Source: Bacteroidales bacterium (lineage in GTDB: Bacteria > Bacteroidota > Bacteroidia > Bacteroidales > Marinilabiliaceae). Taken from it: a stretch of 64,000 nt of DNA. The translations under genes and the position numbers were made by a program. The notes below the pieces were generated by a model. The model did no database searches. It was not told the DNA's origin and saw only the letters and a list, made by a program, of their open reading frames with translations. The stretch covers positions 1 through 64,000 of the forward strand of contig JAKSLH010000001.1 in NCBI GenBank assembly GCA_024401335.1, in the 5' to 3' direction. Positions within the stretch are counted from its first letter, which is position 1; the number at the start of each line of letters is the position of its first letter. Positions 1-64,000 of this stretch are shown here, one piece after another.

Positions 1-26
1 TCGGAGTTAGTGTCGTACTGCTTAAG

Positions 27-407
27 TCAGTATGTCATGAAGTTGTGATCGCTCACAATATGTTCGTCTTCGACTATGATGAGTGAACTGACCGAGAATC
101 CGCCCAGAGTGGCCGTTATAGATGTTGTGCCTATTTTTCGTCCTGTGATAATTGCAGAACGAGTTCCGGAGTGAGATATGCTTATGATAGATGTGTCGGC
201 AACTGTCCACTCTACCGGTACATCGGGGATGCCACAATTTGTCCCGACGGGATAATAGTCCACATTGACCGTCATAGTGTCGCCGACAGCCATACTTGCT
301 TCGTGATATGTAAAGAACAAATCACGAAGATACTTCTTGTCATCTCTGCTACAAGCAAAGAAGGCAAGAAGTATCAATATTGTAGATATGTAATGTCTGA
401 GTGGCAA
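27..407 (-). CDS. Small Ig-like (BIG2) domain lipoprotein, putative
   Basis: About 126 residues. A hydrophobic N-terminal segment ending in FFAC looks like a weak lipoprotein signal, followed by a single bacterial Ig-like group 2 fold (motifs VEWTVADTSIISIS and GRKIGTTSITATL). I chose the TTG at 407 because it places a basic residue and the hydrophobic segment at the N-terminus and avoids overlap with the gene ending at 412. An ATG at 476 in the same frame would overlap that gene by 65 bases and put a polar stretch before the signal. BIG2 domains usually occur in surface or adhesion proteins; here only one domain is present, so the specific role is unknown. It is probably co-transcribed with the upstream exported protein gene. 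Confidence 0.55.
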   Translation of the reverse strand: MPLRHYISTILILLAFFACSRDDKKYLRDLFFTYHEASMAVGDTMTVNVDYYPVGTNCGIPDVPVEWTVADTSIISISHSGTRSAIITGRKIGTTSITATLGGFSVSSLIIVEDEHIVSDHNFMTY

Positions 408-411
408 GGTG

Positions 412-1275
412 TTACTTTTGCTTTGCCATTTTCTTGAAGTCGGAAGCCAAGACACGGTCGTGGTTCTTCTTGTCAATATTGTGATAGTTGAAGTAATATA
501 CTTCGCTATCGTCAGCGCCGATAACCATCTTGAAGCAGCGAGTATTGTATTTAGCGACCTCTGGTCCTACTTTGTGAACGAATACGACATCCTTCTCCTG
601 GTTTTCAATAGCAGCAGTAACTTCGGCCTTAGTGACAAATTTAAATTTGTGTGGATAGATAGCCTTGACAGCCTCTTCGTTCTGGAGAGACTTTTCGAGT
701 TCTTCCTTTACGAGATAAAGAGTCTTATTGGCGAGGCTCTTGATATTCTTGTTGTAGTAGAGGAGAGGGTTTTCGCCTATTTTCTTCAAGAGGGCAGGGT
801 TGTCCTTAATCATAGTCACATGATTCTGTACAAAGCGAAGGAAGGCAGCCATTTTGTAAACATAATTCTGATCTTCCACACTTGTGTATGCCAATGGAAT
901 AGAGATAAGGTCTGGCATATTCTTTACCTTGCTCTTTTCTTTTCCCATAAGGAGGCTGAGGTAAGTATAGCGAGCCTTAGTCTTATCCTTTTCGTAGGTT
1001 ACGGTAGTTGTTGTAAGGAAAGAATATGAAGGGTCGACGCGTTTGTTGTCAAATTCCTTAGTAGAGATGAAATCGAACTTTGTCAGTTTCCATTCCTTCT
1101 CCATAAGTTTTTCAATCTTCACATTGAAGTCGCTCATGATGTTATCGTCGAGGACTACGAGAGTGCGAGTGTCGTCGAAGTTGGCATAGTCTTGTGCAGT
1201 AGGTTCGCATTGAGCCATAGCTACAGATCCCATACCCATAAGGGCAACTGCAATAAACATTATTTGCTTTCTCAT
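412..1275 (-). CDS. Exported protein of unknown function, 287 aa
   Basis: A clear signal peptide (MRKQ, then a hydrophobic run to SVAMAQ) indicates export to the periplasm. The mature part is mixed alpha/beta and Lys/Asp rich, with no family motif that I recognise and a single Cys near the mature N-terminus. A perfect Bacteroidetes -7 box (TATATTTG, minus strand, 1315-1322) lies about 40 bases upstream of the ATG, which supports both the start and separate transcription from the transporter behind it. The gene at 27-407 follows after a 4-base gap, so the two probably form a small operon. I assign no function. Confidence 0.7.
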   Translation of the reverse strand: MRKQIMFIAVALMGMGSVAMAQCEPTAQDYANFDDTRTLVVLDDNIMSDFNVKIEKLMEKEWKLTKFDFISTKEFDNKRVDPSYSFLTTTTVTYEKDKTKARYTYLSLLMGKEKSKVKNMPDLISIPLAYTSVEDQNYVYKMAAFLRFVQNHVTMIKDNPALLKKIGENPLLYYNKNIKSLANKTLYLVKEELEKSLQNEEAVKAIYPHKFKFVTKAEVTAAIENQEKDVVFVHKVGPEVAKYNTRCFKMVIGADDSEVYYFNYHNIDKKNHDRVLASDFKKMAKQK

Positions 1276-1412
1276 AATTGATCTATGATTTATAGTTACT
1301 AATTGTCTTTAATACAAATATACTCAAGCGATACAAAAATGATGCCTAAGCGATGAAATATTCTGTTATTTGCTGAATAAGTAGTAGAAATATCTTTTTT
1401 GCTATGTGCCTT

Positions 1413-1456
1413 TATGTTATCGTTATGTTGTCGCTATGTTGTCGCTATGTTGTCGT
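1413..1456. repeat. 11-bp tandem repeat, four copies
   Basis: Four consecutive 11-base units occupy the intergenic space between the exported protein gene and the transporter gene. The two middle units are identical (TATGTTGTCGC); the first and last differ at one or two positions. The 11-base period is not a codon multiple, and the array lies outside both genes, just downstream of the transporter stop codon. Confidence 0.8.
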
Positions 1457-1494
1457 AGTGACATGTTTCTATGTAAACGGAGACAAGTAGATTA

Positions 1495-2757
1495 TTAGTC
1501 TTTTGTTTCCTTCTTTGTACGGAAGATCAGAGCGAAAGCAATAGCGATAACCAAAGCGTATGTTGCGAAAATTGTCCATACCGTGTTCCAGTCGCCAACT
1601 TGAAGTCCGTCGGTGTTTGTCGTATAATGGTTGACAACAGCCTGTGCAGACAGCGTGCCAACAGTAGCGCCGAGTCCGTTGGTCATTAGCATGAACAGGC
1701 CTTGAGCGCTAGAGCGTATAGACTGGTCTGTTGACTGGTCGACAAAGAGTGAGCCAGATATGTTGAAGAAGTCGAAAGCGACACCATAGACAATCATGGA
1801 ACAGATGAGGAATACAATTCCAATGCCCACAGGATATCCTATTGCAAACAATCCGAAACGGCCAACCCAGGCCAGCATGGCAATCAGCATGACATTCTTT
1901 ATGCCGAAACGTTTAAGGCAGAATGGTATGAGAAGTATGCAGAGTGTTTCGGACACCTGTGAAAGAGATATAAGGATATTAGAGTGGTCGACAAAAAACG
2001 CACCTTGATAAGTCTCATCGGCGGCGAAGCTTTGAATGAATGGGCTAGCGTATCCGTTGGTTATTTGAAGCGACACTCCCAATAACATTGAGAATATGAA
2101 GAACAGGCACATCTGGGTGTTCTTGAAAAGAGAGAAAGCCTTAAGTCCGAGTACGTCGGCAATAGACGTCTTGTCATCACCTTTAGACACAGGGCAGGAA
2201 GGAAGTGTCTGTGTGTAAATAGCCATAAGGACGCCCCAAGTGGCACATACGAAGAACTGGTAACATGATTGCTGGTAGCCGAGGAGGTCGACAATCCACA
2301 TTGATGCGATAAAGCCTACGGTTCCGAATGTGCGGATTGGAGGGAAGCATTTTACCATGTCGAGATTCGCCTTCTCCAGTGCATTGTATGAAACAGAGTT
2401 GGAGAGGGCAAGTGTTGGCATATAGAATGCGACAGATATGGTATAGAATGGGAATATGTCGCCCATGTGAATGTCGGCAGAAGAGAGTCCAATATAGCCC
2501 ACATAGGCCATCATCATGGCCGCCACAAGATGGCATAGGCCGAGGAGGCGTTGTGCAGGAACCCAGCGGTCGGCGATGATTCCCATCAAGGCAGGCATGA
2601 AAATAGAAACGATACCTTGTACGGAATAGAACCATCCGATATTGTCGCCAAGCCCTATGCTGGCAAGGTATCCACCCATTGAAGTCAAGTATGCGCCCCA
2701 TACAGCGAACTGCATCCAGTTCATGATGATCAGTCGGAGCTTGATGTTTTTATCCAT
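1495..2757 (-). CDS. Nucleoside/H+ symporter, NupG-type MFS transporter
   Basis: 420 residues with about twelve hydrophobic segments, the usual length and topology of the NupG/XapB nucleoside:H+ symporter branch of the major facilitator superfamily. The N-terminus (LRLIIMNWMQFAVWGAYL) and the IADRWVPAQRLL loop after helix 2 are typical of that branch. It should import nucleosides into the cytoplasm using the proton gradient. A strong promoter-like element sits just upstream on the same strand. No nucleosidase or kinase is adjacent, so the exact substrate cannot be deduced. The start is supported by the short leader after the promoter and by the conserved N-terminus. Confidence 0.85.
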   Translation of the reverse strand: MDKNIKLRLIIMNWMQFAVWGAYLTSMGGYLASIGLGDNIGWFYSVQGIVSIFMPALMGIIADRWVPAQRLLGLCHLVAAMMMAYVGYIGLSSADIHMGDIFPFYTISVAFYMPTLALSNSVSYNALEKANLDMVKCFPPIRTFGTVGFIASMWIVDLLGYQQSCYQFFVCATWGVLMAIYTQTLPSCPVSKGDDKTSIADVLGLKAFSLFKNTQMCLFFIFSMLLGVSLQITNGYASPFIQSFAADETYQGAFFVDHSNILISLSQVSETLCILLIPFCLKRFGIKNVMLIAMLAWVGRFGLFAIGYPVGIGIVFLICSMIVYGVAFDFFNISGSLFVDQSTDQSIRSSAQGLFMLMTNGLGATVGTLSAQAVVNHYTTNTDGLQVGDWNTVWTIFATYALVIAIAFALIFRTKKETKD

Positions 2758-2785
2758 AAGAATCTATATATTAAATAGGTATGTG

Positions 2786-2814
2786 CAAAAGTAATCAAAA
2801 AGAGGCATAGACAA
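2786..2814 (-). promoter_or_regulatory. Promoter of the nucleoside symporter gene
   Basis: Minus-strand -7 box TACTTTTG (2786-2793) exactly fits the Bacteroidetes TAnnTTTG consensus, with a TTG -33 core (2812-2814) about 18 bases upstream. The transporter ATG is about 30 bases downstream. Confidence 0.65.
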
Positions 2815-2960
2815 GCCAATTTGTTCGTGTAAATGTGTTTTGTGGGCTAAAATATATGTATTGTATTAATACTTAAAGTGTTAGTATGAGATGTGCTGTA
2901 TTTCGAAAAGCAAAAATAACTAAAAAAACGATGGAGTAGATGCATTTTTTTCAGCAAGTG

Positions 2961-2992
2961 TTTGAAAAATCATCAACAAATGATTTACTTTG
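2961..2992 (+). promoter_or_regulatory. Promoter of acpP-fabF-rnc
   Basis: TTTG at 2961-2964, a 20-base spacer and TTACTTTG at 2985-2992 match the Bacteroidetes housekeeping promoter (TTTG-N19/21-TAnnTTTG) with one mismatch. It implies a leader of about 85 bases before acpP. The rest of the 325-base gap between the two divergent genes shows only AT-rich sequence. Confidence 0.65.
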
Positions 2993-3081
2993 CAAAGTTG
3001 TTTTGAAGAGAGTGTTCTCAAACAATTGATTTAAGACAATACGAGACAATTAAAAATATTACTAACTTAAAACACAAAGCT

Positions 3082-3315
3082 ATGTCAGAAGTTGCATCAA
3101 AAGTTAAGGCAATTATCGTAGACAAATTGGGCGTAGACGAAGCAGAAGTAACAGAAACAGCTAGCTTCACAAACGATCTTGGCGCCGATTCACTTGACAC
3201 TGTAGAACTCATCATGGAGTTTGAGAAGGAATTCAACATTACAATTCCAGACGACCAGGCTGAGAAGATCGCTACAGTAGGTGACGCAGTTGCTTACATT
3301 GAGGCAAACGCATAA
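3082..3315 (+). CDS. acpP: Acyl carrier protein
   Basis: 77 residues, acidic, with the GADSLD motif whose Ser37 receives the 4'-phosphopantetheine arm. The four-helix ACP pattern is complete, including the recognition helix [15 protein letters not shown]. It carries acyl chains for fatty acid synthesis in the cytoplasm and also donates acyl groups to LpxA and LpxD encoded nearby. fabF follows after 22 bases and rnc overlaps fabF, giving the conserved acpP-fabF-rnc operon. Confidence 0.97.
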
Positions 3316-3337
3316 TAAGTAACCTGAAGGTAAGAAT

Positions 3338-4582
3338 ATGGAGTTGAAAAGAGTAGTAGTAACGGGTCTGGGTGCCATTAGCCCTCTCGGTAATACCCTA
3401 GCAGAAACATGGCAGGGATTGGTGAATGGAGTTAGCGGTGCAGCCCCTATCACTCAGTTCGACGCTTCCAAATTCAAGACTCAGTTTGCTTGTGAGGTCA
3501 AGAATTTTGACCCCGTTGCATATTTCGGCAAGGAGGCACGCAAATTGGACAGATTTGCCCAGTTTGCTGTCGTTGCTGCCGATGAAGCTATCAAGGACTC
3601 GAAACTAGATCTCGACACTGTCGACAAAAACGAGATAGGTGTCATCTGGGGCGCGGGCATTGGCGGAATTATCACTTACTTCAGTGAAGCAAAGGATTAT
3701 TTTGCTGGTGATGGAACTCCAAGGTTCAATCCTTTCTTTATACCTAAGCTGATAGCAGATATTGCTCCTGGCTATATTTCTATCAAATATGGATTTGGTG
3801 GTCCGAACTATGGTACTGTTGCGGCTTGTGCTTCGTCAACAAATGCCATAGCTTCTTCCCTTGATCTTATTCGTCTTGGTAAAGCAAACGTTATTGTAAC
3901 TGGAGGCTCAGAGGCTGCATTGGTAGAGCCAGGTGTTGGCGGTTTCTCGTCGATGAAGGCTCTCTCAACACGCAACGACGATCCTAAGACAGCATCACGT
4001 CCTTATGACAAGAATCGTGATGGTTTTGTAATGGGTGAAGGCGGTGCTTGTCTTGTCCTTGAGGAATATGAGCATGCAAAGAAGCGTGGAGCTCACATCT
4101 ATTGTGAGTTGGCGGGTTCGGCATTCTCAGCGGATGCATATCACCTTACAGCTCCTCATCCAGAAGGAGAAGGCGCTACGAGAGTGATGTCGAAGGCATT
4201 GGCAGATGCGTCACTTAAGCCAGAAGATATTGACTATGTTAATACTCATGGTACATCAACACCTCTTGGTGACAAGGGTGAGATAAAGGCGGTTCTTAAT
4301 GTCTTTGGTGAACATGCATATAAGATGAACATCAGTTCAACAAAGTCAATGACAGGTCACTTGCTTGGCGCTACAGGTGCTTTGGAGGCTATCGTCTGTG
4401 TAAAGGCTATTGAAGAGGGCATTGTTCCTCCAACAATCAACCATTTTGAAGACGATCCTGAGATTGATAACAAGTTGAATCTTACATTTAACAAGGCTCA
4501 GAAACGTAATATCAGAGCTGCGCTCTCGAATACGTTCGGTTTTGGCGGTCATAACTCAACAGTAATCTTTAAGGCACTGTGA
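3338..4582 (+). CDS. fabF: 3-oxoacyl-ACP synthase II (KAS II)
   Basis: 414 residues, the normal FabF length. The condensing-enzyme triad is visible: Cys164 in VAACASSTNA, His in NTHGTSTPLGD and His in MTGHLLGATG. It condenses malonyl-ACP with acyl-ACP to elongate fatty acids. The gene lies 22 bases after acpP, and its TGA overlaps the GTG start of rnc in a GTGA arrangement, which indicates translational coupling. Confidence 0.97.
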   Translation: MELKRVVVTGLGAISPLGNTLAETWQGLVNGVSGAAPITQFDASKFKTQFACEVKNFDPVAYFGKEARKLDRFAQFAVVAADEAIKDSKLDLDTVDKNEIGVIWGAGIGGIITYFSEAKDYFAGDGTPRFNPFFIPKLIADIAPGYISIKYGFGGPNYGTVAACASSTNAIASSLDLIRLGKANVIVTGGSEAALVEPGVGGFSSMKALSTRNDDPKTASRPYDKNRDGFVMGEGGACLVLEEYEHAKKRGAHIYCELAGSAFSADAYHLTAPHPEGEGATRVMSKALADASLKPEDIDYVNTHGTSTPLGDKGEIKAVLNVFGEHAYKMNISSTKSMTGHLLGATGALEAIVCVKAIEEGIVPPTINHFEDDPEIDNKLNLTFNKAQKRNIRAALSNTFGFGGHNSTVIFKAL

Positions 4583-5313
4583 TATTGACCAACCGGATTA
4601 AGAATCTAATAAAACTTTTTTTCCGCAAGGAGAGAAAGTTTTATTTTTTTGTCTTTAAGGCATCTGGGTTCTTGCCTTGTGATGTCGATCTTTATAAGGA
4701 AGCGTTCGTTCACAAGTCGGCCATGACTAAAGTAGATGGTCGTTCTGTATATAACGAGCGTTTGGAATATCTAGGTGATGCTGTGTTAGACATGGTTGTT
4801 GCCGATATCCTATATCATAAATATCCGGAGGCAGACGAAGGCTTTATGTCGCGTATGAGAGCGATGATAGTGAGCCGTGAGCTTCTCAATCAGGTGTCTA
4901 TGAATATGGGACTGGTGGAGTGGATCAAGTATAGTGGGGCTATATCAATAACCAAGACGCATCTTCCGGGTGATGCTTTAGAGGCTCTTGTTGCTGCAAT
5001 ATATCTTGACAAGGGGTTGTCTAAGGCAGTGAAGTTTATCAGGAAGCGCATTGCGAGTGATGAGCAGATTGAGCAGGTGCTGGTTGATATGGTTGATTAC
5101 AAGTCACAGGTGATACAGTGGGGGCAGAAGCATAAGGCAGAGGTAGAGTTTCATGTTGTCGAGACCGGAAGAACAAAAGAAAGCAGAACGAGTTTTGAGT
5201 GTGTCGTGAAAATATACGGAATCAAAAGAGGTGAGGGGCATGGTGTGACAAAGAAAAAAGCGGAGCAAATGGCGGCAGAAAAGGCATTAGGATATTTGCA
5301 AAAGTGTGAATAG
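4579..5313 (+). CDS. rnc: Ribonuclease III
   Basis: 244 residues. The N-terminal half carries the RNase III signature (NERLEYLGDAVLDMVVADIL) with the catalytic acidic residues, and the C-terminal third is a double-stranded RNA-binding domain (KSQVIQWGQKHKAEVEF ... KKKAEQMAAEKALGYL). It cleaves double-stranded RNA in rRNA and mRNA processing. A GTG start overlapping the fabF stop codon is the best start, because an ATG appears only much later, inside the nuclease domain. A short basic N-terminal extension of about 25 residues precedes the nuclease fold. Confidence 0.95.
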   Translation: MILTNRIKNLIKLFFRKERKFYFFVFKASGFLPCDVDLYKEAFVHKSAMTKVDGRSVYNERLEYLGDAVLDMVVADILYHKYPEADEGFMSRMRAMIVSRELLNQVSMNMGLVEWIKYSGAISITKTHLPGDALEALVAAIYLDKGLSKAVKFIRKRIASDEQIEQVLVDMVDYKSQVIQWGQKHKAEVEFHVVETGRTKESRTSFECVVKIYGIKRGEGHGVTKKKAEQMAAEKALGYLQKCE

Positions 5314-5356
5314 TAATGATTTTATCCCCATTTTGAATATTTTTTACACCTAATGC

Positions 5357-5387
5357 TTGTGAAAAATATGACACGTTTTTATCTTTG
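5357..5387 (+). promoter_or_regulatory. Promoter of the two-component operon
   Basis: A perfect -7 box TATCTTTG (5380-5387) has a TTG core about 20 bases upstream. The start codon of the kinase lies only 8 bases beyond the box, so the transcript would have almost no 5' leader. Confidence 0.65.
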
Positions 5388-5395
5388 TTTTCTAC

Positions 5396-6958
5396 ATGAG
5401 AAGTAAAAAGATTATAATATGGTTGTGTATTGTGATGACTTTAGCATTCACAGGCCTTGTATTCATGCAAATGAGCTGGATAATCGAGGCCTCGGAACTA
5501 AAGAAGAGTCACTTTGATCAGCTCGTACGTCAGAGTATAGATGCTGTTATCACTCGTCTTGAGACAGATGAGATGTCGGCAATCAAATCTAATTATAGTC
5601 TTGATGAAAGATTGTCGCCGATATTCAGGCGACAGATGAAATCGCATAGTGGTGGTGAGTCAGGAAGTAAGAGGGGAAAGAATTATAACATCTCTCTTGA
5701 CCTGGATGTGGATGGCCACTTTAGTCTCAATACATATAAGCAGGACACCCTGATATCTGCTCTCAAGGGACGTGCGGACCTTGATGACATGTCTCATCTT
5801 GATCCTCTGACTAATGCCATGGTGGCGATTCAGAAAGAGTTGAGGCAGAAGGTTGACGAGCAGAGTCATATCTTGATGCATACTCTATTTGAGGACATGC
5901 CGATAGAAAAGCGTGTTGATCAGCAAAGGCTTGACGGTATGCTTATGCAGAGTTTTGCGGAGCGCGGAATCTCGTTGATTCATGAGTATGCTGTGTTAAA
6001 TTCGCAAGAAAAGGTAGTTCTTTGTACCGCAGGGTATAACCCTTCTGACGATGTCCTCGTATATAAGAAAAGACTCTTCCCAAATGACGTGCATGCAAAA
6101 CTGCATAGTTTGGTGGTATATTTTCCTGAGCAAAAGACATTCTGGGCCGAGTCGTTGGGGTTGCTCATACCAACAGTGATATTCACGTTGCTGATGTTGG
6201 GCATCTCGATTTATACGATTGTGATAATATTCAGCCAAAAGAAGATAGACCAGATAAAGGACGACTTTATTGGCAATATGACACATGAGTTCAAGACGCC
6301 GATTGCCAGCATAAGTATGGCTGCGGAGATTATGATGGAGCCTTCCATACCGGTGACGAAGGAATCGGTAGTGAAGAAGTGCAAGATTATAATGGACCAG
6401 TGCAAGAGGCAGCGTAATATGGTGGAGAGAATCCTTTCTATTGCGGCTATTGACAGTGGTCGATTGATATTGAACCGCAAGGAGATGGATGTGAACGAGA
6501 TAGTCGATAGTGTGGCTAATTCGTTCAGACCATTGGTAGAGAATGAGGGAGGAGAGTTGAACTGCTTTATAGAGGCAGTAGATAGTGTAGCATTGGTTGA
6601 TGAGGTGCATTTTACAAACGTAATATACAATCTCACTGAGAATGCGTTCAAGTATAGGAAACCTGATGTACCACCTGTGTTGTATATCAAGACGTGGAAC
6701 AAGAATGACGGCTTGATTATATCTATAAAGGATAACGGCATGGGTATCACGAAGGATAACTTGAACAGGATATTTGACAAGTTCTACCGCATACCTACAG
6801 GAAACGTTCACAATGTGAAGGGTTTCGGTTTAGGCTTGGCATATGTAAAGAGTATTGTCGATCTGCATGGTGCACAACTTACCGTGGAGAGCGAAATAAA
6901 TATAGGAACGAAATTTGATATATTTTTACCATTAAAAGACAGTAAAAATGGAAAATAA
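5396..6958 (+). CDS. rprX: Sensor histidine kinase, RprX-like
   Basis: 520 residues. A transmembrane helix at about 7-27 and another at about 255-280 flank a periplasmic sensor region with no recognised fold. The HisKA box GNMTHEFKTPIAS (phosphoacceptor His297) follows, then the N-box NLTENAFKYRK, G1 DNGMGI and G2 GFGLGLAYV of the ATPase domain. Length and layout match RprX of Bacteroides fragilis, which pairs with RprY. The gene for the partner regulator overlaps its end by 11 bases, so the two are translationally coupled. The signal sensed cannot be read from the sequence. Confidence 0.88.
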   Translation: MRSKKIIIWLCIVMTLAFTGLVFMQMSWIIEASELKKSHFDQLVRQSIDAVITRLETDEMSAIKSNYSLDERLSPIFRRQMKSHSGGESGSKRGKNYNISLDLDVDGHFSLNTYKQDTLISALKGRADLDDMSHLDPLTNAMVAIQKELRQKVDEQSHILMHTLFEDMPIEKRVDQQRLDGMLMQSFAERGISLIHEYAVLNSQEKVVLCTAGYNPSDDVLVYKKRLFPNDVHAKLHSLVVYFPEQKTFWAESLGLLIPTVIFTLLMLGISIYTIVIIFSQKKIDQIKDDFIGNMTHEFKTPIASISMAAEIMMEPSIPVTKESVVKKCKIIMDQCKRQRNMVERILSIAAIDSGRLILNRKEMDVNEIVDSVANSFRPLVENEGGELNCFIEAVDSVALVDEVHFTNVIYNLTENAFKYRKPDVPPVLYIKTWNKNDGLIISIKDNGMGITKDNLNRIFDKFYRIPTGNVHNVKGFGLGLAYVKSIVDLHGAQLTVESEINIGTKFDIFLPLKDSKNGK

Positions 6959-7634
6959 GGAGCACAGAATTCTTTTGGCTGAGGATGATGAGAACCTTGG
7001 CATGTTGCTGAGCGAGTATCTGATAGCAAAAGGCTACAATACAACGCTTGCACCAAACGGTGAAGACGCATACAACGCTTTTGTCGCTGGCAAATATGAC
7101 ATCTGTATCTTTGACGTCATGATGCCAAAGAAGGATGGTTTCACATTGGCTCGTGAGATCCGTATGCTCAACACAGAGGTGCCTATCGTATTCTTGACAG
7201 CAAAGACAATGAAGGACGATATCCTTCAGGGTTTCAAGGCAGGTGCCGATGATTATTTGACAAAGCCATTCAGCATGGAAGAACTTCTGCTCCGTATTGA
7301 GGCAATTTTGCGTCGTACAAGTGGCAACTCTCAGGTGCAGGAGACATATCTGCTTGGCAAGTATAAGTTTGATACTCAGAAGCAGCAGCTTACAATAGGT
7401 GAGGAGACAATTAAGTTGACTACTAAGGAAAGTGAATTGCTCAAGCTTCTTTGTGCTAATGCCAACAAGGTGTTGGAGAGAAACATTGCGCTCAAGACAA
7501 TCTGGGTTGATGACAACTACTTCAATGCGCGAAGCATGGATGTGTATATCACAAAGTTGCGTAAGCATTTGAAGGAAGACCCATCGGTTGAGATCATCAA
7601 CGTACATGGAAAGGGCTATAAGCTTGTTATGTAA
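6948..7634 (+). CDS. rprY: OmpR-family response regulator, RprY-like
   Basis: 228 residues. The receiver domain has the acidic pair EDDE, the phosphoacceptor Asp56 in FDVMMPKKDG, Thr in FLTAKT and Lys in TKPF. The C-terminal winged-helix DNA-binding domain is of OmpR/PhoB type (TTKESELLKLLCANAN, then RSMDVYITKLRKHLKEDP and GKGYKLVM). It is the cognate transcription factor of the overlapping sensor kinase. A strong terminator follows, so the operon consists of just these two genes. Confidence 0.92.
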   Translation: MENKEHRILLAEDDENLGMLLSEYLIAKGYNTTLAPNGEDAYNAFVAGKYDICIFDVMMPKKDGFTLAREIRMLNTEVPIVFLTAKTMKDDILQGFKAGADDYLTKPFSMEELLLRIEAILRRTSGNSQVQETYLLGKYKFDTQKQQLTIGEETIKLTTKESELLKLLCANANKVLERNIALKTIWVDDNYFNARSMDVYITKLRKHLKEDPSVEIINVHGKGYKLVM

Positions 7635-7657
7635 TTAGTAAGCTGTACTAAATAAAC

Positions 7658-7695
7658 AGAGCTGGTCATATTTGTTGTGATCAGCTCTTTTTTTG
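7658..7695 (+). terminator. Rho-independent terminator after the response regulator
   Basis: An 11-base-pair stem (AGAGCTGGTCA against TGATCAGCTCT) with a 9-base loop is followed by seven T residues. Confidence 0.9.
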
Positions 7696-7821
7696 TTCTG
7701 TGAGCCTGTTAATGGTTTTGGGAAGTGTGCTATATATAGATCATCTGGTTATATTTTGTTCAAAATGTAGTTAAAAAGGTCTATAAGGTGTTTTGTGTGA
7801 AATAATGTGGGAATAATTTAT

Positions 7822-7829
7822 TAGATTTG
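7822..7829 (+). promoter_or_regulatory. -7 box for the lpxD-lpxC-lpxA operon
   Basis: TAGATTTG fits TAnnTTTG and lies 32 bases before the lpxD ATG. No good -33 TTTG is found at the usual distance, so this promoter is weaker evidence than others in the window. Confidence 0.45.
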
Positions 7830-7861
7830 CATTCGCAACTAATTTTATTGAATTGCTAGGA

Positions 7862-8887
7862 ATGGAATTTACAGCGATACAGATAGCACAGGTGTTGGGC
7901 GGAACGGTTGAAGGTAATCCGGATGCTCCAGTACGTACATATTGCAAAATCGAAGAGGGTGTGCCAGGTGCGCTCACTTTTTTTGCTAATCCTAAATATG
8001 AGCATTTTGTTTATTCAACATCAGCTTCTGTAGTGCTTGTAAACAATGATTTCCAGCCTTCACAGGAGGTCAAGGCAACCCTTATCAAGGTTCCTAATGC
8101 ATATGAGGCATTAGCTCAGTTGCTCAATATGTATGAGCAGATGCAGCCTAAGAAGGTTGGCATTGAGCAGCCTTCGTTCATAAGTCCTAAAGCGACAGTA
8201 GGTGAGTTCGCGTATGTTGGTGCATTTGCATATATTGGTGATGGAGCTAAGATTGGTAAGAATGTAAAGATATATCCACAGGCATATATTGGTGATGGTG
8301 TCGTTATTGGTGATGATACAACAGTGTATGCAGGTGTTAAGATATACAAAGGATGCAAGATAGGTAGCCGTTGTACATTGCATGCAGGATGCGTGATCGG
8401 TGCAGATGGCTTCGGTTTCGCTCCAGACGCTAATGGCGTATATCAGAAGATATCGCAGATTGGCAATGTAGAGATAGCTGATGATGTTGAGGTGGGTGCA
8501 AATACATGCATTGACCGTGCGACGATGGGTTCAACGCGTATCGGCAAGGGTACTAAGCTTGACAATCTGATACAGATAGCTCATAATGTAGAGATAGGCG
8601 AAAGCACTGTTATGGCTGCTCTCGGTGGCATAGCAGGTTCTACTAAGGTGGGTAGTCATTGTATGTTTGGTGGTCAGACAGGCATAGCAGGTCATATCAA
8701 GGTTGCTGATGGCACAAAATGTGGTGCTCAGACAGGAATAGCGGGCAACGTGAAGAAAGAAAATACTACGGTATTCGGTTCGCCAGCTATTGATGTCATG
8801 ACATATAACAAGGCATATGCGGTCTTCCGTCATTTGCCAGAGATGAAGAAGCAGCTCGATGAGCTTGTTGCGTCTCAGAAGAAATAA
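7862..8887 (+). CDS. lpxD: UDP-3-O-acylglucosamine N-acyltransferase
   Basis: 341 residues from the ATG at 7862; a TTG three codons earlier is also in frame but less likely. The N-terminal uridine-binding domain is followed by a long left-handed beta-helix of hexapeptide repeats (for example [13 protein letters not shown]) and a C-terminal helical tail, as in LpxD. It adds the second acyl chain (N-acylation, ACP-dependent) to UDP-3-O-acylglucosamine in lipid A synthesis. The catalytic His lies in QIAHNVEIG. lpxC follows after 11 bases, forming a lipid A operon. Confidence 0.95.
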
Positions 8888-8898
8888 ACATCGGGAAC

Positions 8899-9813
8899 AT
8901 GGAGAAGCAGACAACACTTAAGGGTTCGGCATCGTTTAGTGGCAAGGGTTTGCATACTGGCGTGGTGGTTAACCTGACAATAAAGCCAGCTGAGGTAAAC
9001 TTTGGATATCAGTTTAAGAGAGTAGACGTAGAGGGTCAGCCATTGACTCCGGCAGACGCCAACAGAGTATCGTTTACTCAGCGAGGTACCGTGTTGGCGG
9101 GCGATAGTGATAAGGTGCGCATATCGACGATAGAGCATCTGATGTCGGCGTTGAGAGCTATGAGGGTAGACAACTGTCTTATAGAGCTTGATGGTCCGGA
9201 AGTTCCTATCTTGGACGGTAGTGCGAAACCATTCGTTGATGCGATAAAGAACGTAGGCATAGCTGAGCAGGACGCAGAGCGTCAGTATATGGTAATAACT
9301 CACAAGGCGGTGTATGAAGAGCCAGAAAAGGGCATAAGGATCATTGCTTTGCCGGAGGATTATTTTGCGGCTCAGGTTAATATAGCGTTTGACGGTTCGC
9401 GATGCTTGGCAAATCAGTATGCGCTTATAGAGAGTCTTGACGAGTATGAGCAGGTATATGATTGCCGTACATTCGTCTTCTTGAGAGAGATTCAGATGCT
9501 TTTGCAGGCAGGTCTTATCAAGGGAGGTGACTTGGAGAATGCGATAGTGTTTGTAGACCAGGATATGACAGAGGAGCAGCGTAAGGAGCTTGCTCGTCAG
9601 CTTGGCAAGGAGGATGTGACGATACATCGTTCGGGCGTATTGAACGAACATGATTTGAAGTATGCCAACGAAGCAGCACGACATAAGCTTCTTGATCTTA
9701 TAGGCGATTTGTCGCTTGTAGGCAAGCCGATAAAAGGACGTATTATTGCAACAAAATCGGGTCATGGCTCGAATACTGCATTTGCGCGTCAACTTATGAA
9801 AGAGTTTAAATAA
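8899..9813 (+). CDS. lpxC: UDP-3-O-acyl-N-acetylglucosamine deacetylase, stand-alone LpxC
   Basis: 304 residues covering the complete LpxC fold. The zinc ligands are in STIEHLMSAL and HKLLDLIGDLSL, and the catalytic His near the end is in KSGHGSN. The enzyme carries out the first committed step of lipid A synthesis. In most Bacteroidetes LpxC is the N-terminal half of an LpxC-FabZ fusion of roughly 460 residues; here the reading frame stops at ARQLMKEFK, exactly where the FabZ half would begin, and only 25 bases separate it from lpxA. There is no leftover FabZ-like sequence, so this is a clean single-domain gene. Confidence 0.94.
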   Translation: MEKQTTLKGSASFSGKGLHTGVVVNLTIKPAEVNFGYQFKRVDVEGQPLTPADANRVSFTQRGTVLAGDSDKVRISTIEHLMSALRAMRVDNCLIELDGPEVPILDGSAKPFVDAIKNVGIAEQDAERQYMVITHKAVYEEPEKGIRIIALPEDYFAAQVNIAFDGSRCLANQYALIESLDEYEQVYDCRTFVFLREIQMLLQAGLIKGGDLENAIVFVDQDMTEEQRKELARQLGKEDVTIHRSGVLNEHDLKYANEAARHKLLDLIGDLSLVGKPIKGRIIATKSGHGSNTAFARQLMKEFK

Positions 9814-9838
9814 TAAGAATTTATTATAACATACAGAT

Positions 9839-10615
9839 ATGATTCATCCATCAGCAGTAATTGACCCAGAGGCAAAGATAGGCGAGAATGTAGAGATAGG
9901 TCCATTCGTTACTATTGAAAAAGACGTCGTAATAGGCGATGGCTGTAAGATTATGAGTGGCGCGGTTATTTGTTCTGGTACTCGTATGGGGAAAAACAAC
10001 CGTATATTCCCACATGCCGTGATAGGTATGGTGCCACAGGACTTGAAGTTCAAGGGCGAGTATACTACATGTGAGATTGGAGATAATAACTCTATTCGTG
10101 AGTTTGTTACAATCAATCGTGGTACCGCTTCTAAGGGGAAGACTGTTGTGGGAAGCAATAACCTGTTGATGGCATATGTTCATCTTGGACACGACTGTGT
10201 ATTTGGCAACAACATCATTGTATCAAACGCATGTCAATTTGCTGGTGAGGTAGAGGTTATGGACTGCGCCGTGGTTGGTGGCGGATCGTTGGTTCACCAG
10301 TTTACGCGTATCGGTTCGTATGTTATGGTACAGGGCGGTTCGCGCATTGGCAAAGACATACCTCCATATGTAATGGTAGGTCGTGAGCCTGCAAGCTTTG
10401 AGGGTCTTAACCTCGTAGGCTTGAAGCGCAGAGGCTTTGATGCAAAGCAAATAGGTGAGGCTCAGGAGATATACAAGTATTTCTATCAGAAGCCACTTAA
10501 TACAACACAGGCCGTTGAGGCCATAGAGGCAGAGGTGCCTCAGAGTGAGTTGCGTGATTCGATATTGGCGTTTGTCAAGTCGTCATCTCGTGGCATCATT
10601 CGTGGAGCAAAATAA
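9839..10615 (+). CDS. lpxA: UDP-N-acetylglucosamine O-acyltransferase
   Basis: 258 residues: hexapeptide-repeat beta-helix (IGENVEIGPFVTIEKDVVIGDG and later coils) with the catalytic His region YVHLGHDCVFGNN, then a C-terminal helical domain (GLKRRGFDAKQIGEAQEIYKY), which is the LpxA arrangement. It transfers a 3-hydroxyacyl chain from ACP to UDP-GlcNAc, the first reaction of lipid A synthesis. It is the last gene of the lpxD-lpxC-lpxA operon; a small hairpin with a T-tract follows. Confidence 0.95.
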   Translation: MIHPSAVIDPEAKIGENVEIGPFVTIEKDVVIGDGCKIMSGAVICSGTRMGKNNRIFPHAVIGMVPQDLKFKGEYTTCEIGDNNSIREFVTINRGTASKGKTVVGSNNLLMAYVHLGHDCVFGNNIIVSNACQFAGEVEVMDCAVVGGGSLVHQFTRIGSYVMVQGGSRIGKDIPPYVMVGREPASFEGLNLVGLKRRGFDAKQIGEAQEIYKYFYQKPLNTTQAVEAIEAEVPQSELRDSILAFVKSSSRGIIRGAK

Positions 10616-10672
10616 AACAACCTCAGATTTCACAATCCACTCCGCATAAAAGGGCGCTAATTAGAGGCCATT

Positions 10673-10692
10673 TGTCTGTGACAGACATTTTT
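10673..10692 (+). terminator. Short terminator after lpxA
   Basis: A six-base-pair stem TGTCTG/CAGACA with a 3-base loop is followed by five T residues. The stem is short, so termination may be partial. Confidence 0.5.
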
Positions 10693-10754
10693 CGTTATAG
10701 TTGGGATATTCTTTTGGTGTTGGAACGTGAAGGGAGGCTAATAAATAATAAGAC

Positions 10755-12629
10755 ATGACATTTGAAGAAACAGGTCTTTCAGAAGAGATACTGAAGGCCA
10801 TCGGAGAACTAGGATTTGTAACTCCAACACCAGTTCAGGAACGTTCGATTCCTGAGATTTTGAACAACGGACAAGACGTCATTTCGCTTGCGCAGACAGG
10901 AACAGGCAAGACGGGTGCATTTGGCTTGCCTATCGTGCAGCTTGCGGACTTGGCGACAGAGAAGACACAGGCTCTTGTCTTGAGCCCTACTCGTGAGCTC
11001 TGTCTGCAGATTTCCAAAGATCTTACATCATTCGCAAAGTATCGTAAGGGCGTAGAGATAGTATCGGTATATGGCGGTACTGACATACGTGCTCAGCTCA
11101 AGGCGCTCAAGGGTGCAGCGCATATTGTGGTTGGCACTCCAGGTCGTGTGATAGACCTTATCAAGCGAGGTGCTTTGAAGATAGGCGAGATACGTTGGCT
11201 TGTGCTTGACGAAGCCGATGAGATGCTCAATATGGGCTTCCAGGAAGACATAGAGACGATACTTGCTGAGACACCAGAAGAACGCCAGACATTGCTCTTC
11301 TCGGCAACTATGCCACCTTTCATTGAGAAGGTAGCTCGCCAGTATATGAAAGAGCATATAGAGATACGCATTGGACGTACCAATCAGGGAGCTGATACCG
11401 TAGAACATCATTATTATATGGTAAAGGCAGCTGATCGCTATGCAGCATTGAAGCGCATAGTGGATATGGTGCCCAATATCTATAGCATAGTATTCTGTCG
11501 CACAAGACAGGAGACAAAGGAGGTTGCAGATAAGCTTATTGCTGACGGATATAATGCAGACGCGCTTCATGGTGACCTATCGCAGGCTCAGCGTGATACG
11601 GTTATGGAGCATTTCCGTATAAAGCATCTTCAGATACTCGTTGCCACTGATGTGGCTGCTCGTGGTATTGATGTGACGGATCTCACCCATGTAATCAACT
11701 ATAATTTGCCAGATGATCCAGAGGTATATATTCACAGAAGTGGACGTACTGGTCGTGCGGGCAAGAAGGGAATAAGTGTGACAATTGTTCACAGCCGAGA
11801 GCTCAGCCGTATCAAGCAGATAGAGAAAGTATCGGGCAAGAAGTTTGAGCGCAAGATGGTGCCAACGGCAGAAGAGATATGCCAGACCAAGCTGATACAT
11901 TTCGTAGACGAGATCGAGAAACAGGAGTTTGATGAACAGTCGGCAGTGGCTCCGTTCATACCAGCGATGCTTGAGAAACTTTCGAAGTTCTCGACAGAGG
12001 AGCTTATCAAGAAGGTTATCGCTAGTGAATTCAATGCTGTTAACCAGTATTACCAGAATGCGGGTGACCTTAACTTGTATGATGACAGAAAAGAAAAGAA
12101 GGGTAGAAGTGACAGCGATGCTGAGCAGTTTGATCGTATATTCATCAATATAGGAAAACTTGACAGCATCCGTCCTGGTGATCTCATGGGCTTGATCAAC
12201 AATTACACTAGAGATATCAGCGAGAAGATATCTATAGGTCATATAGACATCATGCGTAATTTCTCGTTCATCGATGTGGACAAGACATATAGCCAGGAGG
12301 TTATCAACAGAATGAATGGCCAGAAGATTGATGGCTATAAGCTTGTTGTCGAGATGGCTGGCCCACGTGAAGGAGGAGAAGAGCGTAAAGACAAGGGAGG
12401 TTTCGGTGGCAAGAAACGTCGTGATCGCGGCGACCGTGGCGGTGAACGTCGTGACAGGGATCGTCGTGACCGTCGAGACAGAGGTGACAGGGGCGACCGT
12501 GGTGATAGACGTGATCGCGGCGATCGTAATTCATATAGAGGTGGCGACAATGCAGAACGTGGCCAGAAGAGAGATCAGGGATTCAGAGCACGTCAGAAAG
12601 AAAAAAAGGAAAGAAAGAGAAACAAGTAG
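10755..12629 (+). CDS. DEAD-box RNA helicase with Arg/Asp/Gly-rich tail (DeaD/CsdA-like)
   Basis: 624 residues. RecA domain 1 has the Q motif, AQTGTGKT, the DEAD box in VLDEADEML and SAT; domain 2 ends with the HRSGRTGRAG motif. At about residues 455-540 lies a DbpA-type RNA-binding domain (FINIGKLDSIRPGDLMGLIN ... YKLVVEMAG). The last 80 residues are a basic low-complexity tail of repeated RRDRGDRG-like units, expected to bind RNA non-specifically. It probably unwinds RNA during ribosome assembly or mRNA turnover, as DeaD/CsdA proteins do. It stands at the head of a helicase-protease-transglycosylase run with gaps of 12 bases. Confidence 0.9.
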   Translation: MTFEETGLSEEILKAIGELGFVTPTPVQERSIPEILNNGQDVISLAQTGTGKTGAFGLPIVQLADLATEKTQALVLSPTRELCLQISKDLTSFAKYRKGVEIVSVYGGTDIRAQLKALKGAAHIVVGTPGRVIDLIKRGALKIGEIRWLVLDEADEMLNMGFQEDIETILAETPEERQTLLFSATMPPFIEKVARQYMKEHIEIRIGRTNQGADTVEHHYYMVKAADRYAALKRIVDMVPNIYSIVFCRTRQETKEVADKLIADGYNADALHGDLSQAQRDTVMEHFRIKHLQILVATDVAARGIDVTDLTHVINYNLPDDPEVYIHRSGRTGRAGKKGISVTIVHSRELSRIKQIEKVSGKKFERKMVPTAEEICQTKLIHFVDEIEKQEFDEQSAVAPFIPAMLEKLSKFSTEELIKKVIASEFNAVNQYYQNAGDLNLYDDRKEKKGRSDSDAEQFDRIFINIGKLDSIRPGDLMGLINNYTRDISEKISIGHIDIMRNFSFIDVDKTYSQEVINRMNGQKIDGYKLVVEMAGPREGGEERKDKGGFGGKKRRDRGDRGGERRDRDRRDRRDRGDRGDRGDRRDRGDRNSYRGGDNAERGQKRDQGFRARQKEKKERKRNK

Positions 12630-12641
12630 TAAAGTTTAGTT

Positions 12642-13961
12642 ATGGACATTCTCATTAGGGTGCTTCAGGTTGTACTGAGCATATCGATATTGGTTATTAC
12701 TCATGAAGGAGGTCACTTCTTCTTCGCCAAGTTATTCAAGACAAGGGTAGAGAAATTCTATCTTTTCTTTGATCCATGGTTCTCATTATTCAAGTTCAAG
12801 AAAGGTGAGACAGAATATGGTATTGGCTGGCTTCCTCTTGGAGGTTATGTGAAGATCTCTGGTATGATTGACGAATCAATGGACACTGATCAGATGCAGC
12901 AGCCAGAGCAACCTTGGGAGTTCAGAGCTAAACCTGCATGGCAGAGATTGCTTATCATGCTTGGCGGTGTGATGGTCAATTTGGTAACAGCCCCTTTGCT
13001 TTTCTGGATGATTCTTTATGTGTGGGGTGAGACATATCTTCCATATAATGAGTCGAAATTCGGTCTTGTCTATCACGAAGTGATGAAAGAGGCTGGGTTT
13101 AAGAACGGCGACCTTATCGTAGGTGTGAATGGCAATGAAGTAGAGACATACAAGGACTTTGCAAATCCCATCTTGCTTGAAGACGAGTCGGTAATCAATG
13201 TCGTAAGAGACGGTGAGAAGATGGAGATAAAGATGCCTCATGAGTTCTTCCGCAAGGTACTTAGTGAAAACGTAAGTTCTTTGGCATCTATTAGAACCCC
13301 GGTTGTCATTAGTAATGTAGCTCATGATAGTGGAGCTGAAAAGGCTGGCCTTATGGCAGGTGACAGTATCACTGGTGTAGCTGGCAAAAGTCTGGTATTC
13401 TTGGATGAATTGAAGTTAGCTCTTGATGAGTACAAGGATACTACAGTCATGGTCTCATTTGTCCGCAATGGTGTTGCAGATACCGCTAGTGTATTTGTTG
13501 ATGCAAATTCTAAGATAGGCATTGTACTGTGTGACATCACTCGCTGGGTCGGAGAGAAGCATCGTGAGTATGGTTTCTGGGAGGCATTGCCTGCAGGTGT
13601 CAGCAAAGGCTGGGATTTGCTATGTAACTATGTGAAGCAGATACCGATGTTGTTCACCAAGGAAGGCTCGACAAAGGTTGGAGGCTTTGGTACTATAGGT
13701 AAGATGTTCCCAACGACATGGGATTGGGAGTCGTTCTGGTATATAACAGCATTCATGGCTATCATGCTTGGTGTTGTGAATGTATTGCCTATTCCAGCTC
13801 TTGATGGTGGACATGCGTTATTCCTTATTATAGAGATGATTACTGGCCGTAAGATCAGTGATGAATGGATGGAGCGATTCCAGACAATAGGCATGATTCT
13901 TTTGATAGCATTGATGCTATATGCAAACGGCGGTGATATTGTGAGGGCTATCTTTGATTAA
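12642..13961 (+). CDS. rseP: Site-2 intramembrane zinc metalloprotease, RseP family
   Basis: 439 residues. The zinc-binding HEGGH motif lies in the first transmembrane helix and the second metal motif in NVLPIPALDGGHALF near the C-terminus. Two PDZ-like regions lie between them, centred on KNGDLIVGVNGNEV and KAGLMAGDSITGVAG. Such proteases cut single-pass membrane proteins inside the bilayer, classically anti-sigma factors. In many Bacteroidetes the gene follows dxr; here it follows the DEAD-box helicase gene by 12 bases. The ECF sigma system at 52.5 kb is a conceivable, but unproven, client. Confidence 0.93.
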   Translation: MDILIRVLQVVLSISILVITHEGGHFFFAKLFKTRVEKFYLFFDPWFSLFKFKKGETEYGIGWLPLGGYVKISGMIDESMDTDQMQQPEQPWEFRAKPAWQRLLIMLGGVMVNLVTAPLLFWMILYVWGETYLPYNESKFGLVYHEVMKEAGFKNGDLIVGVNGNEVETYKDFANPILLEDESVINVVRDGEKMEIKMPHEFFRKVLSENVSSLASIRTPVVISNVAHDSGAEKAGLMAGDSITGVAGKSLVFLDELKLALDEYKDTTVMVSFVRNGVADTASVFVDANSKIGIVLCDITRWVGEKHREYGFWEALPAGVSKGWDLLCNYVKQIPMLFTKEGSTKVGGFGTIGKMFPTTWDWESFWYITAFMAIMLGVVNVLPIPALDGGHALFLIIEMITGRKISDEWMERFQTIGMILLIALMLYANGGDIVRAIFD

Positions 13962-13973
13962 CGACAAGAAGCG

Positions 13974-15116
13974 ATGAGATCGTTCTGGATATTGTTGTTT
14001 TTTGCTTTGTGTGCCATTGAGGCAATTGCTCAAAGTAAGAACCCTCAGATTCCAGAGTATATATATCAGAGTCGTATGGCTCAGCTTGATAAGCAATCGC
14101 CTATTAAACTTGAATATAATGCACAGGTGAGAGCTTATATAGATGTCTATCTAGAAAGGCGTCGTGATCACCTGTCGAATATAATAAGCCGTTCGCAGCT
14201 CTATTTCCCGATATTTGAAGAGTATCTTAGCAAATATAATCTTCCACAGGAACTGAAATATCTCGCTGTGATAGAATCAGCTCTTGATCCCAAGGCAAAG
14301 TCAAAGTCAGGTGCAATGGGATTGTGGCAGTTTCTATATCATGCGGGACTGATGCTTGATTTGAAGGTGACAAGCTATGAGGATGAGAGATGTGATCCGC
14401 TGAAGGCTACAGATGCAGCATGTAGATATTTGGCATACCTGTATCAGAATTTGGAAGATTGGCAATTGGCTCTTGCGGCATATAATGGAGGTATAGGGAC
14501 TGTACAAAAAGCCATTGAGAGAGCTGGCGGGAAAAAAAGCTTTTGGGAGCTAGCTCCATATATGACAGATGAGATGAAGGCATATGTTCCTGCATTTATT
14601 GCTGTGAATTATGTGATGAACTACTATGATTTGCATAATGTTGTACCCGTAAAGCCCAATTATACCTTCCAGGATATAGATACTGTGTATGTCAATATGA
14701 GCCTGTCGTTTGACCAGATTGTTAGAGCTACAGGTGTGGATCGACAAAGTTTGCAACAGCTTAATCCTCAATATATCAAAGACTTTATTCCTTATGATGA
14801 CATGCCGATGTTGCTTATGTTGCCAAAGTCTGCTGTCAACAGATATATAAGGAATGAGACAAAGCTGAAGCCCGATGTGTCACCTGATCTGACGGGGTAT
14901 TTTGGTATAAAGAATCTTGAAGCTATAGTGTCAACGTATGTTGTTCAAAAAGGAGATTATCTGCATAAGATAGCGATGAAGTATAATACCACTGCTGAGC
15001 AGATTATGGAGTGGAATAATATGACGACAAAGGACGTCAAGATAGGCCAGAAACTGCAGATACATGAGTTTAGGGAGATATCCCCGTATTTCTTTGTTGT
15101 TCAAGAGAAGGTTTAA
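13974..15116 (+). CDS. Membrane-bound lytic murein transglycosylase, MltD-like, one LysM
   Basis: 380 residues with a signal peptide (FWILLFFALCAIEAIAQ). The SLT lysozyme-like domain occupies about residues 75-220, with the catalytic Glu in VIESALDPKAKSKSGAMGLW and the AYNGG motif. One LysM peptidoglycan-binding repeat lies at about 320-362 (VVQKGDYLHKIAMKYN ... IGQKLQIHEF). The final residues FFVVQEKV look like the first strand of another LysM that stops at once, so the C-terminus may be shorter than in relatives with two or more repeats. It cleaves peptidoglycan glycan strands to 1,6-anhydro products. It lies 12 bases after the RseP-type protease gene. Confidence 0.88.
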   Translation: MRSFWILLFFALCAIEAIAQSKNPQIPEYIYQSRMAQLDKQSPIKLEYNAQVRAYIDVYLERRRDHLSNIISRSQLYFPIFEEYLSKYNLPQELKYLAVIESALDPKAKSKSGAMGLWQFLYHAGLMLDLKVTSYEDERCDPLKATDAACRYLAYLYQNLEDWQLALAAYNGGIGTVQKAIERAGGKKSFWELAPYMTDEMKAYVPAFIAVNYVMNYYDLHNVVPVKPNYTFQDIDTVYVNMSLSFDQIVRATGVDRQSLQQLNPQYIKDFIPYDDMPMLLMLPKSAVNRYIRNETKLKPDVSPDLTGYFGIKNLEAIVSTYVVQKGDYLHKIAMKYNTTAEQIMEWNNMTTKDVKIGQKLQIHEFREISPYFFVVQEKV

Positions 15117-15272
15117 GAGTTAGCTCTTGGACAGATCTATGATATATATCCCGATATGATTATAGTTATACACAAGATTTGTCTCGTTATATTTTGTTTG
15201 TACAAAATATATGTGTGAAGTGTTGTTAGGTATAACTAATATTTATATCTTGTCAGAAATTAATAGATTATT

Positions 15273-16640
15273 ATGAAAAACAGTCTACTGACAAACATGG
15301 TATGCGCTATTGCTATGGTAGCTTGCAACCAACCAGCGGAGACTAATCCAGTGCTTAGCATTGAGGGCGGTCAAGTGCAAGGCATCGTTTCCAATAATTC
15401 AATTGTTTACAAGGGAGTTCCCTATGCGGCCCCTCCTGTGGGAGATTTGCGTTGGCGTGCACCTCAACCAGTCGAGAAGTGGGAAGGCGTTATGGTATGT
15501 GACCATTTTCTTAATGCGGCACCTCAAGCTGCGCATGATCCTAACGACGGGAATTATGGTACGGAGTTTTTTGCCGAAGATGCGCCATTTTCGGAGGACT
15601 GCTTGCACCTTAACATTTGGGTGCCTAAGGATGTTGCAGGCAAGTCTGATAGTAAACTGCCAGTTGCCTTGTGGATACATGGGGGAGCATATAGTGCAGG
15701 TTGGAGTTTTGAGCCAGAGATGGATGGCGAAGCATGGGCGGAACGAGGTGTTATACTGGTGACAGCGAATTATCGTTTGGGTGTGTTTGGCTATCTGAGT
15801 CATCCGTTACTTACCGCTGAGAGTGGTTTCAGTGGTAACTATGGTTTGATGGATCAGATTGCTGCTCTTAAGTGGATAAAGCGGAATATCGTGCAATTTG
15901 GTGGAGATCCGGATAAGGTGATGATTTTCGGACAGAGTGCAGGTGGTGGTAGCATACGTTGCATGATCATGTCGCCAGAGAGTCGTGGCCTTATCAGCGG
16001 TGCGGTTGTCATGAGCGCAGGTGGACTGAATGGTCGACTTACTGAGGGTGCGGGTCAGGAGACCGCCGACGCTTTGGGTAAAGATATTATGGATATGGGT
16101 GGATTCACTACGCTAGAGCAGATGCGTGCCGCTTCGTATGAAGAGTTGCAAGAAGCATTGAATAAGTATGCTATGGAGAAAAAGGTCTGGCTTAGTCTTA
16201 CTCCGCATGTTGATGGCAAAGTGCTAGTGGAGAGTTTTGACAGTGCGGCATATAACAATCATTTGGCAGATGTGCCTCTGATGTTTGGTTCTGTAGCGGA
16301 TGACATGGCTGGTCTTGATAATGGATTTCAGGAGTTGGCTAATCTACGTGATAGTCTTGGTAACAAGCCTACATATATTTATCGCTTTGATGCATCTGCT
16401 CCAGAAGATGGTCGACCATGTCTGCATGGCTCATTTCATAGTTCAGAACTCTGGTATGTGTTCCGTACGCTTAAGCGTTCGTGGCGTCCATATACCGAAG
16501 TTGACGAAGAGTTGTCGAACCGTATGGTAGATTATTGGACAAACATGGCAAAATATGGCAATCCAAATTATGATGGCAGTGGTGAATGGAAGGCAAGTAC
16601 AACTACTCAGCCGTATGTTCAGCCATTGGAAAGAAGATAA
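15273..16640 (+). CDS. Type B carboxylesterase lipoprotein
   Basis: 455 residues. A short N-terminal hydrophobic segment ends in AMVACNQ, a plausible lipobox, so the enzyme is probably anchored in the outer envelope. The alpha/beta-hydrolase fold of the carboxylesterase B (para-nitrobenzyl esterase) family is clear: KGVPYAAPPVGDLRW, an oxyanion-hole IHGGAYSAG, the nucleophile Ser in FGQSAGGGS and the catalytic His in GSFHSSELWYVF. It is somewhat shorter than typical family members. Substrate unknown; plant-derived esters are possible given the xylan enzymes elsewhere. It has its own terminator and a 156-base upstream gap, so it is probably monocistronic. Confidence 0.88.
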   Translation: MKNSLLTNMVCAIAMVACNQPAETNPVLSIEGGQVQGIVSNNSIVYKGVPYAAPPVGDLRWRAPQPVEKWEGVMVCDHFLNAAPQAAHDPNDGNYGTEFFAEDAPFSEDCLHLNIWVPKDVAGKSDSKLPVALWIHGGAYSAGWSFEPEMDGEAWAERGVILVTANYRLGVFGYLSHPLLTAESGFSGNYGLMDQIAALKWIKRNIVQFGGDPDKVMIFGQSAGGGSIRCMIMSPESRGLISGAVVMSAGGLNGRLTEGAGQETADALGKDIMDMGGFTTLEQMRAASYEELQEALNKYAMEKKVWLSLTPHVDGKVLVESFDSAAYNNHLADVPLMFGSVADDMAGLDNGFQELANLRDSLGNKPTYIYRFDASAPEDGRPCLHGSFHSSELWYVFRTLKRSWRPYTEVDEELSNRMVDYWTNMAKYGNPNYDGSGEWKASTTTQPYVQPLERR

Positions 16641-16666
16641 ATAATACGTTTTTTAGATATGCATTT

Positions 16667-16697
16667 GATCGACCTCGTAAGGGGTCGATTTTTTTTG
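16667..16697 (+). terminator. Terminator of the carboxylesterase gene
   Basis: Stem ATCGACC/GGTCGAT with an eight-base loop, followed by a run of T residues. Between here and the next promoter (16698-16932) I see only AT-rich sequence with no gene. Confidence 0.8.
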
Positions 16698-16932
16698 TTT
16701 GGGAACTACTATGCATCTAACACAAATCTACTATGTGACATATTGTGATTTTGGATGTGAGTAATGTGTCGAAAGGTGAATGGATGAAATTATTGTAATA
16801 ATTGCCCTAAATTCATAATGACAAATGGCATTTAATTAACGAATGAAGTTTTTTAATTTGGATGTATGTTGATAATCAATTTGTTAGCTCAGAAAACCGA
16901 AGGTTGGATTTCGTCGATTAGTGGCTTTTTTG

Positions 16933-16964
16933 CTTGTTATTGGATATATATGCCCCTAACTTTG
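16933..16964 (+). promoter_or_regulatory. Promoter of the small Cys-rich protein gene
   Basis: CTTG at 16933-16936, a 20-base spacer and a perfect TAACTTTG at 16957-16964. It gives a leader of about 70 bases before the ATG at 17040. Confidence 0.7.
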
Positions 16965-17039
16965 CATTTGTAAATACATGAAAAACTGATTTGTCATGTG
17001 ATAAATGACAATCCGAAGAATATAAGAATACTGTTGAAA

Positions 17040-17276
17040 ATGATTTACGTTACAAAAGTATCTGCTTCTGCTGAGAGAGCAATGGTATTAGAGAATGATG
17101 AGATATCATCTTGTAGATGTGCTTGTGCATTTTGTGATGAGCAGGCGAGTGAGACCGTAGTGGTAAAAAAGGCATTTGATGACATAGGGCAATGTTTCGC
17201 TGTTCCATTGTGTGACAAGTGCAAAAAGACATACGAGGTTTTGACCGTATGGAAAAACAGATTGATGATTGTTTGA
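17040..17276 (+). CDS. Small Cys-rich protein of unknown function, 78 aa
   Basis: I do not recognise the family. From the ATG at 17040 the product is 78 residues with Cys residues grouped as CRCACAFC in the middle and CDKCKK towards the end, a spacing that could bind zinc or another metal. There is no signal peptide or membrane helix, so it should be cytoplasmic. An in-frame GTG at 16998 would add 14 residues. A consensus promoter upstream and a strong terminator downstream frame it as a complete one-gene transcription unit, the main reason to accept it as real. Confidence 0.6.
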   Translation: MIYVTKVSASAERAMVLENDEISSCRCACAFCDEQASETVVVKKAFDDIGQCFAVPLCDKCKKTYEVLTVWKNRLMIV

Positions 17277-17349
17277 TGATTGTGTTGTGCATTCTTATAT
17301 GTTAATACCTGCTCTGAGATATTCATAGATATGGTTTACGTATGAAGTT

Positions 17350-17391
17350 GCCTGGTGCATGTCCATTTGGGGTGGCGCCGGGCTTTTTTTT
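17350..17391 (+). terminator. Terminator of the Cys-rich protein gene
   Basis: Nine-base-pair GC-rich stem GCCTGGTGC/GCGCCGGGC (two G-T pairs) followed by eight T residues. Confidence 0.85.
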
Positions 17392-17529
17392 GTAGGATAT
17401 GTTTTGTTGTTTTAGGTGTTACAGTCAAGTGATTAGATATTGGATGTAGTTAATTGTTAATCTCTTCATGCATTATAATTCTATATTGGTAATATATTTT
17501 ACGTTGTAAAGATTTTTTATCATTCAAAA

Positions 17530-17562
17530 TTTGTTTTTCAAACATTAAATGAATTATCTTTG
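17530..17562 (+). promoter_or_regulatory. Promoter of tRNA-Leu
   Basis: TTTG at 17530-17533, a 21-base spacer and a perfect TATCTTTG at 17555-17562, about 20 bases before the mature tRNA 5' end. Confidence 0.75.
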
Positions 17563-17581
17563 CACCGCTGAAAGGAAACCT

Positions 17582-17663
17582 GCGGGTGTGGCGTAATTGG
17601 TAGCCGCGTCAGACTTAGGATCTGATGCCTCACGGCGTGGGGGTTCGAGTCCCTTCATCCGCA
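17582..17663 (+). tRNA. tRNA-Leu (anticodon UAG)
   Basis: 82 bases. The acceptor stem GCGGGTG pairs with CATCCGC with one G-T pair; the discriminator is A. The anticodon loop reads CTTAGGA with anticodon TAG at 17616-17618 on a five-pair stem TCAGA/TCTGA. A long variable arm (about TGCCTCACGGCGT) marks a class II tRNA, and the T loop GGTTCGAGTCC is standard. The 3' CCA is not encoded. Confidence 0.96.
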
Positions 17664-17669
17664 CAGTGA

Positions 17670-17710
17670 AAATGGCCGCCAGCTTTCGGGCTATGGCGGC
17701 CATTTAGTTT
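17670..17710 (+). terminator. Terminator of tRNA-Leu
   Basis: 12-base-pair stem AAATGGCCGCCA/TGGCGGCCATTT with a 12-base loop starting six bases after the tRNA. The following T-tract is poor (TAGTTTCC). Confidence 0.7.
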
Positions 17711-17760
17711 CCTTGCCAACAGCAAGGTATAACAGTAAAGAAACATAATTTAGTATAGAA

Positions 17761-19095
17761 ATGAATATTTCGAGAGAAAACGTTGACGCACTGAACGCAG
17801 TCATCACTCTGAAGGTCGAGAAGGCCGATTATGAGCCAAAGGTAGAAGCAGCTCTTAAGAACTACGCAAAGAAGGTGAATATTCCAGGTTTCCGTCCTGG
17901 CAAGGCTCCAATTGCAATGGTTAAGAAGCAGGTTGGCAAGGCAATTCTTGCTGAAGAAGTGAACAAGCTTTTCGACGAGACAATCAACAACTATATAAAG
18001 GATAACAACATTAATGTTGTTGGTCAGCCACTCCCAGCAGAGGGTCAGGATCCTATCGACTTTGACAAGGAAGTTGGTGATATCACTTTCAAGTTTGATA
18101 TGGGTATTGCTCCAAAGCCATCTGTTGAACTTGAGAGCGTAGAGGTTCCATATTACACAATCGAAGTTTCTGATGAGGATGTTGATCTTCAGATCAAGAC
18201 TTTGACTCAGCGTTTCGGTACTAACGAGACTGTTGACACAGTAGGTGAGAAGTCGATGATTAAGGGTTCTGTTAAGCAGGAAGGCGCTTTCAGCAATGAA
18301 TCGACAGTAATCTCTACTTCGGTTATTAAGGATGAGGCTGAGAAGGCTAAGTTTATTGGCAAGAAGGTAGGTGACGTTGTTAAGGTAGACCTAAAGAAGG
18401 CTTATCCAAACGACACTGAGATTTCATATATCTTGAGCATCAGCAAGGAAGATGCAGCTAAGGTTGAGGGTGAATATGATTTCACAATCACTGAGGTTAC
18501 TGAATTCAAGGATGCAGAGCTTAACCAGGACATCTTCGACCAGGTATATGGTAAGGATGCTGTAAAGTCACTCGATGAGTTCAAGGCTAAGACAAAGGAA
18601 GATCTTGCAGAGCAGTTCACTGTACAGCAGGACTACCTCTTCGCTCACAAGCTTCGTAAGACTTTGGTTGCGAAGGCTAACATAGAGCTCCCTGAGGCAT
18701 TCATGAAGAGATGGCTTACTGTTATCAATCATGATAATAAGAACTTCACTTCTGAGGTTCTTGAGAACGAGTTCCCACAGTTGCTCGACGAGTATCGTTG
18801 GACAGAGCTCCGTCAGGCTATCGCTGAGGCAAACGGCGTGAAGATAAGTGATAAGGAAGTTATTGCTTATGCTAAGAAGGCTGCTAAGACTCAGTTTGCT
18901 CAGTATGGTATGACAAACATCCCTGAGGCTGCACTTGAGAACTATGCTGGTAGCTTGTTGAAGGACAATGAGCAGCGTGAGCAGATGGTTATGGGTGCAA
19001 TCAACGATGCTGTTGTTGCAGTTGCAAAGGAGAAGGTTAAGCTCCAGCAGAAGACTACAACTCGTGCTGAGTTCGGTAAGCTCTTTGAAGACTAA
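17761..19095 (+). CDS. tig: Trigger factor
   Basis: 444 residues with the three trigger-factor regions: an N-terminal ribosome-binding domain carrying the signature GFRPGKAP, a central PPIase-like domain and a long helical C-terminal chaperone domain. It binds nascent chains at the ribosome exit tunnel. As in many bacteria it directly precedes clpP and clpX. The gene is strongly codon-biased and rich in Lys and Glu, as expected for an abundant protein. The central FKBP-type region is divergent, which is common in Bacteroidetes. Confidence 0.94.
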   Translation: MNISRENVDALNAVITLKVEKADYEPKVEAALKNYAKKVNIPGFRPGKAPIAMVKKQVGKAILAEEVNKLFDETINNYIKDNNINVVGQPLPAEGQDPIDFDKEVGDITFKFDMGIAPKPSVELESVEVPYYTIEVSDEDVDLQIKTLTQRFGTNETVDTVGEKSMIKGSVKQEGAFSNESTVISTSVIKDEAEKAKFIGKKVGDVVKVDLKKAYPNDTEISYILSISKEDAAKVEGEYDFTITEVTEFKDAELNQDIFDQVYGKDAVKSLDEFKAKTKEDLAEQFTVQQDYLFAHKLRKTLVAKANIELPEAFMKRWLTVINHDNKNFTSEVLENEFPQLLDEYRWTELRQAIAEANGVKISDKEVIAYAKKAAKTQFAQYGMTNIPEAALENYAGSLLKDNEQREQMVMGAINDAVVAVAKEKVKLQQKTTTRAEFGKLFED

Positions 19096-19163
19096 TTGAA
19101 GCTGAAAGTTTAGATTGGCAACAGACTGCTAGTTAACGACATATAGGCAAGAGATAATAATGA

Positions 19164-19200
19164 TCCTGCTGGGCGTAATATGCTCAGCAGGAATTTTAAT
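19164..19200 (+). terminator. Hairpin between tig and clpP
   Basis: 11-base-pair stem TCCTGCTGGGC/GCTCAGCAGGA with a 7-base loop, followed by ATTTTAAT. The weak T-tract suggests attenuation or partial termination that could set the tig to clpP transcript ratio. Confidence 0.55.
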
Positions 19201-19216
19201 AAAACGAGATATAGAT

Positions 19217-19894
19217 ATGATAAATCCAAATGACTTCAGAAAATATGCTGTTAAGCATCAGGGAATAAGTGGCAATGCGTTTGACCAGTATTCTACATTT
19301 GTTGATAGCTATATCAATCCTACAATCATCGAAGAACGTCAGTTGAACGTGGCAAGCATGGATGTTTTCTCACGTTTGATGATGGACAGAATCATATTCT
19401 TGGGTTGTGAGATAGATGATACGGTAGCCAATATCGTTCAGGCACAGTTGCTTTATCTTGAGTCGGCAGATTCATCAAAGGATATCTCGATATATTTGAA
19501 TTCACCGGGTGGTAGTGTGTATGCTGGTCTTGGCATATATGATACTATGCAGTATATATCATCTGATGTTGCAACTATCTGTACGGGTTTGGCTGCTTCT
19601 ATGGCATCAGTGTTGCTTGTGGCCGGTGCAAAGGGCAAGCGTTCGGCTTTGCCACATTCAAGAGTCATGATTCACCAGCCAATGGGTGGCGCTCAGGGAC
19701 AGGCTTCGGATATAGAGATTACAGCCCGTGAGATACAGAAGCTCAAGAAGGAGCTTTACACTATCATTGCAGAACATTCTGGCAATCCATTCGAGCGTAT
19801 TGAAAAAGATTCGGATAGAGACTACTGGATGATAGCTCAAGAGGCGAAGGAATATGGTATGATAGATGAAGTGCTGAAGCGCGAGAAGAAATAA
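19217..19894 (+). CDS. clpP: ATP-dependent Clp protease proteolytic subunit
   Basis: 225 residues from the ATG at 19217; the frame extends upstream through the hairpin but homologues begin near [14 protein letters not shown]. Catalytic residues are Ser128 in GLAASMAS and His153 in VMIHQPMGG, with the triad Asp further on. It forms the tetradecameric peptidase that works with ClpX, encoded next. An N-terminal extension of about 30 residues before the ClpP core is longer than the E. coli propeptide. Confidence 0.95.
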
Positions 19895-19928
19895 ATGACG
19901 ATATTAGAAGTTGAATAGATATATAACG

Positions 19929-19972
19929 ATGCAGACCATGCAATATGTGTTGCATGGTTCTGCATTGTTTAC
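19929..19972 (+). terminator. Hairpin between clpP and clpX
   Basis: Stem ATGCAG-ACCATGCAA against TTGCATGGTTCTGCAT, with one bulged base and a 6-base loop, followed by TGTTTACTTT. It probably reduces read-through into clpX. Confidence 0.6.
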
Positions 19973-19993
19973 TTTATATATTAGCAGTTGACG

Positions 19994-21217
19994 ATGAAAA
20001 AAGAGGACAAGTGTTCGTTTTGTGGCCGTCCGCGTGATGGTGTGGGATTGCTTATCGCAGGTGTCTCAGGCTTTATCTGTGACTCATGTGCAAGACAGGC
20101 TAAAGAGATTGTAGATGAACAGTTTAAGTCAGAGTCAGCAAAGAGTCTGGGTAAATTGACATTGAAGAAGCCAAAGGCCATAAAGGAGTATCTTGACCAG
20201 TATGTCATTGGTCAGGATGACGCCAAGAAGTATCTGTCGGTAGCGGTGTATAACCATTATAAGCGTCTGATGCAGAAGGACTCTGAGGATGATGTTGAGA
20301 TAGAGAAATCGAATATTATTCTTGTTGGAGAAACTGGTACAGGAAAGACATTGTTGGCTCGTACTATAGCTAAATTGCTTGAAGTGCCATTTACAATTGT
20401 AGATGCTACAGTTTTGACAGAGGCAGGTTATGTAGGCGAAGACATTGAAAGTATATTGACACGTTTGCTTCAGGTGGCGGACTATAATGTAGAGGCAGCA
20501 GAAAGAGGCATAGTTTTCATCGATGAGATAGACAAGATAGCTCGCAAGGGGGACAATCCTTCTATCACAAGAGATGTCTCTGGTGAGGGCGTTCAGCAGG
20601 GTTTGCTTAAGCTTCTTGAGGGGTCGGTGGTTAACGTTCCGCCACAGGGTGGACGCAAGCATCCAGACCAGAAGATGATTCCTGTCAACACAAAGAATAT
20701 TCTGTTCATCTGCGGTGGTGCTTTTGATGGTATAAAGAGGAAGATAGCTAATCGACTTAACTCAAGGGTTGTCGGTTATAATTCTGATAAGGACAGAGAT
20801 CAGATAGATTTCGATAATTTGCTGCAGTATGTGGCACCTCAGGATTTGAAGTCGTTTGGACTTATCCCTGAAATTATAGGCCGTTTGCCAATTCTGACCC
20901 ATCTTGATCCGCTTGACAGAAAAGCATTGCGACGCATATTGACTGAGCCAAAGAATTCGCTCATCAAGCAGTATGTTAAGATGTTTGAGATGGATGGCAT
21001 TGCGCTGACAATAGAAGAAGATGTGCTCGAGTTTATTGTTGACAAGGCTGTAGAGTTTAAGGTGGGTGCTCGTGGTTTGAGATCGATATGTGAGACCATA
21101 TTGATGGACAAGATGTACGAGGCTCCGTCTGAAAAGTCGAAGAAACTGTCGATAACTCTAGAATATGCAAAGGAATGCATGAGCCATGTCAGTGCGGCAA
21201 AGCTCAAGCAAGCATAA
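19994..21217 (+). CDS. clpX: ATP-dependent Clp protease ATP-binding subunit ClpX
   Basis: 407 residues from the ATG at 19994. The N-terminal zinc-binding domain has [10 protein letters not shown] and ICDSCARQ. The AAA+ module shows Walker A GETGTGKT, Walker B in [13 protein letters not shown], and the pore-loop region around [10 protein letters not shown]. It unfolds substrates and feeds them to ClpP. Lon follows after 35 bases. Confidence 0.97.
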
Positions 21218-21252
21218 CTGAAAAACAAACAACAGGAAAACAAATAATCTGA

Positions 21253-23673
21253 ATGGGTAAGATAAAGATGCCAATACTGCCATGGATGGCGGATGATGAT
21301 GAAATGTCGGGCTCAATAACAATACCAATACTGCTTTCAAACGAATCGTTTGAGGTGAAAGTGGCAGATCTGCCGGAGGTGTTGCCATTGCTACCTATAC
21401 GCAACACCATATTATTCCCAGGCGCCATCTTGCCCGTAACGGTTTCGAGGGAAATGTCGGTTCGTCTGCTCAGAGATATGGAGCAGTCGAAGGGAGATTT
21501 TGTAGTAGCGACACAGAAAGATGCGCGAGTTGACAAACCTACGATAGACGATGTATACAAGATAGGTACGTTGGCACGAGTTGTGAAGATTGTTGATTTG
21601 CCTGACGGCTCGAAATCGGCATTGCTTCAGGGGCGTGCACGAATGACTATAGGAGAACTTCAGAGTGATGTTCCATATATGAAGGTCTTTGCGACATTAC
21701 AGCCAGAGGAGGATGTTCCAGAAGAACTTCAGAGAGAAATGGAGGCTGCTTGTAGCCTTGTGAAAGATATAATGGTGAGAATACTAAAGAATCTAGGTTC
21801 ATTCTCGCCAGAGACATTCTTTTCGCTTAACAACTACAAAGCAGATGTGTCATTCTTGCATTTTGTAGCTGGAAATTCGAACCTCAGTATAGAAAACAAG
21901 AGAGAGGTGCTAGAAGAGAACTCTCCATTGCAAAAGGCAAAGATGCTTGCCAAGTATCTTGGTGAAGAGTTGCAGTTTGTTCAGCTGAAGAATGAGATAC
22001 AGAACAAGACAAATCAGGATATCAGCCAACAGCAACGTGAGTATATGCTTCATCAGCAGATGAGAGCAATACAAAGTGAATTAGGCAATGATACGGAGAG
22101 CAAGCTTGAAGAGTATAAGGCTAGGGCAAAAAAGAAAAAATGGCCAGCTTCTGCTAAGGCTGTATTTGAGAATGAACTTGTTAAACTATCTCGTATAAGC
22201 CAGAATTCACCAGAGTACTCGGTAGAGATGGATTATGTTGAGACATTGCTGAACTTGCCATGGCATAAGTATTCGGCAGATAATTTCAATATAGCGAAGG
22301 CAGCAAAGACACTTGATGCAGATCATTTTGGACTTGATAAGGTCAAGGAGCGAATATTGGAGCATCTTGCTGTGTTGAAGCTTAAGGGAGATATGAAGTC
22401 GCCTATATTGTGTCTGTATGGCCCTCCAGGTGTAGGAAAGACTTCGCTTGGTAAGAGCATAGCAGAGTCGCTCAACAGGAAATATGTGAGAATGTCTCTT
22501 GGAGGTCTGCATGACGAATCGGAAATAAGAGGCCATAGAAGAACCTATATAGGTGCGATGATGGGTAGAATAATGCAAGGCATAAACAAAGCTACCACGT
22601 CAAACCCGGTATTTATTCTAGATGAGATAGACAAGATAACAAAGGATGGTCATGGTGATCCAGAGTCAGCATTGCTCGAGGTTCTCGATCCAGAGCAGAA
22701 TTCGGCATTCCATGACAACTATCTTGATGTTGACTATGACCTCTCTAAGGTGATGTTTATTGCTACTGCTAATAATATCGGTGGCATATCGCAGCCTTTG
22801 CTCGATAGAATGGAGCTTATTGACGTTTCAGGATATATTCTTGAAGAGAAGATCGAGATAGCGATACGCCATCTTTTGCCTAAGCAGATGCTGGCTCACG
22901 GCATTGAGAAGAAAGCATTCTCTATCAACAAGAAGGTGATGACCTATTTGATAGAAAACTACACGCGTGAGAGTGGTGTCCGTCAGCTAGACAAGACACT
23001 TGCCAGTATATGTCGTAAGATGGCACTGAAGATTGCTAGGGGTGAAGAGATTGGTGGTCCTATGTCGAAGAAAGACATTGCCGAGTTGCTTGGTGTAGAG
23101 AAATATAGCCATGACATGTGGGAAGAGGGTATGAAGGCTGGTGTTGTTACCGGCTTGGCCTGGACCGCAGTCGGAGGTGAGATTTTGTTTATTGAAACTA
23201 GCGCTAGCAAGGGTAAGGGCAAGCTGACATTGACAGGTAACCTGGGCGATGTGATGAAGGAATCGGCTATTCTTGCTGTTGAGTATGTCAGGTCTAATGC
23301 TGCTTTATTTGGCTTGGAGAACATGGATTTTGACGAGATGAATTTCCATATTCATGTGCCAGAGGGAGCTATTCCTAAGGATGGACCATCGGCAGGTATA
23401 ACAATGGCGACATCGGTGGTGTCTGCATTGACTGGAAGAAAGGTCCGCAAGAGAATAGCAATGACAGGAGAGATTACCCTTAGAGGTAATGTGTTGCCTG
23501 TAGGTGGCATAAAGGAGAAGATATTGGCAGCTAAACGTGCTGGTGTTGAAGAGATCATATTGTCTGACAAAAACAGGAAGGACATCAACGAGATAAAGGA
23601 GATGTATGTTAAGGGCTTGACATTCCATTTTGTTAAGACAATAAAAGATGTAATAGACAAAGCACTTGAATAA
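21253..23673 (+). CDS. lon: ATP-dependent protease Lon
   Basis: 806 residues: N-terminal LON substrate-binding domain (LPLLPIRNTILFPGAILPV), helical linker, AAA+ domain with Walker A GPPGVGKTS and Walker B FILDEIDK, and a C-terminal serine/lysine peptidase domain with Ser in KDGPSAGITMAT and Lys in PVGGIKEKILAAKRAG. It is a cytoplasmic quality-control protease. Its stop codon falls only 18 bases before the ATG of rsfS. Confidence 0.97.
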   Translation: MGKIKMPILPWMADDDEMSGSITIPILLSNESFEVKVADLPEVLPLLPIRNTILFPGAILPVTVSREMSVRLLRDMEQSKGDFVVATQKDARVDKPTIDDVYKIGTLARVVKIVDLPDGSKSALLQGRARMTIGELQSDVPYMKVFATLQPEEDVPEELQREMEAACSLVKDIMVRILKNLGSFSPETFFSLNNYKADVSFLHFVAGNSNLSIENKREVLEENSPLQKAKMLAKYLGEELQFVQLKNEIQNKTNQDISQQQREYMLHQQMRAIQSELGNDTESKLEEYKARAKKKKWPASAKAVFENELVKLSRISQNSPEYSVEMDYVETLLNLPWHKYSADNFNIAKAAKTLDADHFGLDKVKERILEHLAVLKLKGDMKSPILCLYGPPGVGKTSLGKSIAESLNRKYVRMSLGGLHDESEIRGHRRTYIGAMMGRIMQGINKATTSNPVFILDEIDKITKDGHGDPESALLEVLDPEQNSAFHDNYLDVDYDLSKVMFIATANNIGGISQPLLDRMELIDVSGYILEEKIEIAIRHLLPKQMLAHGIEKKAFSINKKVMTYLIENYTRESGVRQLDKTLASICRKMALKIARGEEIGGPMSKKDIAELLGVEKYSHDMWEEGMKAGVVTGLAWTAVGGEILFIETSASKGKGKLTLTGNLGDVMKESAILAVEYVRSNAALFGLENMDFDEMNFHIHVPEGAIPKDGPSAGITMATSVVSALTGRKVRKRIAMTGEITLRGNVLPVGGIKEKILAAKRAGVEEIILSDKNRKDINEIKEMYVKGLTFHFVKTIKDVIDKALE

Positions 23674-23679
23674 CTTTTG

Positions 23680-23687
23680 TATATTTG
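23680..23687 (+). promoter_or_regulatory. -7 box directly before rsfS
   Basis: TATATTTG is a perfect -7 element ending four bases before the rsfS ATG, so transcription from it would start at or beside the start codon. No -33 element is found at the normal distance. Confidence 0.4.
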
Positions 23688-23691
23688 CAGA

Positions 23692-24054
23692 ATGAGTGAA
23701 ATAAAAGACGCATTAGTATTGGCCATCATAGATGGTATACAGGATATAAAAGGCAAGAAGATAAGTGTGTTGGATTTGCGCAAAGTAGATTCATCAGTAT
23801 GTGATTACTTTGTTGTATGTGAAGGCAACAGTTCAACTCACGTGTCGTCTATGGTAGATAGTGTAGAGGACAAGGTACGTGAGATGACCGGCGAGAAACC
23901 TACACATGTAGAAGGCAGACAGAATGCCATGTGGATACTTATGGACTACTATAATGTAGTGGTTCATATCTTTCAGAAAGATGCTCGTGAATACTATTCG
24001 CTTGAGACATTGTGGGATGATGCCGTAAGAGTAGATATTGCCGATATAGATTAA
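23692..24054 (+). CDS. rsfS: Ribosome silencing factor RsfS
   Basis: 120 residues from the ATG at 23692 (an upstream in-frame TTG at 23677 lies inside a promoter-like element and is rejected). The Iojap/RsfS signature is present: DLRKVDSSVCDYFVVCEGNS, the HVEGRQNAMWILMDYYNVVVHIF core and ARRYYxLExLW-type end (AREYYSLETLW). It binds ribosomal protein uL14 and blocks subunit joining under nutrient limitation. The rsfS-ftsH-cdsA order is conserved in Bacteroidetes. Confidence 0.95.
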   Translation: MSEIKDALVLAIIDGIQDIKGKKISVLDLRKVDSSVCDYFVVCEGNSSTHVSSMVDSVEDKVREMTGEKPTHVEGRQNAMWILMDYYNVVVHIFQKDAREYYSLETLWDDAVRVDIADID

Positions 24055-24073
24055 TTACAGAAAAACAAGCAAA

Positions 24074-26080
<2,007 letters not shown>

Positions 26081-26115
26081 AGTTATTTTTCGATGATATT
26101 ATTCAGTTTGTTTCT

Positions 26116-26145
26116 TTTGAAATATTAATGGATATACTAATTTTG
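26116..26145 (+). promoter_or_regulatory. Promoter of cdsA-psd
   Basis: TTTG at 26116-26119, an 18-base spacer and perfect TAATTTTG at 26138-26145. Confidence 0.6.
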
Positions 26146-26219
26146 CCATTTAGAAGCTACACGTGGTAAATATGGCCATGATGTAAGGCAAATAGGAACG
26201 ATCTCTAAAAGAACTATTG

Positions 26220-27050
26220 ATGTCTAATTTTATACAACGTGCCATAACTGGTATACTTTTTATTGTAGTAATAGGTGCGGCCTTGATATTGAGTCCTGTC
26301 ACTTATGCTATGATAATGGTCTGCATAATAACGTTGGCTACAAATGAATTTTGTAGAATGACTCGTAGTGACGAGGATCATTTTCATCCTCATTTCTTCT
26401 TGGCATTAGTGTCGAATGTTGTCGCATTTACCATGGGGTTCTTGATATTCTTTCAAGGTTTTGACCCTCGTAGTCTTTTGATTCTAATCTGCTTTATATG
26501 GGCCGTATTCTTGGTTGAACTTTTCTCAGTTCATCAAAAACCTATTCATAACATTGGACTTACACTATTGTGTAACATATATATTGGTTTGCCATTCGCA
26601 TTGCTGAATCTTTTGGCGTTTAAGGGAGGTGCGTATGATTGCCGTCCTATTATTGCTATGTTTTTGTTGTCATGGATAAATGATACAGGTGCGTATTTGT
26701 GTGGAGTGACAATGGGAAGACATAAGTTGTTTGAGAGAGTATCGCCAAAGAAAACCATAGAGGGATTTATAGGAGGCGTGTTGCTTACTGTAGCTGCTTC
26801 GTTCCTTTTGCAATATGTTTCAGGTTTGGGCGACAAACAGGAGTTGCCTTTATGGTTCTGCATTGTTTGTGGATTCATCATGGCGGTTGTCGGAACATGT
26901 GGAGATCTTATTGAATCAAAGTTCAAGAGAGCTGTCAATATCAAGGATTCCGGCAAGTTACTTCCTGGCCATGGAGGTATTTTGGATAGGTTTGATGCCA
27001 TGCTTTTCGCAGCACCGATAGTTACTCTACTTTATTATTTCTTTATATAG
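26220..27050 (+). CDS. cdsA: Phosphatidate cytidylyltransferase (CDP-diglyceride synthase)
   Basis: 276 residues from the ATG at 26220 (an adjacent TTG at 26217 is less likely). Seven to eight transmembrane segments are followed by the CdsA signature near the C-terminus: SPKKTIEGFIGG ... GDLIESKFKRAVNIKDSGKL with the LPGHGGILDRFD motif. It makes CDP-diacylglycerol in the inner membrane, the precursor of phosphatidylserine. The next gene, psd, completes the last step to phosphatidylethanolamine; the phosphatidylserine synthase gene is not in this window. Confidence 0.95.
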   Translation: MSNFIQRAITGILFIVVIGAALILSPVTYAMIMVCIITLATNEFCRMTRSDEDHFHPHFFLALVSNVVAFTMGFLIFFQGFDPRSLLILICFIWAVFLVELFSVHQKPIHNIGLTLLCNIYIGLPFALLNLLAFKGGAYDCRPIIAMFLLSWINDTGAYLCGVTMGRHKLFERVSPKKTIEGFIGGVLLTVAASFLLQYVSGLGDKQELPLWFCIVCGFIMAVVGTCGDLIESKFKRAVNIKDSGKLLPGHGGILDRFDAMLFAAPIVTLLYYFFI

Positions 27051-27078
27051 CATTTAATTTTACAAATATATTTTCGTA

Positions 27079-27732
27079 ATGACTTTACATAAAGAGGGAT
27101 ATAAAACCACTGTTATAGCAATTGTTCTTTTTGCTCTTATTAATATCGTCAGTTATAAGTTTATTGGCGGTAATGTATCGCATGTGATATTGTTTGTCAC
27201 TGGTTTGACTGCTTTTATGGCAATTAACTTCTTCCGTAGTCCAAGACGCCATTTTGTGACTCAGGATGGTGCGATTATCGCTCCTGCTGACGGTAAGGTT
27301 GTTGTTATAGAAGAGGTTTACGAACCAGAGGTGTTGAAGTCTAATGCTCTACAGGTTTCTATTTTTATGTCTCCGCTAAATGTGCATATAAATTGGTATC
27401 CTGTTGCTGGTTTGATCAAGTTTAGTACACACCAACATGGTAACCATAAACGTGCATATTTGCCAAAGTCATCAACAGAGAATGAACGTAGTTCAGTTCT
27501 TATCGAGACAAAGAATGGAACGCAGATATTAGCACGACAGATAGCTGGTGCGATGGCGCGACGTGTTGTATGTTACGCGGAGGAGGGTCAGCAGGTTGAG
27601 CAGTCGAGTCAGATGGGTTTCATCAAATTCGGTTCACGTGTGGATTTATTCCTTCCAATTGGAACCCAGATAGATGTCAAACTTAAGGATAAAACAACGG
27701 GTGGACAGACAATTTTGGGTTGGCTCAAGTAA
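27079..27732 (+). CDS. psd: Phosphatidylserine decarboxylase, short type
   Basis: 217 residues, the short PSD form. Two membrane-spanning segments at the N-terminus (about 10-50) precede the catalytic part with APADGKVV, MSPLNVHINWYPV and HGNHKRAYLPKSSTENER. The self-cleavage site that produces the pyruvoyl cofactor is the Gly-Ser in IKFGSRVD. It converts phosphatidylserine to phosphatidylethanolamine. It follows cdsA by 28 bases and is closed by a terminator. Confidence 0.94.
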   Translation: MTLHKEGYKTTVIAIVLFALINIVSYKFIGGNVSHVILFVTGLTAFMAINFFRSPRRHFVTQDGAIIAPADGKVVVIEEVYEPEVLKSNALQVSIFMSPLNVHINWYPVAGLIKFSTHQHGNHKRAYLPKSSTENERSSVLIETKNGTQILARQIAGAMARRVVCYAEEGQQVEQSSQMGFIKFGSRVDLFLPIGTQIDVKLKDKTTGGQTILGWLK

Positions 27733-27757
27733 GATAAAACAAACATTATAAATAAAG

Positions 27758-27793
27758 AGCCTGCTGATTGTTGAATTAGTAGGCTTTCTTTTT
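27758..27793 (+). terminator. Terminator after psd
   Basis: Eight-base-pair stem AGCCTGCT/AGTAGGCT with a 12-base loop followed by TTCTTTTT. Confidence 0.8.
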
Positions 27794-27852
27794 AAACATT
27801 CAATTACAGATGCGCATAGCATCAATTATTAACTACTCTAATTTTTTAGACA

Positions 27853-29268
27853 TTGAAAACCAGGGGTACCTATTTTGATCTGATAGATCAAACCTACTAT
27901 TTTCCACAGGATGGTTTTGACCTCGAGAATGGAAACTTGTTTTTCCATAATGTTTCATTGAAGTTTATAATTGAAAAATACGGTACGCCGCTAAAAATCA
28001 CCTATTTGCCAAAGATTGGTGATCAGATAAAGCGCATTCGTAATCTCTTTAGCAAGGCGATAAAGACTCATGGTTACAAGGGTAACTACAAGTATTGCTA
28101 TTGCACTAAGAGCTGCCACTTCTCGTTTGTAGTAAAGGAGACCTTGCAATATCAGGTTCAGCTTGAGACATCGTCGGCATACGACTTGGATATTGTACGC
28201 GAGCTTTATGAGGAGGGTACTATCAGCAAGGATATAATTATCATCAATAATGGGTCTAAGAGTGACCTTTATCTTCAGAAGATAAAGATGATTCAGGACC
28301 TCGGCTTTAGGAATGTCATCACTGTGCTTGACAGTAAGAGTGAGCTACAGAGATTGCTCGATGTCATGAAGACAGATGTTGTCAATATCGGTATTCGTAT
28401 GGCTATCGATGAGGAGCCTCAGTCGGCATACTATACATCACGACTTGGTATTCGTCCTTCGGAAATTCTCAAGTTTTATAATGACGAGATTAAGGATAAT
28501 CCACGTGTGAACCTCGAAATGTTCCATTTCTTTGTAGACTCGGGTATCAAGGATAACCTATATTTCTGGGGCGTATTCCAGAAAGCGTTGTCGGTGTATG
28601 CTGAGCTCAAGAAGAACTGTGAGAGCCTTCATATGATTGACCTTGGTGGTGGACTTCCTATCAGAAACAACCTTGGCTTCGAATATGACTACAAGTATAT
28701 CGTCAATGAGCTCGTTCGCGGCATCAAAGAAGTGTGCGTCAACGAGGAGATTGATGAGCCAGATATTTTGACTGAGTTTGGCAAATATACTGTTGGTGAG
28801 TCGGGTGCGGTCATTTTCAAGGTGGCTGAAGCTAAGCAGCAAAATGATACCGAGCTATGGTATATCATTGACAATAGCCTTATGACTACGATCCCTGATT
28901 CTTGGGGTATTTGTGAGAAGTTTATTCTCTTGCCGGTTAACAAGTGGGATAAGCCATATACGCGAGTTAATATCGGTGGCGTGACATGTGATCATGCCGA
29001 TTATTATAATACCGAGGATCTCAATCAGCAGGTTTTCCTACCTAAACTCTCAAAGGATGATGATGAGCCTTTGTATATCGGATTCTTCCATACGGGAGCT
29101 TACCAGGATTCTATTAGTGGCTATGGTGGTATCAAGCATTGCCTTATACCATCTCCAAAGCATGTTGTTATTGATCGTGACGAGAATGGTCAGATTATCG
29201 ACTACTTGTTTAGCGAGGAACAGAGTTCTGACGAGATGCTCAGAATATTGGGTTATAACCGACGATAA
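27853..29268 (+). CDS. PLP-dependent decarboxylase, arginine-decarboxylase-like (fold type III)
   Basis: 471 residues. The order of motifs fits the alanine-racemase-fold PLP decarboxylases: a Lys in YCYCTKSCHFSF as likely Schiff-base site, DSGIKDN, the phosphate-binding LGGGLPIRNN, TEFGKYTVGESGAV and a C-terminal GFFHTGAYQDSISGYGG active-site stretch. It probably decarboxylates arginine (polyamine route) or a related amino acid; it is shorter than the biosynthetic SpeA of E. coli (about 630 residues), so ornithine, lysine or carboxynorspermidine-type substrates cannot be excluded. The best start is a TTG at 27853; no ATG lies between the preceding stop codon and the conserved N-terminus. It is followed closely by the exonuclease gene. 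Confidence 0.78.
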   Translation: MKTRGTYFDLIDQTYYFPQDGFDLENGNLFFHNVSLKFIIEKYGTPLKITYLPKIGDQIKRIRNLFSKAIKTHGYKGNYKYCYCTKSCHFSFVVKETLQYQVQLETSSAYDLDIVRELYEEGTISKDIIIINNGSKSDLYLQKIKMIQDLGFRNVITVLDSKSELQRLLDVMKTDVVNIGIRMAIDEEPQSAYYTSRLGIRPSEILKFYNDEIKDNPRVNLEMFHFFVDSGIKDNLYFWGVFQKALSVYAELKKNCESLHMIDLGGGLPIRNNLGFEYDYKYIVNELVRGIKEVCVNEEIDEPDILTEFGKYTVGESGAVIFKVAEAKQQNDTELWYIIDNSLMTTIPDSWGICEKFILLPVNKWDKPYTRVNIGGVTCDHADYYNTEDLNQQVFLPKLSKDDDEPLYIGFFHTGAYQDSISGYGGIKHCLIPSPKHVVIDRDENGQIIDYLFSEEQSSDEMLRILGYNRR

Positions 29269-29279
29269 AGCGCTTTGTC

Positions 29280-30011
29280 ATGGCCTACAACACTATACCA
29301 ATTGAGAATATACTTTTCTTGGACATAGAGACGGTGCCTTGTCACTCTGGGTTTGCCGAGCTTGATGAGGATATGCAGAAGTTGTGGGACAAAAAGTCGC
29401 AACAATTCAGACGTGACGAAGAGACTGCTGACGATGTATATCAACAAGCAGGCATATATGCTGAGTTTGGTAGAGTGGTGTGCATATCGGTAGGCTTTAT
29501 TAGGATACACCCAGAAACAAAAGAAAAGATATTCTATAGTAAATCGTTTGCTGATGACGACGAGAAGAAACTTCTTGAAGGGTTCTGTGCATTAGTAAAC
29601 GAGAGATATTCTACTCCCGACAAATATATATGCGGCCATAATGTAAAGGAGTTTGATATGCCTTTCATTGCGAGACGCATAATAATCAATGGGCTGTCTC
29701 TGCCTCGTGTATTGGATATAGCAGGTAAGAAGCCATGGGAGGTGTCGTTTATAGATACCATGGAGATGTGGAAGTTTGGCGACCGTAAGTCGTTTACTTC
29801 GCTCAATCTCCTTACTCATGTCTTTGGCATACCGACCCCAAAGGATGATATAGATGGTAGCCAGGTAGCCAATGTCTATTATGGAGAGCATGACCTGGCA
29901 CGTATAGCGGTATATTGCGAGAAAGATATTTTAGCTACGGCCCAGGTGTTTCTCAAGATGAGAGGTGACGAACTCATTGACCAGAGTCGTAATGTGATAC
30001 ATAGAGAATAG
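29280..30011 (+). CDS. Predicted 3'-5' exonuclease, PolB-exonuclease-like
   Basis: 243 residues of an RNase H-like DEDD exonuclease. The first acidic motif is FLDIETVP, the second CGHNVKEFDMPFIARR, and the third lies in YCEKDILATAQVF. This is the pattern of the stand-alone family related to the proofreading domain of DNA polymerase B (PF10108). It should degrade single-stranded DNA or RNA from the 3' end. It starts 11 bases after the decarboxylase gene, and the kinase gene follows after 2 bases, so the three are probably co-transcribed and possibly continue into thyA-folA. Confidence 0.82.
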   Translation: MAYNTIPIENILFLDIETVPCHSGFAELDEDMQKLWDKKSQQFRRDEETADDVYQQAGIYAEFGRVVCISVGFIRIHPETKEKIFYSKSFADDDEKKLLEGFCALVNERYSTPDKYICGHNVKEFDMPFIARRIIINGLSLPRVLDIAGKKPWEVSFIDTMEMWKFGDRKSFTSLNLLTHVFGIPTPKDDIDGSQVANVYYGEHDLARIAVYCEKDILATAQVFLKMRGDELIDQSRNVIHRE

Positions 30012-30013
30012 AT

Positions 30014-30946
30014 ATGGCAGAGCAATTGACAGGCACGAAAGGTATTTATATCTTGACTGGGCGTCAGGGAGGGAAGGGCAAATTCGGTGGAATTTGGACC
30101 GGAACTACAGCTGATGGACAGAAAAGTGTGTCGGTCAAATGCGTCGAGAAATATGGGCAGGCATTGCCCGCTATTATGGGTCGCCTGATGACTGTCGATC
30201 ATCCCAATGTGGCCCACACCCTTGATTCTTGGGTATGTGAAGACGGCTGTCTGTATATCGTCAGAGAATATGTAAAAGGCACAGATCTTAAGACAATATT
30301 TACCACCAAAGAGCTATATCGTAAAGTCGATGAGATGAAGTATGTTCATGCCGGACTCTCTGTTCTCAAAGCTTTACAGCAAGTACATGGGGCAGGCGTG
30401 ATACATCGAGATGTTAAGCCATCGAATATTGTCATACCTCATGGTGATGGAGAGTCGCCAATCGACCAGGACTTTTCGAAGGCAGTCTTGATTGATTTTG
30501 AACAATGCTCGACATATCCTGATACAAGTGATGTGCGATCGTCGTTTGCGTTGGTTTTCTCGCCACCGGAGATGCTTCTCAAGAGAAATAAGCTCGTATG
30601 CCCGGCGTCTGACCTATTTGCCCTGAGCATAAGTTTGTTTCAGCTTATTATGGGCAAGGCTCCTTATTCGGACTGCAATCCTGAGATATTGGTCAATCTG
30701 CAACTCACATACCCTATGAAACAACCGGCAAGGATGGACGATCAGCTTTTTGCCGTACTGTCCAAGGCTGCATATAAGGCAAGCTTTCCACGACCACCAC
30801 GTCAGTTGCAGCCAACCGAAGTAGAGAACATACTCAGACAGGGCATTGATGGCAGATATCAGTCGGCCGAAGAGATGTATGACGAGCTGATAAAAGTAGA
30901 GAAGACCTTCAAGCCAGTGAGCTGGCTTAATAAGATGTTTGGATAA
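30014..30946 (+). CDS. Hanks-type Ser/Thr protein kinase, cytoplasmic, divergent DFG motif
   Basis: 310 residues. Kinase landmarks are a Gly-rich N-terminus (TGRQGGKGKFGG), a candidate ATP-binding Lys in SVKCVEKY, hinge region IVREYVKGTD, the complete catalytic loop HRDVKPSN, and SPPE in place of APE. The metal-binding DFG reads DFE (LIDFEQCS). There is no transmembrane helix or PASTA domain, unlike PknB-type kinases, so it is a soluble kinase. With Asp of HRD and DF- retained, activity is plausible but unproven. It follows the exonuclease by 2 bases and precedes thyA by 10 bases, suggesting a role tied to nucleic acid or nucleotide metabolism. Confidence 0.8.
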   Translation: MAEQLTGTKGIYILTGRQGGKGKFGGIWTGTTADGQKSVSVKCVEKYGQALPAIMGRLMTVDHPNVAHTLDSWVCEDGCLYIVREYVKGTDLKTIFTTKELYRKVDEMKYVHAGLSVLKALQQVHGAGVIHRDVKPSNIVIPHGDGESPIDQDFSKAVLIDFEQCSTYPDTSDVRSSFALVFSPPEMLLKRNKLVCPASDLFALSISLFQLIMGKAPYSDCNPEILVNLQLTYPMKQPARMDDQLFAVLSKAAYKASFPRPPRQLQPTEVENILRQGIDGRYQSAEEMYDELIKVEKTFKPVSWLNKMFG

Positions 30947-30956
30947 TATATAAGAG

Positions 30957-31751
30957 ATGAAACAATATATTGACCTCATAAAAAGAGTGCTGGACGAAGG
31001 TGTTCAGCGTGAAGATAGAACTGGTACGGGCACAATAGGTGTCTTTGGCCATCAGATGCGTTTTGACTTGCAAGAGGGGTTCCCTTTGCTTACCACAAAG
31101 AAATTGCATCTCAAGTCGATTATCTATGAGCTCCTTTGGTTTATCATGGGTGATACCAACGTGAAGTATCTTCAAGATAATGGCGTGAGAATATGGAACG
31201 AGTGGGCAGATGAGAATGGCGATCTCGGACCGGTCTATGGTCATCAATGGCGTTCTTGGCCAGCGTATGACGGCACAACAATCGACCAGCTAGGTAATGT
31301 CATAGAGCAGATAAAGAAAAATCCTAATTCAAGACGACTTTTGGTTAGTGCTTGGAATGTAGCCGAGGTTGAGAATATGGCTTTGCCACCTTGCCACACC
31401 ATGTTTCAGTTTTATGTTGCCAATGGCAAGTTGAGCTGTATGCTCTATCAGCGTTCGGCCGACATATTCTTGGGTGTGCCATTCAACATAGCGTCGTATG
31501 CATTGCTTACAATGATGATAGCGCAGGTGTGTGGTCTTGAGCCAGGCGAGTTTGTCCATACCTTGGGCGATGCGCATATATATACCAACCATCTCGAGCA
31601 GGTGAAGGAGCAGATAACACGAGAGCCATATCCGCTGCCAAAGATGAGGATTAATCCGGCTGTGAAGGATATCAACGATTTCAAGTATGAGGATTTCGAG
31701 CTTGTCGATTATCAGGCGCATCCGCATATAAAAGGAGTTGTTGCTGTATAG
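30957..31751 (+). CDS. thyA: Thymidylate synthase
   Basis: 264 residues, the same length as the E. coli enzyme. The catalytic Cys is in [12 protein letters not shown], and [19 protein letters not shown] and [10 protein letters not shown] complete the signature. It methylates dUMP using 5,10-methylene-tetrahydrofolate and yields dihydrofolate, which the FolA encoded next recycles. The folA start lies 25 bases after the stop. Confidence 0.98.
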
Positions 31752-31776
31752 TTTTTTTCGGCGTAAAGAGTGTACT

Positions 31777-32271
31777 ATGGGAAAGATAGCGATGATAGTA
31801 GCCATTGATCGCAACAATGCGATAGGCAAGAGTGGTGATCAGCTCGTATATATATCAGAAGACCTGAAGCATTTCAAGGCAACAACTACTGGGCATACTG
31901 TGCTAATGGGACGTAAGACAAGCGATGCTTTGCCTAAGGGTGTGTTGCCTAACAGACGCAACATAATCATCACGCGTTCGTTGTCGTGGCAGCACGAGGG
32001 AGCCGACATAGCTCATTCGGTTGAGGAGGCTATCGGCATGATAGGCGATGACGAAATGGTGTTTGTGATAGGTGGTGGAGCAATATATAAGACGATGATG
32101 CCATACGCCGAAGTGCTCTACGTGACAGAGATTGACAAGGCATTTGAAGAGGCCGACACCTATTTCCCAGTAATCGACGGTGAAGAGTGGCATGTGTCGA
32201 ATGTGTCGGATTGGATGGATGACGATAAGAATGACGTGCGATTCAGATATGTAGAGTATCAGAGACGATAG
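31777..32271 (+). CDS. folA: Dihydrofolate reductase
   Basis: 164 residues from the ATG at 31777, the one that gives the family N-terminus MGKIAMIVAIDRNNAIG. NADPH and folate-site motifs GHTVLMGRKT, ALPKGVLPNRRNI and VIGGGAIYKTMMPYA are present. The active-site loop reads QLVYISEDLKHFK, with Tyr where many DHFRs carry Trp. It reduces the dihydrofolate produced by ThyA. A terminator follows. Confidence 0.96.
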   Translation: MGKIAMIVAIDRNNAIGKSGDQLVYISEDLKHFKATTTGHTVLMGRKTSDALPKGVLPNRRNIIITRSLSWQHEGADIAHSVEEAIGMIGDDEMVFVIGGGAIYKTMMPYAEVLYVTEIDKAFEEADTYFPVIDGEEWHVSNVSDWMDDDKNDVRFRYVEYQRR

Positions 32272-32296
32272 CGCATTTTGAGGCAAGATAAGCAAC

Positions 32297-32340
32297 AAAG
32301 GAGAGTACCCATGAACGGATGCTCTCCTTTTTGTTTTTTT
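32297..32340 (+). terminator. Terminator after folA
   Basis: Nine-base-pair stem AAAGGAGAG/CTCTCCTTT with a 16-base loop, continuing into TTGTTTTTTT. Confidence 0.85.
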
Positions 32341-32420
32341 ACATACTCCACTTTTTCCGTTCCTATTTTTGTAGAATATTGCATTTGGTGGGAATGAAGA
32401 ATTCTCCACTTTTTTATTTG

Positions 32421-32428
32421 TATATTTG
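32421..32428 (+). promoter_or_regulatory. -7 box before the RhuM-Fic gene
   Basis: TATATTTG is a perfect -7 element 20 bases before the ATG at 32449. A matching -33 element at the standard distance is not evident. Confidence 0.45.
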
Positions 32429-32448
32429 CCTTGTAGACAGATTAAAAA

Positions 32449-33432
32449 ATGGACGACAAGATTATTATATATCAGACAGCCGATGGAGAGACCTCCATTG
32501 ATGTGAAACTTGATCGAGATACTGTTTGGCTGACACAAGCTCAAATGGCAGAGTTATTCAATACAGACAGAACATCTATATTAAGGCATATAAAAAACAT
32601 ATATCAGTCAGAAGAGTTGTCTGAGGAAGCAACCTGTGCAAAAAATGCACAAGTTCGATTTGAGGGAAATCGAAAAGTCTCTCGTATGATACCATTTTAT
32701 AATCTTGACATGATTATATCAGTAGGATATCGCGTAAACTCCATACGCGGTACCCAATTCCGCATTTGGGCCAACAAGGTTCTGAAAGAGTATCTTGTCA
32801 AAGGATACGCTATCAACAATAAGGTTGCTGTGCAGAAATATGTCGAATTGAGTCAGTTAGTTAATGTGTTGGGGCGTACAGTCAGACAACAAGAGAGACT
32901 GACCGGCGATGAGGCTAGTGCTCTGATTAATGTCGTTGCCGACTACAATTACGCTCTTGAGACTCTTGACCGATATGACTACCAAATTCTGAACATCGAG
33001 CAGACCACCAATGAGGAGCGTTTTCATGCGACATACGACAATGCCATGCAAGCCATTGCCTGCATGAAACAAAAGTTCGGTGGAAGTCCATTGTTCGGTA
33101 ACGAGAAGGATGGTTCGTTCAAAAGTTCTATCGGTCAGATATACCAGACATTTGGAGGCCAAGACCTCTATCCCTCTGTCGAAGAAAAGGCTTCTATGTT
33201 GCTTTATCTGGTCACCAAGAATCATTCTTTCAGTGATGGCAACAAACGTATTGCCGCGGCCCTGTTCCTATGGTTCATGAATAACAATGGCATATTATAT
33301 GATGAAAATGGAGGCAAACGCATTGGCGACAACACGCTGGTGGCACTCACTCTTATGATAGCCGAAAGTCGCACTGAAGAGAAGGATACAATGGTCAAGG
33401 TAGTTGTAAATCTCATCAATAGGGAAAACTAG
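32449..33432 (+). CDS. RhuM-Fic/Doc fusion protein
   Basis: 327 residues. Residues 1 to about 130 are a RhuM-family domain (VWLTQAQMAELFNTDRTSIL ... VGYRVNSIRGTQFRIWANKVL), which looks like a DNA-binding helix-turn-helix unit. The C-terminal part holds a Fic/Doc domain with the catalytic motif HSFSDGNKRIAAALF. The Lys in GNKR resembles Doc rather than AMPylating Fic proteins with GNGR, so phosphorylation or another NTP-derived modification is as likely as AMPylation. I see no adjacent Phd-type antitoxin and no clear inhibitory-helix motif in the protein. It lies alone between two terminators, as an accessory cassette. Such fusions are common in Bacteroidetes mobile or defence-rich regions, but its target is unknown. 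Confidence 0.85.
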   Translation: MDDKIIIYQTADGETSIDVKLDRDTVWLTQAQMAELFNTDRTSILRHIKNIYQSEELSEEATCAKNAQVRFEGNRKVSRMIPFYNLDMIISVGYRVNSIRGTQFRIWANKVLKEYLVKGYAINNKVAVQKYVELSQLVNVLGRTVRQQERLTGDEASALINVVADYNYALETLDRYDYQILNIEQTTNEERFHATYDNAMQAIACMKQKFGGSPLFGNEKDGSFKSSIGQIYQTFGGQDLYPSVEEKASMLLYLVTKNHSFSDGNKRIAAALFLWFMNNNGILYDENGGKRIGDNTLVALTLMIAESRTEEKDTMVKVVVNLINREN

Positions 33433-33480
33433 GTGTAAATTTATTTACGCATTTCTACAAAGATATATATAATTAAACCC

Positions 33481-33516
33481 AGAGACGTTGCCCATCGGTA
33501 GCGTCTCTTTTTTTTG
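33481..33516 (+). terminator. Terminator after the RhuM-Fic gene
   Basis: Seven-base-pair stem AGAGACG/CGTCTCT with a 14-base loop followed by eight T residues. Confidence 0.85.
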
Positions 33517-33570
33517 TCTTCGTTTTGTTTTTCCAACCTATAGGTCAATTTTTTTTGAAAAAAATTGCTG

Positions 33571-33606
33571 TTCCCTATAATTTTTCGTCATGTCCATGCA
33601 TCTAAT
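33571..33606 (+). promoter_or_regulatory. ECF-type promoter block, copy 1
   Basis: TATAATTTTTCG and, further on, GCATCTAATGG resemble the -35 (GTAAnTTTT) and -10 (CGTCTA-like) elements of ECF sigma promoters. The same block, with the second element at exactly the same distance (27 bases from the first TTCC), precedes the ECF sigma gene at 52494. Similarity continues for about 25 bases beyond the -10. The gene it serves begins about 70 bases later. Confidence 0.65.
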
Positions 33607-33675
33607 GGTTGTAAAGTGATTAAGAAAGAAGAATCACATAACAAATAACAAGTAGAACAATAAAAACTTAATACT

Positions 33676-34758
33676 ATGGAAAATTACAATGTAAATGAGA
33701 TGAACGATCAGATTGCAACACTCAAGAGCAACATTGAGAAGCAGCATAATGTTATCGACACTCTGATGCGCGAATCGATGCAGAACAAGGTGAACGCCCT
33801 CAATGCCAATGCACGCAAGTCGATATTCTGCGCACTCCTGATTGCGGTATTCTACCCTTTATTCCACTATCAATGCAACATCTCAATGTTGTGCATAGGT
33901 GTGATAATAGCTATCAATATCGTTATGGCTATTGCGGTATATCTCGTTCACAAGCCACTCAGCACAACCAACCTTATGCGTGGCGACACATCATCGGCAA
34001 TATCCGTTGTAGAAGGCATACGTAGATTTTATCTTACGTATGTCAAGTATTGGGGCTTCTGCTATATCCCATGGTCAATCTGGTTTGCGTACGAGCTGAT
34101 CGTTGGCATGGGCGTTGATGAGCGTGGATCTGTCGTAATAGGTGTGTTATGTGGCTTCATCGGTGCAATTGTCAGCGTCAGAAACAATAAGGATTGTTTG
34201 GATGTCGTTTCGCGTTGTGAGGCATTGCTCGACCAGTTGACCGATGGCAAGTTCAGTGCTGCCAATGCTAGTTCTGCAGACGCAGAGAAGTGCAAGAAAC
34301 CATTGTTTGACATTCGTTTTGAGTCGAAACGCTCTATCATAGGCATGTTCTTTTCAGTAGTTCTGTTTAGCAGCCTCTGGATGGCACCTGATCTCGAGCC
34401 TATATTTACCAAGCCATTATGTATCTTCGGCGCTGTAAGTAGCTATGTTATGCTTCTTGTGGCACTATTCATCCACCGTCAGCTCAACAAGGTTAACGAC
34501 CACAGCACATTAGTTGACATACTTTCAACTACAAGCAATTATGCCAAGATCTATGGCTACATGCATATCGTTACTTGCATATTGACCTCAATCCTTGTGA
34601 TATGGATGTCTGTTAATATCGTCTCAGCATACGGCATAAGCGTTGTAGCTACAGTAGTGACAAGCGCACTAACCATAGCAGGCTGCGCTATAATTGGAAA
34701 CATGACATACGACAAAGTGAAGCAGTCGGTCAATCAGATAGCAGAATTGCAGAAATAA
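33676..34758 (+). CDS. Eight-helix membrane protein of unknown family, paralogue A
   Basis: 360 residues, no recognised family. A polar N-terminal region of about 45 residues (NDQIATLKSNIEKQ...) has coiled-coil character and is followed by eight hydrophobic segments grouped as four plus four, each group made of two hairpins with a polar loop of about 30 residues between them. A short amphipathic tail (YDKVKQSVNQIAELQK) ends the protein. The whole length aligns with the 355-residue protein at 52988-54055, best in the N-terminal coil (EM..QIA.LKS..EKQ) and first helix. There is no signal peptide; the coil should be cytoplasmic. Its own upstream region carries the ECF-type promoter block but no sigma gene. 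Probably an inner-membrane sensor, effector or anti-sigma-like protein. Confidence 0.75.
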   Translation: MENYNVNEMNDQIATLKSNIEKQHNVIDTLMRESMQNKVNALNANARKSIFCALLIAVFYPLFHYQCNISMLCIGVIIAINIVMAIAVYLVHKPLSTTNLMRGDTSSAISVVEGIRRFYLTYVKYWGFCYIPWSIWFAYELIVGMGVDERGSVVIGVLCGFIGAIVSVRNNKDCLDVVSRCEALLDQLTDGKFSAANASSADAEKCKKPLFDIRFESKRSIIGMFFSVVLFSSLWMAPDLEPIFTKPLCIFGAVSSYVMLLVALFIHRQLNKVNDHSTLVDILSTTSNYAKIYGYMHIVTCILTSILVIWMSVNIVSAYGISVVATVVTSALTIAGCAIIGNMTYDKVKQSVNQIAELQK

Positions 34759-34804
34759 AAAAGGGTTATTGAACGACGCTGATAATAGAAAGGTGTTTAT
34801 GTGA

Positions 34805-34848
34805 AAAGGAGACTGTGTCAGATGTCGACATAGTCTCCTTTCATTTTA
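34805..34848. terminator. Bidirectional terminator between convergent genes
   Basis: A 15-base-pair stem (AAAGGAGACTGTGTC against GACATAGTCTCCTTT, with a G-T pair) has T-rich flanks on both sides and lies between the membrane protein gene and the convergent CobW gene. Confidence 0.8.
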
Positions 34849-34862
34849 TTTGAAGCCGTTTC

Positions 34863-36179
34863 TTATTCGAGACAAGCGTCGAGCGCATCGCAAATGGCTT
34901 CCTTGTCCATGTGCTGACCAATGAACACTAGCTTTTGCATTCTGTCACCATATTCTGGGTCCCAATCTTTTTGCAGACCTGGATTCTCCATCATGAATAC
35001 TTCAAGCTCATGAGGTGGCATTGTGGCATACCACTGCCCAACATTCTTGAGTTGTATCTGTTTGCCAGCCTGTTCAAATAGGTAGCAGGTGTCTCGTTCG
35101 TCAGCAAAGTAGCAGATGCCCTTGGCGCGTATGACGCTTTTAGGCCATTTGCGTGCAACGAAATCATCGAACATTCCGAGATTCATAGGGCGACGTGCAT
35201 AATATACGAATGTGCCTATGCCATACTCTTCCACTTCGCCTCCCTCATGATGGTGATGGTGGTGGTGATGATGGCAATGACAGTGTTCTGGATCTGGGCA
35301 ATGTTCTTCGTCGTGATCCTCTTCTTCATGTTCATGATGATGGTGGTGATGGTTATGTTCATGTTCCTCATCATCTTCATCGTGCTCATGATGGTGGTGA
35401 TGATGGTGTTCATGTTCGTCTTCGTCATCATCTTCATCCTCTTCATGATGTTTCTCTATTTCATTTATCCATGCTGCAGAAGTGGCAACTTGGTCGAAGT
35501 CGAACATGCCCGTGTTGATTATCTTGTCGAGCTCTACGTCGCCATAGTTGCATTCGATGATAGCAGCCTTAGGCTGAAGTGCGCGGATAATCTCCTTGAT
35601 GCGGCCAAGTTCTGAAGGAGATACTTCGCTCGCTTTGTTGAGCAATATGATGTTGCAGAATTCAATCTGCTGTATGACAAGGTTTTCGATATCTTCCTCA
35701 CCGATGTTTTTCTTCATGAGTTCATTGCCGTTGCCAAATTCGTCGCGCATGCGAAGTGCGTCAACAACGGTGACAATGCAGTCCATCTTTGGTATGCCGC
35801 CCTGGCTATATCGAGGGTCGAGCTGAGGAATAGAGCAGATAGTCTGTGCAATAGGAGCAGGTTCGCAGATGCCGCTGGCCTCAATGACGATATAGTCGAA
35901 GCGATGCTGTGCAACGATGTCGTGTAGCTGCTCTACAAGGTCCATCTGGAGTGTGCAGCAGATACATCCATTCTGAAGCGCTACAAGATTGTCGTCTTTT
36001 TGTCCTACTATACCACCTTTCTCAATAAGTTCGGCATCTATATTGACTTCACCTATGTCATTTACGATAACGGCGAATTTAATACCGCGTTTGTTAGAAA
36101 GAATTCGGTTGAGTAATGTTGTTTTCCCGCTACCAAGATAACCTGTAAGCAGTAATACTGGAACTTCCTGATAATTCAT
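34863..36179 (-). CDS. CobW/COG0523-family GTPase metallochaperone with long His-rich insert
   Basis: 438 residues. The G3E GTPase domain has Walker A LTGYLGSGKTTLLN, the metal-binding GCICCTL motif, an ExxG-type IEASGICEPAPI and the LNKASEV base-recognition motif. The C-terminal CobW domain follows (YYARRPMNLGMFDDFVARKW). Between them, at roughly residues 230-315, lies an acidic region with more than thirty His residues and several Cys (HCPDPEHCHCH). COG0523 proteins deliver zinc, cobalt or other metals to client enzymes; the His/Cys insert suggests a large metal reservoir, most likely zinc or nickel. No Zur-type gene is next to it. A perfect -7 box TATTTTTG (minus, 36206-36213) lies upstream. 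Confidence 0.9.
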   Translation of the reverse strand: MNYQEVPVLLLTGYLGSGKTTLLNRILSNKRGIKFAVIVNDIGEVNIDAELIEKGGIVGQKDDNLVALQNGCICCTLQMDLVEQLHDIVAQHRFDYIVIEASGICEPAPIAQTICSIPQLDPRYSQGGIPKMDCIVTVVDALRMRDEFGNGNELMKKNIGEEDIENLVIQQIEFCNIILLNKASEVSPSELGRIKEIIRALQPKAAIIECNYGDVELDKIINTGMFDFDQVATSAAWINEIEKHHEEDEDDDEDEHEHHHHHHHEHDEDDEEHEHNHHHHHHEHEEEDHDEEHCPDPEHCHCHHHHHHHHHEGGEVEEYGIGTFVYYARRPMNLGMFDDFVARKWPKSVIRAKGICYFADERDTCYLFEQAGKQIQLKNVGQWYATMPPHELEVFMMENPGLQKDWDPEYGDRMQKLVFIGQHMDKEAICDALDACLE

Positions 36180-36343
36180 GTTGTCTTTAATTATCTATTA
36201 CTCTGCAAAAATACTCATTAAACAGCAACAATGTATTCTTTGTGCTAAAAATAGTATTGAATATGCGTCACAGTAATCGCCTTGTTGTTTCTTGCTCCAA
36301 TTATTTCTACATTCGCAGATGAATAACTATACTAAGAACCCTC

Positions 36344-36871
36344 ATGACTCTTTCAGAAAGATTATCCCACGGTCTATGTGAAGCCGAGGTCTCTGCATTC
36401 TGTCAGGAATTCAGCATCAACGCATCATCAAGGAAAGATCTTTATGACTTGATATATTATGCAGACAAACGTATTGCGAGTAATGCTGCGTGGATACTCA
36501 CCCGTATGCCATTGGCTGATGTCGCTTTTCTACAGGATAATCAGAGTGACATCATCAATCTTGCGATAGAGGAGAGGGAGAGTGTCACTCTCCGTAGGCT
36601 TTCTCTTAACATCCTCAACCGACAGACATTCAACGCTGATGATCTACGTTCTGATTTTCTTGATTATTGTTTGAATACCATGGCTAGTGCAAGTGAAACT
36701 CCTGGCATTCGTTCTCTTTGTATTAAGCTGGCTTATAAACAATGTCTTTTCTATCCTGAACTACTGACCGAGTTTTTGCAATATATAGATATAATACGTC
36801 AACAACCAATGCAACCTGCTGTTCGTTCAGCTGTTAATAACACTCTAAAAGCAATCAATAAGCATAGATAA
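36344..36871 (+). CDS. HEAT-repeat-like protein paired with AlkD homologue
   Basis: 175 residues, all predicted helical, with repeated helix-pair patterns such as IASNAAWILTRMP and VTLRRLSLNILNRQ that look like HEAT or armadillo units. No signal peptide or membrane segment. It ends 3 bases before the AlkD-type gene, so the two are co-transcribed and may act together. The start ATG at 36344 follows a TACATTCG element that resembles a -7 box. I know of no function for the family. Confidence 0.75.
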   Translation: MTLSERLSHGLCEAEVSAFCQEFSINASSRKDLYDLIYYADKRIASNAAWILTRMPLADVAFLQDNQSDIINLAIEERESVTLRRLSLNILNRQTFNADDLRSDFLDYCLNTMASASETPGIRSLCIKLAYKQCLFYPELLTEFLQYIDIIRQQPMQPAVRSAVNNTLKAINKHR

Positions 36872-36874
36872 GCT

Positions 36875-37582
36875 ATGGATATAATCCAAGACATACAGAA
36901 ACGATTGTTTTCTGAACAAGACCTCAAATATCAGGCCTTCCACGCCAAGTTGGTTCCGACTCTTCCTCCCGACAGAATAATCGGAGTCCGCACTCCGCAA
37001 TTGCGCAAACTGGCAAAGGAATTTTCAAAACACAACGATATAGATGTCTTCCTAAACGCTCTCCCTCATGACTATTATGATGAACGCAATCTTCACGGTT
37101 TCATAATATCTGAGATTAAGGATTACGACAGGTCATTGGCTGAAATAGAACGCTTACTTTCTGTCGTTGATAATTGGGCTACTTGTGACTTGTTGTCACC
37201 TAAGGCTTTTAAAGTCAAATCTAATCGTCAGAGACTAATTGTTGATGTCAGACGATGGATGAGCAGTCCTGAACCGTATATAAGAAGATTTGGCATCGAG
37301 ATGCTTATGAGCCATTTCCTTGATGATGCTTTTGATGTGAAATATTTGAAATGGGTTGCCGATGCTGCCACCGACCACTACTATGTGAAGATGATGATAG
37401 CATGGTATTTCGCAACAGCGCTTGCTAAACAATACGAGGCCACTATCCCTTACATCGAACAGGGTCGTCTGACGTCGTGGATTCATTCAAAGACCATACA
37501 GAAAGCCATCGAAAGCTACCGCATTACCGACGAGCAGAAAGCGTATCTGAGGACATTAAGAAGCGTGCAACATAGATCGTGA
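36875..37582 (+). CDS. DNA alkylation repair protein, AlkD-like HEAT family
   Basis: 235 residues of the AlkD (DNA alkylation repair, HEAT-like) family: VRTPQLRKLAKEFSK, DERNLHGFIISEI, the VDNWATCDLLSPKAF motif and ALAKQYEATIPYI near the C-terminus. AlkD glycosylases remove N3- or N7-alkylated purines without base flipping; several sub-branches have lost catalysis. The Trp and Asp of the VDNWATCD motif, important in AlkD, are present. It is the second gene of a pair with a HEAT-like protein of unknown role. Confidence 0.85.
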   Translation: MDIIQDIQKRLFSEQDLKYQAFHAKLVPTLPPDRIIGVRTPQLRKLAKEFSKHNDIDVFLNALPHDYYDERNLHGFIISEIKDYDRSLAEIERLLSVVDNWATCDLLSPKAFKVKSNRQRLIVDVRRWMSSPEPYIRRFGIEMLMSHFLDDAFDVKYLKWVADAATDHYYVKMMIAWYFATALAKQYEATIPYIEQGRLTSWIHSKTIQKAIESYRITDEQKAYLRTLRSVQHRS

Positions 37583-37598
37583 TCTTCAACAGACCAAA

Positions 37599-37632
37599 TA
37601 TATTGAGGATGAAAGAAGTTCATCCCAATATA
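37599..37632. terminator. Hairpin between convergent genes
   Basis: ATATTG-GGATGAA pairs with TTCATCC-CAATAT apart from one bulged A and has a 5-base loop. It lacks a strong T-tract, so termination is only suggested by position. Confidence 0.35.
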
Positions 37633-37638
37633 ATATGC

Positions 37639-38304
37639 TTAGAAGTTTAGGCCTACTGTGATGTAATGGTTGCTTGTCTTCGAGTCGATGTCTACATCCC
37701 CAACTTCTAAAGTAGTGAACTTGACTAGGTCTGGCTGGAATTTGTAGCCGACATACAATCGTTTAAAGAGATTGACACCTGCACCGATATTTAGGCCAAA
37801 TTGGAATCTATTGGAGTCATAGCCATAATCATTGTCGAAGAAGTTGATATCCTCGTTATAGCCGATTGCGTCTACCTGTTCTTTTGCTAAGAGGTTAAAC
37901 TTTAAATTGGCTCCGGCAAAAGGAATGACCTGAAGTCGGTTTGTGAATTGGAGCTTGATGGAAAGGTTGGCTGGAATGGCAACGTTAATGTAGTTGCCGG
38001 TTGTTTCTGCATAATCAATCCCATCACCCTGAGTGTCGCGGAGGTGAGTGAAAGTGGCATTCGCACCAGTCTCGAAGAAAAGGAGCGGCGCATTGAGCTT
38101 GAAGCCATGGATGAATCCAATGGCAAAACCCTTAGGACTTTCTTCTGCCGTTATGTCAAATCCGGAAGCAGATGTCTTTTGCATTTGGCTGACGAATGAT
38201 AATTCGAAACGAGAATAGCTCTCATTGTCAGAAAGGATTTGTGCTGTCGCATGCGACGAAACAAGTGCTGCAAATGCAGCAATGATAAAGCTAAGTAGTT
38301 TCAT
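37639..38304 (-). CDS. Outer-membrane beta-barrel protein, PorT-like
   Basis: 221 residues with a signal peptide (LLSFIIAAFAALVSSHATA). The rest consists of alternating amphipathic strands with Gly and aromatic residues, ending in NHYITVGLNF with a C-terminal Phe typical of Bam-inserted barrels. About eight strands are likely, as in small outer-membrane beta-barrel (OMP_b-brl) proteins of Bacteroidetes. Function unknown; members include porin-like and adhesion-related proteins. Confidence 0.8.
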   Translation of the reverse strand: MKLLSFIIAAFAALVSSHATAQILSDNESYSRFELSFVSQMQKTSASGFDITAEESPKGFAIGFIHGFKLNAPLLFFETGANATFTHLRDTQGDGIDYAETTGNYINVAIPANLSIKLQFTNRLQVIPFAGANLKFNLLAKEQVDAIGYNEDINFFDNDYGYDSNRFQFGLNIGAGVNLFKRLYVGYKFQPDLVKFTTLEVGDVDIDSKTSNHYITVGLNF

Positions 38305-39102
38305 TTTGAAGAATATTGGTTTTAAATTTATACTGCAATTTATAGTTTTTTGATTTAAAGTTCAAGCATTAGTTTGTTTTTTTAATCAGAATCGATAATT
38401 ATAATCTGAAGGATATTCAATGCGTTGATGAGAATCACTACGTGTAGTTTCCCGATATGTCATGAATGAGACGCGGAGAGGTAATTGTTATAGATTCAAA
38501 AATAAGCAAGTGCCCATATGGCATGTGATTTGACTATAGGTCGAAAAAAATGGCAATAATTGTGCATATATGTAAAATGTATTTAATTTTGTGCGACTCA
38601 AAGGTATGACATGAAAAAATCATGATATGAACAGGTTGTTATGTTCGGCTGATTTCTATAGTTTTTTCTGGAATACATTTGTGTTTTCAAATAGTGACTT
38701 TTAGTTAAGAAATGTCACTTGTTTGGTGTGGTATGAGCTGTTGATAAATAAAGGAGTGACTATATTGTTGTGGGGGTCAATAAATGAAATAACCCCTACC
38801 GCACGACGCAATAATGGCATTGTTACCTATGAGATCCACGCTATGATTGACACTCATAGCCTTCACGATTGTAATATTTATTCGGGCTGTTCGGCCATGG
38901 CTAAGATAGTTATAGGTAGGGCATATAATGTGTGGTGTCTTGGTGAAAAGAACATTCATTACCGAGGAGATTCGGCTTATGTCGAAGTTGTGCAACCTAA
39001 CAAGCATATAGTGAAAAAAACAGTTACTTCATGTTTGTCTGATGGAATATCTACATCCATGTGATTCATTAGTCATAAAAACTTATATAAACCGGAAATA
39101 AA
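38305..39102. other. Gene-poor AT-rich stretch with one doubtful ORF (38723-39064)
   Basis: This 800-base gap separates the beta-barrel gene from the ABC cassette. The only open frame of note, plus strand 38723-39064, would give a 113-residue protein with no signal peptide, no family resemblance and a promoter I cannot find. Its second half (KIVIGRAYNVWCLGEKNIHY) could pass for coding sequence, so a decayed gene is possible. I see no RNA structure or repeat in the remainder. Confidence 0.35.
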
Positions 39103-39804
39103 ATGATTAGAATTGCAAATCTCTCAAAGTCATTTGGCGACAAAGTGGCTGTTAACATTGAAGGTCTCAGCATAAAAAAAAGTGAGACCATTGGTATAGT
39201 CGGTAATAACGGAGCAGGCAAGACAACTCTTTTCCGACTTATGCTCGACCTATATCAGGCTACCACAGGTGAAGTGCTTAACCACGGGCTCAATGTAGCG
39301 AAGAGTGAAGATTGGAAGGCCGATACCGCTGCTTATATCGACAATGGTTTTCTCATCGATTTCCTCACTCCTGAAGAGTATTTCGATTTTCTTGGCAATG
39401 TACGTGGTCTCGACTCGTCAGAAGTAAAAAGCCGACTTGCTCAGTTCGATAAGTTTATGAATGGTGAGGTGTTGGGCCAGAAGAAGTACATCAGGAACTT
39501 CTCGAGCGGCAACAAACAGAAGATAGGTATCATTGGGGCAATGCTTGCACGTCCCGACATACTCATCCTCGACGAGCCATTCAACTTCCTCGATCCTTCG
39601 TCGCAGATTGAAATCAAGCGTCTGCTAAAAAAATACAATGCCGATTATGGAACGACAATCATCATTTCGAGTCACAATCTCGATCATATTGTTGATGTCT
39701 CAAACCGAATTCTGCTCATGGAGAATGGTTCGATTATAAACGACATTGCAAATGCAAATGGTGAAGCCGTTGAAATGCTGAATAATTACTTTGAAACGAA
39801 GTAA
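39103..39804 (+). CDS. ABC transporter ATP-binding protein
   Basis: 233 residues: Walker A IVGNNGAGKTTLF, Q-loop region, ABC signature FSSGNKQK, Walker B ILILDEP and H-loop SSHNLDH. It is a single nucleotide-binding domain of the drug/antibiotic-exporter or ABC-2 type. It sits 33 bases before a small HTH gene and, through it, is linked to a multi-helix permease, so the three form one cassette. Base composition is less AT-rich than the permease that follows. Confidence 0.88.
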   Translation: MIRIANLSKSFGDKVAVNIEGLSIKKSETIGIVGNNGAGKTTLFRLMLDLYQATTGEVLNHGLNVAKSEDWKADTAAYIDNGFLIDFLTPEEYFDFLGNVRGLDSSEVKSRLAQFDKFMNGEVLGQKKYIRNFSSGNKQKIGIIGAMLARPDILILDEPFNFLDPSSQIEIKRLLKKYNADYGTTIIISSHNLDHIVDVSNRILLMENGSIINDIANANGEAVEMLNNYFETK

Positions 39805-39837
39805 TAGTGGTTGTGTTTCGCAGAAAATTCCATTGGC

Positions 39838-40125
39838 ATGAACAATGATTTACATATAGGAAGCATGATTCGTATGCAGTTATTTGAAAAAAACATGACT
39901 GTCACTGAACTTGCTAAAAGAATTTATCGATCACGTGAAGCAACACGTGACATTTTGAATAAGAAAAGCATCAATACCGATTTGCTTCTTGATATCAGCA
40001 AAGTATTAGATTATGACTTCTTTAAAGAGTACTCTAAAGTTCAGCAGAACGGCGTTTTTTACACCGCTAAATATTTGATTATGTTCTGTTTAATAAATTT
40101 CTTTGCATTGTCTAAATTTTTGTAA
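39838..40125 (+). CDS. Small HTH (XRE-like) protein with hydrophobic tail
   Basis: 95 residues from the ATG at 39838. Residues 10-60 match a lambda-repressor-like helix-turn-helix (KNMTVTELAKRIYRSREATRDILN followed by LDISKVLDYDFF). The last 22 residues are hydrophobic (AKYLIMFCLINFFALSKFL) and could be a membrane anchor, an unusual ending for an XRE regulator. Its stop codon shares a base with the permease start (TAATG), so the two are translationally coupled. It may regulate the ABC cassette. Confidence 0.7.
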   Translation: MNNDLHIGSMIRMQLFEKNMTVTELAKRIYRSREATRDILNKKSINTDLLLDISKVLDYDFFKEYSKVQQNGVFYTAKYLIMFCLINFFALSKFL

Positions 40126-41468
40126 TGAAAGTGTATAAGATAAATAGTTTGTTTCAACTAGAATCTATTAGATGTAGACGTTTTTTCTCTCCAATAAAGT
40201 TGATACCTGTTATACTAATATTGGGCTACATCTTATTTATTCTACAGTTTTATATGAAAAAGTCAGACAGTATCATGATGGATTATGGTCTGTTGCGACT
40301 GTGTTTGTTATGGGGAATTGTGGATTTGTTCATGAAATTCTTTTTTCAAAAAAAACAATTGTCGTTCCCATCGTTTGTATATGTACAACCAATATCTAAA
40401 CGAATAAGAACTCGCTTTGAGGCATATAGTTCGTTAATGGACTTCTGGAATTATTATATGCTATTAATTCTGGTGCCAATTATGTTTTCCCTTAATGAAA
40501 TAAGTTTTTCATTAGAATTAATGGTATTGAGTATACTAATATCTTACAGCAACTGCTTTGCTTTAAGGATCCTCTCAAAGAGTTGTAGTTGGATATTTCG
40601 CATAGCTGCATTTTTGTTGCCTATATACTATATTGAAGCAATAAAACTCTTAGACAGTGGAATGTTTCAGATATGGATTGTAATTGGATTGCAAGTTTTA
40701 ATATCATTGGGGTTGATTTTTGTGTCGTTGAATATCAAGTATTACGACGAGAATAAAGAATTAGAAGTTTGTATCAGTCAAAAATTACATGTGTCTTCAT
40801 GGTATAGTAATGAATTATTGCCATTTATCAGATGTAAACGACTTCGACCGATACTGATTTTTGTGATACTATATATAATAGTATTTTTATATTGTAATCC
40901 TAGTTGCGATCCATCTGTCATCAGACAGAATGCTTTGTTCTGTTTCATTTTCTCTAATATCTTATTGGGACAGTATTCTTACGGCATAGAAGCCAATTAC
41001 TGGCATTTATATGATGTCAATCCTATTATGGTTAAAGCATTGTTTGACAAAAAGTTTTATTTTTCTTTTTTTTCTACAATACTGATAATGATTGTGTCTT
41101 TCCCGTTTTTTATTATTAGGGACGTTTCGTTGTTATATATTATTTCTGTCGCATTATTCGTTGGAATATTGTTTGGTTTAATTCTTCAATTAAATTTCCT
41201 TTTTACAAATAGAATTGATATCTGGTCATCTGCTTTTATGAATTATCAAGGTAGTCGTATTATAATAATTATATATCAGATAATACCGATTGCGTTAATA
41301 GTAGGATTGTCAGTATTCTTTGAGAAGTACAATTATATAAATGAAGAGAGTGTGGCCTTTTTCGTTATAGGTCTCATAAGTTTTGTTTCTAAAAATAAGG
41401 TGTTTGATATATATTATAAGCTGTATCGAAAAAACAAATATAGAATTCTAGAACGATTTAAAATTTAA
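40125..41468 (+). CDS. ABC-type permease, DUF5687-like membrane protein
   Basis: 447 residues with about ten to twelve hydrophobic helices and no signal peptide, comparable to DUF5687 proteins of Bacteroidetes that partner a single ATPase. Together with the upstream ATP-binding protein it probably forms an ABC-2 type exporter; the substrate is unknown. The gene is markedly AT-rich (many ATA, TTA and AGA codons) compared with neighbours such as thyA or the ATPase itself, suggesting relaxed selection or horizontal acquisition. Confidence 0.72.
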   Translation: MKVYKINSLFQLESIRCRRFFSPIKLIPVILILGYILFILQFYMKKSDSIMMDYGLLRLCLLWGIVDLFMKFFFQKKQLSFPSFVYVQPISKRIRTRFEAYSSLMDFWNYYMLLILVPIMFSLNEISFSLELMVLSILISYSNCFALRILSKSCSWIFRIAAFLLPIYYIEAIKLLDSGMFQIWIVIGLQVLISLGLIFVSLNIKYYDENKELEVCISQKLHVSSWYSNELLPFIRCKRLRPILIFVILYIIVFLYCNPSCDPSVIRQNALFCFIFSNILLGQYSYGIEANYWHLYDVNPIMVKALFDKKFYFSFFSTILIMIVSFPFFIIRDVSLLYIISVALFVGILFGLILQLNFLFTNRIDIWSSAFMNYQGSRIIIIIYQIIPIALIVGLSVFFEKYNYINEESVAFFVIGLISFVSKNKVFDIYYKLYRKNKYRILERFKI

Positions 41469-41473
41469 AACTG

Positions 41474-41703
41474 ATGAGAAGAACAATAATAAATTTAGTC
41501 ATCATATCCGTGTCGTATTTGCTATTGTATTGGTTTAATTGCACTATATGCCTATGTTAGCAAAGATATTGTATGTGTTGTCTATTCGTCAATATCATTA
41601 TTATTTATGTTGACATCAGGCAAGTGGCTTCGCACTATATTCCTTGGTTTTATGAAACGACGTTACGAAAATATGTCAGGGTTCAGGGGAGAACACAAAT
41701 AAA
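41474..41703 (+). pseudogene. Small membrane protein gene with a frameshift
   Basis: An ATG at 41474 opens MRRTIINLVIISVSYLLLYW and then stops after 28 codons, but the +1 frame continues seamlessly from about 41534 as ALYAYVSKDIVCVVYSSI with a second hydrophobic helix and a basic end (FMKRRYENMSGFRGEHK) to a stop at 41701. The joined product would be about 76 residues with two transmembrane helices. A single-base deletion or a sequencing error explains it. It starts 5 bases after the permease gene and so belonged to that operon. Family not recognised. Confidence 0.5.
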
Positions 41704-41735
41704 CACATTTGTTAGCTTTGGTGCTCAAATAAAGC

Positions 41736-41771
41736 AGACGGCTGTCAGACTATAGTCCGGCAGCCGTCTGG
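41736..41771. terminator. Bidirectional terminator between convergent operons
   Basis: Perfect ten-base-pair stem CAGACGGCTG/CAGCCGTCTG with a 16-base loop; T-rich sequence lies on both sides. Confidence 0.8.
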
Positions 41772-41793
41772 CGTTTTATTGTTGTGAAATATT

Positions 41794-42756
41794 TTAGTTC
41801 TTTGCGCCTAATCTTGCCGCATCAAACCACTCTACCATCTTCTTGAGGTTCTCTGGTGAATACATGTTGAAGCCATGACCACCACCAGGTTGCTTTATGA
41901 AGAATGTCTTGACACCTGCCTGCTGGAGTTTCTCAAACAAGAGGTCGCTCTGGCAGCAAGGCACAACGTTGTCGGCATCACCATGGAACATACCTACTGG
42001 TACGTCGTTGGCATCGATGTAGTAAGTTGTGTTGAGGAGTTTGTAATAATCCTCGTTACCCTCCTTAGGCATGCCCATAACAACCTCTTCTGGACTGTTT
42101 TTAGGCTTCTCTATGCCATCGCAGTCCATGTTGAGCAAGTCGATAGGACCCGACCATTCGCAGCAGGCATTGACCATGCTGCTATATTCTGTATAGTTGC
42201 CCAATGTGCCTTCGATATCATATTCGGCTTTGCCACAACGGCCATATTTTACACCGTTACTTGTTGCCATGAGCGATGCAAGATGTGCACCCGACGAGAA
42301 TCCTGATGTCCCAATAAATGAGGCGTCAAGCTTGTATTTGTCTGCGTTGCCACGAAGGAAACGTACAACAGCTTTGATGTCATTGATTTGAGCCGGATAC
42401 TTCGCCTCTATGCTTGCTCTATGGTTGGGAGTGACTACTGCATATCCCGCTTCAAGAAGTGCTGCACATATGGTGTTGATGTCTGCAATGCCCTTAGAGC
42501 TGTTGCTGAACCAAGCACTGCCATATATGTGCACTATGACCGGATACTTGTCTTTCTTCTCCTTTGGAAGGTAAATATCTAGCGTATGTGAGGCAAGATC
42601 ATCACCTGCATAGTTTATGTCGGCAAACTTTTCCGAATACTGTGCCTGACTATCGCTGTTCTGATTGCCTCCGAAGCCAAATGGAGCATTGGGCATCTGG
42701 GCTGCAGCTGTCAGACTGGCAAAAGCTATTGCAAACAAAAATGATACTCTTTTCAT
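41794..42756 (-). CDS. Secreted alpha/beta-hydrolase esterase of the hemicellulose cluster
   Basis: 320 residues with signal peptide (FLFAIAFASLTAAAQ). The fold is that of BD-FAE/acetyl-esterase-like hydrolases: LDIYLPKEKKDKYPVIVHIYGSAW at the oxyanion side, nucleophile Ser in GTSGFSSGAHLA, and late acid/His motifs DNVVP and GGGHGFN. It probably removes acetyl or feruloyl groups from arabinoxylan side chains. It is the last gene of a minus-strand run whose other members are GH51, GH31 and DUF3237 genes with gaps of 6-28 bases, so it should be co-expressed with them. Confidence 0.82.
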   Translation of the reverse strand: MKRVSFLFAIAFASLTAAAQMPNAPFGFGGNQNSDSQAQYSEKFADINYAGDDLASHTLDIYLPKEKKDKYPVIVHIYGSAWFSNSSKGIADINTICAALLEAGYAVVTPNHRASIEAKYPAQINDIKAVVRFLRGNADKYKLDASFIGTSGFSSGAHLASLMATSNGVKYGRCGKAEYDIEGTLGNYTEYSSMVNACCEWSGPIDLLNMDCDGIEKPKNSPEEVVMGMPKEGNEDYYKLLNTTYYIDANDVPVGMFHGDADNVVPCCQSDLLFEKLQQAGVKTFFIKQPGGGHGFNMYSPENLKKMVEWFDAARLGAKN

Positions 42757-42766
42757 CCTGTAAACG

Positions 42767-44788
42767 TTAGAGTTTTATTGTGTACAAAGAGAATGAATAT
42801 GGTGCTACGTCAATTGTCGACTTCTTCGCCATCTTGACATTTTCTACAACTGGCTCAACAGGATGTGCCTCATAGTTGTTCTCATCTTCTGGCTTGCCCG
42901 AGATAGTTGTCTTGACTACCGACTTGATTGCTCCAAATCTAGATAGATCTACAGTTGCTTTCTTCGCGTCTGCACTCGCGTTGCAAACCTTTACGTAAAG
43001 CTCTCTCTTCTTTACATTGAGTACTACTGACTGCTCCTGCATGTTTGTCTTACCGTCGATTTTTACGCAGTCACCATAATAGTACTGGCCAGACGACTGA
43101 CCGAACATCTTCTGTGTGTAGTATGAACATGTGAGGAATGTACGCTCGTTGTCAAAATAGATCAGGTCTGGATCCCAAGAGTGGTGGTTCTTCTTGGCGA
43201 AGAGTGGAGCGTATGATGTCATGACTACGATGTCACCATTGCGCTCTACGTGGCAGAGGTAAAGTGCCTCAGCAAGTGCATCCTGGAGCTGGTTGTTGCG
43301 GCCACGGTTCTGTGATGAGTATTCGCCAAGGTAAACCTTTGTCTTGCGGTCTCGTGGGTAGTTGTCATACTGACGCTTCTCCTGGAAGTAAGTTACAGGC
43401 TCGTAGTAGTGCTCGTCTATGATAGGCATGCCGAGCTCTTCAGCGAGCTTCCATGAGTTCTCGTAGTCAGGGTTGCCTGGATGAGAACCTGGGCCTGCTG
43501 TGCCGACAATTACGATCTCTGGATGAGCTGCTGTTACACGCTCATAGATATACTTGAAGCGCTCTATGAATTCTGGAGAGATGCGTTCCTCGTTGCCTAT
43601 ACCGAGATACTTGAGGCCGAATGGCTTTGGATGACCTGCATCTGCACGCACCTTACCCCACTTAGTAGTAACGTCGCCGTTAGCCCATTCGATGAGGTCA
43701 AGGGCTTCGTTAACCCACTCATCCATGTCTTCCATTGGTACAGCCCACTGGTTCTGCTTCTCTGGGAAATTCCAACCGCCATTAACACCTTGACAGCTTA
43801 CACCTGAAGGGAGAATAGGCACAGGAGCGGCTCCCATGTCTTCACATAGCTGGAAGTATTCGAAGTAACCGAGTTCCATAGACTGGTTATATCCCCATGT
43901 GTTCTTCTGCTGACGACGAGTCTCTACAGGGCCGACTGTTTCTTTCCAACGATATGTGTTCCAGAATCCATCACCACCACCATGTACTACACATCCGCCA
44001 GGGAAACGCATGAACTTAGGGTTGAGGTCTGCCAATGCCTGGGCAAGATCCTTGCGGAGACCATGGCCATGGAAGGTGTCGGCAGGAAGGAGTGATACCA
44101 TGTCGATATCAAGTACACCTTCTGTCTCGCTTATTACCTGAAGATTTGCTTCGCGGCAATCTTCGTTAGCTACAAGGTCAAATTCATATTTCTGCCAGCC
44201 TGTTGTGACTGTACGGAATTTCTTCTCTGCTATAGAAAAAGGAACTGGCCATTTAGGTCCTTGAGCATCTGCCTCTGGAGCCTTAAATCCGCCAAGAACA
44301 ACTTTTATGTTCTTTGCCTTGCCGTCTGGATTGCGCAAGAATACTGAGAAGTGATATGTCTCGCCTTTCTTTACAAAAATGCCGTCATAGCCGTCGTTCA
44401 TGATGCCGACACCTGTCTTCCCATCATAGTCTGGCATGTCTGTTACAATACGCTCGATGTTGACACGCATAAAGTGTGGGTTGTTTGAATGTATTGCTCC
44501 GTCTGTCGCTGCATCATAGTAGCCTGATGAGTGTCCGTCACGTACAAGATGCCATGCTGTTCCAGGACCATAGCCGTCTTTGATGGTTGGGTTGTACTCG
44601 AACGAACCGTTCTGTACAAGCTGTGCACAAAGACCACCATCTGCCGAAGAGCTGATATCCTCAAAGAAGATACCTATGAGTTCGTCGCTGATAGCTTTGC
44701 CACCAGTTGGAGCTGTCATTGGCTTCTGGGCGTTGATTCCTACTGTGGAAGCAAGCATTAGAGCCGTGAGTACTTTTTTCTTGTTCAT
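42767..44788 (-). CDS. Alpha-L-arabinofuranosidase, GH51
   Basis: 673 residues with signal peptide (LTALMLASTVGINAQ). The N-terminal part has a CBM4-like beta-sandwich (about 100-230); the GH51 catalytic domain follows, with acid/base Glu in YLGIGNEERISPEF and nucleophile Glu in VYLGEYSSQNRG. A C-terminal beta domain ends in PYSFSLYTIKL. It releases L-arabinose from arabinoxylan or arabinan. The neighbours indicate arabinoxylan degradation. Confidence 0.93.
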   Translation of the reverse strand: MNKKKVLTALMLASTVGINAQKPMTAPTGGKAISDELIGIFFEDISSSADGGLCAQLVQNGSFEYNPTIKDGYGPGTAWHLVRDGHSSGYYDAATDGAIHSNNPHFMRVNIERIVTDMPDYDGKTGVGIMNDGYDGIFVKKGETYHFSVFLRNPDGKAKNIKVVLGGFKAPEADAQGPKWPVPFSIAEKKFRTVTTGWQKYEFDLVANEDCREANLQVISETEGVLDIDMVSLLPADTFHGHGLRKDLAQALADLNPKFMRFPGGCVVHGGGDGFWNTYRWKETVGPVETRRQQKNTWGYNQSMELGYFEYFQLCEDMGAAPVPILPSGVSCQGVNGGWNFPEKQNQWAVPMEDMDEWVNEALDLIEWANGDVTTKWGKVRADAGHPKPFGLKYLGIGNEERISPEFIERFKYIYERVTAAHPEIVIVGTAGPGSHPGNPDYENSWKLAEELGMPIIDEHYYEPVTYFQEKRQYDNYPRDRKTKVYLGEYSSQNRGRNNQLQDALAEALYLCHVERNGDIVVMTSYAPLFAKKNHHSWDPDLIYFDNERTFLTCSYYTQKMFGQSSGQYYYGDCVKIDGKTNMQEQSVVLNVKKRELYVKVCNASADAKKATVDLSRFGAIKSVVKTTISGKPEDENNYEAHPVEPVVENVKMAKKSTIDVAPYSFSLYTIKL

Positions 44789-44816
44789 TACGTTGTATAT
44801 TAAATTGATTGTTTAT

Positions 44817-47228
44817 TTATATTGTTTCTCTTGTCTCTTTGCCGTCATATACAATGCTGGCTTTGCCCGTTGGGGTGATGATGTTGAATGTCTGAGTCGC
44901 TGCCATCCCTTTATACTGGCCCTTGCGCTTGCCTATGGTCAATGTATGGCTTGACTCTTCCCACGTTAATCTGACGGTTGCATATTCTCCCTTTTCACAG
45001 TTGTAGTTGTCGCCTTCGTCGTCATATAGGGTGAATGTGGCATCTGCACCTGGGTATATCACGATGTCAATGGCTTTGTCTCTCTGCTCTGCGCTGTGTT
45101 GCACTTCTTGACCCATCGTGATTATGTTGCCTGCGCGCACAAAGACCGGTATTTTGTCTATTGGGGCATCGGCAATAATCCTCTCTCCGCCACGGTGCTT
45201 CTCTCCACTCCAGAAGTCATACCAGTCGCACCCTTGTGGCAGATATACGTCGCGTGTCGTCGCTCCAGGGTCGGTAACCGGACATACGAGCATGGCGTCG
45301 CCAAACATATACTCGTCTTTGATGTCGAGCACGTTGTGGTCGTTCGCAAAGTCAAATGCAAGAATTCTGGCCATTGTGTAGCTTTCGCTTGTGATACGCC
45401 TTGCGTTGCTGTATATATATGGTAGCAGCTTGTAACGCAGGTTTATCATCTTGAGTATGGCGTCGTAGTATGTTGTGCCGGCTTCGCCAAATCGCCATAT
45501 CTCACGCGGTGTGTCTGTCCCATGGCTGCGCATCATCGGCAGAAATGTTCCCCATTGTAGCATTCGTGTGTAATATTCTCTATATGACTCGTCTTTGCAT
45601 CCGTCGGGAAACTCTCCTTTGTAGAACCATCGTCCCCATGGGTCGTTGCCGCCTGTGAAGAATGAGCCTATGTCAACCGACCAATACGGACATCCTGTCG
45701 CCATGAAGTTGAGACCGGCAGGTATCTGCTGCTTGAACGATTGCCACGATGCATGTGTATCACCGTTCCATGTTATTGTCGCATAGCGCTGCTGCCCTGC
45801 ATAGCTTGAACGTGTGAGATTTACCACTCGTTTGTCACTCGTAGTGCGACGCTGATTCTCATAGATGCCCATCGCGTGGTATAGCGAATAGAGGCTGCTG
45901 CGTTCTTCACCTAGTGATATGCTCAGAGCTTCCATGTTGTGAAGCCATCGCTCATAGTGGTTGTCCCATCCATAGTCGCTGCCCATGTTCTTCCAGTCTC
46001 CGTCAATAGGTTCTGAACAGTCACACCACCATGCGTCGAAGCCTTTCGAGAAGAATTCATTGTTTGCATAGCTCCAGTAGTAGTCTCGCGCTTCGGGATT
46101 GAATACGTCATATACCGACTGCTTTAACATGTATCCACGCTGGCTGAAGTCTTTCTCTTGTGGACAATACTGAGGGTTGGGCCAGATGCTTACCATAAGG
46201 TGCGCATTCATGGCATGCACCGAATCTGCCATGGCTTTAGGGTCGGGATAGTACTTCGGATCCATCTTCATATATCCCCAACCTTCGGGCCAGTAGTTCC
46301 AGTCCTGCACTATCATGTCGATAGGTACACGTCTGTTGCGGTATTCGCGCAGAGTGCCTATAAGATCGTCTTGAGATACATAACGCTCTTTCGACTGTAT
46401 GTAGCCAAACATATATCGAGGCATCATCGGACATTGACCGGTCAGGTTTCTGTATTCCTTCACTACATTGTCCATGCAGTAGCCTGTCATGATATATACG
46501 TCCATCTCATTGGCTGCCTCTAGCTCCATGTATGATTCGTTTCCGTTGTCCGAGAATATCATGCCGCATCCGGCGTCAAAGAGCAATCCGTAGCCTCTTG
46601 TCGACATTAGCACGGGTACCATCGCCTTGAGGTTGTGCTGGGTCAGATACATGGTCTTGCCTCTGAGGTTCATGTAGTCCTCCATGTGAGCACCAAGCCC
46701 ATATAATGCTTCGTCTTGATGGAATCTGAACGCCATGCGGTATTTCGTGATATATCCTATGGTGTCACGTCTTATCTCGTCTTTGACTGTCACATCCCCA
46801 TTGGCCGTGTGCTCTACGTGTGCTGTCGATTCATCATACGTCACATCTACCTTGGCTACTTGCTCCGACATGAACGGCTTTTGGGCGTCTGTTTGGAAGA
46901 TTATATTGCCGTTTCGCTTGTCTCTGACGGTAATGGCGTGTGTCGATTTGTTGAGTTCAACCGCCACTTCGTCGCTCGTCAGTCGCTCTATGTCACCGTC
47001 AAAGGTGTGCTTCACGCTGATTGGGGCTCCGTCATAAACTACCACTCCTGTATTGTTGCTCTTCAGTGTGTCACCCATGGCGTATTGCAGACGTACAACC
47101 GTAGGAGTGACGAAGCTGATGCTAATGGTATGTCCGTCACCACATGGTACAACAGTCTCCGTAGCCTTGTCCGTACATGCCGTGAAGCAGACAATAAGAG
47201 CAAATATCAATATCAGCAGATGTCTCAT
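44817..47228 (-). CDS. GH31 family glycoside hydrolase (alpha-glucosidase/alpha-xylosidase), lipoprotein
   Basis: 803 residues. Signal ends with the lipobox FTAC, so it is a lipoprotein. The GH31 barrel has QDWNYWPEGWGYMKMD, the nucleophile Asp in DAWWCDCSEPIDGDW and acid/base region WNGDTHASWQSFKQQ, followed by VDIGSFFTGG. N-terminal galactose-mutarotase-like and C-terminal beta domains are present. The subfamily resembles alpha-xylosidases and alpha-glucosidases of Bacteroidetes; the substrate within hemicellulose is inferred only from the adjacent GH51 and esterase genes. Confidence 0.9.
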   Translation of the reverse strand: MRHLLILIFALIVCFTACTDKATETVVPCGDGHTISISFVTPTVVRLQYAMGDTLKSNNTGVVVYDGAPISVKHTFDGDIERLTSDEVAVELNKSTHAITVRDKRNGNIIFQTDAQKPFMSEQVAKVDVTYDESTAHVEHTANGDVTVKDEIRRDTIGYITKYRMAFRFHQDEALYGLGAHMEDYMNLRGKTMYLTQHNLKAMVPVLMSTRGYGLLFDAGCGMIFSDNGNESYMELEAANEMDVYIMTGYCMDNVVKEYRNLTGQCPMMPRYMFGYIQSKERYVSQDDLIGTLREYRNRRVPIDMIVQDWNYWPEGWGYMKMDPKYYPDPKAMADSVHAMNAHLMVSIWPNPQYCPQEKDFSQRGYMLKQSVYDVFNPEARDYYWSYANNEFFSKGFDAWWCDCSEPIDGDWKNMGSDYGWDNHYERWLHNMEALSISLGEERSSLYSLYHAMGIYENQRRTTSDKRVVNLTRSSYAGQQRYATITWNGDTHASWQSFKQQIPAGLNFMATGCPYWSVDIGSFFTGGNDPWGRWFYKGEFPDGCKDESYREYYTRMLQWGTFLPMMRSHGTDTPREIWRFGEAGTTYYDAILKMINLRYKLLPYIYSNARRITSESYTMARILAFDFANDHNVLDIKDEYMFGDAMLVCPVTDPGATTRDVYLPQGCDWYDFWSGEKHRGGERIIADAPIDKIPVFVRAGNIITMGQEVQHSAEQRDKAIDIVIYPGADATFTLYDDEGDNYNCEKGEYATVRLTWEESSHTLTIGKRKGQYKGMAATQTFNIITPTGKASIVYDGKETRETI

Positions 47229-47234
47229 GAAGTT

Positions 47235-47747
47235 TTAGTTTACTTTCCAGATGCGTAATACAATGCCGTTCTCCATCCATCCGCCTACAGAACATACGAA
47301 GAGTGAGTTGTTCAACCAGTCGTATTTGCTGTCTGCTGGCGCTTCAAACTGTGGAGCTGCACGGAAATAGAATGCGTCATTACCGTTCTCGTCTTTGCCA
47401 CTCCAAATGATACCTCTGTTGCGAACGTGGATGTTCACTCCGTCATCTGTCTTTATCGAATATATGGCTTCAAGCTCTGTGCGGTTTCTTTCCTTGTCTA
47501 TGAGCTGGTAGTCTGCACCACCTGCTATTATTGTACCCTTGATTGTAGGACCTTCAAATGTACCTCCCGTAATTGGAATCACGAAACGTTCTCCGTGCGA
47601 CATGGTGCCAACAGAATATGACTGCCCTAATGTCACCTTAAGCTCAAAGGCAAATGTTAATGTTGGCGCATCGTTGTTCTGTGCAAATGCTGATAGGTTG
47701 CAGGCAAGTATAGCCAGTGCTGCAATAAGTGTTTTGATGTATCTCAT
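47235..47747 (-). CDS. Secreted DUF3237 protein
   Basis: 170 residues with a signal peptide (LIAALAILACNLSAFA). The core has the DUF3237 pattern: LTFAFELKVTLGQ, GERFVIPITGGTFEG, IKGTIIAGGADYQL and a C-terminal FVCSVGGWMENGIVLRIW. It is a small beta-barrel whose biochemical role is not established. It is the first gene of the GH31-GH51-esterase operon (gap of 6 bases to GH31). A perfect -7 box TATTTTTG (minus, 47780-47787) lies 33 bases upstream. Confidence 0.85.
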   Translation of the reverse strand: MRYIKTLIAALAILACNLSAFAQNNDAPTLTFAFELKVTLGQSYSVGTMSHGERFVIPITGGTFEGPTIKGTIIAGGADYQLIDKERNRTELEAIYSIKTDDGVNIHVRNRGIIWSGKDENGNDAFYFRAAPQFEAPADSKYDWLNNSLFVCSVGGWMENGIVLRIWKVN

Positions 47748-47876
47748 CTGATATGTTTTTGAATTGATTTATCCATCAACAAAAATACGAAATGACACCC
47801 CCTATATGGTGCACAAAAGTTACATATATGTTGGATTATGATACATTTTTTTGCATTTGATGGCTTTAGGTATACA

Positions 47877-47918
47877 TAAAAAACCACAACTTCTCATCTT
47901 TTTTCGAGAGTTGTGGCC
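47877..47918 (-). terminator. Minus-strand terminator of the micro-ORF unit
   Basis: On the minus strand CCACAACTCTC and the opposite arm GAGAAGTTGTGG pair with one bulge, followed by six T residues. It closes the small unit that begins at 48051. Confidence 0.75.
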
Positions 47919-47959
47919 TTGATGTTGTCTGACTGTGTGTCAAATTTGTGTTCGCCTTG

Positions 47960-48013
47960 TTAGGCTAGTTCTACATTTACTAATGCAAGAACTGCGTAAA
48001 TCAATTTCATCAT
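47960..48013 (-). CDS. 17-residue hydrophobic micro-ORF (leader peptide or small RNA unit)
   Basis: ATGATG opens a 17-codon frame ending in GCCTAA; the peptide is MMKLIYAVLALVNVELA, short, hydrophobic and with one basic residue. A -7-like box TTACTTTG lies about 30 bases upstream and a terminator about 40 bases downstream, so the whole unit (about 48040 to 47877) is a free-standing transcript of roughly 160 bases. It could encode a tiny membrane peptide, or the transcript could be a regulatory RNA with a short ORF. It lies between the CE1 gene and the DUF3237-led operon. Confidence 0.45.
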   Translation of the reverse strand: MMKLIYAVLALVNVELA

Positions 48014-48043
48014 ATTCTTGTTGTCGTTAATTTGTTTTCATCG

Positions 48044-48051
48044 CAAAGTAA
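48044..48051 (-). promoter_or_regulatory. -7 box of the micro-ORF unit
   Basis: Minus-strand TTACTTTG, one mismatch from TAnnTTTG; no -33 element at the standard distance. Confidence 0.4.
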
Positions 48052-48158
48052 AGCAAAAAGTTTCCATCCGCCTACAGGTTTCTCAAAAACTAGATTTTTG
48101 TTATGATTATTTGTCTAATAATTGTACATTTCTCCTCTTTTTTATGACATATATAATA

Positions 48159-48182
48159 AAAGGCAGACCATGATGGCCTGCC
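48159..48182 (-). terminator. Terminator after the CE1 esterase gene
   Basis: On the minus strand GGCAG and CCAT pair with ATGG and CTGCC in an interrupted hairpin followed by TTTTATTA. Confidence 0.65.
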
Positions 48183-48215
48183 CTTCATTCCCGTTTTTTT
48201 TGTAATCTATATTCG

Positions 48216-49013
48216 TTATTTCATTGATTTCAAAACCTTGACAAGGGCTTCGCGTCTCTCTGACCATGTCGCATAGTCGTCTGCTTTTATGGTTTCGCTC
48301 GTTTTCATCTTGTAGTCCGATGGTATCATATATACCACACATGGACATGTCTCTCCTGCCGCAATGAGCTGATCCAATATGTAGTTGGCTTGTCCCACTT
48401 TGTGCCAGCTCTCGTATGTCTCGTTCTTTGGTGCGATAAGTGCTATTGTCGGAATATTTGAAGCTGTCGTTCTTGGTTCACATTTCGCATATTTACATGG
48501 CTTGCCGTCATCATATTTGCCTGTTATGTATGTGACTGGTGTATAGTCTATGTCTCCCGTGTTGCCTATCTCATACGGATGTTCTGGCATCTCTGCTATG
48601 CTGCGCTTGAAGCCCTTGTCTGGAGCAAGATACATGTTGCTTGCATCGGTCACTTTCAATCCGTCAACATTGAAGTTGTAGCAGAATATATCCGACCTTA
48701 CTCCATTGAGCGTTACGCTCCATACCCCTGTCGTGTCACGATCCATCTTTATCGCAGTCTCAGTTATCTCGCTCTCTAATGTTACGCTCTTGGCTTCTGG
48801 TGCCTTGACGCGGAATGTCACTCTTCCGTCACCGTTGTATTCAGGTGATATGATAGGTCTTGGGAACAGTCTCGCCATCACGCTTGGTGTGAATGGCACT
48901 TCTTCGCCTGTCGCCTCTGGCGCTGTGTGCCGTTTGACATTGCCTCCTCCGACGCCTCCGGATTGAATAAGAGCTTTAGTGTGTGGCTCAAGAAGTACTT
49001 CGCGTTCATCCAT
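48216..49013 (-). pseudogene. 3' half of a frameshifted two-module CE1 esterase
   Basis: This frame carries a second Ig-like (E-set) module (about VTFRVKAPEAKSVTLES ... GVWSVTLNG) and a shortened esterase-like module ending in ATWSERREALVKVLKSMK. It joins the 5' half (48878-50056) in the region 48945-48975, where both frames are open and the DNA reads GGAGGCGTCGGAGGAGG. The ATG at 49013 is not a convincing start, because the residues from there read across the wrong frame of the upstream domain. The second esterase module shows no GxSxG nucleophile, so even if restored it would be non-catalytic. Confidence 0.65.
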
Positions 49014-50056
49014 GTATGGCCAAACTTGTCATTTGTAAATTCTTTGACTGTACGGATGCCCTTCTTGTCCAGAAACTCCAGATAATCACGCGATGTGCCA
49101 TAGAGGAAGTCATCTGTACCTATGCCTAGCCAGAATAGATGCAACTGCTTGTTCGTGTCCTCTGCATTGTCATAGACGTCAGGTATCTCTGTAGTGGTGA
49201 ATGAGCTGTACGAACATAGGTATGAGAATTTGTCTATGTTTGTCAGTCCGTTTAATAATGCCTGGTTGCCGCCTCGCGAAAATCCTCCTATGCCTCTGTG
49301 GTCACGGTCATTTATGGTGCGGTAGTTGTTCTCTATATATGGCATGAGGTCGTTGATGAGGTCTTTGCTGAAGACATCACCCATCGTCCTGAAATCTACA
49401 TGACCCGACAGTAACTTGATAGGATTGCCGTATGGCATAACGACTATCATCTCTTTCGATTCTCCCTTCGCAATCATGTTGTCCAGTATGACGTTCGCAC
49501 GCCCTACCTTGTAATATACCTCCTCCGTATCTGTCGTTCCGCTTATCAGGTAGAACACTGGCAGGTTGTCGTTGCTCTCATTATATGATGCTGGGGTATA
49601 TACTAATGCATGGTTATATGTGCCTAGACTCTTTGAGTAATATGTCACATAATCTACATTTCCATGTGGCACATCTTGTAATGTGTGCACCAGTGGCTCG
49701 CCTTCTCCCTTTATCTCTAGAAGTGAGTTTTTGAAGCCTTCGTTAGGAAACCACTCGTCACACATCGGGTCCATTATGCTCACACCGTCCACAATGAAGC
49801 AATATGGATACATGTCAGGTGCTGCCGGACCTAATGTCACGCTCCATAGCCCTGTCAATGAGTCTCGTTTCATCTCGTTGCGACCAGCAAACTGTACATC
49901 TACCTGTACGCTTTTTGCTGAATCATTTCTGTAGTTGAAGGTGACGGTGCCGTCTGCATTTACAATGGTTGATGGCGTTTGGTCTTCACCAACTTGGGGG
50001 CTGCATGCTCCCATGACGATTGCTGTTGCAGCAATCAGATAATTCAATTTTTTCAT
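48878..50056 (-). CDS. CE1 feruloyl/acetylxylan esterase lipoprotein, 5' half of a frameshifted gene
   Basis: 392 residues in this frame. A lipoprotein signal ends at IVMGACS (Cys18). An E-set module (about 30-125) precedes the CE1 esterase domain (about 130-370) with nucleophile Ser260 in GGFSRGGN and the catalytic His in DKFGHTWMN. The family hydrolyses acetyl or feruloyl esters of xylan. The last 20 residues (from AMSNGTQRQ) are basic and unlike the family, because a frameshift separates this half from the module encoded at 48216-49013. The catalytic domain itself is complete, so this product may still work. A strong promoter lies upstream. Confidence 0.82.
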   Translation of the reverse strand: MKKLNYLIAATAIVMGACSPQVGEDQTPSTIVNADGTVTFNYRNDSAKSVQVDVQFAGRNEMKRDSLTGLWSVTLGPAAPDMYPYCFIVDGVSIMDPMCDEWFPNEGFKNSLLEIKGEGEPLVHTLQDVPHGNVDYVTYYSKSLGTYNHALVYTPASYNESNDNLPVFYLISGTTDTEEVYYKVGRANVILDNMIAKGESKEMIVVMPYGNPIKLLSGHVDFRTMGDVFSKDLINDLMPYIENNYRTINDRDHRGIGGFSRGGNQALLNGLTNIDKFSYLCSYSSFTTTEIPDVYDNAEDTNKQLHLFWLGIGTDDFLYGTSRDYLEFLDKKGIRTVKEFTNDKFGHTWMNAKYFLSHTLKLLFNPEASEEAMSNGTQRQRRQAKKCHSHQA

Positions 50057-50086
50057 AGCTCAGTTACTCAATATGAAGATATTCCA

Positions 50087-50118
50087 AAATTATATGTTTT
50101 TGTCGTTATTATCAAAAC
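50087..50118 (-). promoter_or_regulatory. Promoter of the CE1 esterase gene
   Basis: Minus strand: TTTG (50115-50118), a 20-base spacer and perfect TAATTTTG (50087-50094), the best consensus promoter in the window. Confidence 0.75.
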
Positions 50119-50177
50119 AAGATGTGACTAAATATTAAAAAGACATCAAAAAACATCATTTGTGTCCCGAATATAAA

Positions 50178-50212
50178 AAATGCCGCCAAGATCTGTTGTC
50201 TTAGCGGCATTT
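50178..50212 (-). terminator. Terminator of the Tyr-rich lipoprotein gene
   Basis: AAATGCCGC pairs with GCGGCATTT; on the minus strand the stem is followed by six T residues. Confidence 0.85.
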
Positions 50213-50231
50213 GTATGTCTTCGCGTTTATG

Positions 50232-50843
50232 CTACTCCGGCTTTGTCTCGAGGCCTAGTCTGCCTCTCTTGACTATGCTTCCTTGCTCCTCGTCACCGAC
50301 TTCAAGCGACTTGTTGTTTCTCAAATGCCAGTTGTAACGCTCGTCGTAGTAATAGTAGCAGTCATCATCATAGAATGGTGACCAGTCATAATAATCCACT
50401 ACCTTATACAGGCAGAAGGTCTCTCCATCATGACCGAAACGTCCCGTGAACGTATCTCTTGTCATGTGATACTTATATATGTCAACGTCTAGGTTGTGGT
50501 CGTATGGGTAATATATCGAGAGAATGCCATCTTCCAACACCCAGTCGAAAGAATAGTTCTGGTGACCGTATGGCCCCTCTGAATAATAGTCTGTCTGATA
50601 CCCATATCCATGGGTCGCTCCATCATGGTCAGGGAAGAATCTTACTCGTGTCTCATCTGCATAATATACATGCACATCATGACATCTTCTGCATTCCCAT
50701 TCATAGAACATGCCGAAGTCTCCTTCCCACTCTCCGGTTATGATCGAGCTTTTGTATTCATCCTCATCCCATTCGCATGATGTGAAGGTGCAGCAGGCAA
50801 ATACACTTGTCAATAAGCTGATAATATACTTGGTTTTCATCAT
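50232..50843 (-). CDS. Tyr/Asp-rich lipoprotein of unknown function
   Basis: 203 residues; signal peptide ends with the lipobox FTSC, giving a lipoprotein. The mature protein is very rich in Tyr, Asp and His (for example YDDDCYYYYDERYN) and begins with a lipocalin-like GEWEGDFGMFYEWE strand, resembling small lipocalin-type lipoproteins of Bacteroidetes. A pair of Cys in ECRRCHD could bind metal. It is monocistronic, with a strong terminator. No family assignment is possible. Confidence 0.7.
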   Translation of the reverse strand: MMKTKYIISLLTSVFACCTFTSCEWDEDEYKSSIITGEWEGDFGMFYEWECRRCHDVHVYYADETRVRFFPDHDGATHGYGYQTDYYSEGPYGHQNYSFDWVLEDGILSIYYPYDHNLDVDIYKYHMTRDTFTGRFGHDGETFCLYKVVDYYDWSPFYDDDCYYYYDERYNWHLRNNKSLEVGDEEQGSIVKRGRLGLETKPE

Positions 50844-51036
50844 GTCTCAATTTTAATATCGTTAGTATTCTGTGTCTCTTCAGGTTCGACCAATGACCTC
50901 TTACGTCTATCCCTATATAAGGTTCGCATTCTGTGTCACAAGTGAACTGTTGCTGATGTGTTAATATCAATTTCTATGCCAATATATGTTATTCTATTGA
51001 ATATTGCAAGAAAATAATGCTTTAATAGCTTATCCG

Positions 51037-51071
51037 TTTGTGTGTAGTTCAACTATTTTATTCTAATTTTG
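51037..51071 (+). promoter_or_regulatory. Promoter of mtnN-luxS
   Basis: TTTG at 51037-51040 and perfect TAATTTTG at 51064-51071; the 23-base spacer is slightly long. The 190 bases before it hold no gene. Confidence 0.55.
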
Positions 51072-51100
51072 TCCGCGTATAAATCTATAGATTGTTTGAT

Positions 51101-51826
51101 ATGAATAAGAAAGTTGGCATCATTGGAGCCATGGACGTTGAGGTCGAACTTCTCAACTCTATCATGAAGCCTGCCGAGGGATGCGGTGCGATTAAGACAA
51201 CAAATGCTGGTAGTTGCACTTTTACCGAGGGCTCTATCGACGGTATTCCTGTTGTTGTCGTTCAGTCTGGCATTGGTAAGGTCAATGCAGCCCTCTGCGC
51301 TCAGCGCCTCATTATGCAGTTCGGAGTGACCCACGTTATTAATTCTGGCATCGCTGGCGCTATCGCTCATGGCCTTCGTGTCCAGGATGTCGTCGTCTCT
51401 ACAAGCGCTCTCTATCACGATATGGATGTCGTTGCTTTCGGACATAAGATATGCGAGATTCCTGAAATGGACTGCTCCGATTTCCCTGCCGATGAGGCTA
51501 TGGTCAAGGCGGCTCAGAAGGCATTCGCTTCTCTCGAGTCTGCTAAGGGGCATCAGATCCTTGCCGGTCGTATCGCTAGTGGCGACCAGTTCGTCGCTTC
51601 TAAGGATCTCAAGGACGAGATCGTCCGCCGCTGCAGCCCTATGTGCGTCGAGATGGAAGGCGCTGCCGTCGCTCACGCTTGCTATCTCAACAAGACGCCT
51701 TATGTTGTCATCCGTTGTATGAGCGATATGGCTGATGATAATGGCGAAGAGACTTACTCTTTCAATAAGATCGATACAGCCAACATGAGCGCTAACCTTG
51801 TTCGCAGCATGTTGCCTCTGTTCTAA
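51101..51826 (+). CDS. mtnN: 5'-methylthioadenosine/S-adenosylhomocysteine nucleosidase
   Basis: 241 residues from the ATG at 51101; an in-frame TTG at 51092 is less likely. MTAN motifs are GIIGAMDVEVELL, SGIGKVNAALCAQRLI, MEGAAVAH (substrate-binding Met-Glu) and the catalytic Asp in RCMSDMADD. It cleaves adenine from MTA and SAH; the resulting S-ribosylhomocysteine is the substrate of LuxS, encoded 34 bases downstream. Together they recycle SAM by-products and yield the AI-2 precursor. Confidence 0.95.
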   Translation: MNKKVGIIGAMDVEVELLNSIMKPAEGCGAIKTTNAGSCTFTEGSIDGIPVVVVQSGIGKVNAALCAQRLIMQFGVTHVINSGIAGAIAHGLRVQDVVVSTSALYHDMDVVAFGHKICEIPEMDCSDFPADEAMVKAAQKAFASLESAKGHQILAGRIASGDQFVASKDLKDEIVRRCSPMCVEMEGAAVAHACYLNKTPYVVIRCMSDMADDNGEETYSFNKIDTANMSANLVRSMLPLF

Positions 51827-51860
51827 TTGTTATCTGATAAACTACTTAATATATAATACT

Positions 51861-52337
51861 ATGGCAGAAGACAAGAAATATAACGTCGATAGCTTCAACC
51901 TCGACCATACTTTGGTTGTGGCTCCTTATGTTCGTCTCGCAGCTAAGAAGGTTGGCGAGAAGGGCGATATCGTTAGCAAATATGACATACGCTTTACACA
52001 GCCTAACAAGGAGTTCATGGAGACTGGCTCTATCCATACTCTCGAACACCTCATCGCTGAATATATCCGTGAGGAACTTCCTGGCATCGTGATCGACCTT
52101 AGCCCTATGGGCTGCCGTACAGGCTTCTATTTTACTGTATGGGGCGAGCACGAAGAGTCTTACATCGCTGAGCATCTCGCTAACGTACTTCGTAAGGTGG
52201 CTGTCTGGGACAAGCCTGTTCCTGCTACTACTGCTAAAGAATGTGGCAACTACCTCGATCATAACCTCGAAGGCGCTAAGCTTTGGGCTAAGAGATGGGT
52301 TGAAGGCATAGAACGTAAGGGTTGGAAGTGCATGTAA
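51861..52337 (+). CDS. luxS: S-ribosylhomocysteine lyase
   Basis: 158 residues from the ATG at 51861. The metal-binding HTLEH motif (His59, His63) and Cys127 in AKECGNY are present; Cys85 in SPMGCRTGFY is the catalytic residue. It splits S-ribosylhomocysteine into homocysteine and DPD, the AI-2 precursor. The mtnN-luxS order gives the complete two-step detoxification route. A terminator follows directly. Confidence 0.97.
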   Translation: MAEDKKYNVDSFNLDHTLVVAPYVRLAAKKVGEKGDIVSKYDIRFTQPNKEFMETGSIHTLEHLIAEYIREELPGIVIDLSPMGCRTGFYFTVWGEHEESYIAEHLANVLRKVAVWDKPVPATTAKECGNYLDHNLEGAKLWAKRWVEGIERKGWKCM

Positions 52338-52379
52338 TGCATTTTTTCTGACTGATATAATATTGTAATACAATATATT

Positions 52380-52416
52380 ATGGCGATAGGGTAGTGCCTG
52401 TCGCCATTTTCTTTTC
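52380..52416 (+). terminator. Terminator after luxS
   Basis: Eleven-base-pair stem ATGGCGATAGG/CCTGTCGCCAT (one G-T) followed by TTTCTTTTC. Confidence 0.8.
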
Positions 52417-52429
52417 AAAATAATTCATC

Positions 52430-52466
52430 TTCCTTGTAATTTTTCGATAGGTACACGCATCTAATG
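52430..52466 (+). promoter_or_regulatory. ECF-type promoter block, copy 2 (autoregulatory)
   Basis: TTGTAATTTTTCG and GCATCTAATGG, with the same 27-base offset as copy 1 at 33571, resemble ECF -35 and -10 elements. The block lies about 30 bases before the sigma factor ATG, the usual position of an autoregulated ECF promoter. Confidence 0.7.
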
Positions 52467-52493
52467 GGTGTTCAATGATTCAGAAGAAGCAAT

Positions 52494-52973
52494 ATGAAAG
52501 ACGAAGCAAAATTTACTCAAGTGGTGCGAGACAACAAAAGCACGATATATACAGTGTGCTATATGTTCTCGCAAGACAAGGATGAGGTCGATGAACTCTT
52601 CCAGCTTACACTAATCAACCTCTGGAACGGCTTTGAGTCGTTTAGGGGCGATAGCAAGGTTGAGACATGGATATGGCGTGTGGCGCTCAATACATGTCTC
52701 TCGTCGGAGCGCAAGAAGAAATCGACCGGGACCAAGGTGCCGCTCAACGTCAACATCGACCTCTATGCCGATAGCGACGCTGACAGCCTTCAGGTGCAGG
52801 CTCTGCGCAAGCGCATCTCGAAACTTGGCCTTATCGACCGCTCGATAGTGCTCATGTGGCTCGAGAACATGAGTTACGACGAGATAGGCGCTATCCTTGG
52901 CATCACACCAAGCAACGTCGGAGTAAAGCTTCTGCGAATCAAGGAACAGCTTAAGAAAATGTCTAACGATTAA
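52494..52973 (+). CDS. ECF RNA polymerase sigma factor
   Basis: 159 residues: region 2 (VDELFQLTLINLWNGFESFRGDSKVETWIWRVA split over about 35-65) and region 4 with the helix-turn-helix MSYDEIGAILGITPSNVGVKLLRIKEQL. There is no FecI-type partner: no FecR gene, SusC or TonB receptor lies nearby. The next gene, 14 bases downstream, encodes the eight-helix membrane protein, the position in which many ECF systems keep the anti-sigma gene. Its own promoter block recurs upstream of the paralogous membrane protein at 33.7 kb. Confidence 0.9.
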   Translation: MKDEAKFTQVVRDNKSTIYTVCYMFSQDKDEVDELFQLTLINLWNGFESFRGDSKVETWIWRVALNTCLSSERKKKSTGTKVPLNVNIDLYADSDADSLQVQALRKRISKLGLIDRSIVLMWLENMSYDEIGAILGITPSNVGVKLLRIKEQLKKMSND

Positions 52974-52987
52974 AAAAAACTACTACT

Positions 52988-54055
52988 ATGGAAGATATAC
53001 AGTTCGAAGAGATGCGTTCACAGATCGCTATCCTCAAAAGCAAACTCGAGAAACAGGAGATTGTCAACGATAGCATATTGCGCGATTCGATGCGGATGAA
53101 GGTCAACAATATCAACAAGCGTGCTTACAAGGTTATCTTCGGCGCCTTTGCCTGCATGCCTCTTTTCATTCTGATTCACTACTCGTCACACATCTCTTGG
53201 CCGGTCATTATCGGTTCGATACTCATACTTCTGTGCTCTGCTATCGGTACTTATCTGATCCATCATGATGTAATGAAGAGTGGCTTCATGAATGGCAATG
53301 TTGCCGAAGTGTCTAAGGCTCTTGTCAAAATGAAGTGCCAGTACACTAATTGGACAAAATATGCAATATCTCCTACAATCATCTTGATGGGATGGTATAC
53401 CTACGACTTCGTTACTCAAATGGGCTATCAGGGCACAATACTAATGATAATGCTTGTTTGTTGCGTAATATGTGGTTTCATAGGTGCATACGCAGGCATC
53501 AGCAGAAACAAGAAGACAATCCGCGAGTGCGACGAGATACTATCGCAACTCGTAAGTAAAGATGGCGAGGCCACATGCAATGCCGATGCTTCACTGTCAA
53601 GCAAATTCGATTCTATCGAGTTCCAGGTCCGCACAATGTTCACTCGTGGCTTTATTTCAATGTTCGTGTTCGCTATACTTGCCTTCGCAACGTTCCATAT
53701 GCCTGCATCATTTGCCCTGGCCGCTATCCTGGCTACAGGTCTTGTAGCTCTGGCCCATATTATACTCTGCCGCGATATGGTCAATGGCAACACCCTCTGC
53801 CAAAGTGGCTCTGAACTTAGAGAGACTACAAGCAACTTCAAGAGCAACTTCAAGATAGCTTCTCTGCTCGATTTCTTGGTGTCTGTATCTCTTGCTGGCT
53901 GCGTGGCGTTCATCATCTCTATCATTCAGCCTCTGCCATTGTCATTGATTCTTGCAGCCTTCGCTGGTCTTGTAGTTCTGGCCGCAGTCCTCAATCGCAA
54001 TACATACAACAAGGTGAAGTCTCTTTGTGATGAAATCATTGAACAATTGGCCTAA
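52988..54055 (+). CDS. Eight-helix membrane protein of unknown family, paralogue B (candidate anti-sigma factor)
   Basis: 355 residues with a coiled-coil-like cytoplasmic N-terminus (about 1-45, EEMRSQIAILKSKLEKQ) and eight hydrophobic helices in two groups of four; the tail is YNKVKSLCDEIIEQLA. The two groups look like a tandem duplication: each has two hairpins separated by a polar loop and ends in an amphipathic segment. It aligns along its full length with the protein at 33676-34758. The adjacency to the ECF sigma gene suggests that the N-terminal coil may bind the sigma factor, but no known anti-sigma domain (ZAS, FecR) is recognisable. Confidence 0.78.
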   Translation: MEDIQFEEMRSQIAILKSKLEKQEIVNDSILRDSMRMKVNNINKRAYKVIFGAFACMPLFILIHYSSHISWPVIIGSILILLCSAIGTYLIHHDVMKSGFMNGNVAEVSKALVKMKCQYTNWTKYAISPTIILMGWYTYDFVTQMGYQGTILMIMLVCCVICGFIGAYAGISRNKKTIRECDEILSQLVSKDGEATCNADASLSSKFDSIEFQVRTMFTRGFISMFVFAILAFATFHMPASFALAAILATGLVALAHIILCRDMVNGNTLCQSGSELRETTSNFKSNFKIASLLDFLVSVSLAGCVAFIISIIQPLPLSLILAAFAGLVVLAAVLNRNTYNKVKSLCDEIIEQLA

Positions 54056-54086
54056 GGCTTGCTAGGCATCATAAAACAAATGCCGG

Positions 54087-54121
54087 AACGCTCTCAAACA
54101 TTGCTTTGAGGGCGTTTTTTT
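54087..54121 (+). terminator. Terminator of the ECF operon
   Basis: Twelve-base-pair stem AACGCTCTCAAA/TTTGAGGGCGTT (one G-T) with a 6-base loop, followed by seven T residues. Confidence 0.9.
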
Positions 54122-54134
54122 GTCGTCTGCACAT

Positions 54135-54635
54135 CTAGGGGCAGGCCTTGCTCCTGCTCTTTATCTTACGCCTGCCCGTTGTCTTCCATCTCTTCTCTAT
54201 CACAATCACCTCTATCTTCCTTCCCGCGTCATATTTCTCTTTCTTATGGCTCATGTGGTTGTCTTCTGCCTCGTTCTTTCTTGTCTTTTCTCTTGCCTCT
54301 TCTTCTTTTCTCCTTATCACTTCTCCTTTGAGCTCTGCCACATACCATGCCCTCGCACACCCCATGGCTGTCTTATATCCCATCTCTCTCGCTCTCTTCT
54401 CCCATTGTTCTCTCCTCCCGTCTCTGGCCATGTCTTCTCTGGCCAATACATTAGCTCTTTTTAGCAGCTCTCTACACTCTATCTGCGCCTCTGTGTTCGG
54501 CTGCACACACTTGAACTTCTTAAACGTATAAAGTCTGCCGTTCCTTTGGGTTATCCTAAAGGAACCACCGCGCTTCGTTATCATTCTCCGCGCCCCTCTC
54601 AGCGTTACGCCTTCGCTTAATACTATTCTTGCCAT
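54135..54635 (-). CDS. Basic hypothetical protein, 166 aa
   Basis: The frame is open from 54710, but the ATG at 54635 gives the natural start (MARIVLSEGVTLRGARR) and lies about 45 bases after a perfect minus-strand -7 box TATATTTG (54682-54689). The product is strongly basic with a long Arg/Lys/Glu-rich helical stretch in the middle (KRAREMGYKTAMGCARAWYV, then charged repeats). It could bind nucleic acid. I recognise no family; it is not part of a phage module. Confidence 0.6.
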   Translation of the reverse strand: MARIVLSEGVTLRGARRMITKRGGSFRITQRNGRLYTFKKFKCVQPNTEAQIECRELLKRANVLAREDMARDGRREQWEKRAREMGYKTAMGCARAWYVAELKGEVIRRKEEEAREKTRKNEAEDNHMSHKKEKYDAGRKIEVIVIEKRWKTTGRRKIKSRSKACP

Positions 54636-54760
54636 ATCTGGTTGTCTGATGAAGTTCTGCGTGTATGTTTCTCTGTTACTCTGCAAATATACAAAAAGGA
54701 ATCGAAACACGTACTTTCAATGATGTAATAAGCAGCCCTTGGCTTATGAAACCGCATAAG

Positions 54761-54796
54761 AAAAAGGCGTCAGTCCCGTATTGGGCCGACGCCTTT
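54761..54796 (-). terminator. Terminator of the OmpA-domain gene
   Basis: AAAGGCGTC pairs with GACGCCTTT; on the minus strand the stem is followed by TTC and T-rich sequence. Confidence 0.8.
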
Positions 54797-54822
54797 GACA
54801 TATCTGTTTCGTATGTTCTTCC

Positions 54823-55953
54823 TTACTCTACAAGCACAAATTCAGTACGACGGTTCTGATCAGGGTCGTCACTTATGAGCTCTGTGCTTCCCTTGCCTTC
54901 ATATTCCAGCTGCTCTGCCTTTACACCTTTCGAGATGAGGTAATCGACAGCGGCCTTTGCTCGGTCTTCAGAGAGTTTCTGGTTGAATGCTGCATCGCCC
55001 TCTGGTGATGAGTGGCCAATTACTTTGAGCTTGAGATTTGGATTGTCAAGTAACATCTGCTCCATGTCTTTCAAGGCTGCCTTTGTCTCATCTGTCAAGT
55101 TGGCCTTGCCCTTGATGAACTTTGCGGCGTTGAATTTCTTCTCTATCTTCTCTATAGCTTGCGACACCTCTGCTACAACGCTGTCTTTCACGGCTGTTGC
55201 AGCCTCTACTGCCTCAACGGCTTCTGTACTTGCACTTTCAACGTTGTCTTTCACGTCTTCTTTTGAGCATCCTCTCAAGAGCAGGAACAGCAAGAGCAAC
55301 AAGAGCAAAAGGAGTAGTAGCCACCACCACCATTTGCATTTGCTTTTCTTCTCCTCCTCAGGCTGTTCGTCATCGGTGTTTGTCACTTCCGCTACGGCTT
55401 CTTCTGCTTTCTTTGCAATCTCCTCTGCCTTCTCTGCTACATCTTCTGTCTTCTTAGCAACATCAGCCAGCAATGGCGCTACAAAGCCGTTTATGTTCTC
55501 AAGGCTGAAGGAACCCTTTGTGAAGCCTCCGTCAAATTTCTCGAATGAGGCTACTTCTATGCCATATTGCTTCGCCCAGTTGAGCATGTCGTTATACGAC
55601 TCTGACGTCCACACCGATTCCATAGCCAGCTCCTTGCCGTCTGCTGTGTGTATCGTCTCGTCTTCTTGCTCAAATATAGAGGTTGTCGCTGATATGTCTT
55701 CGTGGTTGTGCGCCCACACTCTCTTGCCTTCTACTGTAACTATCTCGTGAAACAAGCCATACTTGTAGAATGGGTCTGTCTCTTTCTTGGCCTCGAGCTT
55801 AGCGAACTTTGAAGTCAGACTTGGTGGAAATGCTTTTGCTAGATCCTCAGCTGTTGTCTGTGGGTTGATTTTTAAGTATGCATTGACTATACCCAACGCG
55901 GTACGGTTCATAGCTTTGCCGTGTACACGGATCTTACCTGTAGATTCTGCCAT
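54823..55953 (-). CDS. OmpA-domain protein with cytoplasmic N-terminal domain and poly-Leu membrane anchor
   Basis: 376 residues without a signal peptide. Residues 1-155 form a soluble domain of unknown type (DPFYKYGLFHEIV, FDGGFTKGSFSLENI); residues 164-195 are a Lys/Glu/Ala coiled coil; residues 208-226 are a membrane helix made of four Trp followed by Leu with one Phe, bounded by KCK and RGCSK. After a linker, the OmpA peptidoglycan-binding domain (about 265-376) shows LKVIGHSSPEGD, QKLSEDRAKAAVDYL and NRRTEFVL. It should span the inner membrane with the OmpA domain in the periplasm, tying the cytoplasm to the cell wall. The role is not known. Confidence 0.85.
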   Translation of the reverse strand: MAESTGKIRVHGKAMNRTALGIVNAYLKINPQTTAEDLAKAFPPSLTSKFAKLEAKKETDPFYKYGLFHEIVTVEGKRVWAHNHEDISATTSIFEQEDETIHTADGKELAMESVWTSESYNDMLNWAKQYGIEVASFEKFDGGFTKGSFSLENINGFVAPLLADVAKKTEDVAEKAEEIAKKAEEAVAEVTNTDDEQPEEEKKSKCKWWWWLLLLLLLLLLLFLLLRGCSKEDVKDNVESASTEAVEAVEAATAVKDSVVAEVSQAIEKIEKKFNAAKFIKGKANLTDETKAALKDMEQMLLDNPNLKLKVIGHSSPEGDAAFNQKLSEDRAKAAVDYLISKGVKAEQLEYEGKGSTELISDDPDQNRRTEFVLVE

Positions 55954-56195
55954 AATTGTTAGTGTTAAGTGTTTGCTATTGGCTTTTTTATATTATACGA
56001 CACATGTGCAATATTGTTCCAAACATTCTCTTTGTCAATCTCTTTCTAGCATCTTGCATGTCTGTTTCCACTCAGTGAAGCCATGCGCTCTGTCCGTGGC
56101 GCTTGATTGACATTAGGTAACATTTTATATAGAGAAACAGAGCTTTTGAGAGGAGAAATGTTACATTTTTGCACTCTTTTGTAACATTGGTGTAT

Positions 56196-56225
56196 GTTCC
56201 CCATTAAGGGTTATTGATAATTTTG
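56196..56225 (+). promoter_or_regulatory. Promoter of the GH10-CE1 gene
   Basis: TTG core at 56197-56199, an 18-base spacer and perfect TAATTTTG (56218-56225), 24 bases before the ATG. The rest of the 296-base gap shows no other element. Confidence 0.6.
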
Positions 56226-56240
56226 TGCATCATCAATTAA

Positions 56241-58499
<2,259 letters not shown>

Positions 58500-58526
58500 T
58501 AGCTGTTCATACAGATAATACACTCC

Positions 58527-58567
58527 GACTGCTGTCTTCCTTTGCGAAGATGGCAGTCTTTTTTTTG
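58527..58567 (+). terminator. Terminator after the GH10-CE1 gene
   Basis: Thirteen-base-pair stem GACTGCTGTCTTC/GAAGATGGCAGTC with a 6-base loop and eight T residues. Confidence 0.92.
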
Positions 58568-58618
58568 TGCCCTCTCGGATGATTTGATTACTTTTGTAGA
58601 GTGTAATAATCATCCGTA

Positions 58619-59614
58619 ATGAAACTACCTTCCACGAAACTTCTGGGCCGCTTTGCCCATTCCAAGCTATATAAGGGCCGACATCTTAATCCTCTAAATA
58701 CCGACGAACATCAGGAGTGCACATGCATGAACTGTAATACGGTATTCAAGGGTAACTACTGCCCCAATTGCGGACAGAGTAGCTCTACCGGCCGCCTAAC
58801 TATGATGCAGGCTATCGACAACTTGCTTGGCCTCTACCTCAACCTCGATAAGGGTCTTCTTCATACTTGCATCGACCTCCTCTACCGCCCAGGATATATG
58901 ATGCGCGACTATATCAAGGGACATAGGGTTGAATATGTCAAGCCTATCCAGCTTCTATTCCTTTTAGCTACCTTATATCTTGCTTTGCACTATGTCCTGT
59001 TCTTGGGCAGAACAGACTCTAAGGCGGTTGAACTGAGCGATGACGATAAGGTCGAACTGCAACAGACTGCCGAAGCCATCAATGCAGAGGGTATAAAGGT
59101 CAACTTCGACATAATGAGCGATGAAGCGGCAGATACCACTTCGGTCGCCGACGATTCCCATCATAAGACCAAGATAAGACTGGAACGCGACGAGTTGCAA
59201 GAAAGATATCCCGTAGTCTACGATATCATAATGGGTGTTGCCGACAACAAAGCGGTCGGAGCTCTTTTTCTGGTCATCTTCATGGTGTTCCCTTATCGGA
59301 TGTGTTTCCGTAAGACTCCTATGGGACAGCTCATCAACTCTACAGAATGCTTCTTCATGATGGTCTATGTCGAGTGCCAGCAGCTTATGTTCAACATTGT
59401 CATGCTTCCTTTCGAGCGTTTCATCAACAACAACGACGAGCCACTGGCCTTTGGCCTGCCGCTGTTGCTCCTGCTCTGGGATTCTAAGCAGTTCTTCGGC
59501 ATAACATGGGGCCGTAGCCTCAAGCTCAATATTCTCTCGTTCATGCTTGCGGTTGCCTTTTTCATTGTCGTGGCCGTTTGTTGTGGACTGATAATTGAAG
59601 CGGTATGGAATTAG
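58619..59614 (+). CDS. DUF3667 membrane protein with zinc-ribbon N-terminus
   Basis: 331 residues. Near the N-terminus a zinc ribbon (CMNCNTVFKGNYCPNCGQ) precedes the conserved block TMMQAIDNLLGLYLNLDKG ... RPGYMMRDYIKGHRVEYVKP, the hallmark of DUF3667. About four transmembrane helices follow, with an acidic loop of 90 residues between the first and second pair. The ribbon is cytoplasmic by position. The family is frequent in Bacteroidetes and its function is unknown. It stands 65 bases before dnaE, possibly in one transcript. Confidence 0.85.
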   Translation: MKLPSTKLLGRFAHSKLYKGRHLNPLNTDEHQECTCMNCNTVFKGNYCPNCGQSSSTGRLTMMQAIDNLLGLYLNLDKGLLHTCIDLLYRPGYMMRDYIKGHRVEYVKPIQLLFLLATLYLALHYVLFLGRTDSKAVELSDDDKVELQQTAEAINAEGIKVNFDIMSDEAADTTSVADDSHHKTKIRLERDELQERYPVVYDIIMGVADNKAVGALFLVIFMVFPYRMCFRKTPMGQLINSTECFFMMVYVECQQLMFNIVMLPFERFINNNDEPLAFGLPLLLLLWDSKQFFGITWGRSLKLNILSFMLAVAFFIVVAVCCGLIIEAVWN

Positions 59615-59679
59615 TCACACCCTCACATCTAATTTTGCATTATTAAAATTATATTTGCAACATTAAAACATCCTCGTTT

Positions 59680-62600
59680 ATGCCAGACAAATTCACACAT
59701 CTACACGTTCACTCGCACTACTCTATGCTCGACGGAATGTCTAAGGTTCCCGACCTGGTCGACAAGTGTATGCGCACAGGTATGCATGCTATGGCTCTTA
59801 CCGACCATGGCAACATGTTTGGTATCAAGGATTTCCTCGACTATGTAGGTAAGGTTAATGGCGCTCCTAAGAAAAAGGTGAAGGAGTGCAAGGAGGATAT
59901 CGAAAAGACTACAGATGAGGCTAAGCTGGCCGAGCTCAATGAGAAACTGGCCAAGCTTGAGGCCGATGCGGAGGCTTTCATTCCTTTCAAGCCTATTGTT
60001 GGTATTGAGGCCTATTGCGCTCGTCGTACCCTCCATGATAAGGATAAGGACTATAAGGCTATAGACCCTGAAACAGGACGAGAGTTTATTCCCGACCGTA
60101 ACGGTTGGCACCTTATATTGCTGGCTAAGAATAAGACGGGCTACCTTAACCTCTGTAAGTTGGCTTCTCAGGCCTACGTTGATGGTTTCTACGGCAAGCC
60201 TCGTATCGACAAGATAATACTCGAGAAGTATCATGAGGGTCTCATTGTATGCTCTGCTTGTCTTGGTGGCGAGTTGCCTCAAAAGATTATAGGGCGCGAC
60301 CTTAAGGGCGCCGAGGAGACCATCATGTGGTTCAAGAATATCTTTGGCGATGATTATTATATAGAACTCCAGCGTCATAAGACTGACAAGCCTAATGCCG
60401 CTACCGATACTTTTGAACGCCAGGAGGAGGTCAACCCTATCCTCGTCGATCTGGCTCGTAAGTGTGGAGTTAAGATTATATGCACCAACGACGTTCACTT
60501 TGTCGAGGAGAATCATGGCGAGGCTCACGAACGTCTCGTATGCCTCTCTATGGGCATCGACTACGACGACCCTAAGCGTAGGTTGGCCTACACCAAGCAG
60601 GAATGGCTTAAGTCACCGGAGGAGATGGCTGCCATTTTCCCTGACTTTCCTGAAGCTCTTGAGAACACTGTCGAGATAGCCGATAAGGTTGAGGTCTATT
60701 CTATCGACTCTGGACCTATCATGCCTAAATATGACATCCCTGCCGAGTTCGGTACCGAAGAGCAGTATCGCCAACGTTTTACGGATGAGGATCTGTTCAA
60801 CGAGTTTACTCGCGACGAGAAGGGACAGGTGGTTCTGTCTCAAGAGGAGGCTGAAAAGAAGATAAAGCGTCTGGGCGGCTACGAGAAGCTCTATCGTATA
60901 AAGCTCGAGGCCGACTATCTTAATAAGCTGGCTTGGGAGGGCGCTGTTTATCGCTATGGCGCAAAGCTTACGTGGGATGCCGAAAACAATCGCTATGAGG
61001 TCGACCTTGAGCAGAGGGCTAAGGATCAGATCATATTTGAGCTTCACGTGATGAAGACCATGGGTTTCCCTGGTTACTTCCTTATCGTTCAAGATTATAT
61101 ACGTGCCGCACGCGAGGAATTGGGTATGTTCGTCGGACCAGGACGTGGATCTGCCGCTGGTTCGGTGGTGGCCTACTGTCTTAAGATTACCGATATCGAC
61201 CCGCTTACCTACGATCTTCTGTTCGAGCGTTTCCTTAACCCTGACCGTATCTCCCTTCCCGATATCGACGTCGACTTCGAGGATACTGGTAAGATTATCG
61301 AATGGGTTACTAATAAATATGGTGCCGAAAAGGTGGCACGTATCATCACTTATGGCACAATGGCTACTAAATCGGCATTGGCCGATGTCGCTCGCGTTCA
61401 GAAGGTGCCGCTCGAAGAGGTGAACCGCCTGAAGAAGCTGATACCTGATAAGTTTGATGATGTCATCGATCCTGAAACGGGTAAGACGTTTGGCTCGTCG
61501 GGTAAGAAGCCTCCTAAGGTTAAGCTTAAGAATTGCTTCAAATATATCCCTGAACTTAATGATGCTCGCAACTCAGAGGATCGCAACATAGCTACTATGT
61601 GCGAATATGCCGAGCAGCTCGAAGATACTAACCGTCAGATCGGTATCCACGCCTGTGGCGTTATCATCGGTGCCGACGACCTTACCAACTTCGCCCCTAT
61701 GTGCGTCGTTCCGGATAAGGAAACTGGTCGCGACGTACTTGTGACGCAGTATGATGGTCACGTAATCGAGAGCGTGGGTCTTATCAAGATGGACTTCCTC
61801 GGTCTTATCACTCTTACGCTCATTAAGACTACTATCCAGAATGTCAAGAAGTCAAAGGGTATTGATGTCGATATCGACCATATCCCTCTTGATGACGAAC
61901 TTACATACAAACTCTTTGGTGAGGGCCGTACTATCGGTGTGTTCCAGTTCGAAAGTCCCGGTATGCAGAAATACCTCCGCGAACTGAAGCCTACTGTCAT
62001 TACCGACCTCATCGCGATGAACGCCCTCTACCGTCCGGGCCCTATCGGTTATATCCCTAACTTTATCGCACGTAAACACGGTCGCGAGGAGATTAAGTAC
62101 GACCTCCCTATTATGGAGAAGTACCTGGGCGACTCCTATGGCGTTACGGTCTATCAGGAGCAGGTGATGCTTCTGTCACGTCTGCTTGCGGGGTTCACTC
62201 GTGGTCAGTCCGACTCGCTTCGTAAGGCGATGGGTAAGAAGATCTTCAAGATGCTGGAGGAACTGAAGCCTAAGTTCATCGAGGGCGCTATGAAGAACCC
62301 TCATATCCGCGATGGCCTTACCGAGGAGATGAGCGACGAGAAGCTGAAGGAGACTCTCGAGAAGATTTGGAAAGACTGGGAGGCTTTTGCCTCTTATGCC
62401 TTCAACAAGAGTCACGCGGCTTGCTACGCTTGGGTGGCATATCAGACGGGCTATCTTAAAGCTCATTTCCCTGCCGAATATCTGGCGGCCAACTTGACCA
62501 TATCTAAGGATACCATTACCGAAGTCCAGAAGTTTATGGAAGAGTGTAAGGCTATGGGCATCAAGGTTAAGGGACCTGATGTCAACGAGTCTATGATCGA

Positions 62601-63684
62601 CTTTACCGTAAACGATAGGGGAGAGATTCTCTTCGGTATGGGTGGCGTCAAGGGCGTTGGCGAGGGACCTGTCCTCGCTATCATCAGGGCTCGCGAAGAG
62701 GGTGGTCCGTTCACGTCTATATATGACTTTGTCGAACGTGTCAATCTTCAGACTTGTAACCGTAAGGCGATTGAAAGTTTGGCTCTGGCTGGCGCTTTCG
62801 ACGGAATAGAAGGTATTGTGCGCGAACAGTTCTTCGCTCCTATGAACTCTAAGGGTCTTACGGGTAGCGAAGTGCTTGTTCAGTATGGCAACAGCTATCA
62901 GCAAGATAAGAATAGAAACCAGGAGTCTCTCTTTGGCGATATGTTTGGTGGCGTGGAGATTGCGCGACCTGTCCTCACTAAGGTTGTCCCTTGGACCGAC
63001 CTCGAACGTCTCAACAAGGAGAAGGATGTTGTCGGTATCTATCTGACTTCTCACCCTCTCGATATGTATAGGTTCGAGATGAAATATGTGATGAATACAC
63101 GTGTGTCTGAATTGACAAAAGAGAACTTGCCTAATCTTCTCGGACGTAATTTCGTCACTGGCGGTATCGTTACTAATACGCGTCCCGGACTTACCCAAAA
63201 GGGCGATCCTTTCCTTATCGTTACCATCGAGGATATGGAGGGACCGGGCGAAATTGCTCTGTTCAGTAAGGATTATGCTAATTATGCTAATTTCTTCACT
63301 CAACATGCGTATGTCTGTATTATGGGTAATGTCGCTAAATCTACCTACAATGATAGCGTAAGGAAGAATATAACTAAGGTGATGTATATGTCCGATTTGC
63401 TGACGCAGAATCGCTTCAGGTCAATGACTCTTACTATGGACTATAATTCTGTCGATAAGATATTTATTAATGACTTGAAGAAAATACTGACTCGTAATAA
63501 GGCCGGACGTGCAGTCGCCAACTCCGATAGTGGCCATAATATGGTCCCTGTGAGCTTTGTTCTCAACGATGTTCAAAACAGGCGTCAGTTACGACTGTTC
63601 TCACGCACTCATAGTGTGGAACTGGGCCCTGATATAATGAAGTTTGTTGAGGAAACTCCTGGAGTGGAAATGGTTTTGCAATAA
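59680..63684 (+). CDS. dnaE: DNA polymerase III alpha subunit
   Basis: 1334 residues. The N-terminal PHP domain begins FTHLHVHSHYSMLDGMSKV. The polymerase core has VGPGRGSAAGSVVAYCL and the catalytic acidic residues in LPDIDVDFED; the beta-clamp and HhH region (ALAGAFDGIEG) and the C-terminal OB-fold (GGIVTNTRPGLTQKGDPF) follow. It is the replicative polymerase catalytic subunit. Proline codons are almost all CCT, unlike genes near the window start. The next gene starts 13 bases after the stop. Confidence 0.97.
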   Translation: MPDKFTHLHVHSHYSMLDGMSKVPDLVDKCMRTGMHAMALTDHGNMFGIKDFLDYVGKVNGAPKKKVKECKEDIEKTTDEAKLAELNEKLAKLEADAEAFIPFKPIVGIEAYCARRTLHDKDKDYKAIDPETGREFIPDRNGWHLILLAKNKTGYLNLCKLASQAYVDGFYGKPRIDKIILEKYHEGLIVCSACLGGELPQKIIGRDLKGAEETIMWFKNIFGDDYYIELQRHKTDKPNAATDTFERQEEVNPILVDLARKCGVKIICTNDVHFVEENHGEAHERLVCLSMGIDYDDPKRRLAYTKQEWLKSPEEMAAIFPDFPEALENTVEIADKVEVYSIDSGPIMPKYDIPAEFGTEEQYRQRFTDEDLFNEFTRDEKGQVVLSQEEAEKKIKRLGGYEKLYRIKLEADYLNKLAWEGAVYRYGAKLTWDAENNRYEVDLEQRAKDQIIFELHVMKTMGFPGYFLIVQDYIRAAREELGMFVGPGRGSAAGSVVAYCLKITDIDPLTYDLLFERFLNPDRISLPDIDVDFEDTGKIIEWVTNKYGAEKVARIITYGTMATKSALADVARVQKVPLEEVNRLKKLIPDKFDDVIDPETGKTFGSSGKKPPKVKLKNCFKYIPELNDARNSEDRNIATMCEYAEQLEDTNRQIGIHACGVIIGADDLTNFAPMCVVPDKETGRDVLVTQYDGHVIESVGLIKMDFLGLITLTLIKTTIQNVKKSKGIDVDIDHIPLDDELTYKLFGEGRTIGVFQFESPGMQKYLRELKPTVITDLIAMNALYRPGPIGYIPNFIARKHGREEIKYDLPIMEKYLGDSYGVTVYQEQVMLLSRLLAGFTRGQSDSLRKAMGKKIFKMLEELKPKFIEGAMKNPHIRDGLTEEMSDEKLKETLEKIWKDWEAFASYAFNKSHAACYAWVAYQTGYLKAHFPAEYLAANLTISKDTITEVQKFMEECKAMGIKVKGPDVNESMIDFTVNDRGEILFGMGGVKGVGEGPVLAIIRAREEGGPFTSIYDFVERVNLQTCNRKAIESLALAGAFDGIEGIVREQFFAPMNSKGLTGSEVLVQYGNSYQQDKNRNQESLFGDMFGGVEIARPVLTKVVPWTDLERLNKEKDVVGIYLTSHPLDMYRFEMKYVMNTRVSELTKENLPNLLGRNFVTGGIVTNTRPGLTQKGDPFLIVTIEDMEGPGEIALFSKDYANYANFFTQHAYVCIMGNVAKSTYNDSVRKNITKVMYMSDLLTQNRFRSMTLTMDYNSVDKIFINDLKKILTRNKAGRAVANSDSGHNMVPVSFVLNDVQNRRQLRLFSRTHSVELGPDIMKFVEETPGVEMVLQ

Positions 63685-63697
63685 CTTTGACGAATAA

Positions 63698-64000
63698 ATG
63701 AAACTGCGCTATTCCATTCTGTTTATCTTGGCCGTCATTCTTATGCTGGCTATGATTAGTATGTTCTTCCCTCAGCCTTCGTTGCCTGTGGGTGGATATG
63801 AATTGCGTTTCCCTTCATTCGACAAGATGTTCAGCCATAGCGCGACTGCCGATAGCATGGCCTCTGCCGACGAGATGCTCCTTGCTGCCGAAACGTCTCT
63901 TACTATGCAGGTTGTCGACTCTGCTCAGCAGGCTAGGGAAGACTCTTTGGCGTTCTACCGTAATTTCTTCGCTAATAGCCCTACCCGCATTTGCTGCCCT
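63698..64000 (+). CDS. Exported or membrane-anchored protein, partial (possibly SGNH/GDSL hydrolase)
   Basis: 101 codons reach the window edge without a stop. The N-terminus has a signal/anchor (YSILFILAVILMLAMISMFF) followed by a Ser/Ala/Asp-rich segment and then AREDSLAFYRNFFANSPTRI. The last pattern recalls the beginning of a periplasmic SGNH/GDSL-like protein of Bacteroidales, but the catalytic motifs would be beyond the edge, so this is only a suggestion. Confidence 0.6.
   Translation, partial: MKLRYSILFILAVILMLAMISMFFPQPSLPVGGYELRFPSFDKMFSHSATADSMASADEMLLAAETSLTMQVVDSAQQAREDSLAFYRNFFANSPTRICCP

Follow-up and report, generated by a model that had tools for sequence, protein, structure and literature searches.

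In E. coli, the ECF sigma factor sigma-E responds to envelope stress, is autoregulated and drives envelope proteases as well as its own anti-sigma factor RseA, a single-span protein with a periplasmic domain. To our knowledge, sigma-E/RseA is not accompanied by an additional, orphan anti-sigma gene that shares its promoter. A different architecture is found in Caulobacter NrsF, which is described in the accessible sections of PMC3511200 as a polytopic protein with six helices and a 25-residue N-terminal segment that acts as negative regulator of its ECF sigma factor. For the Bacteroidales, the accessible part of PMC13114119 reports that the EcfO regulon includes surface lipoproteins and that Reo, a proposed outer membrane stress sensor, spans both membranes, and Das1/Dma1 represents a further pair of ECF sigma and anti-sigma factor (PMC12596196, main text). 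In the same text, SigW-1 is linked to arylsulfatase genes; neither the word peptidase nor the word protease occurs in it. The transcription map of B. thetaiotaomicron (PMC7366714, accessible sections) gives TAnnTTTG as the housekeeping consensus and mentions a second promoter motif beside it.

Here, we describe two loci in a stretch of Bacteroidales DNA of 64,000 nucleotides (the window), which appear to form a circuit of known kind with one unusual extra: the sigma factor's own predicted promoter also precedes an anti-sigma-like gene which is an orphan and apparently doubled. The likeness to sigma-E/RseA consists in an autoregulated ECF sigma factor driving its own (here probable) anti-sigma factor, although the protein in the window is polytopic. 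As in Caulobacter SigF/NrsF (DUF1109), an ECF sigma operon includes a nearly all-helix membrane protein with a short N-terminal segment, but NrsF has, according to the accessible part of its description, six helices and two conserved cysteines, whereas the window family has four, or apparently four plus four. An assignment to NrsF/DUF1109 was rejected, as neither the window copies nor the 25 of 29 families listed for members included a DUF1109 match and no cysteine pair is conserved; only a single alignment column holds cysteine in more than 30% of the rows (38/77). Class I (ASD/ZAS) single-span anti-sigma factors were likewise dismissed, with no anti-sigma domain in the window copies or among the same 25 of 29 listed families, and with a polytopic protein. 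The circuit resembles EcfO/Reo and Das/Dma of Bacteroides and Phocaeicola, as far as these are described in the accessible sections, in joining a Bacteroidales ECF sigma factor to an adjoining anti-sigma gene. Unlike Reo, which is reported there to span both membranes, the window family has the look of a helix bundle in the inner membrane that hardly extends into the periplasm; its short, presumably periplasmic loops, judged by hydropathy and charge only, led us to set the Reo/Dma dual-membrane class aside. B. thetaiotaomicron SigW-1 (BT1817)/BT1816 and BT0248/BT0247, likened here by their description in the main text of PMC12596196, also pair an ECF sigma factor with a transmembrane protein. 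In the literature searched, which did not extend to most subscription journals or to the main ECF classification paper, neither the promoter nor the membrane-protein family is described. For a sigma factor which occurs in many Bacteroidales genomes, the analysis yields a promoter consensus, a family of polytopic proteins that probably are its anti-sigma factors, and a prediction of envelope peptidases as its regulon.

A first reading made from the sequence alone (the sequence-only reading) had pointed to an ungapped block of about 60 bases shared by the two loci, with two exact words at equal spacing, and this was borne out by direct reading as well as by shuffle and random controls. TAATTTTTCG-N10-GCATCTAATGG is present at 33578-33608 and 52437-52467, with TAATTTTTCG at 33578-33587 and 52437-52446 and GCATCTAATGG at 33598-33608 and 52457-52467. 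Ungapped identity amounts to 26/32 in the core (33577-33608 versus 52436-52467), to 25/40 upstream and to 17/26 downstream of it. The best 31-base segment has 26 identities between the two loci and the best 60-base segment 47 (33549-33608 versus 52408-52467); similarity of this degree, over 31 or 60 bases, was reached by none of 2000 dinucleotide-shuffled pairs of the upstream regions and by none of 2976 random pairs of 150-base stretches of the window. With up to three mismatches allowed, the 31-base pattern is confined to the two window sites in the entire 2.7 Mb assembly, the completeness of which the tool gives as 84.64%, and the reversed control pattern gave no match. A third exact GCATCTAATGG on contig C29 has no -35 partner (best 4.5 bits).

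For a comparison with relatives, named genomes were scanned with an alignment of six sigma proteins, and the best 80 of 503 loci were taken, showing 58-69% identity on the best segment. They come from Bacteroidia, many of them from the herbivore gut, and include Parabacteroides faecalis and P. distasonis. A strict promoter expression was found in 57 of these 80 upstream regions, and the 52 distinct sites at the 57 loci, all upstream of orthologous sigma genes, served to build a matrix with the window left out of training. Its consensus reads TGTAGTTTTTC, 9 or 10 bases, TGCGTCTAATGG. On both strands of the 64 kb window, the sites before copy 2 and copy 1 of the membrane-protein gene score 31.2 and 26.9 bits, and the next unrelated place 8.6 bits. 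Because a matrix that never saw the window sites ranks them first and second, the interpretation of the shared block as an ECF promoter is well supported at the level of sequence, and one sigma factor probably serves both loci. The promoter of copy 1 (33574-33608, forward strand) comprises the -35 element CTATAATTTTTCG and the -10 element GCATCTAATGG, that of copy 2, which is the sigma gene's own (52433-52467, forward strand), the -35 element CTTGTAATTTTTCG and the same -10 element; TCTAATGG is present at both. The -35 half of copy 1 scores 9.8 bits versus 16.9 bits for copy 2, with ATAA in place of GTAA, which counts against the explanation favoured below. In the -10 half, copy 1 reaches 17.1 versus 14.3 bits with the matrix from relatives. 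A weaker -35 together with a stronger -10 element would fit a distinct induction level of copy 1.

Absence of the block upstream of orthologues had been named as a result contrary to the sequence-only reading; sites of at least 20 bits were found within 150 bases at 61 of the 79 scorable sigma orthologues among the best 80 of 503, a partly circular figure given that 57 of the loci trained the matrix. At least 10 bits are reached at 73 of these 79 loci; L090, with too short an upstream region, was left out of the scoring. Eighteen of the 79 score below 20 bits, four of them below 0, and count against the explanation favoured below. The -35/-10 pair conserved upstream of its own gene across orthologues supports, at the level of sequence, an autoregulation of the sigma operon. 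Four genomes of the same genus (G002, G003, G007, G013), the sigma proteins of which are 41-50% identical, carry a related arrangement of GTAA/GTAG and CGACTAAT.

The genes beside the two blocks proved to be those claimed from the sequence, an ECF sigma factor gene followed by a membrane-protein gene from 52494 on and a lone paralogue at 33676, the two membrane proteins sharing 28% identity. The sigma gene (52494-52973, forward strand) encodes a protein of 159 aa which consists of regions 2 and 4 and little else, as is characteristic of group IV (ECF), and matches PF04542 with 43.5 bits (cut-off 24), PF08281 with 33.8 bits (cut-off 25.7) and TIGR02937 with 72.3 bits (cut-off 42.9). A profile of the sigma proteins of six relatives matches the solved SigW, SigH and SigE. 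The families GFO_1088/PG0214 (NF058625) and Sig70_bacteroi1 (TIGR02985) were rejected with 60.2 and 49.4 bits, below cut-offs of 130 and 126.4 bits. The copy 2 gene (52988-54055, forward strand) begins 14 nt past the sigma gene, in the same order as in relatives, and encodes a polytopic membrane protein of 355 aa, which the family HMM and this gene order mark as the probable cognate anti-sigma factor; the HMM covers residues 1-188 (180.5 bits) and 202-354 (20.7 bits). Upstream of the operon lies luxS (51798-52337), identified by a LuxS Pfam match and followed by an intrinsic-terminator-like hairpin (52380-52407, forward strand; fold -19.3 kcal/mol, z -6.0). Next to the operon, the reverse strand holds a possibly coding frame of 191 codons (54135-54710) which is very rich in Arg, Lys and Glu, and the gene of an OmpA-family protein (54823-55953) is located downstream.

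The membrane protein belongs to a family which is closely tied to the sigma gene. At 75 of the best 80 of 503 loci, a gene of 185-220 aa lies directly 3' of the sigma gene, and 40 of the products show four hydrophobic peaks, 32 three, two five and one two; at the other five of these 80 loci (L042, L053, L069, L086, L100), the downstream frame was not found, and L069 also has a broken sigma frame of 44 aa. The proteins downstream of sigma start with ELEEMRxQxxxLKxKLxxQxIVN or a close variant. A protein search in 393 genomes of the order, which started from the membrane protein and was independent of the sigma gene, detected 24 members outside the window in 20 genomes, and in all 24 cases an ECF sigma frame, identified by its sequence motif and by eye, immediately precedes the gene. 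Each of the 20 non-window matches in 18 genomes that had been selected for their sigma gene likewise stands behind a sigma frame, 18 of them by motif and the remaining two, L155 (also L134) and L160, by reading. The 45 N-terminal residues are best conserved, with 2.17 bits per site versus 1.44-1.87 in the other four segments. Charged residues lie at both termini and in the middle loop. This is the distribution to be expected if a four-helix protein has both ends inside (N-in, C-in), and therefore most of the non-membrane part should be cytoplasmic. Judged from gene order, architecture and conservation, the protein is a probable cognate anti-sigma factor, because gene order, autoregulation and layout are as expected of one. 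The family is unnamed in Pfam, and Pfam and other domain models gave no known domain above cut-off in the window copies. Weak matches of DUF2207_C to 16 of 57 members (best E 1.1e-6) were attributed to membrane composition, and one to a solved SemiSWEET structure (E 0.02) to composition.

In relatives a single four-helix unit is usual, and the two window copies apparently have two. Alignment A3 was made from 55 of the 75 four-helix proteins. The second match of the family model covers residues 202-354 and 222-355 without the N-terminal segment and scores 24.2 and 23.3 bits, compared with 15.7 and 15.4 bits for reversed sequences and 18.1 and 22.1 bits for the best of 200 block shuffles. This is only moderately above composition and makes an internal doubling of the four-helix unit in the window copies likely. 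The eight helices proposed in the sequence-only reading agree with two such units, but a simple hydropathy scan distinguishes seven peaks in each of the two copies. Eight helices are also not quite unique to the window: a relative of 324 aa (L252, genome G335, 1474-2448), which is encoded after a sigma gene of its own, likewise shows eight hydrophobic peaks, and its second half is no clear repeat of the family unit. C-terminal additions differ among other members, with 284-427 residues overall, and L246, L248, L249, L251, L253, L254, L260 and L005 share the N-terminal part and have long C-terminal extensions (348-427 aa). The C-terminal, sensing half thus seems exchangeable.

Copy 1 (33676-34758, forward strand) encodes an orphan polytopic membrane protein of 360 aa, which is an anti-sigma-like paralogue of copy 2 and consists of the N-terminal segment, a four-helix unit and a probable second one; the family HMM covers residues 1-190 (118.5 bits) and 222-355 (19.5 bits). 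Every other family member examined is preceded by a sigma gene; copy 1 alone lacks one. Its 5' leader (33609-33675, forward strand) has 67 nt, versus a median of 26 nt (14-101 nt, 57 loci) before the sigma genes among the best 80 of 503, and tblastn of the sigma protein against 33433-33676 revealed no remnant of a sigma gene. An intrinsic-terminator-like hairpin with a T-run (33481-33515, forward strand; fold -19.1 kcal/mol, z -5.7) separates copy 1 from the upstream gene (32449-33432), in which a RhuM-type N-terminal domain is joined to a Fic/DOC domain. The N-terminal segment of copy 1 is present and aligned from residue 1, but diverged (NEMNDQIATLKSNIEKQHNV versus the family consensus EEMRSQIAILKSKLEKQEIV). 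R10 and K19, which belong to the best conserved N-terminal residues, are lost and count against a retained function in sigma binding, while M9, Q12, Q23, D28, S34-M35 and K38-V39 are kept in both copies.

The promoter pattern was also searched in two batches of 22 and 32 genomes (54, that of the window included), its last letter being slightly stricter in the second batch. The 21 and 33 matches, 54 altogether, compare with two for the reversed pattern. The pattern precedes sigma operons in 39 of the 54 matches, including the copy 2 operon of the window and L163 with a broken sigma frame; one match belongs to copy 1, and 14 are located elsewhere according to the downstream frames. Eleven of these 14 precede envelope peptidase-type genes confirmed by Pfam, six of them M16, three M13, one S49 (SppA type) and one TraB/GumN, at the consensus-bearing loci L222-L228, L175 and L189-L191. 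This proportion is far outside chance even if such genes are assumed to make up 1% of all genes, with some of the eleven coming from related genomes and being non-independent. The other three sites lack an envelope gene downstream. Those of L127 and L119 are followed by a DNA polymerase III delta-type gene and by a frame of no recognised family, respectively, and that of L128 by no clear gene. GCATC occurs in all three and ATAG in two of them. In an order-level relative, a TraB/GumN gene (L242, 507-1412, reverse strand; PF01963, 210.8 bits) directly follows the sigma/membrane-protein pair and is probably part of the same operon.

The occurrence of the same promoter before envelope peptidase-type genes in relatives makes it probable that the pathway responds to the state of envelope proteins and serves their quality control; for the organism of the window, this role is carried over from its relatives by analogy. 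The four loci of M16 genes in the window's own genome are without a site (best 5.7 bits). A large regulon in this genome was rejected as well, since a looser pattern with up to three mismatches gave 36 matches versus 39 for the reversed pattern and only the two best stand out. Five sites with two mismatches (L194-L198) do not precede a recognised envelope gene; one of these ECF-like sites (L194, around 1500; contig C1:309484) lies before two frames which resemble a toxin-antitoxin pair by eye. The usual peptidase targets may have been dropped in the lineage of the window, and the main detectable target of the circuit may be its own regulator.

The best explanation as a whole, to which we assign a reasonable though far from complete confidence, is that the sigma factor drives itself, its brake and, with copy 1, an extra brake or sensor. 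In this model, the ECF sigma factor encoded at 52494-52973 would recognise the block, and transcripts would be expected to start shortly after TCTAATGG at both sites, the promoter of copy 2 rendering the sigma/membrane-protein operon self-activating. The cognate anti-sigma factor would use the conserved segment at its cytoplasmic N-terminus to hold the sigma factor at the inner membrane. Its helix bundle, nearly devoid of periplasmic loops in the assumed layout, would sense a disturbance of the membrane or envelope and release the sigma factor. In the lineage of the window, the anti-sigma gene would have gained a probable second four-helix unit and been duplicated, and freed sigma factor would lead to more of the lone copy 1 as a putative second, diverged brake or sensor. 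The shared promoter, the autoregulation and the co-conservation of sigma factor and membrane protein are the parts of this model supported by sequence. More tentatively, and with rather less confidence, we suggest that activation might exchange one membrane sensor for a different one as the holder of the sigma factor, the enlarged, unlinked copy 1 being in the sigma factor's own regulon. If this is true, the response would retune its own input rather than merely shut itself off.

The main rival to this best explanation retains the promoter as described, but assumes that copy 1 no longer binds the sigma factor and is an effector, for membrane protection or as a sensor of something else, with an ancestral promoter. 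The longer branch of copy 1 in the tree of N-terminal units (1.59 versus 0.90), the lower fit of its N unit to the family model (118.5 versus 180.5 bits) and the departure of its N-terminal segment from the consensus, with the loss of R10 and K19, are in favour of such an effector; the conserved residues retained in both copies and the intact reading frame of 360 codons are opposed to it, and we regard it as unlikely, though deserving some weight. The housekeeping sigma factor might also transcribe copy 1, using an overlapping TTTG-N20-TAATTTTT or an element at 33524, the ECF -10 element being a relic. TTTG at 33524 is indeed followed by TTTTTTTG 22 bases on and TTTG at 33554 by TAATTTTT 20 bases on, copy 2 having neither, and both arrangements (33524-33585) are one mismatch from the published TAnnTTTG box, the second overlapping the -35 region of copy 1. 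However, such TTTG arrangements with at most one mismatch occur 33 times on one strand of the window (five exact), and the -10 half of copy 1 outscores that of copy 2, which a decaying relic should not do; transcription of this kind is considered improbable. Both upstream regions are AT-rich and lie behind terminators, as could be expected if the shared block were a chance similarity or a general AT-rich upstream feature without a role. The shuffle and random controls together with the matrix from relatives only rule out chance similarity, the pattern is confined to two sites in 2.7 Mb, and the probability left for a block without a role is minimal.

A further alternative concerns only the history of copy 1 and is compatible with the best explanation. 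The sequence-only reading had considered a duplication with loss of the sigma gene; whereas its ECF promoter and, probably, its single sigma factor for both loci stand, the evidence on this point goes both ways, and we give an operon duplication followed by sigma-gene loss an even chance. The likely role of the membrane protein as an anti-sigma factor and the presence of the promoter before peptidase genes of relatives go beyond that reading. Two full sigma operons coexist in two relatives (G050 and G057). Where found, the promoter precedes the sigma gene, so that duplicating promoter and membrane-protein gene together implies the loss of the intervening part. The flanks of the block are alike in the two loci, but the identity of the copy 1 flanks is equalled by promoters of other genomes (25/40 with L059, 18/26 with L096), and the extended flank similarity was therefore discarded as proof of a recent DNA duplication. 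The absence of a sigma remnant from the leader of copy 1 also opposes this history, and the 30 bases before the two membrane-protein genes match at 15 positions; among other gene starts, 9 of 496 pairs attain this number.

A tree of N-terminal units was built from all 75 four-helix proteins, the two N units of the window and 13 of the 24 order-level members. It pairs copy 1 with copy 2 as sisters with an ultrafast bootstrap of 96 and an SH-aLRT of 46, the pair occurring in 94% of the bootstrap trees; copy 1 is flagged as a long branch, its place being unsure. The pair sits in a clade of ten rows (98/94), the other eight of which are single units of 189-195 residues. A two-sequence profile (A2) detected no member in 14 other genomes of the genus or in 70 other genomes of the family, but it misses diverged members: in G002, G003, G007 and G013, the shorter proteins encoded after the sigma genes went unreported. 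The gene duplication, and probably the doubling, thus seem to have occurred in the lineage of the window. The sigma factor of the window is 58-69% identical (best segments) to other Bacteroidales proteins and at most 50% identical to those in its own genus; this higher identity outside the genus possibly reflects horizontal transfer or a loss of the true orthologue within the genus.
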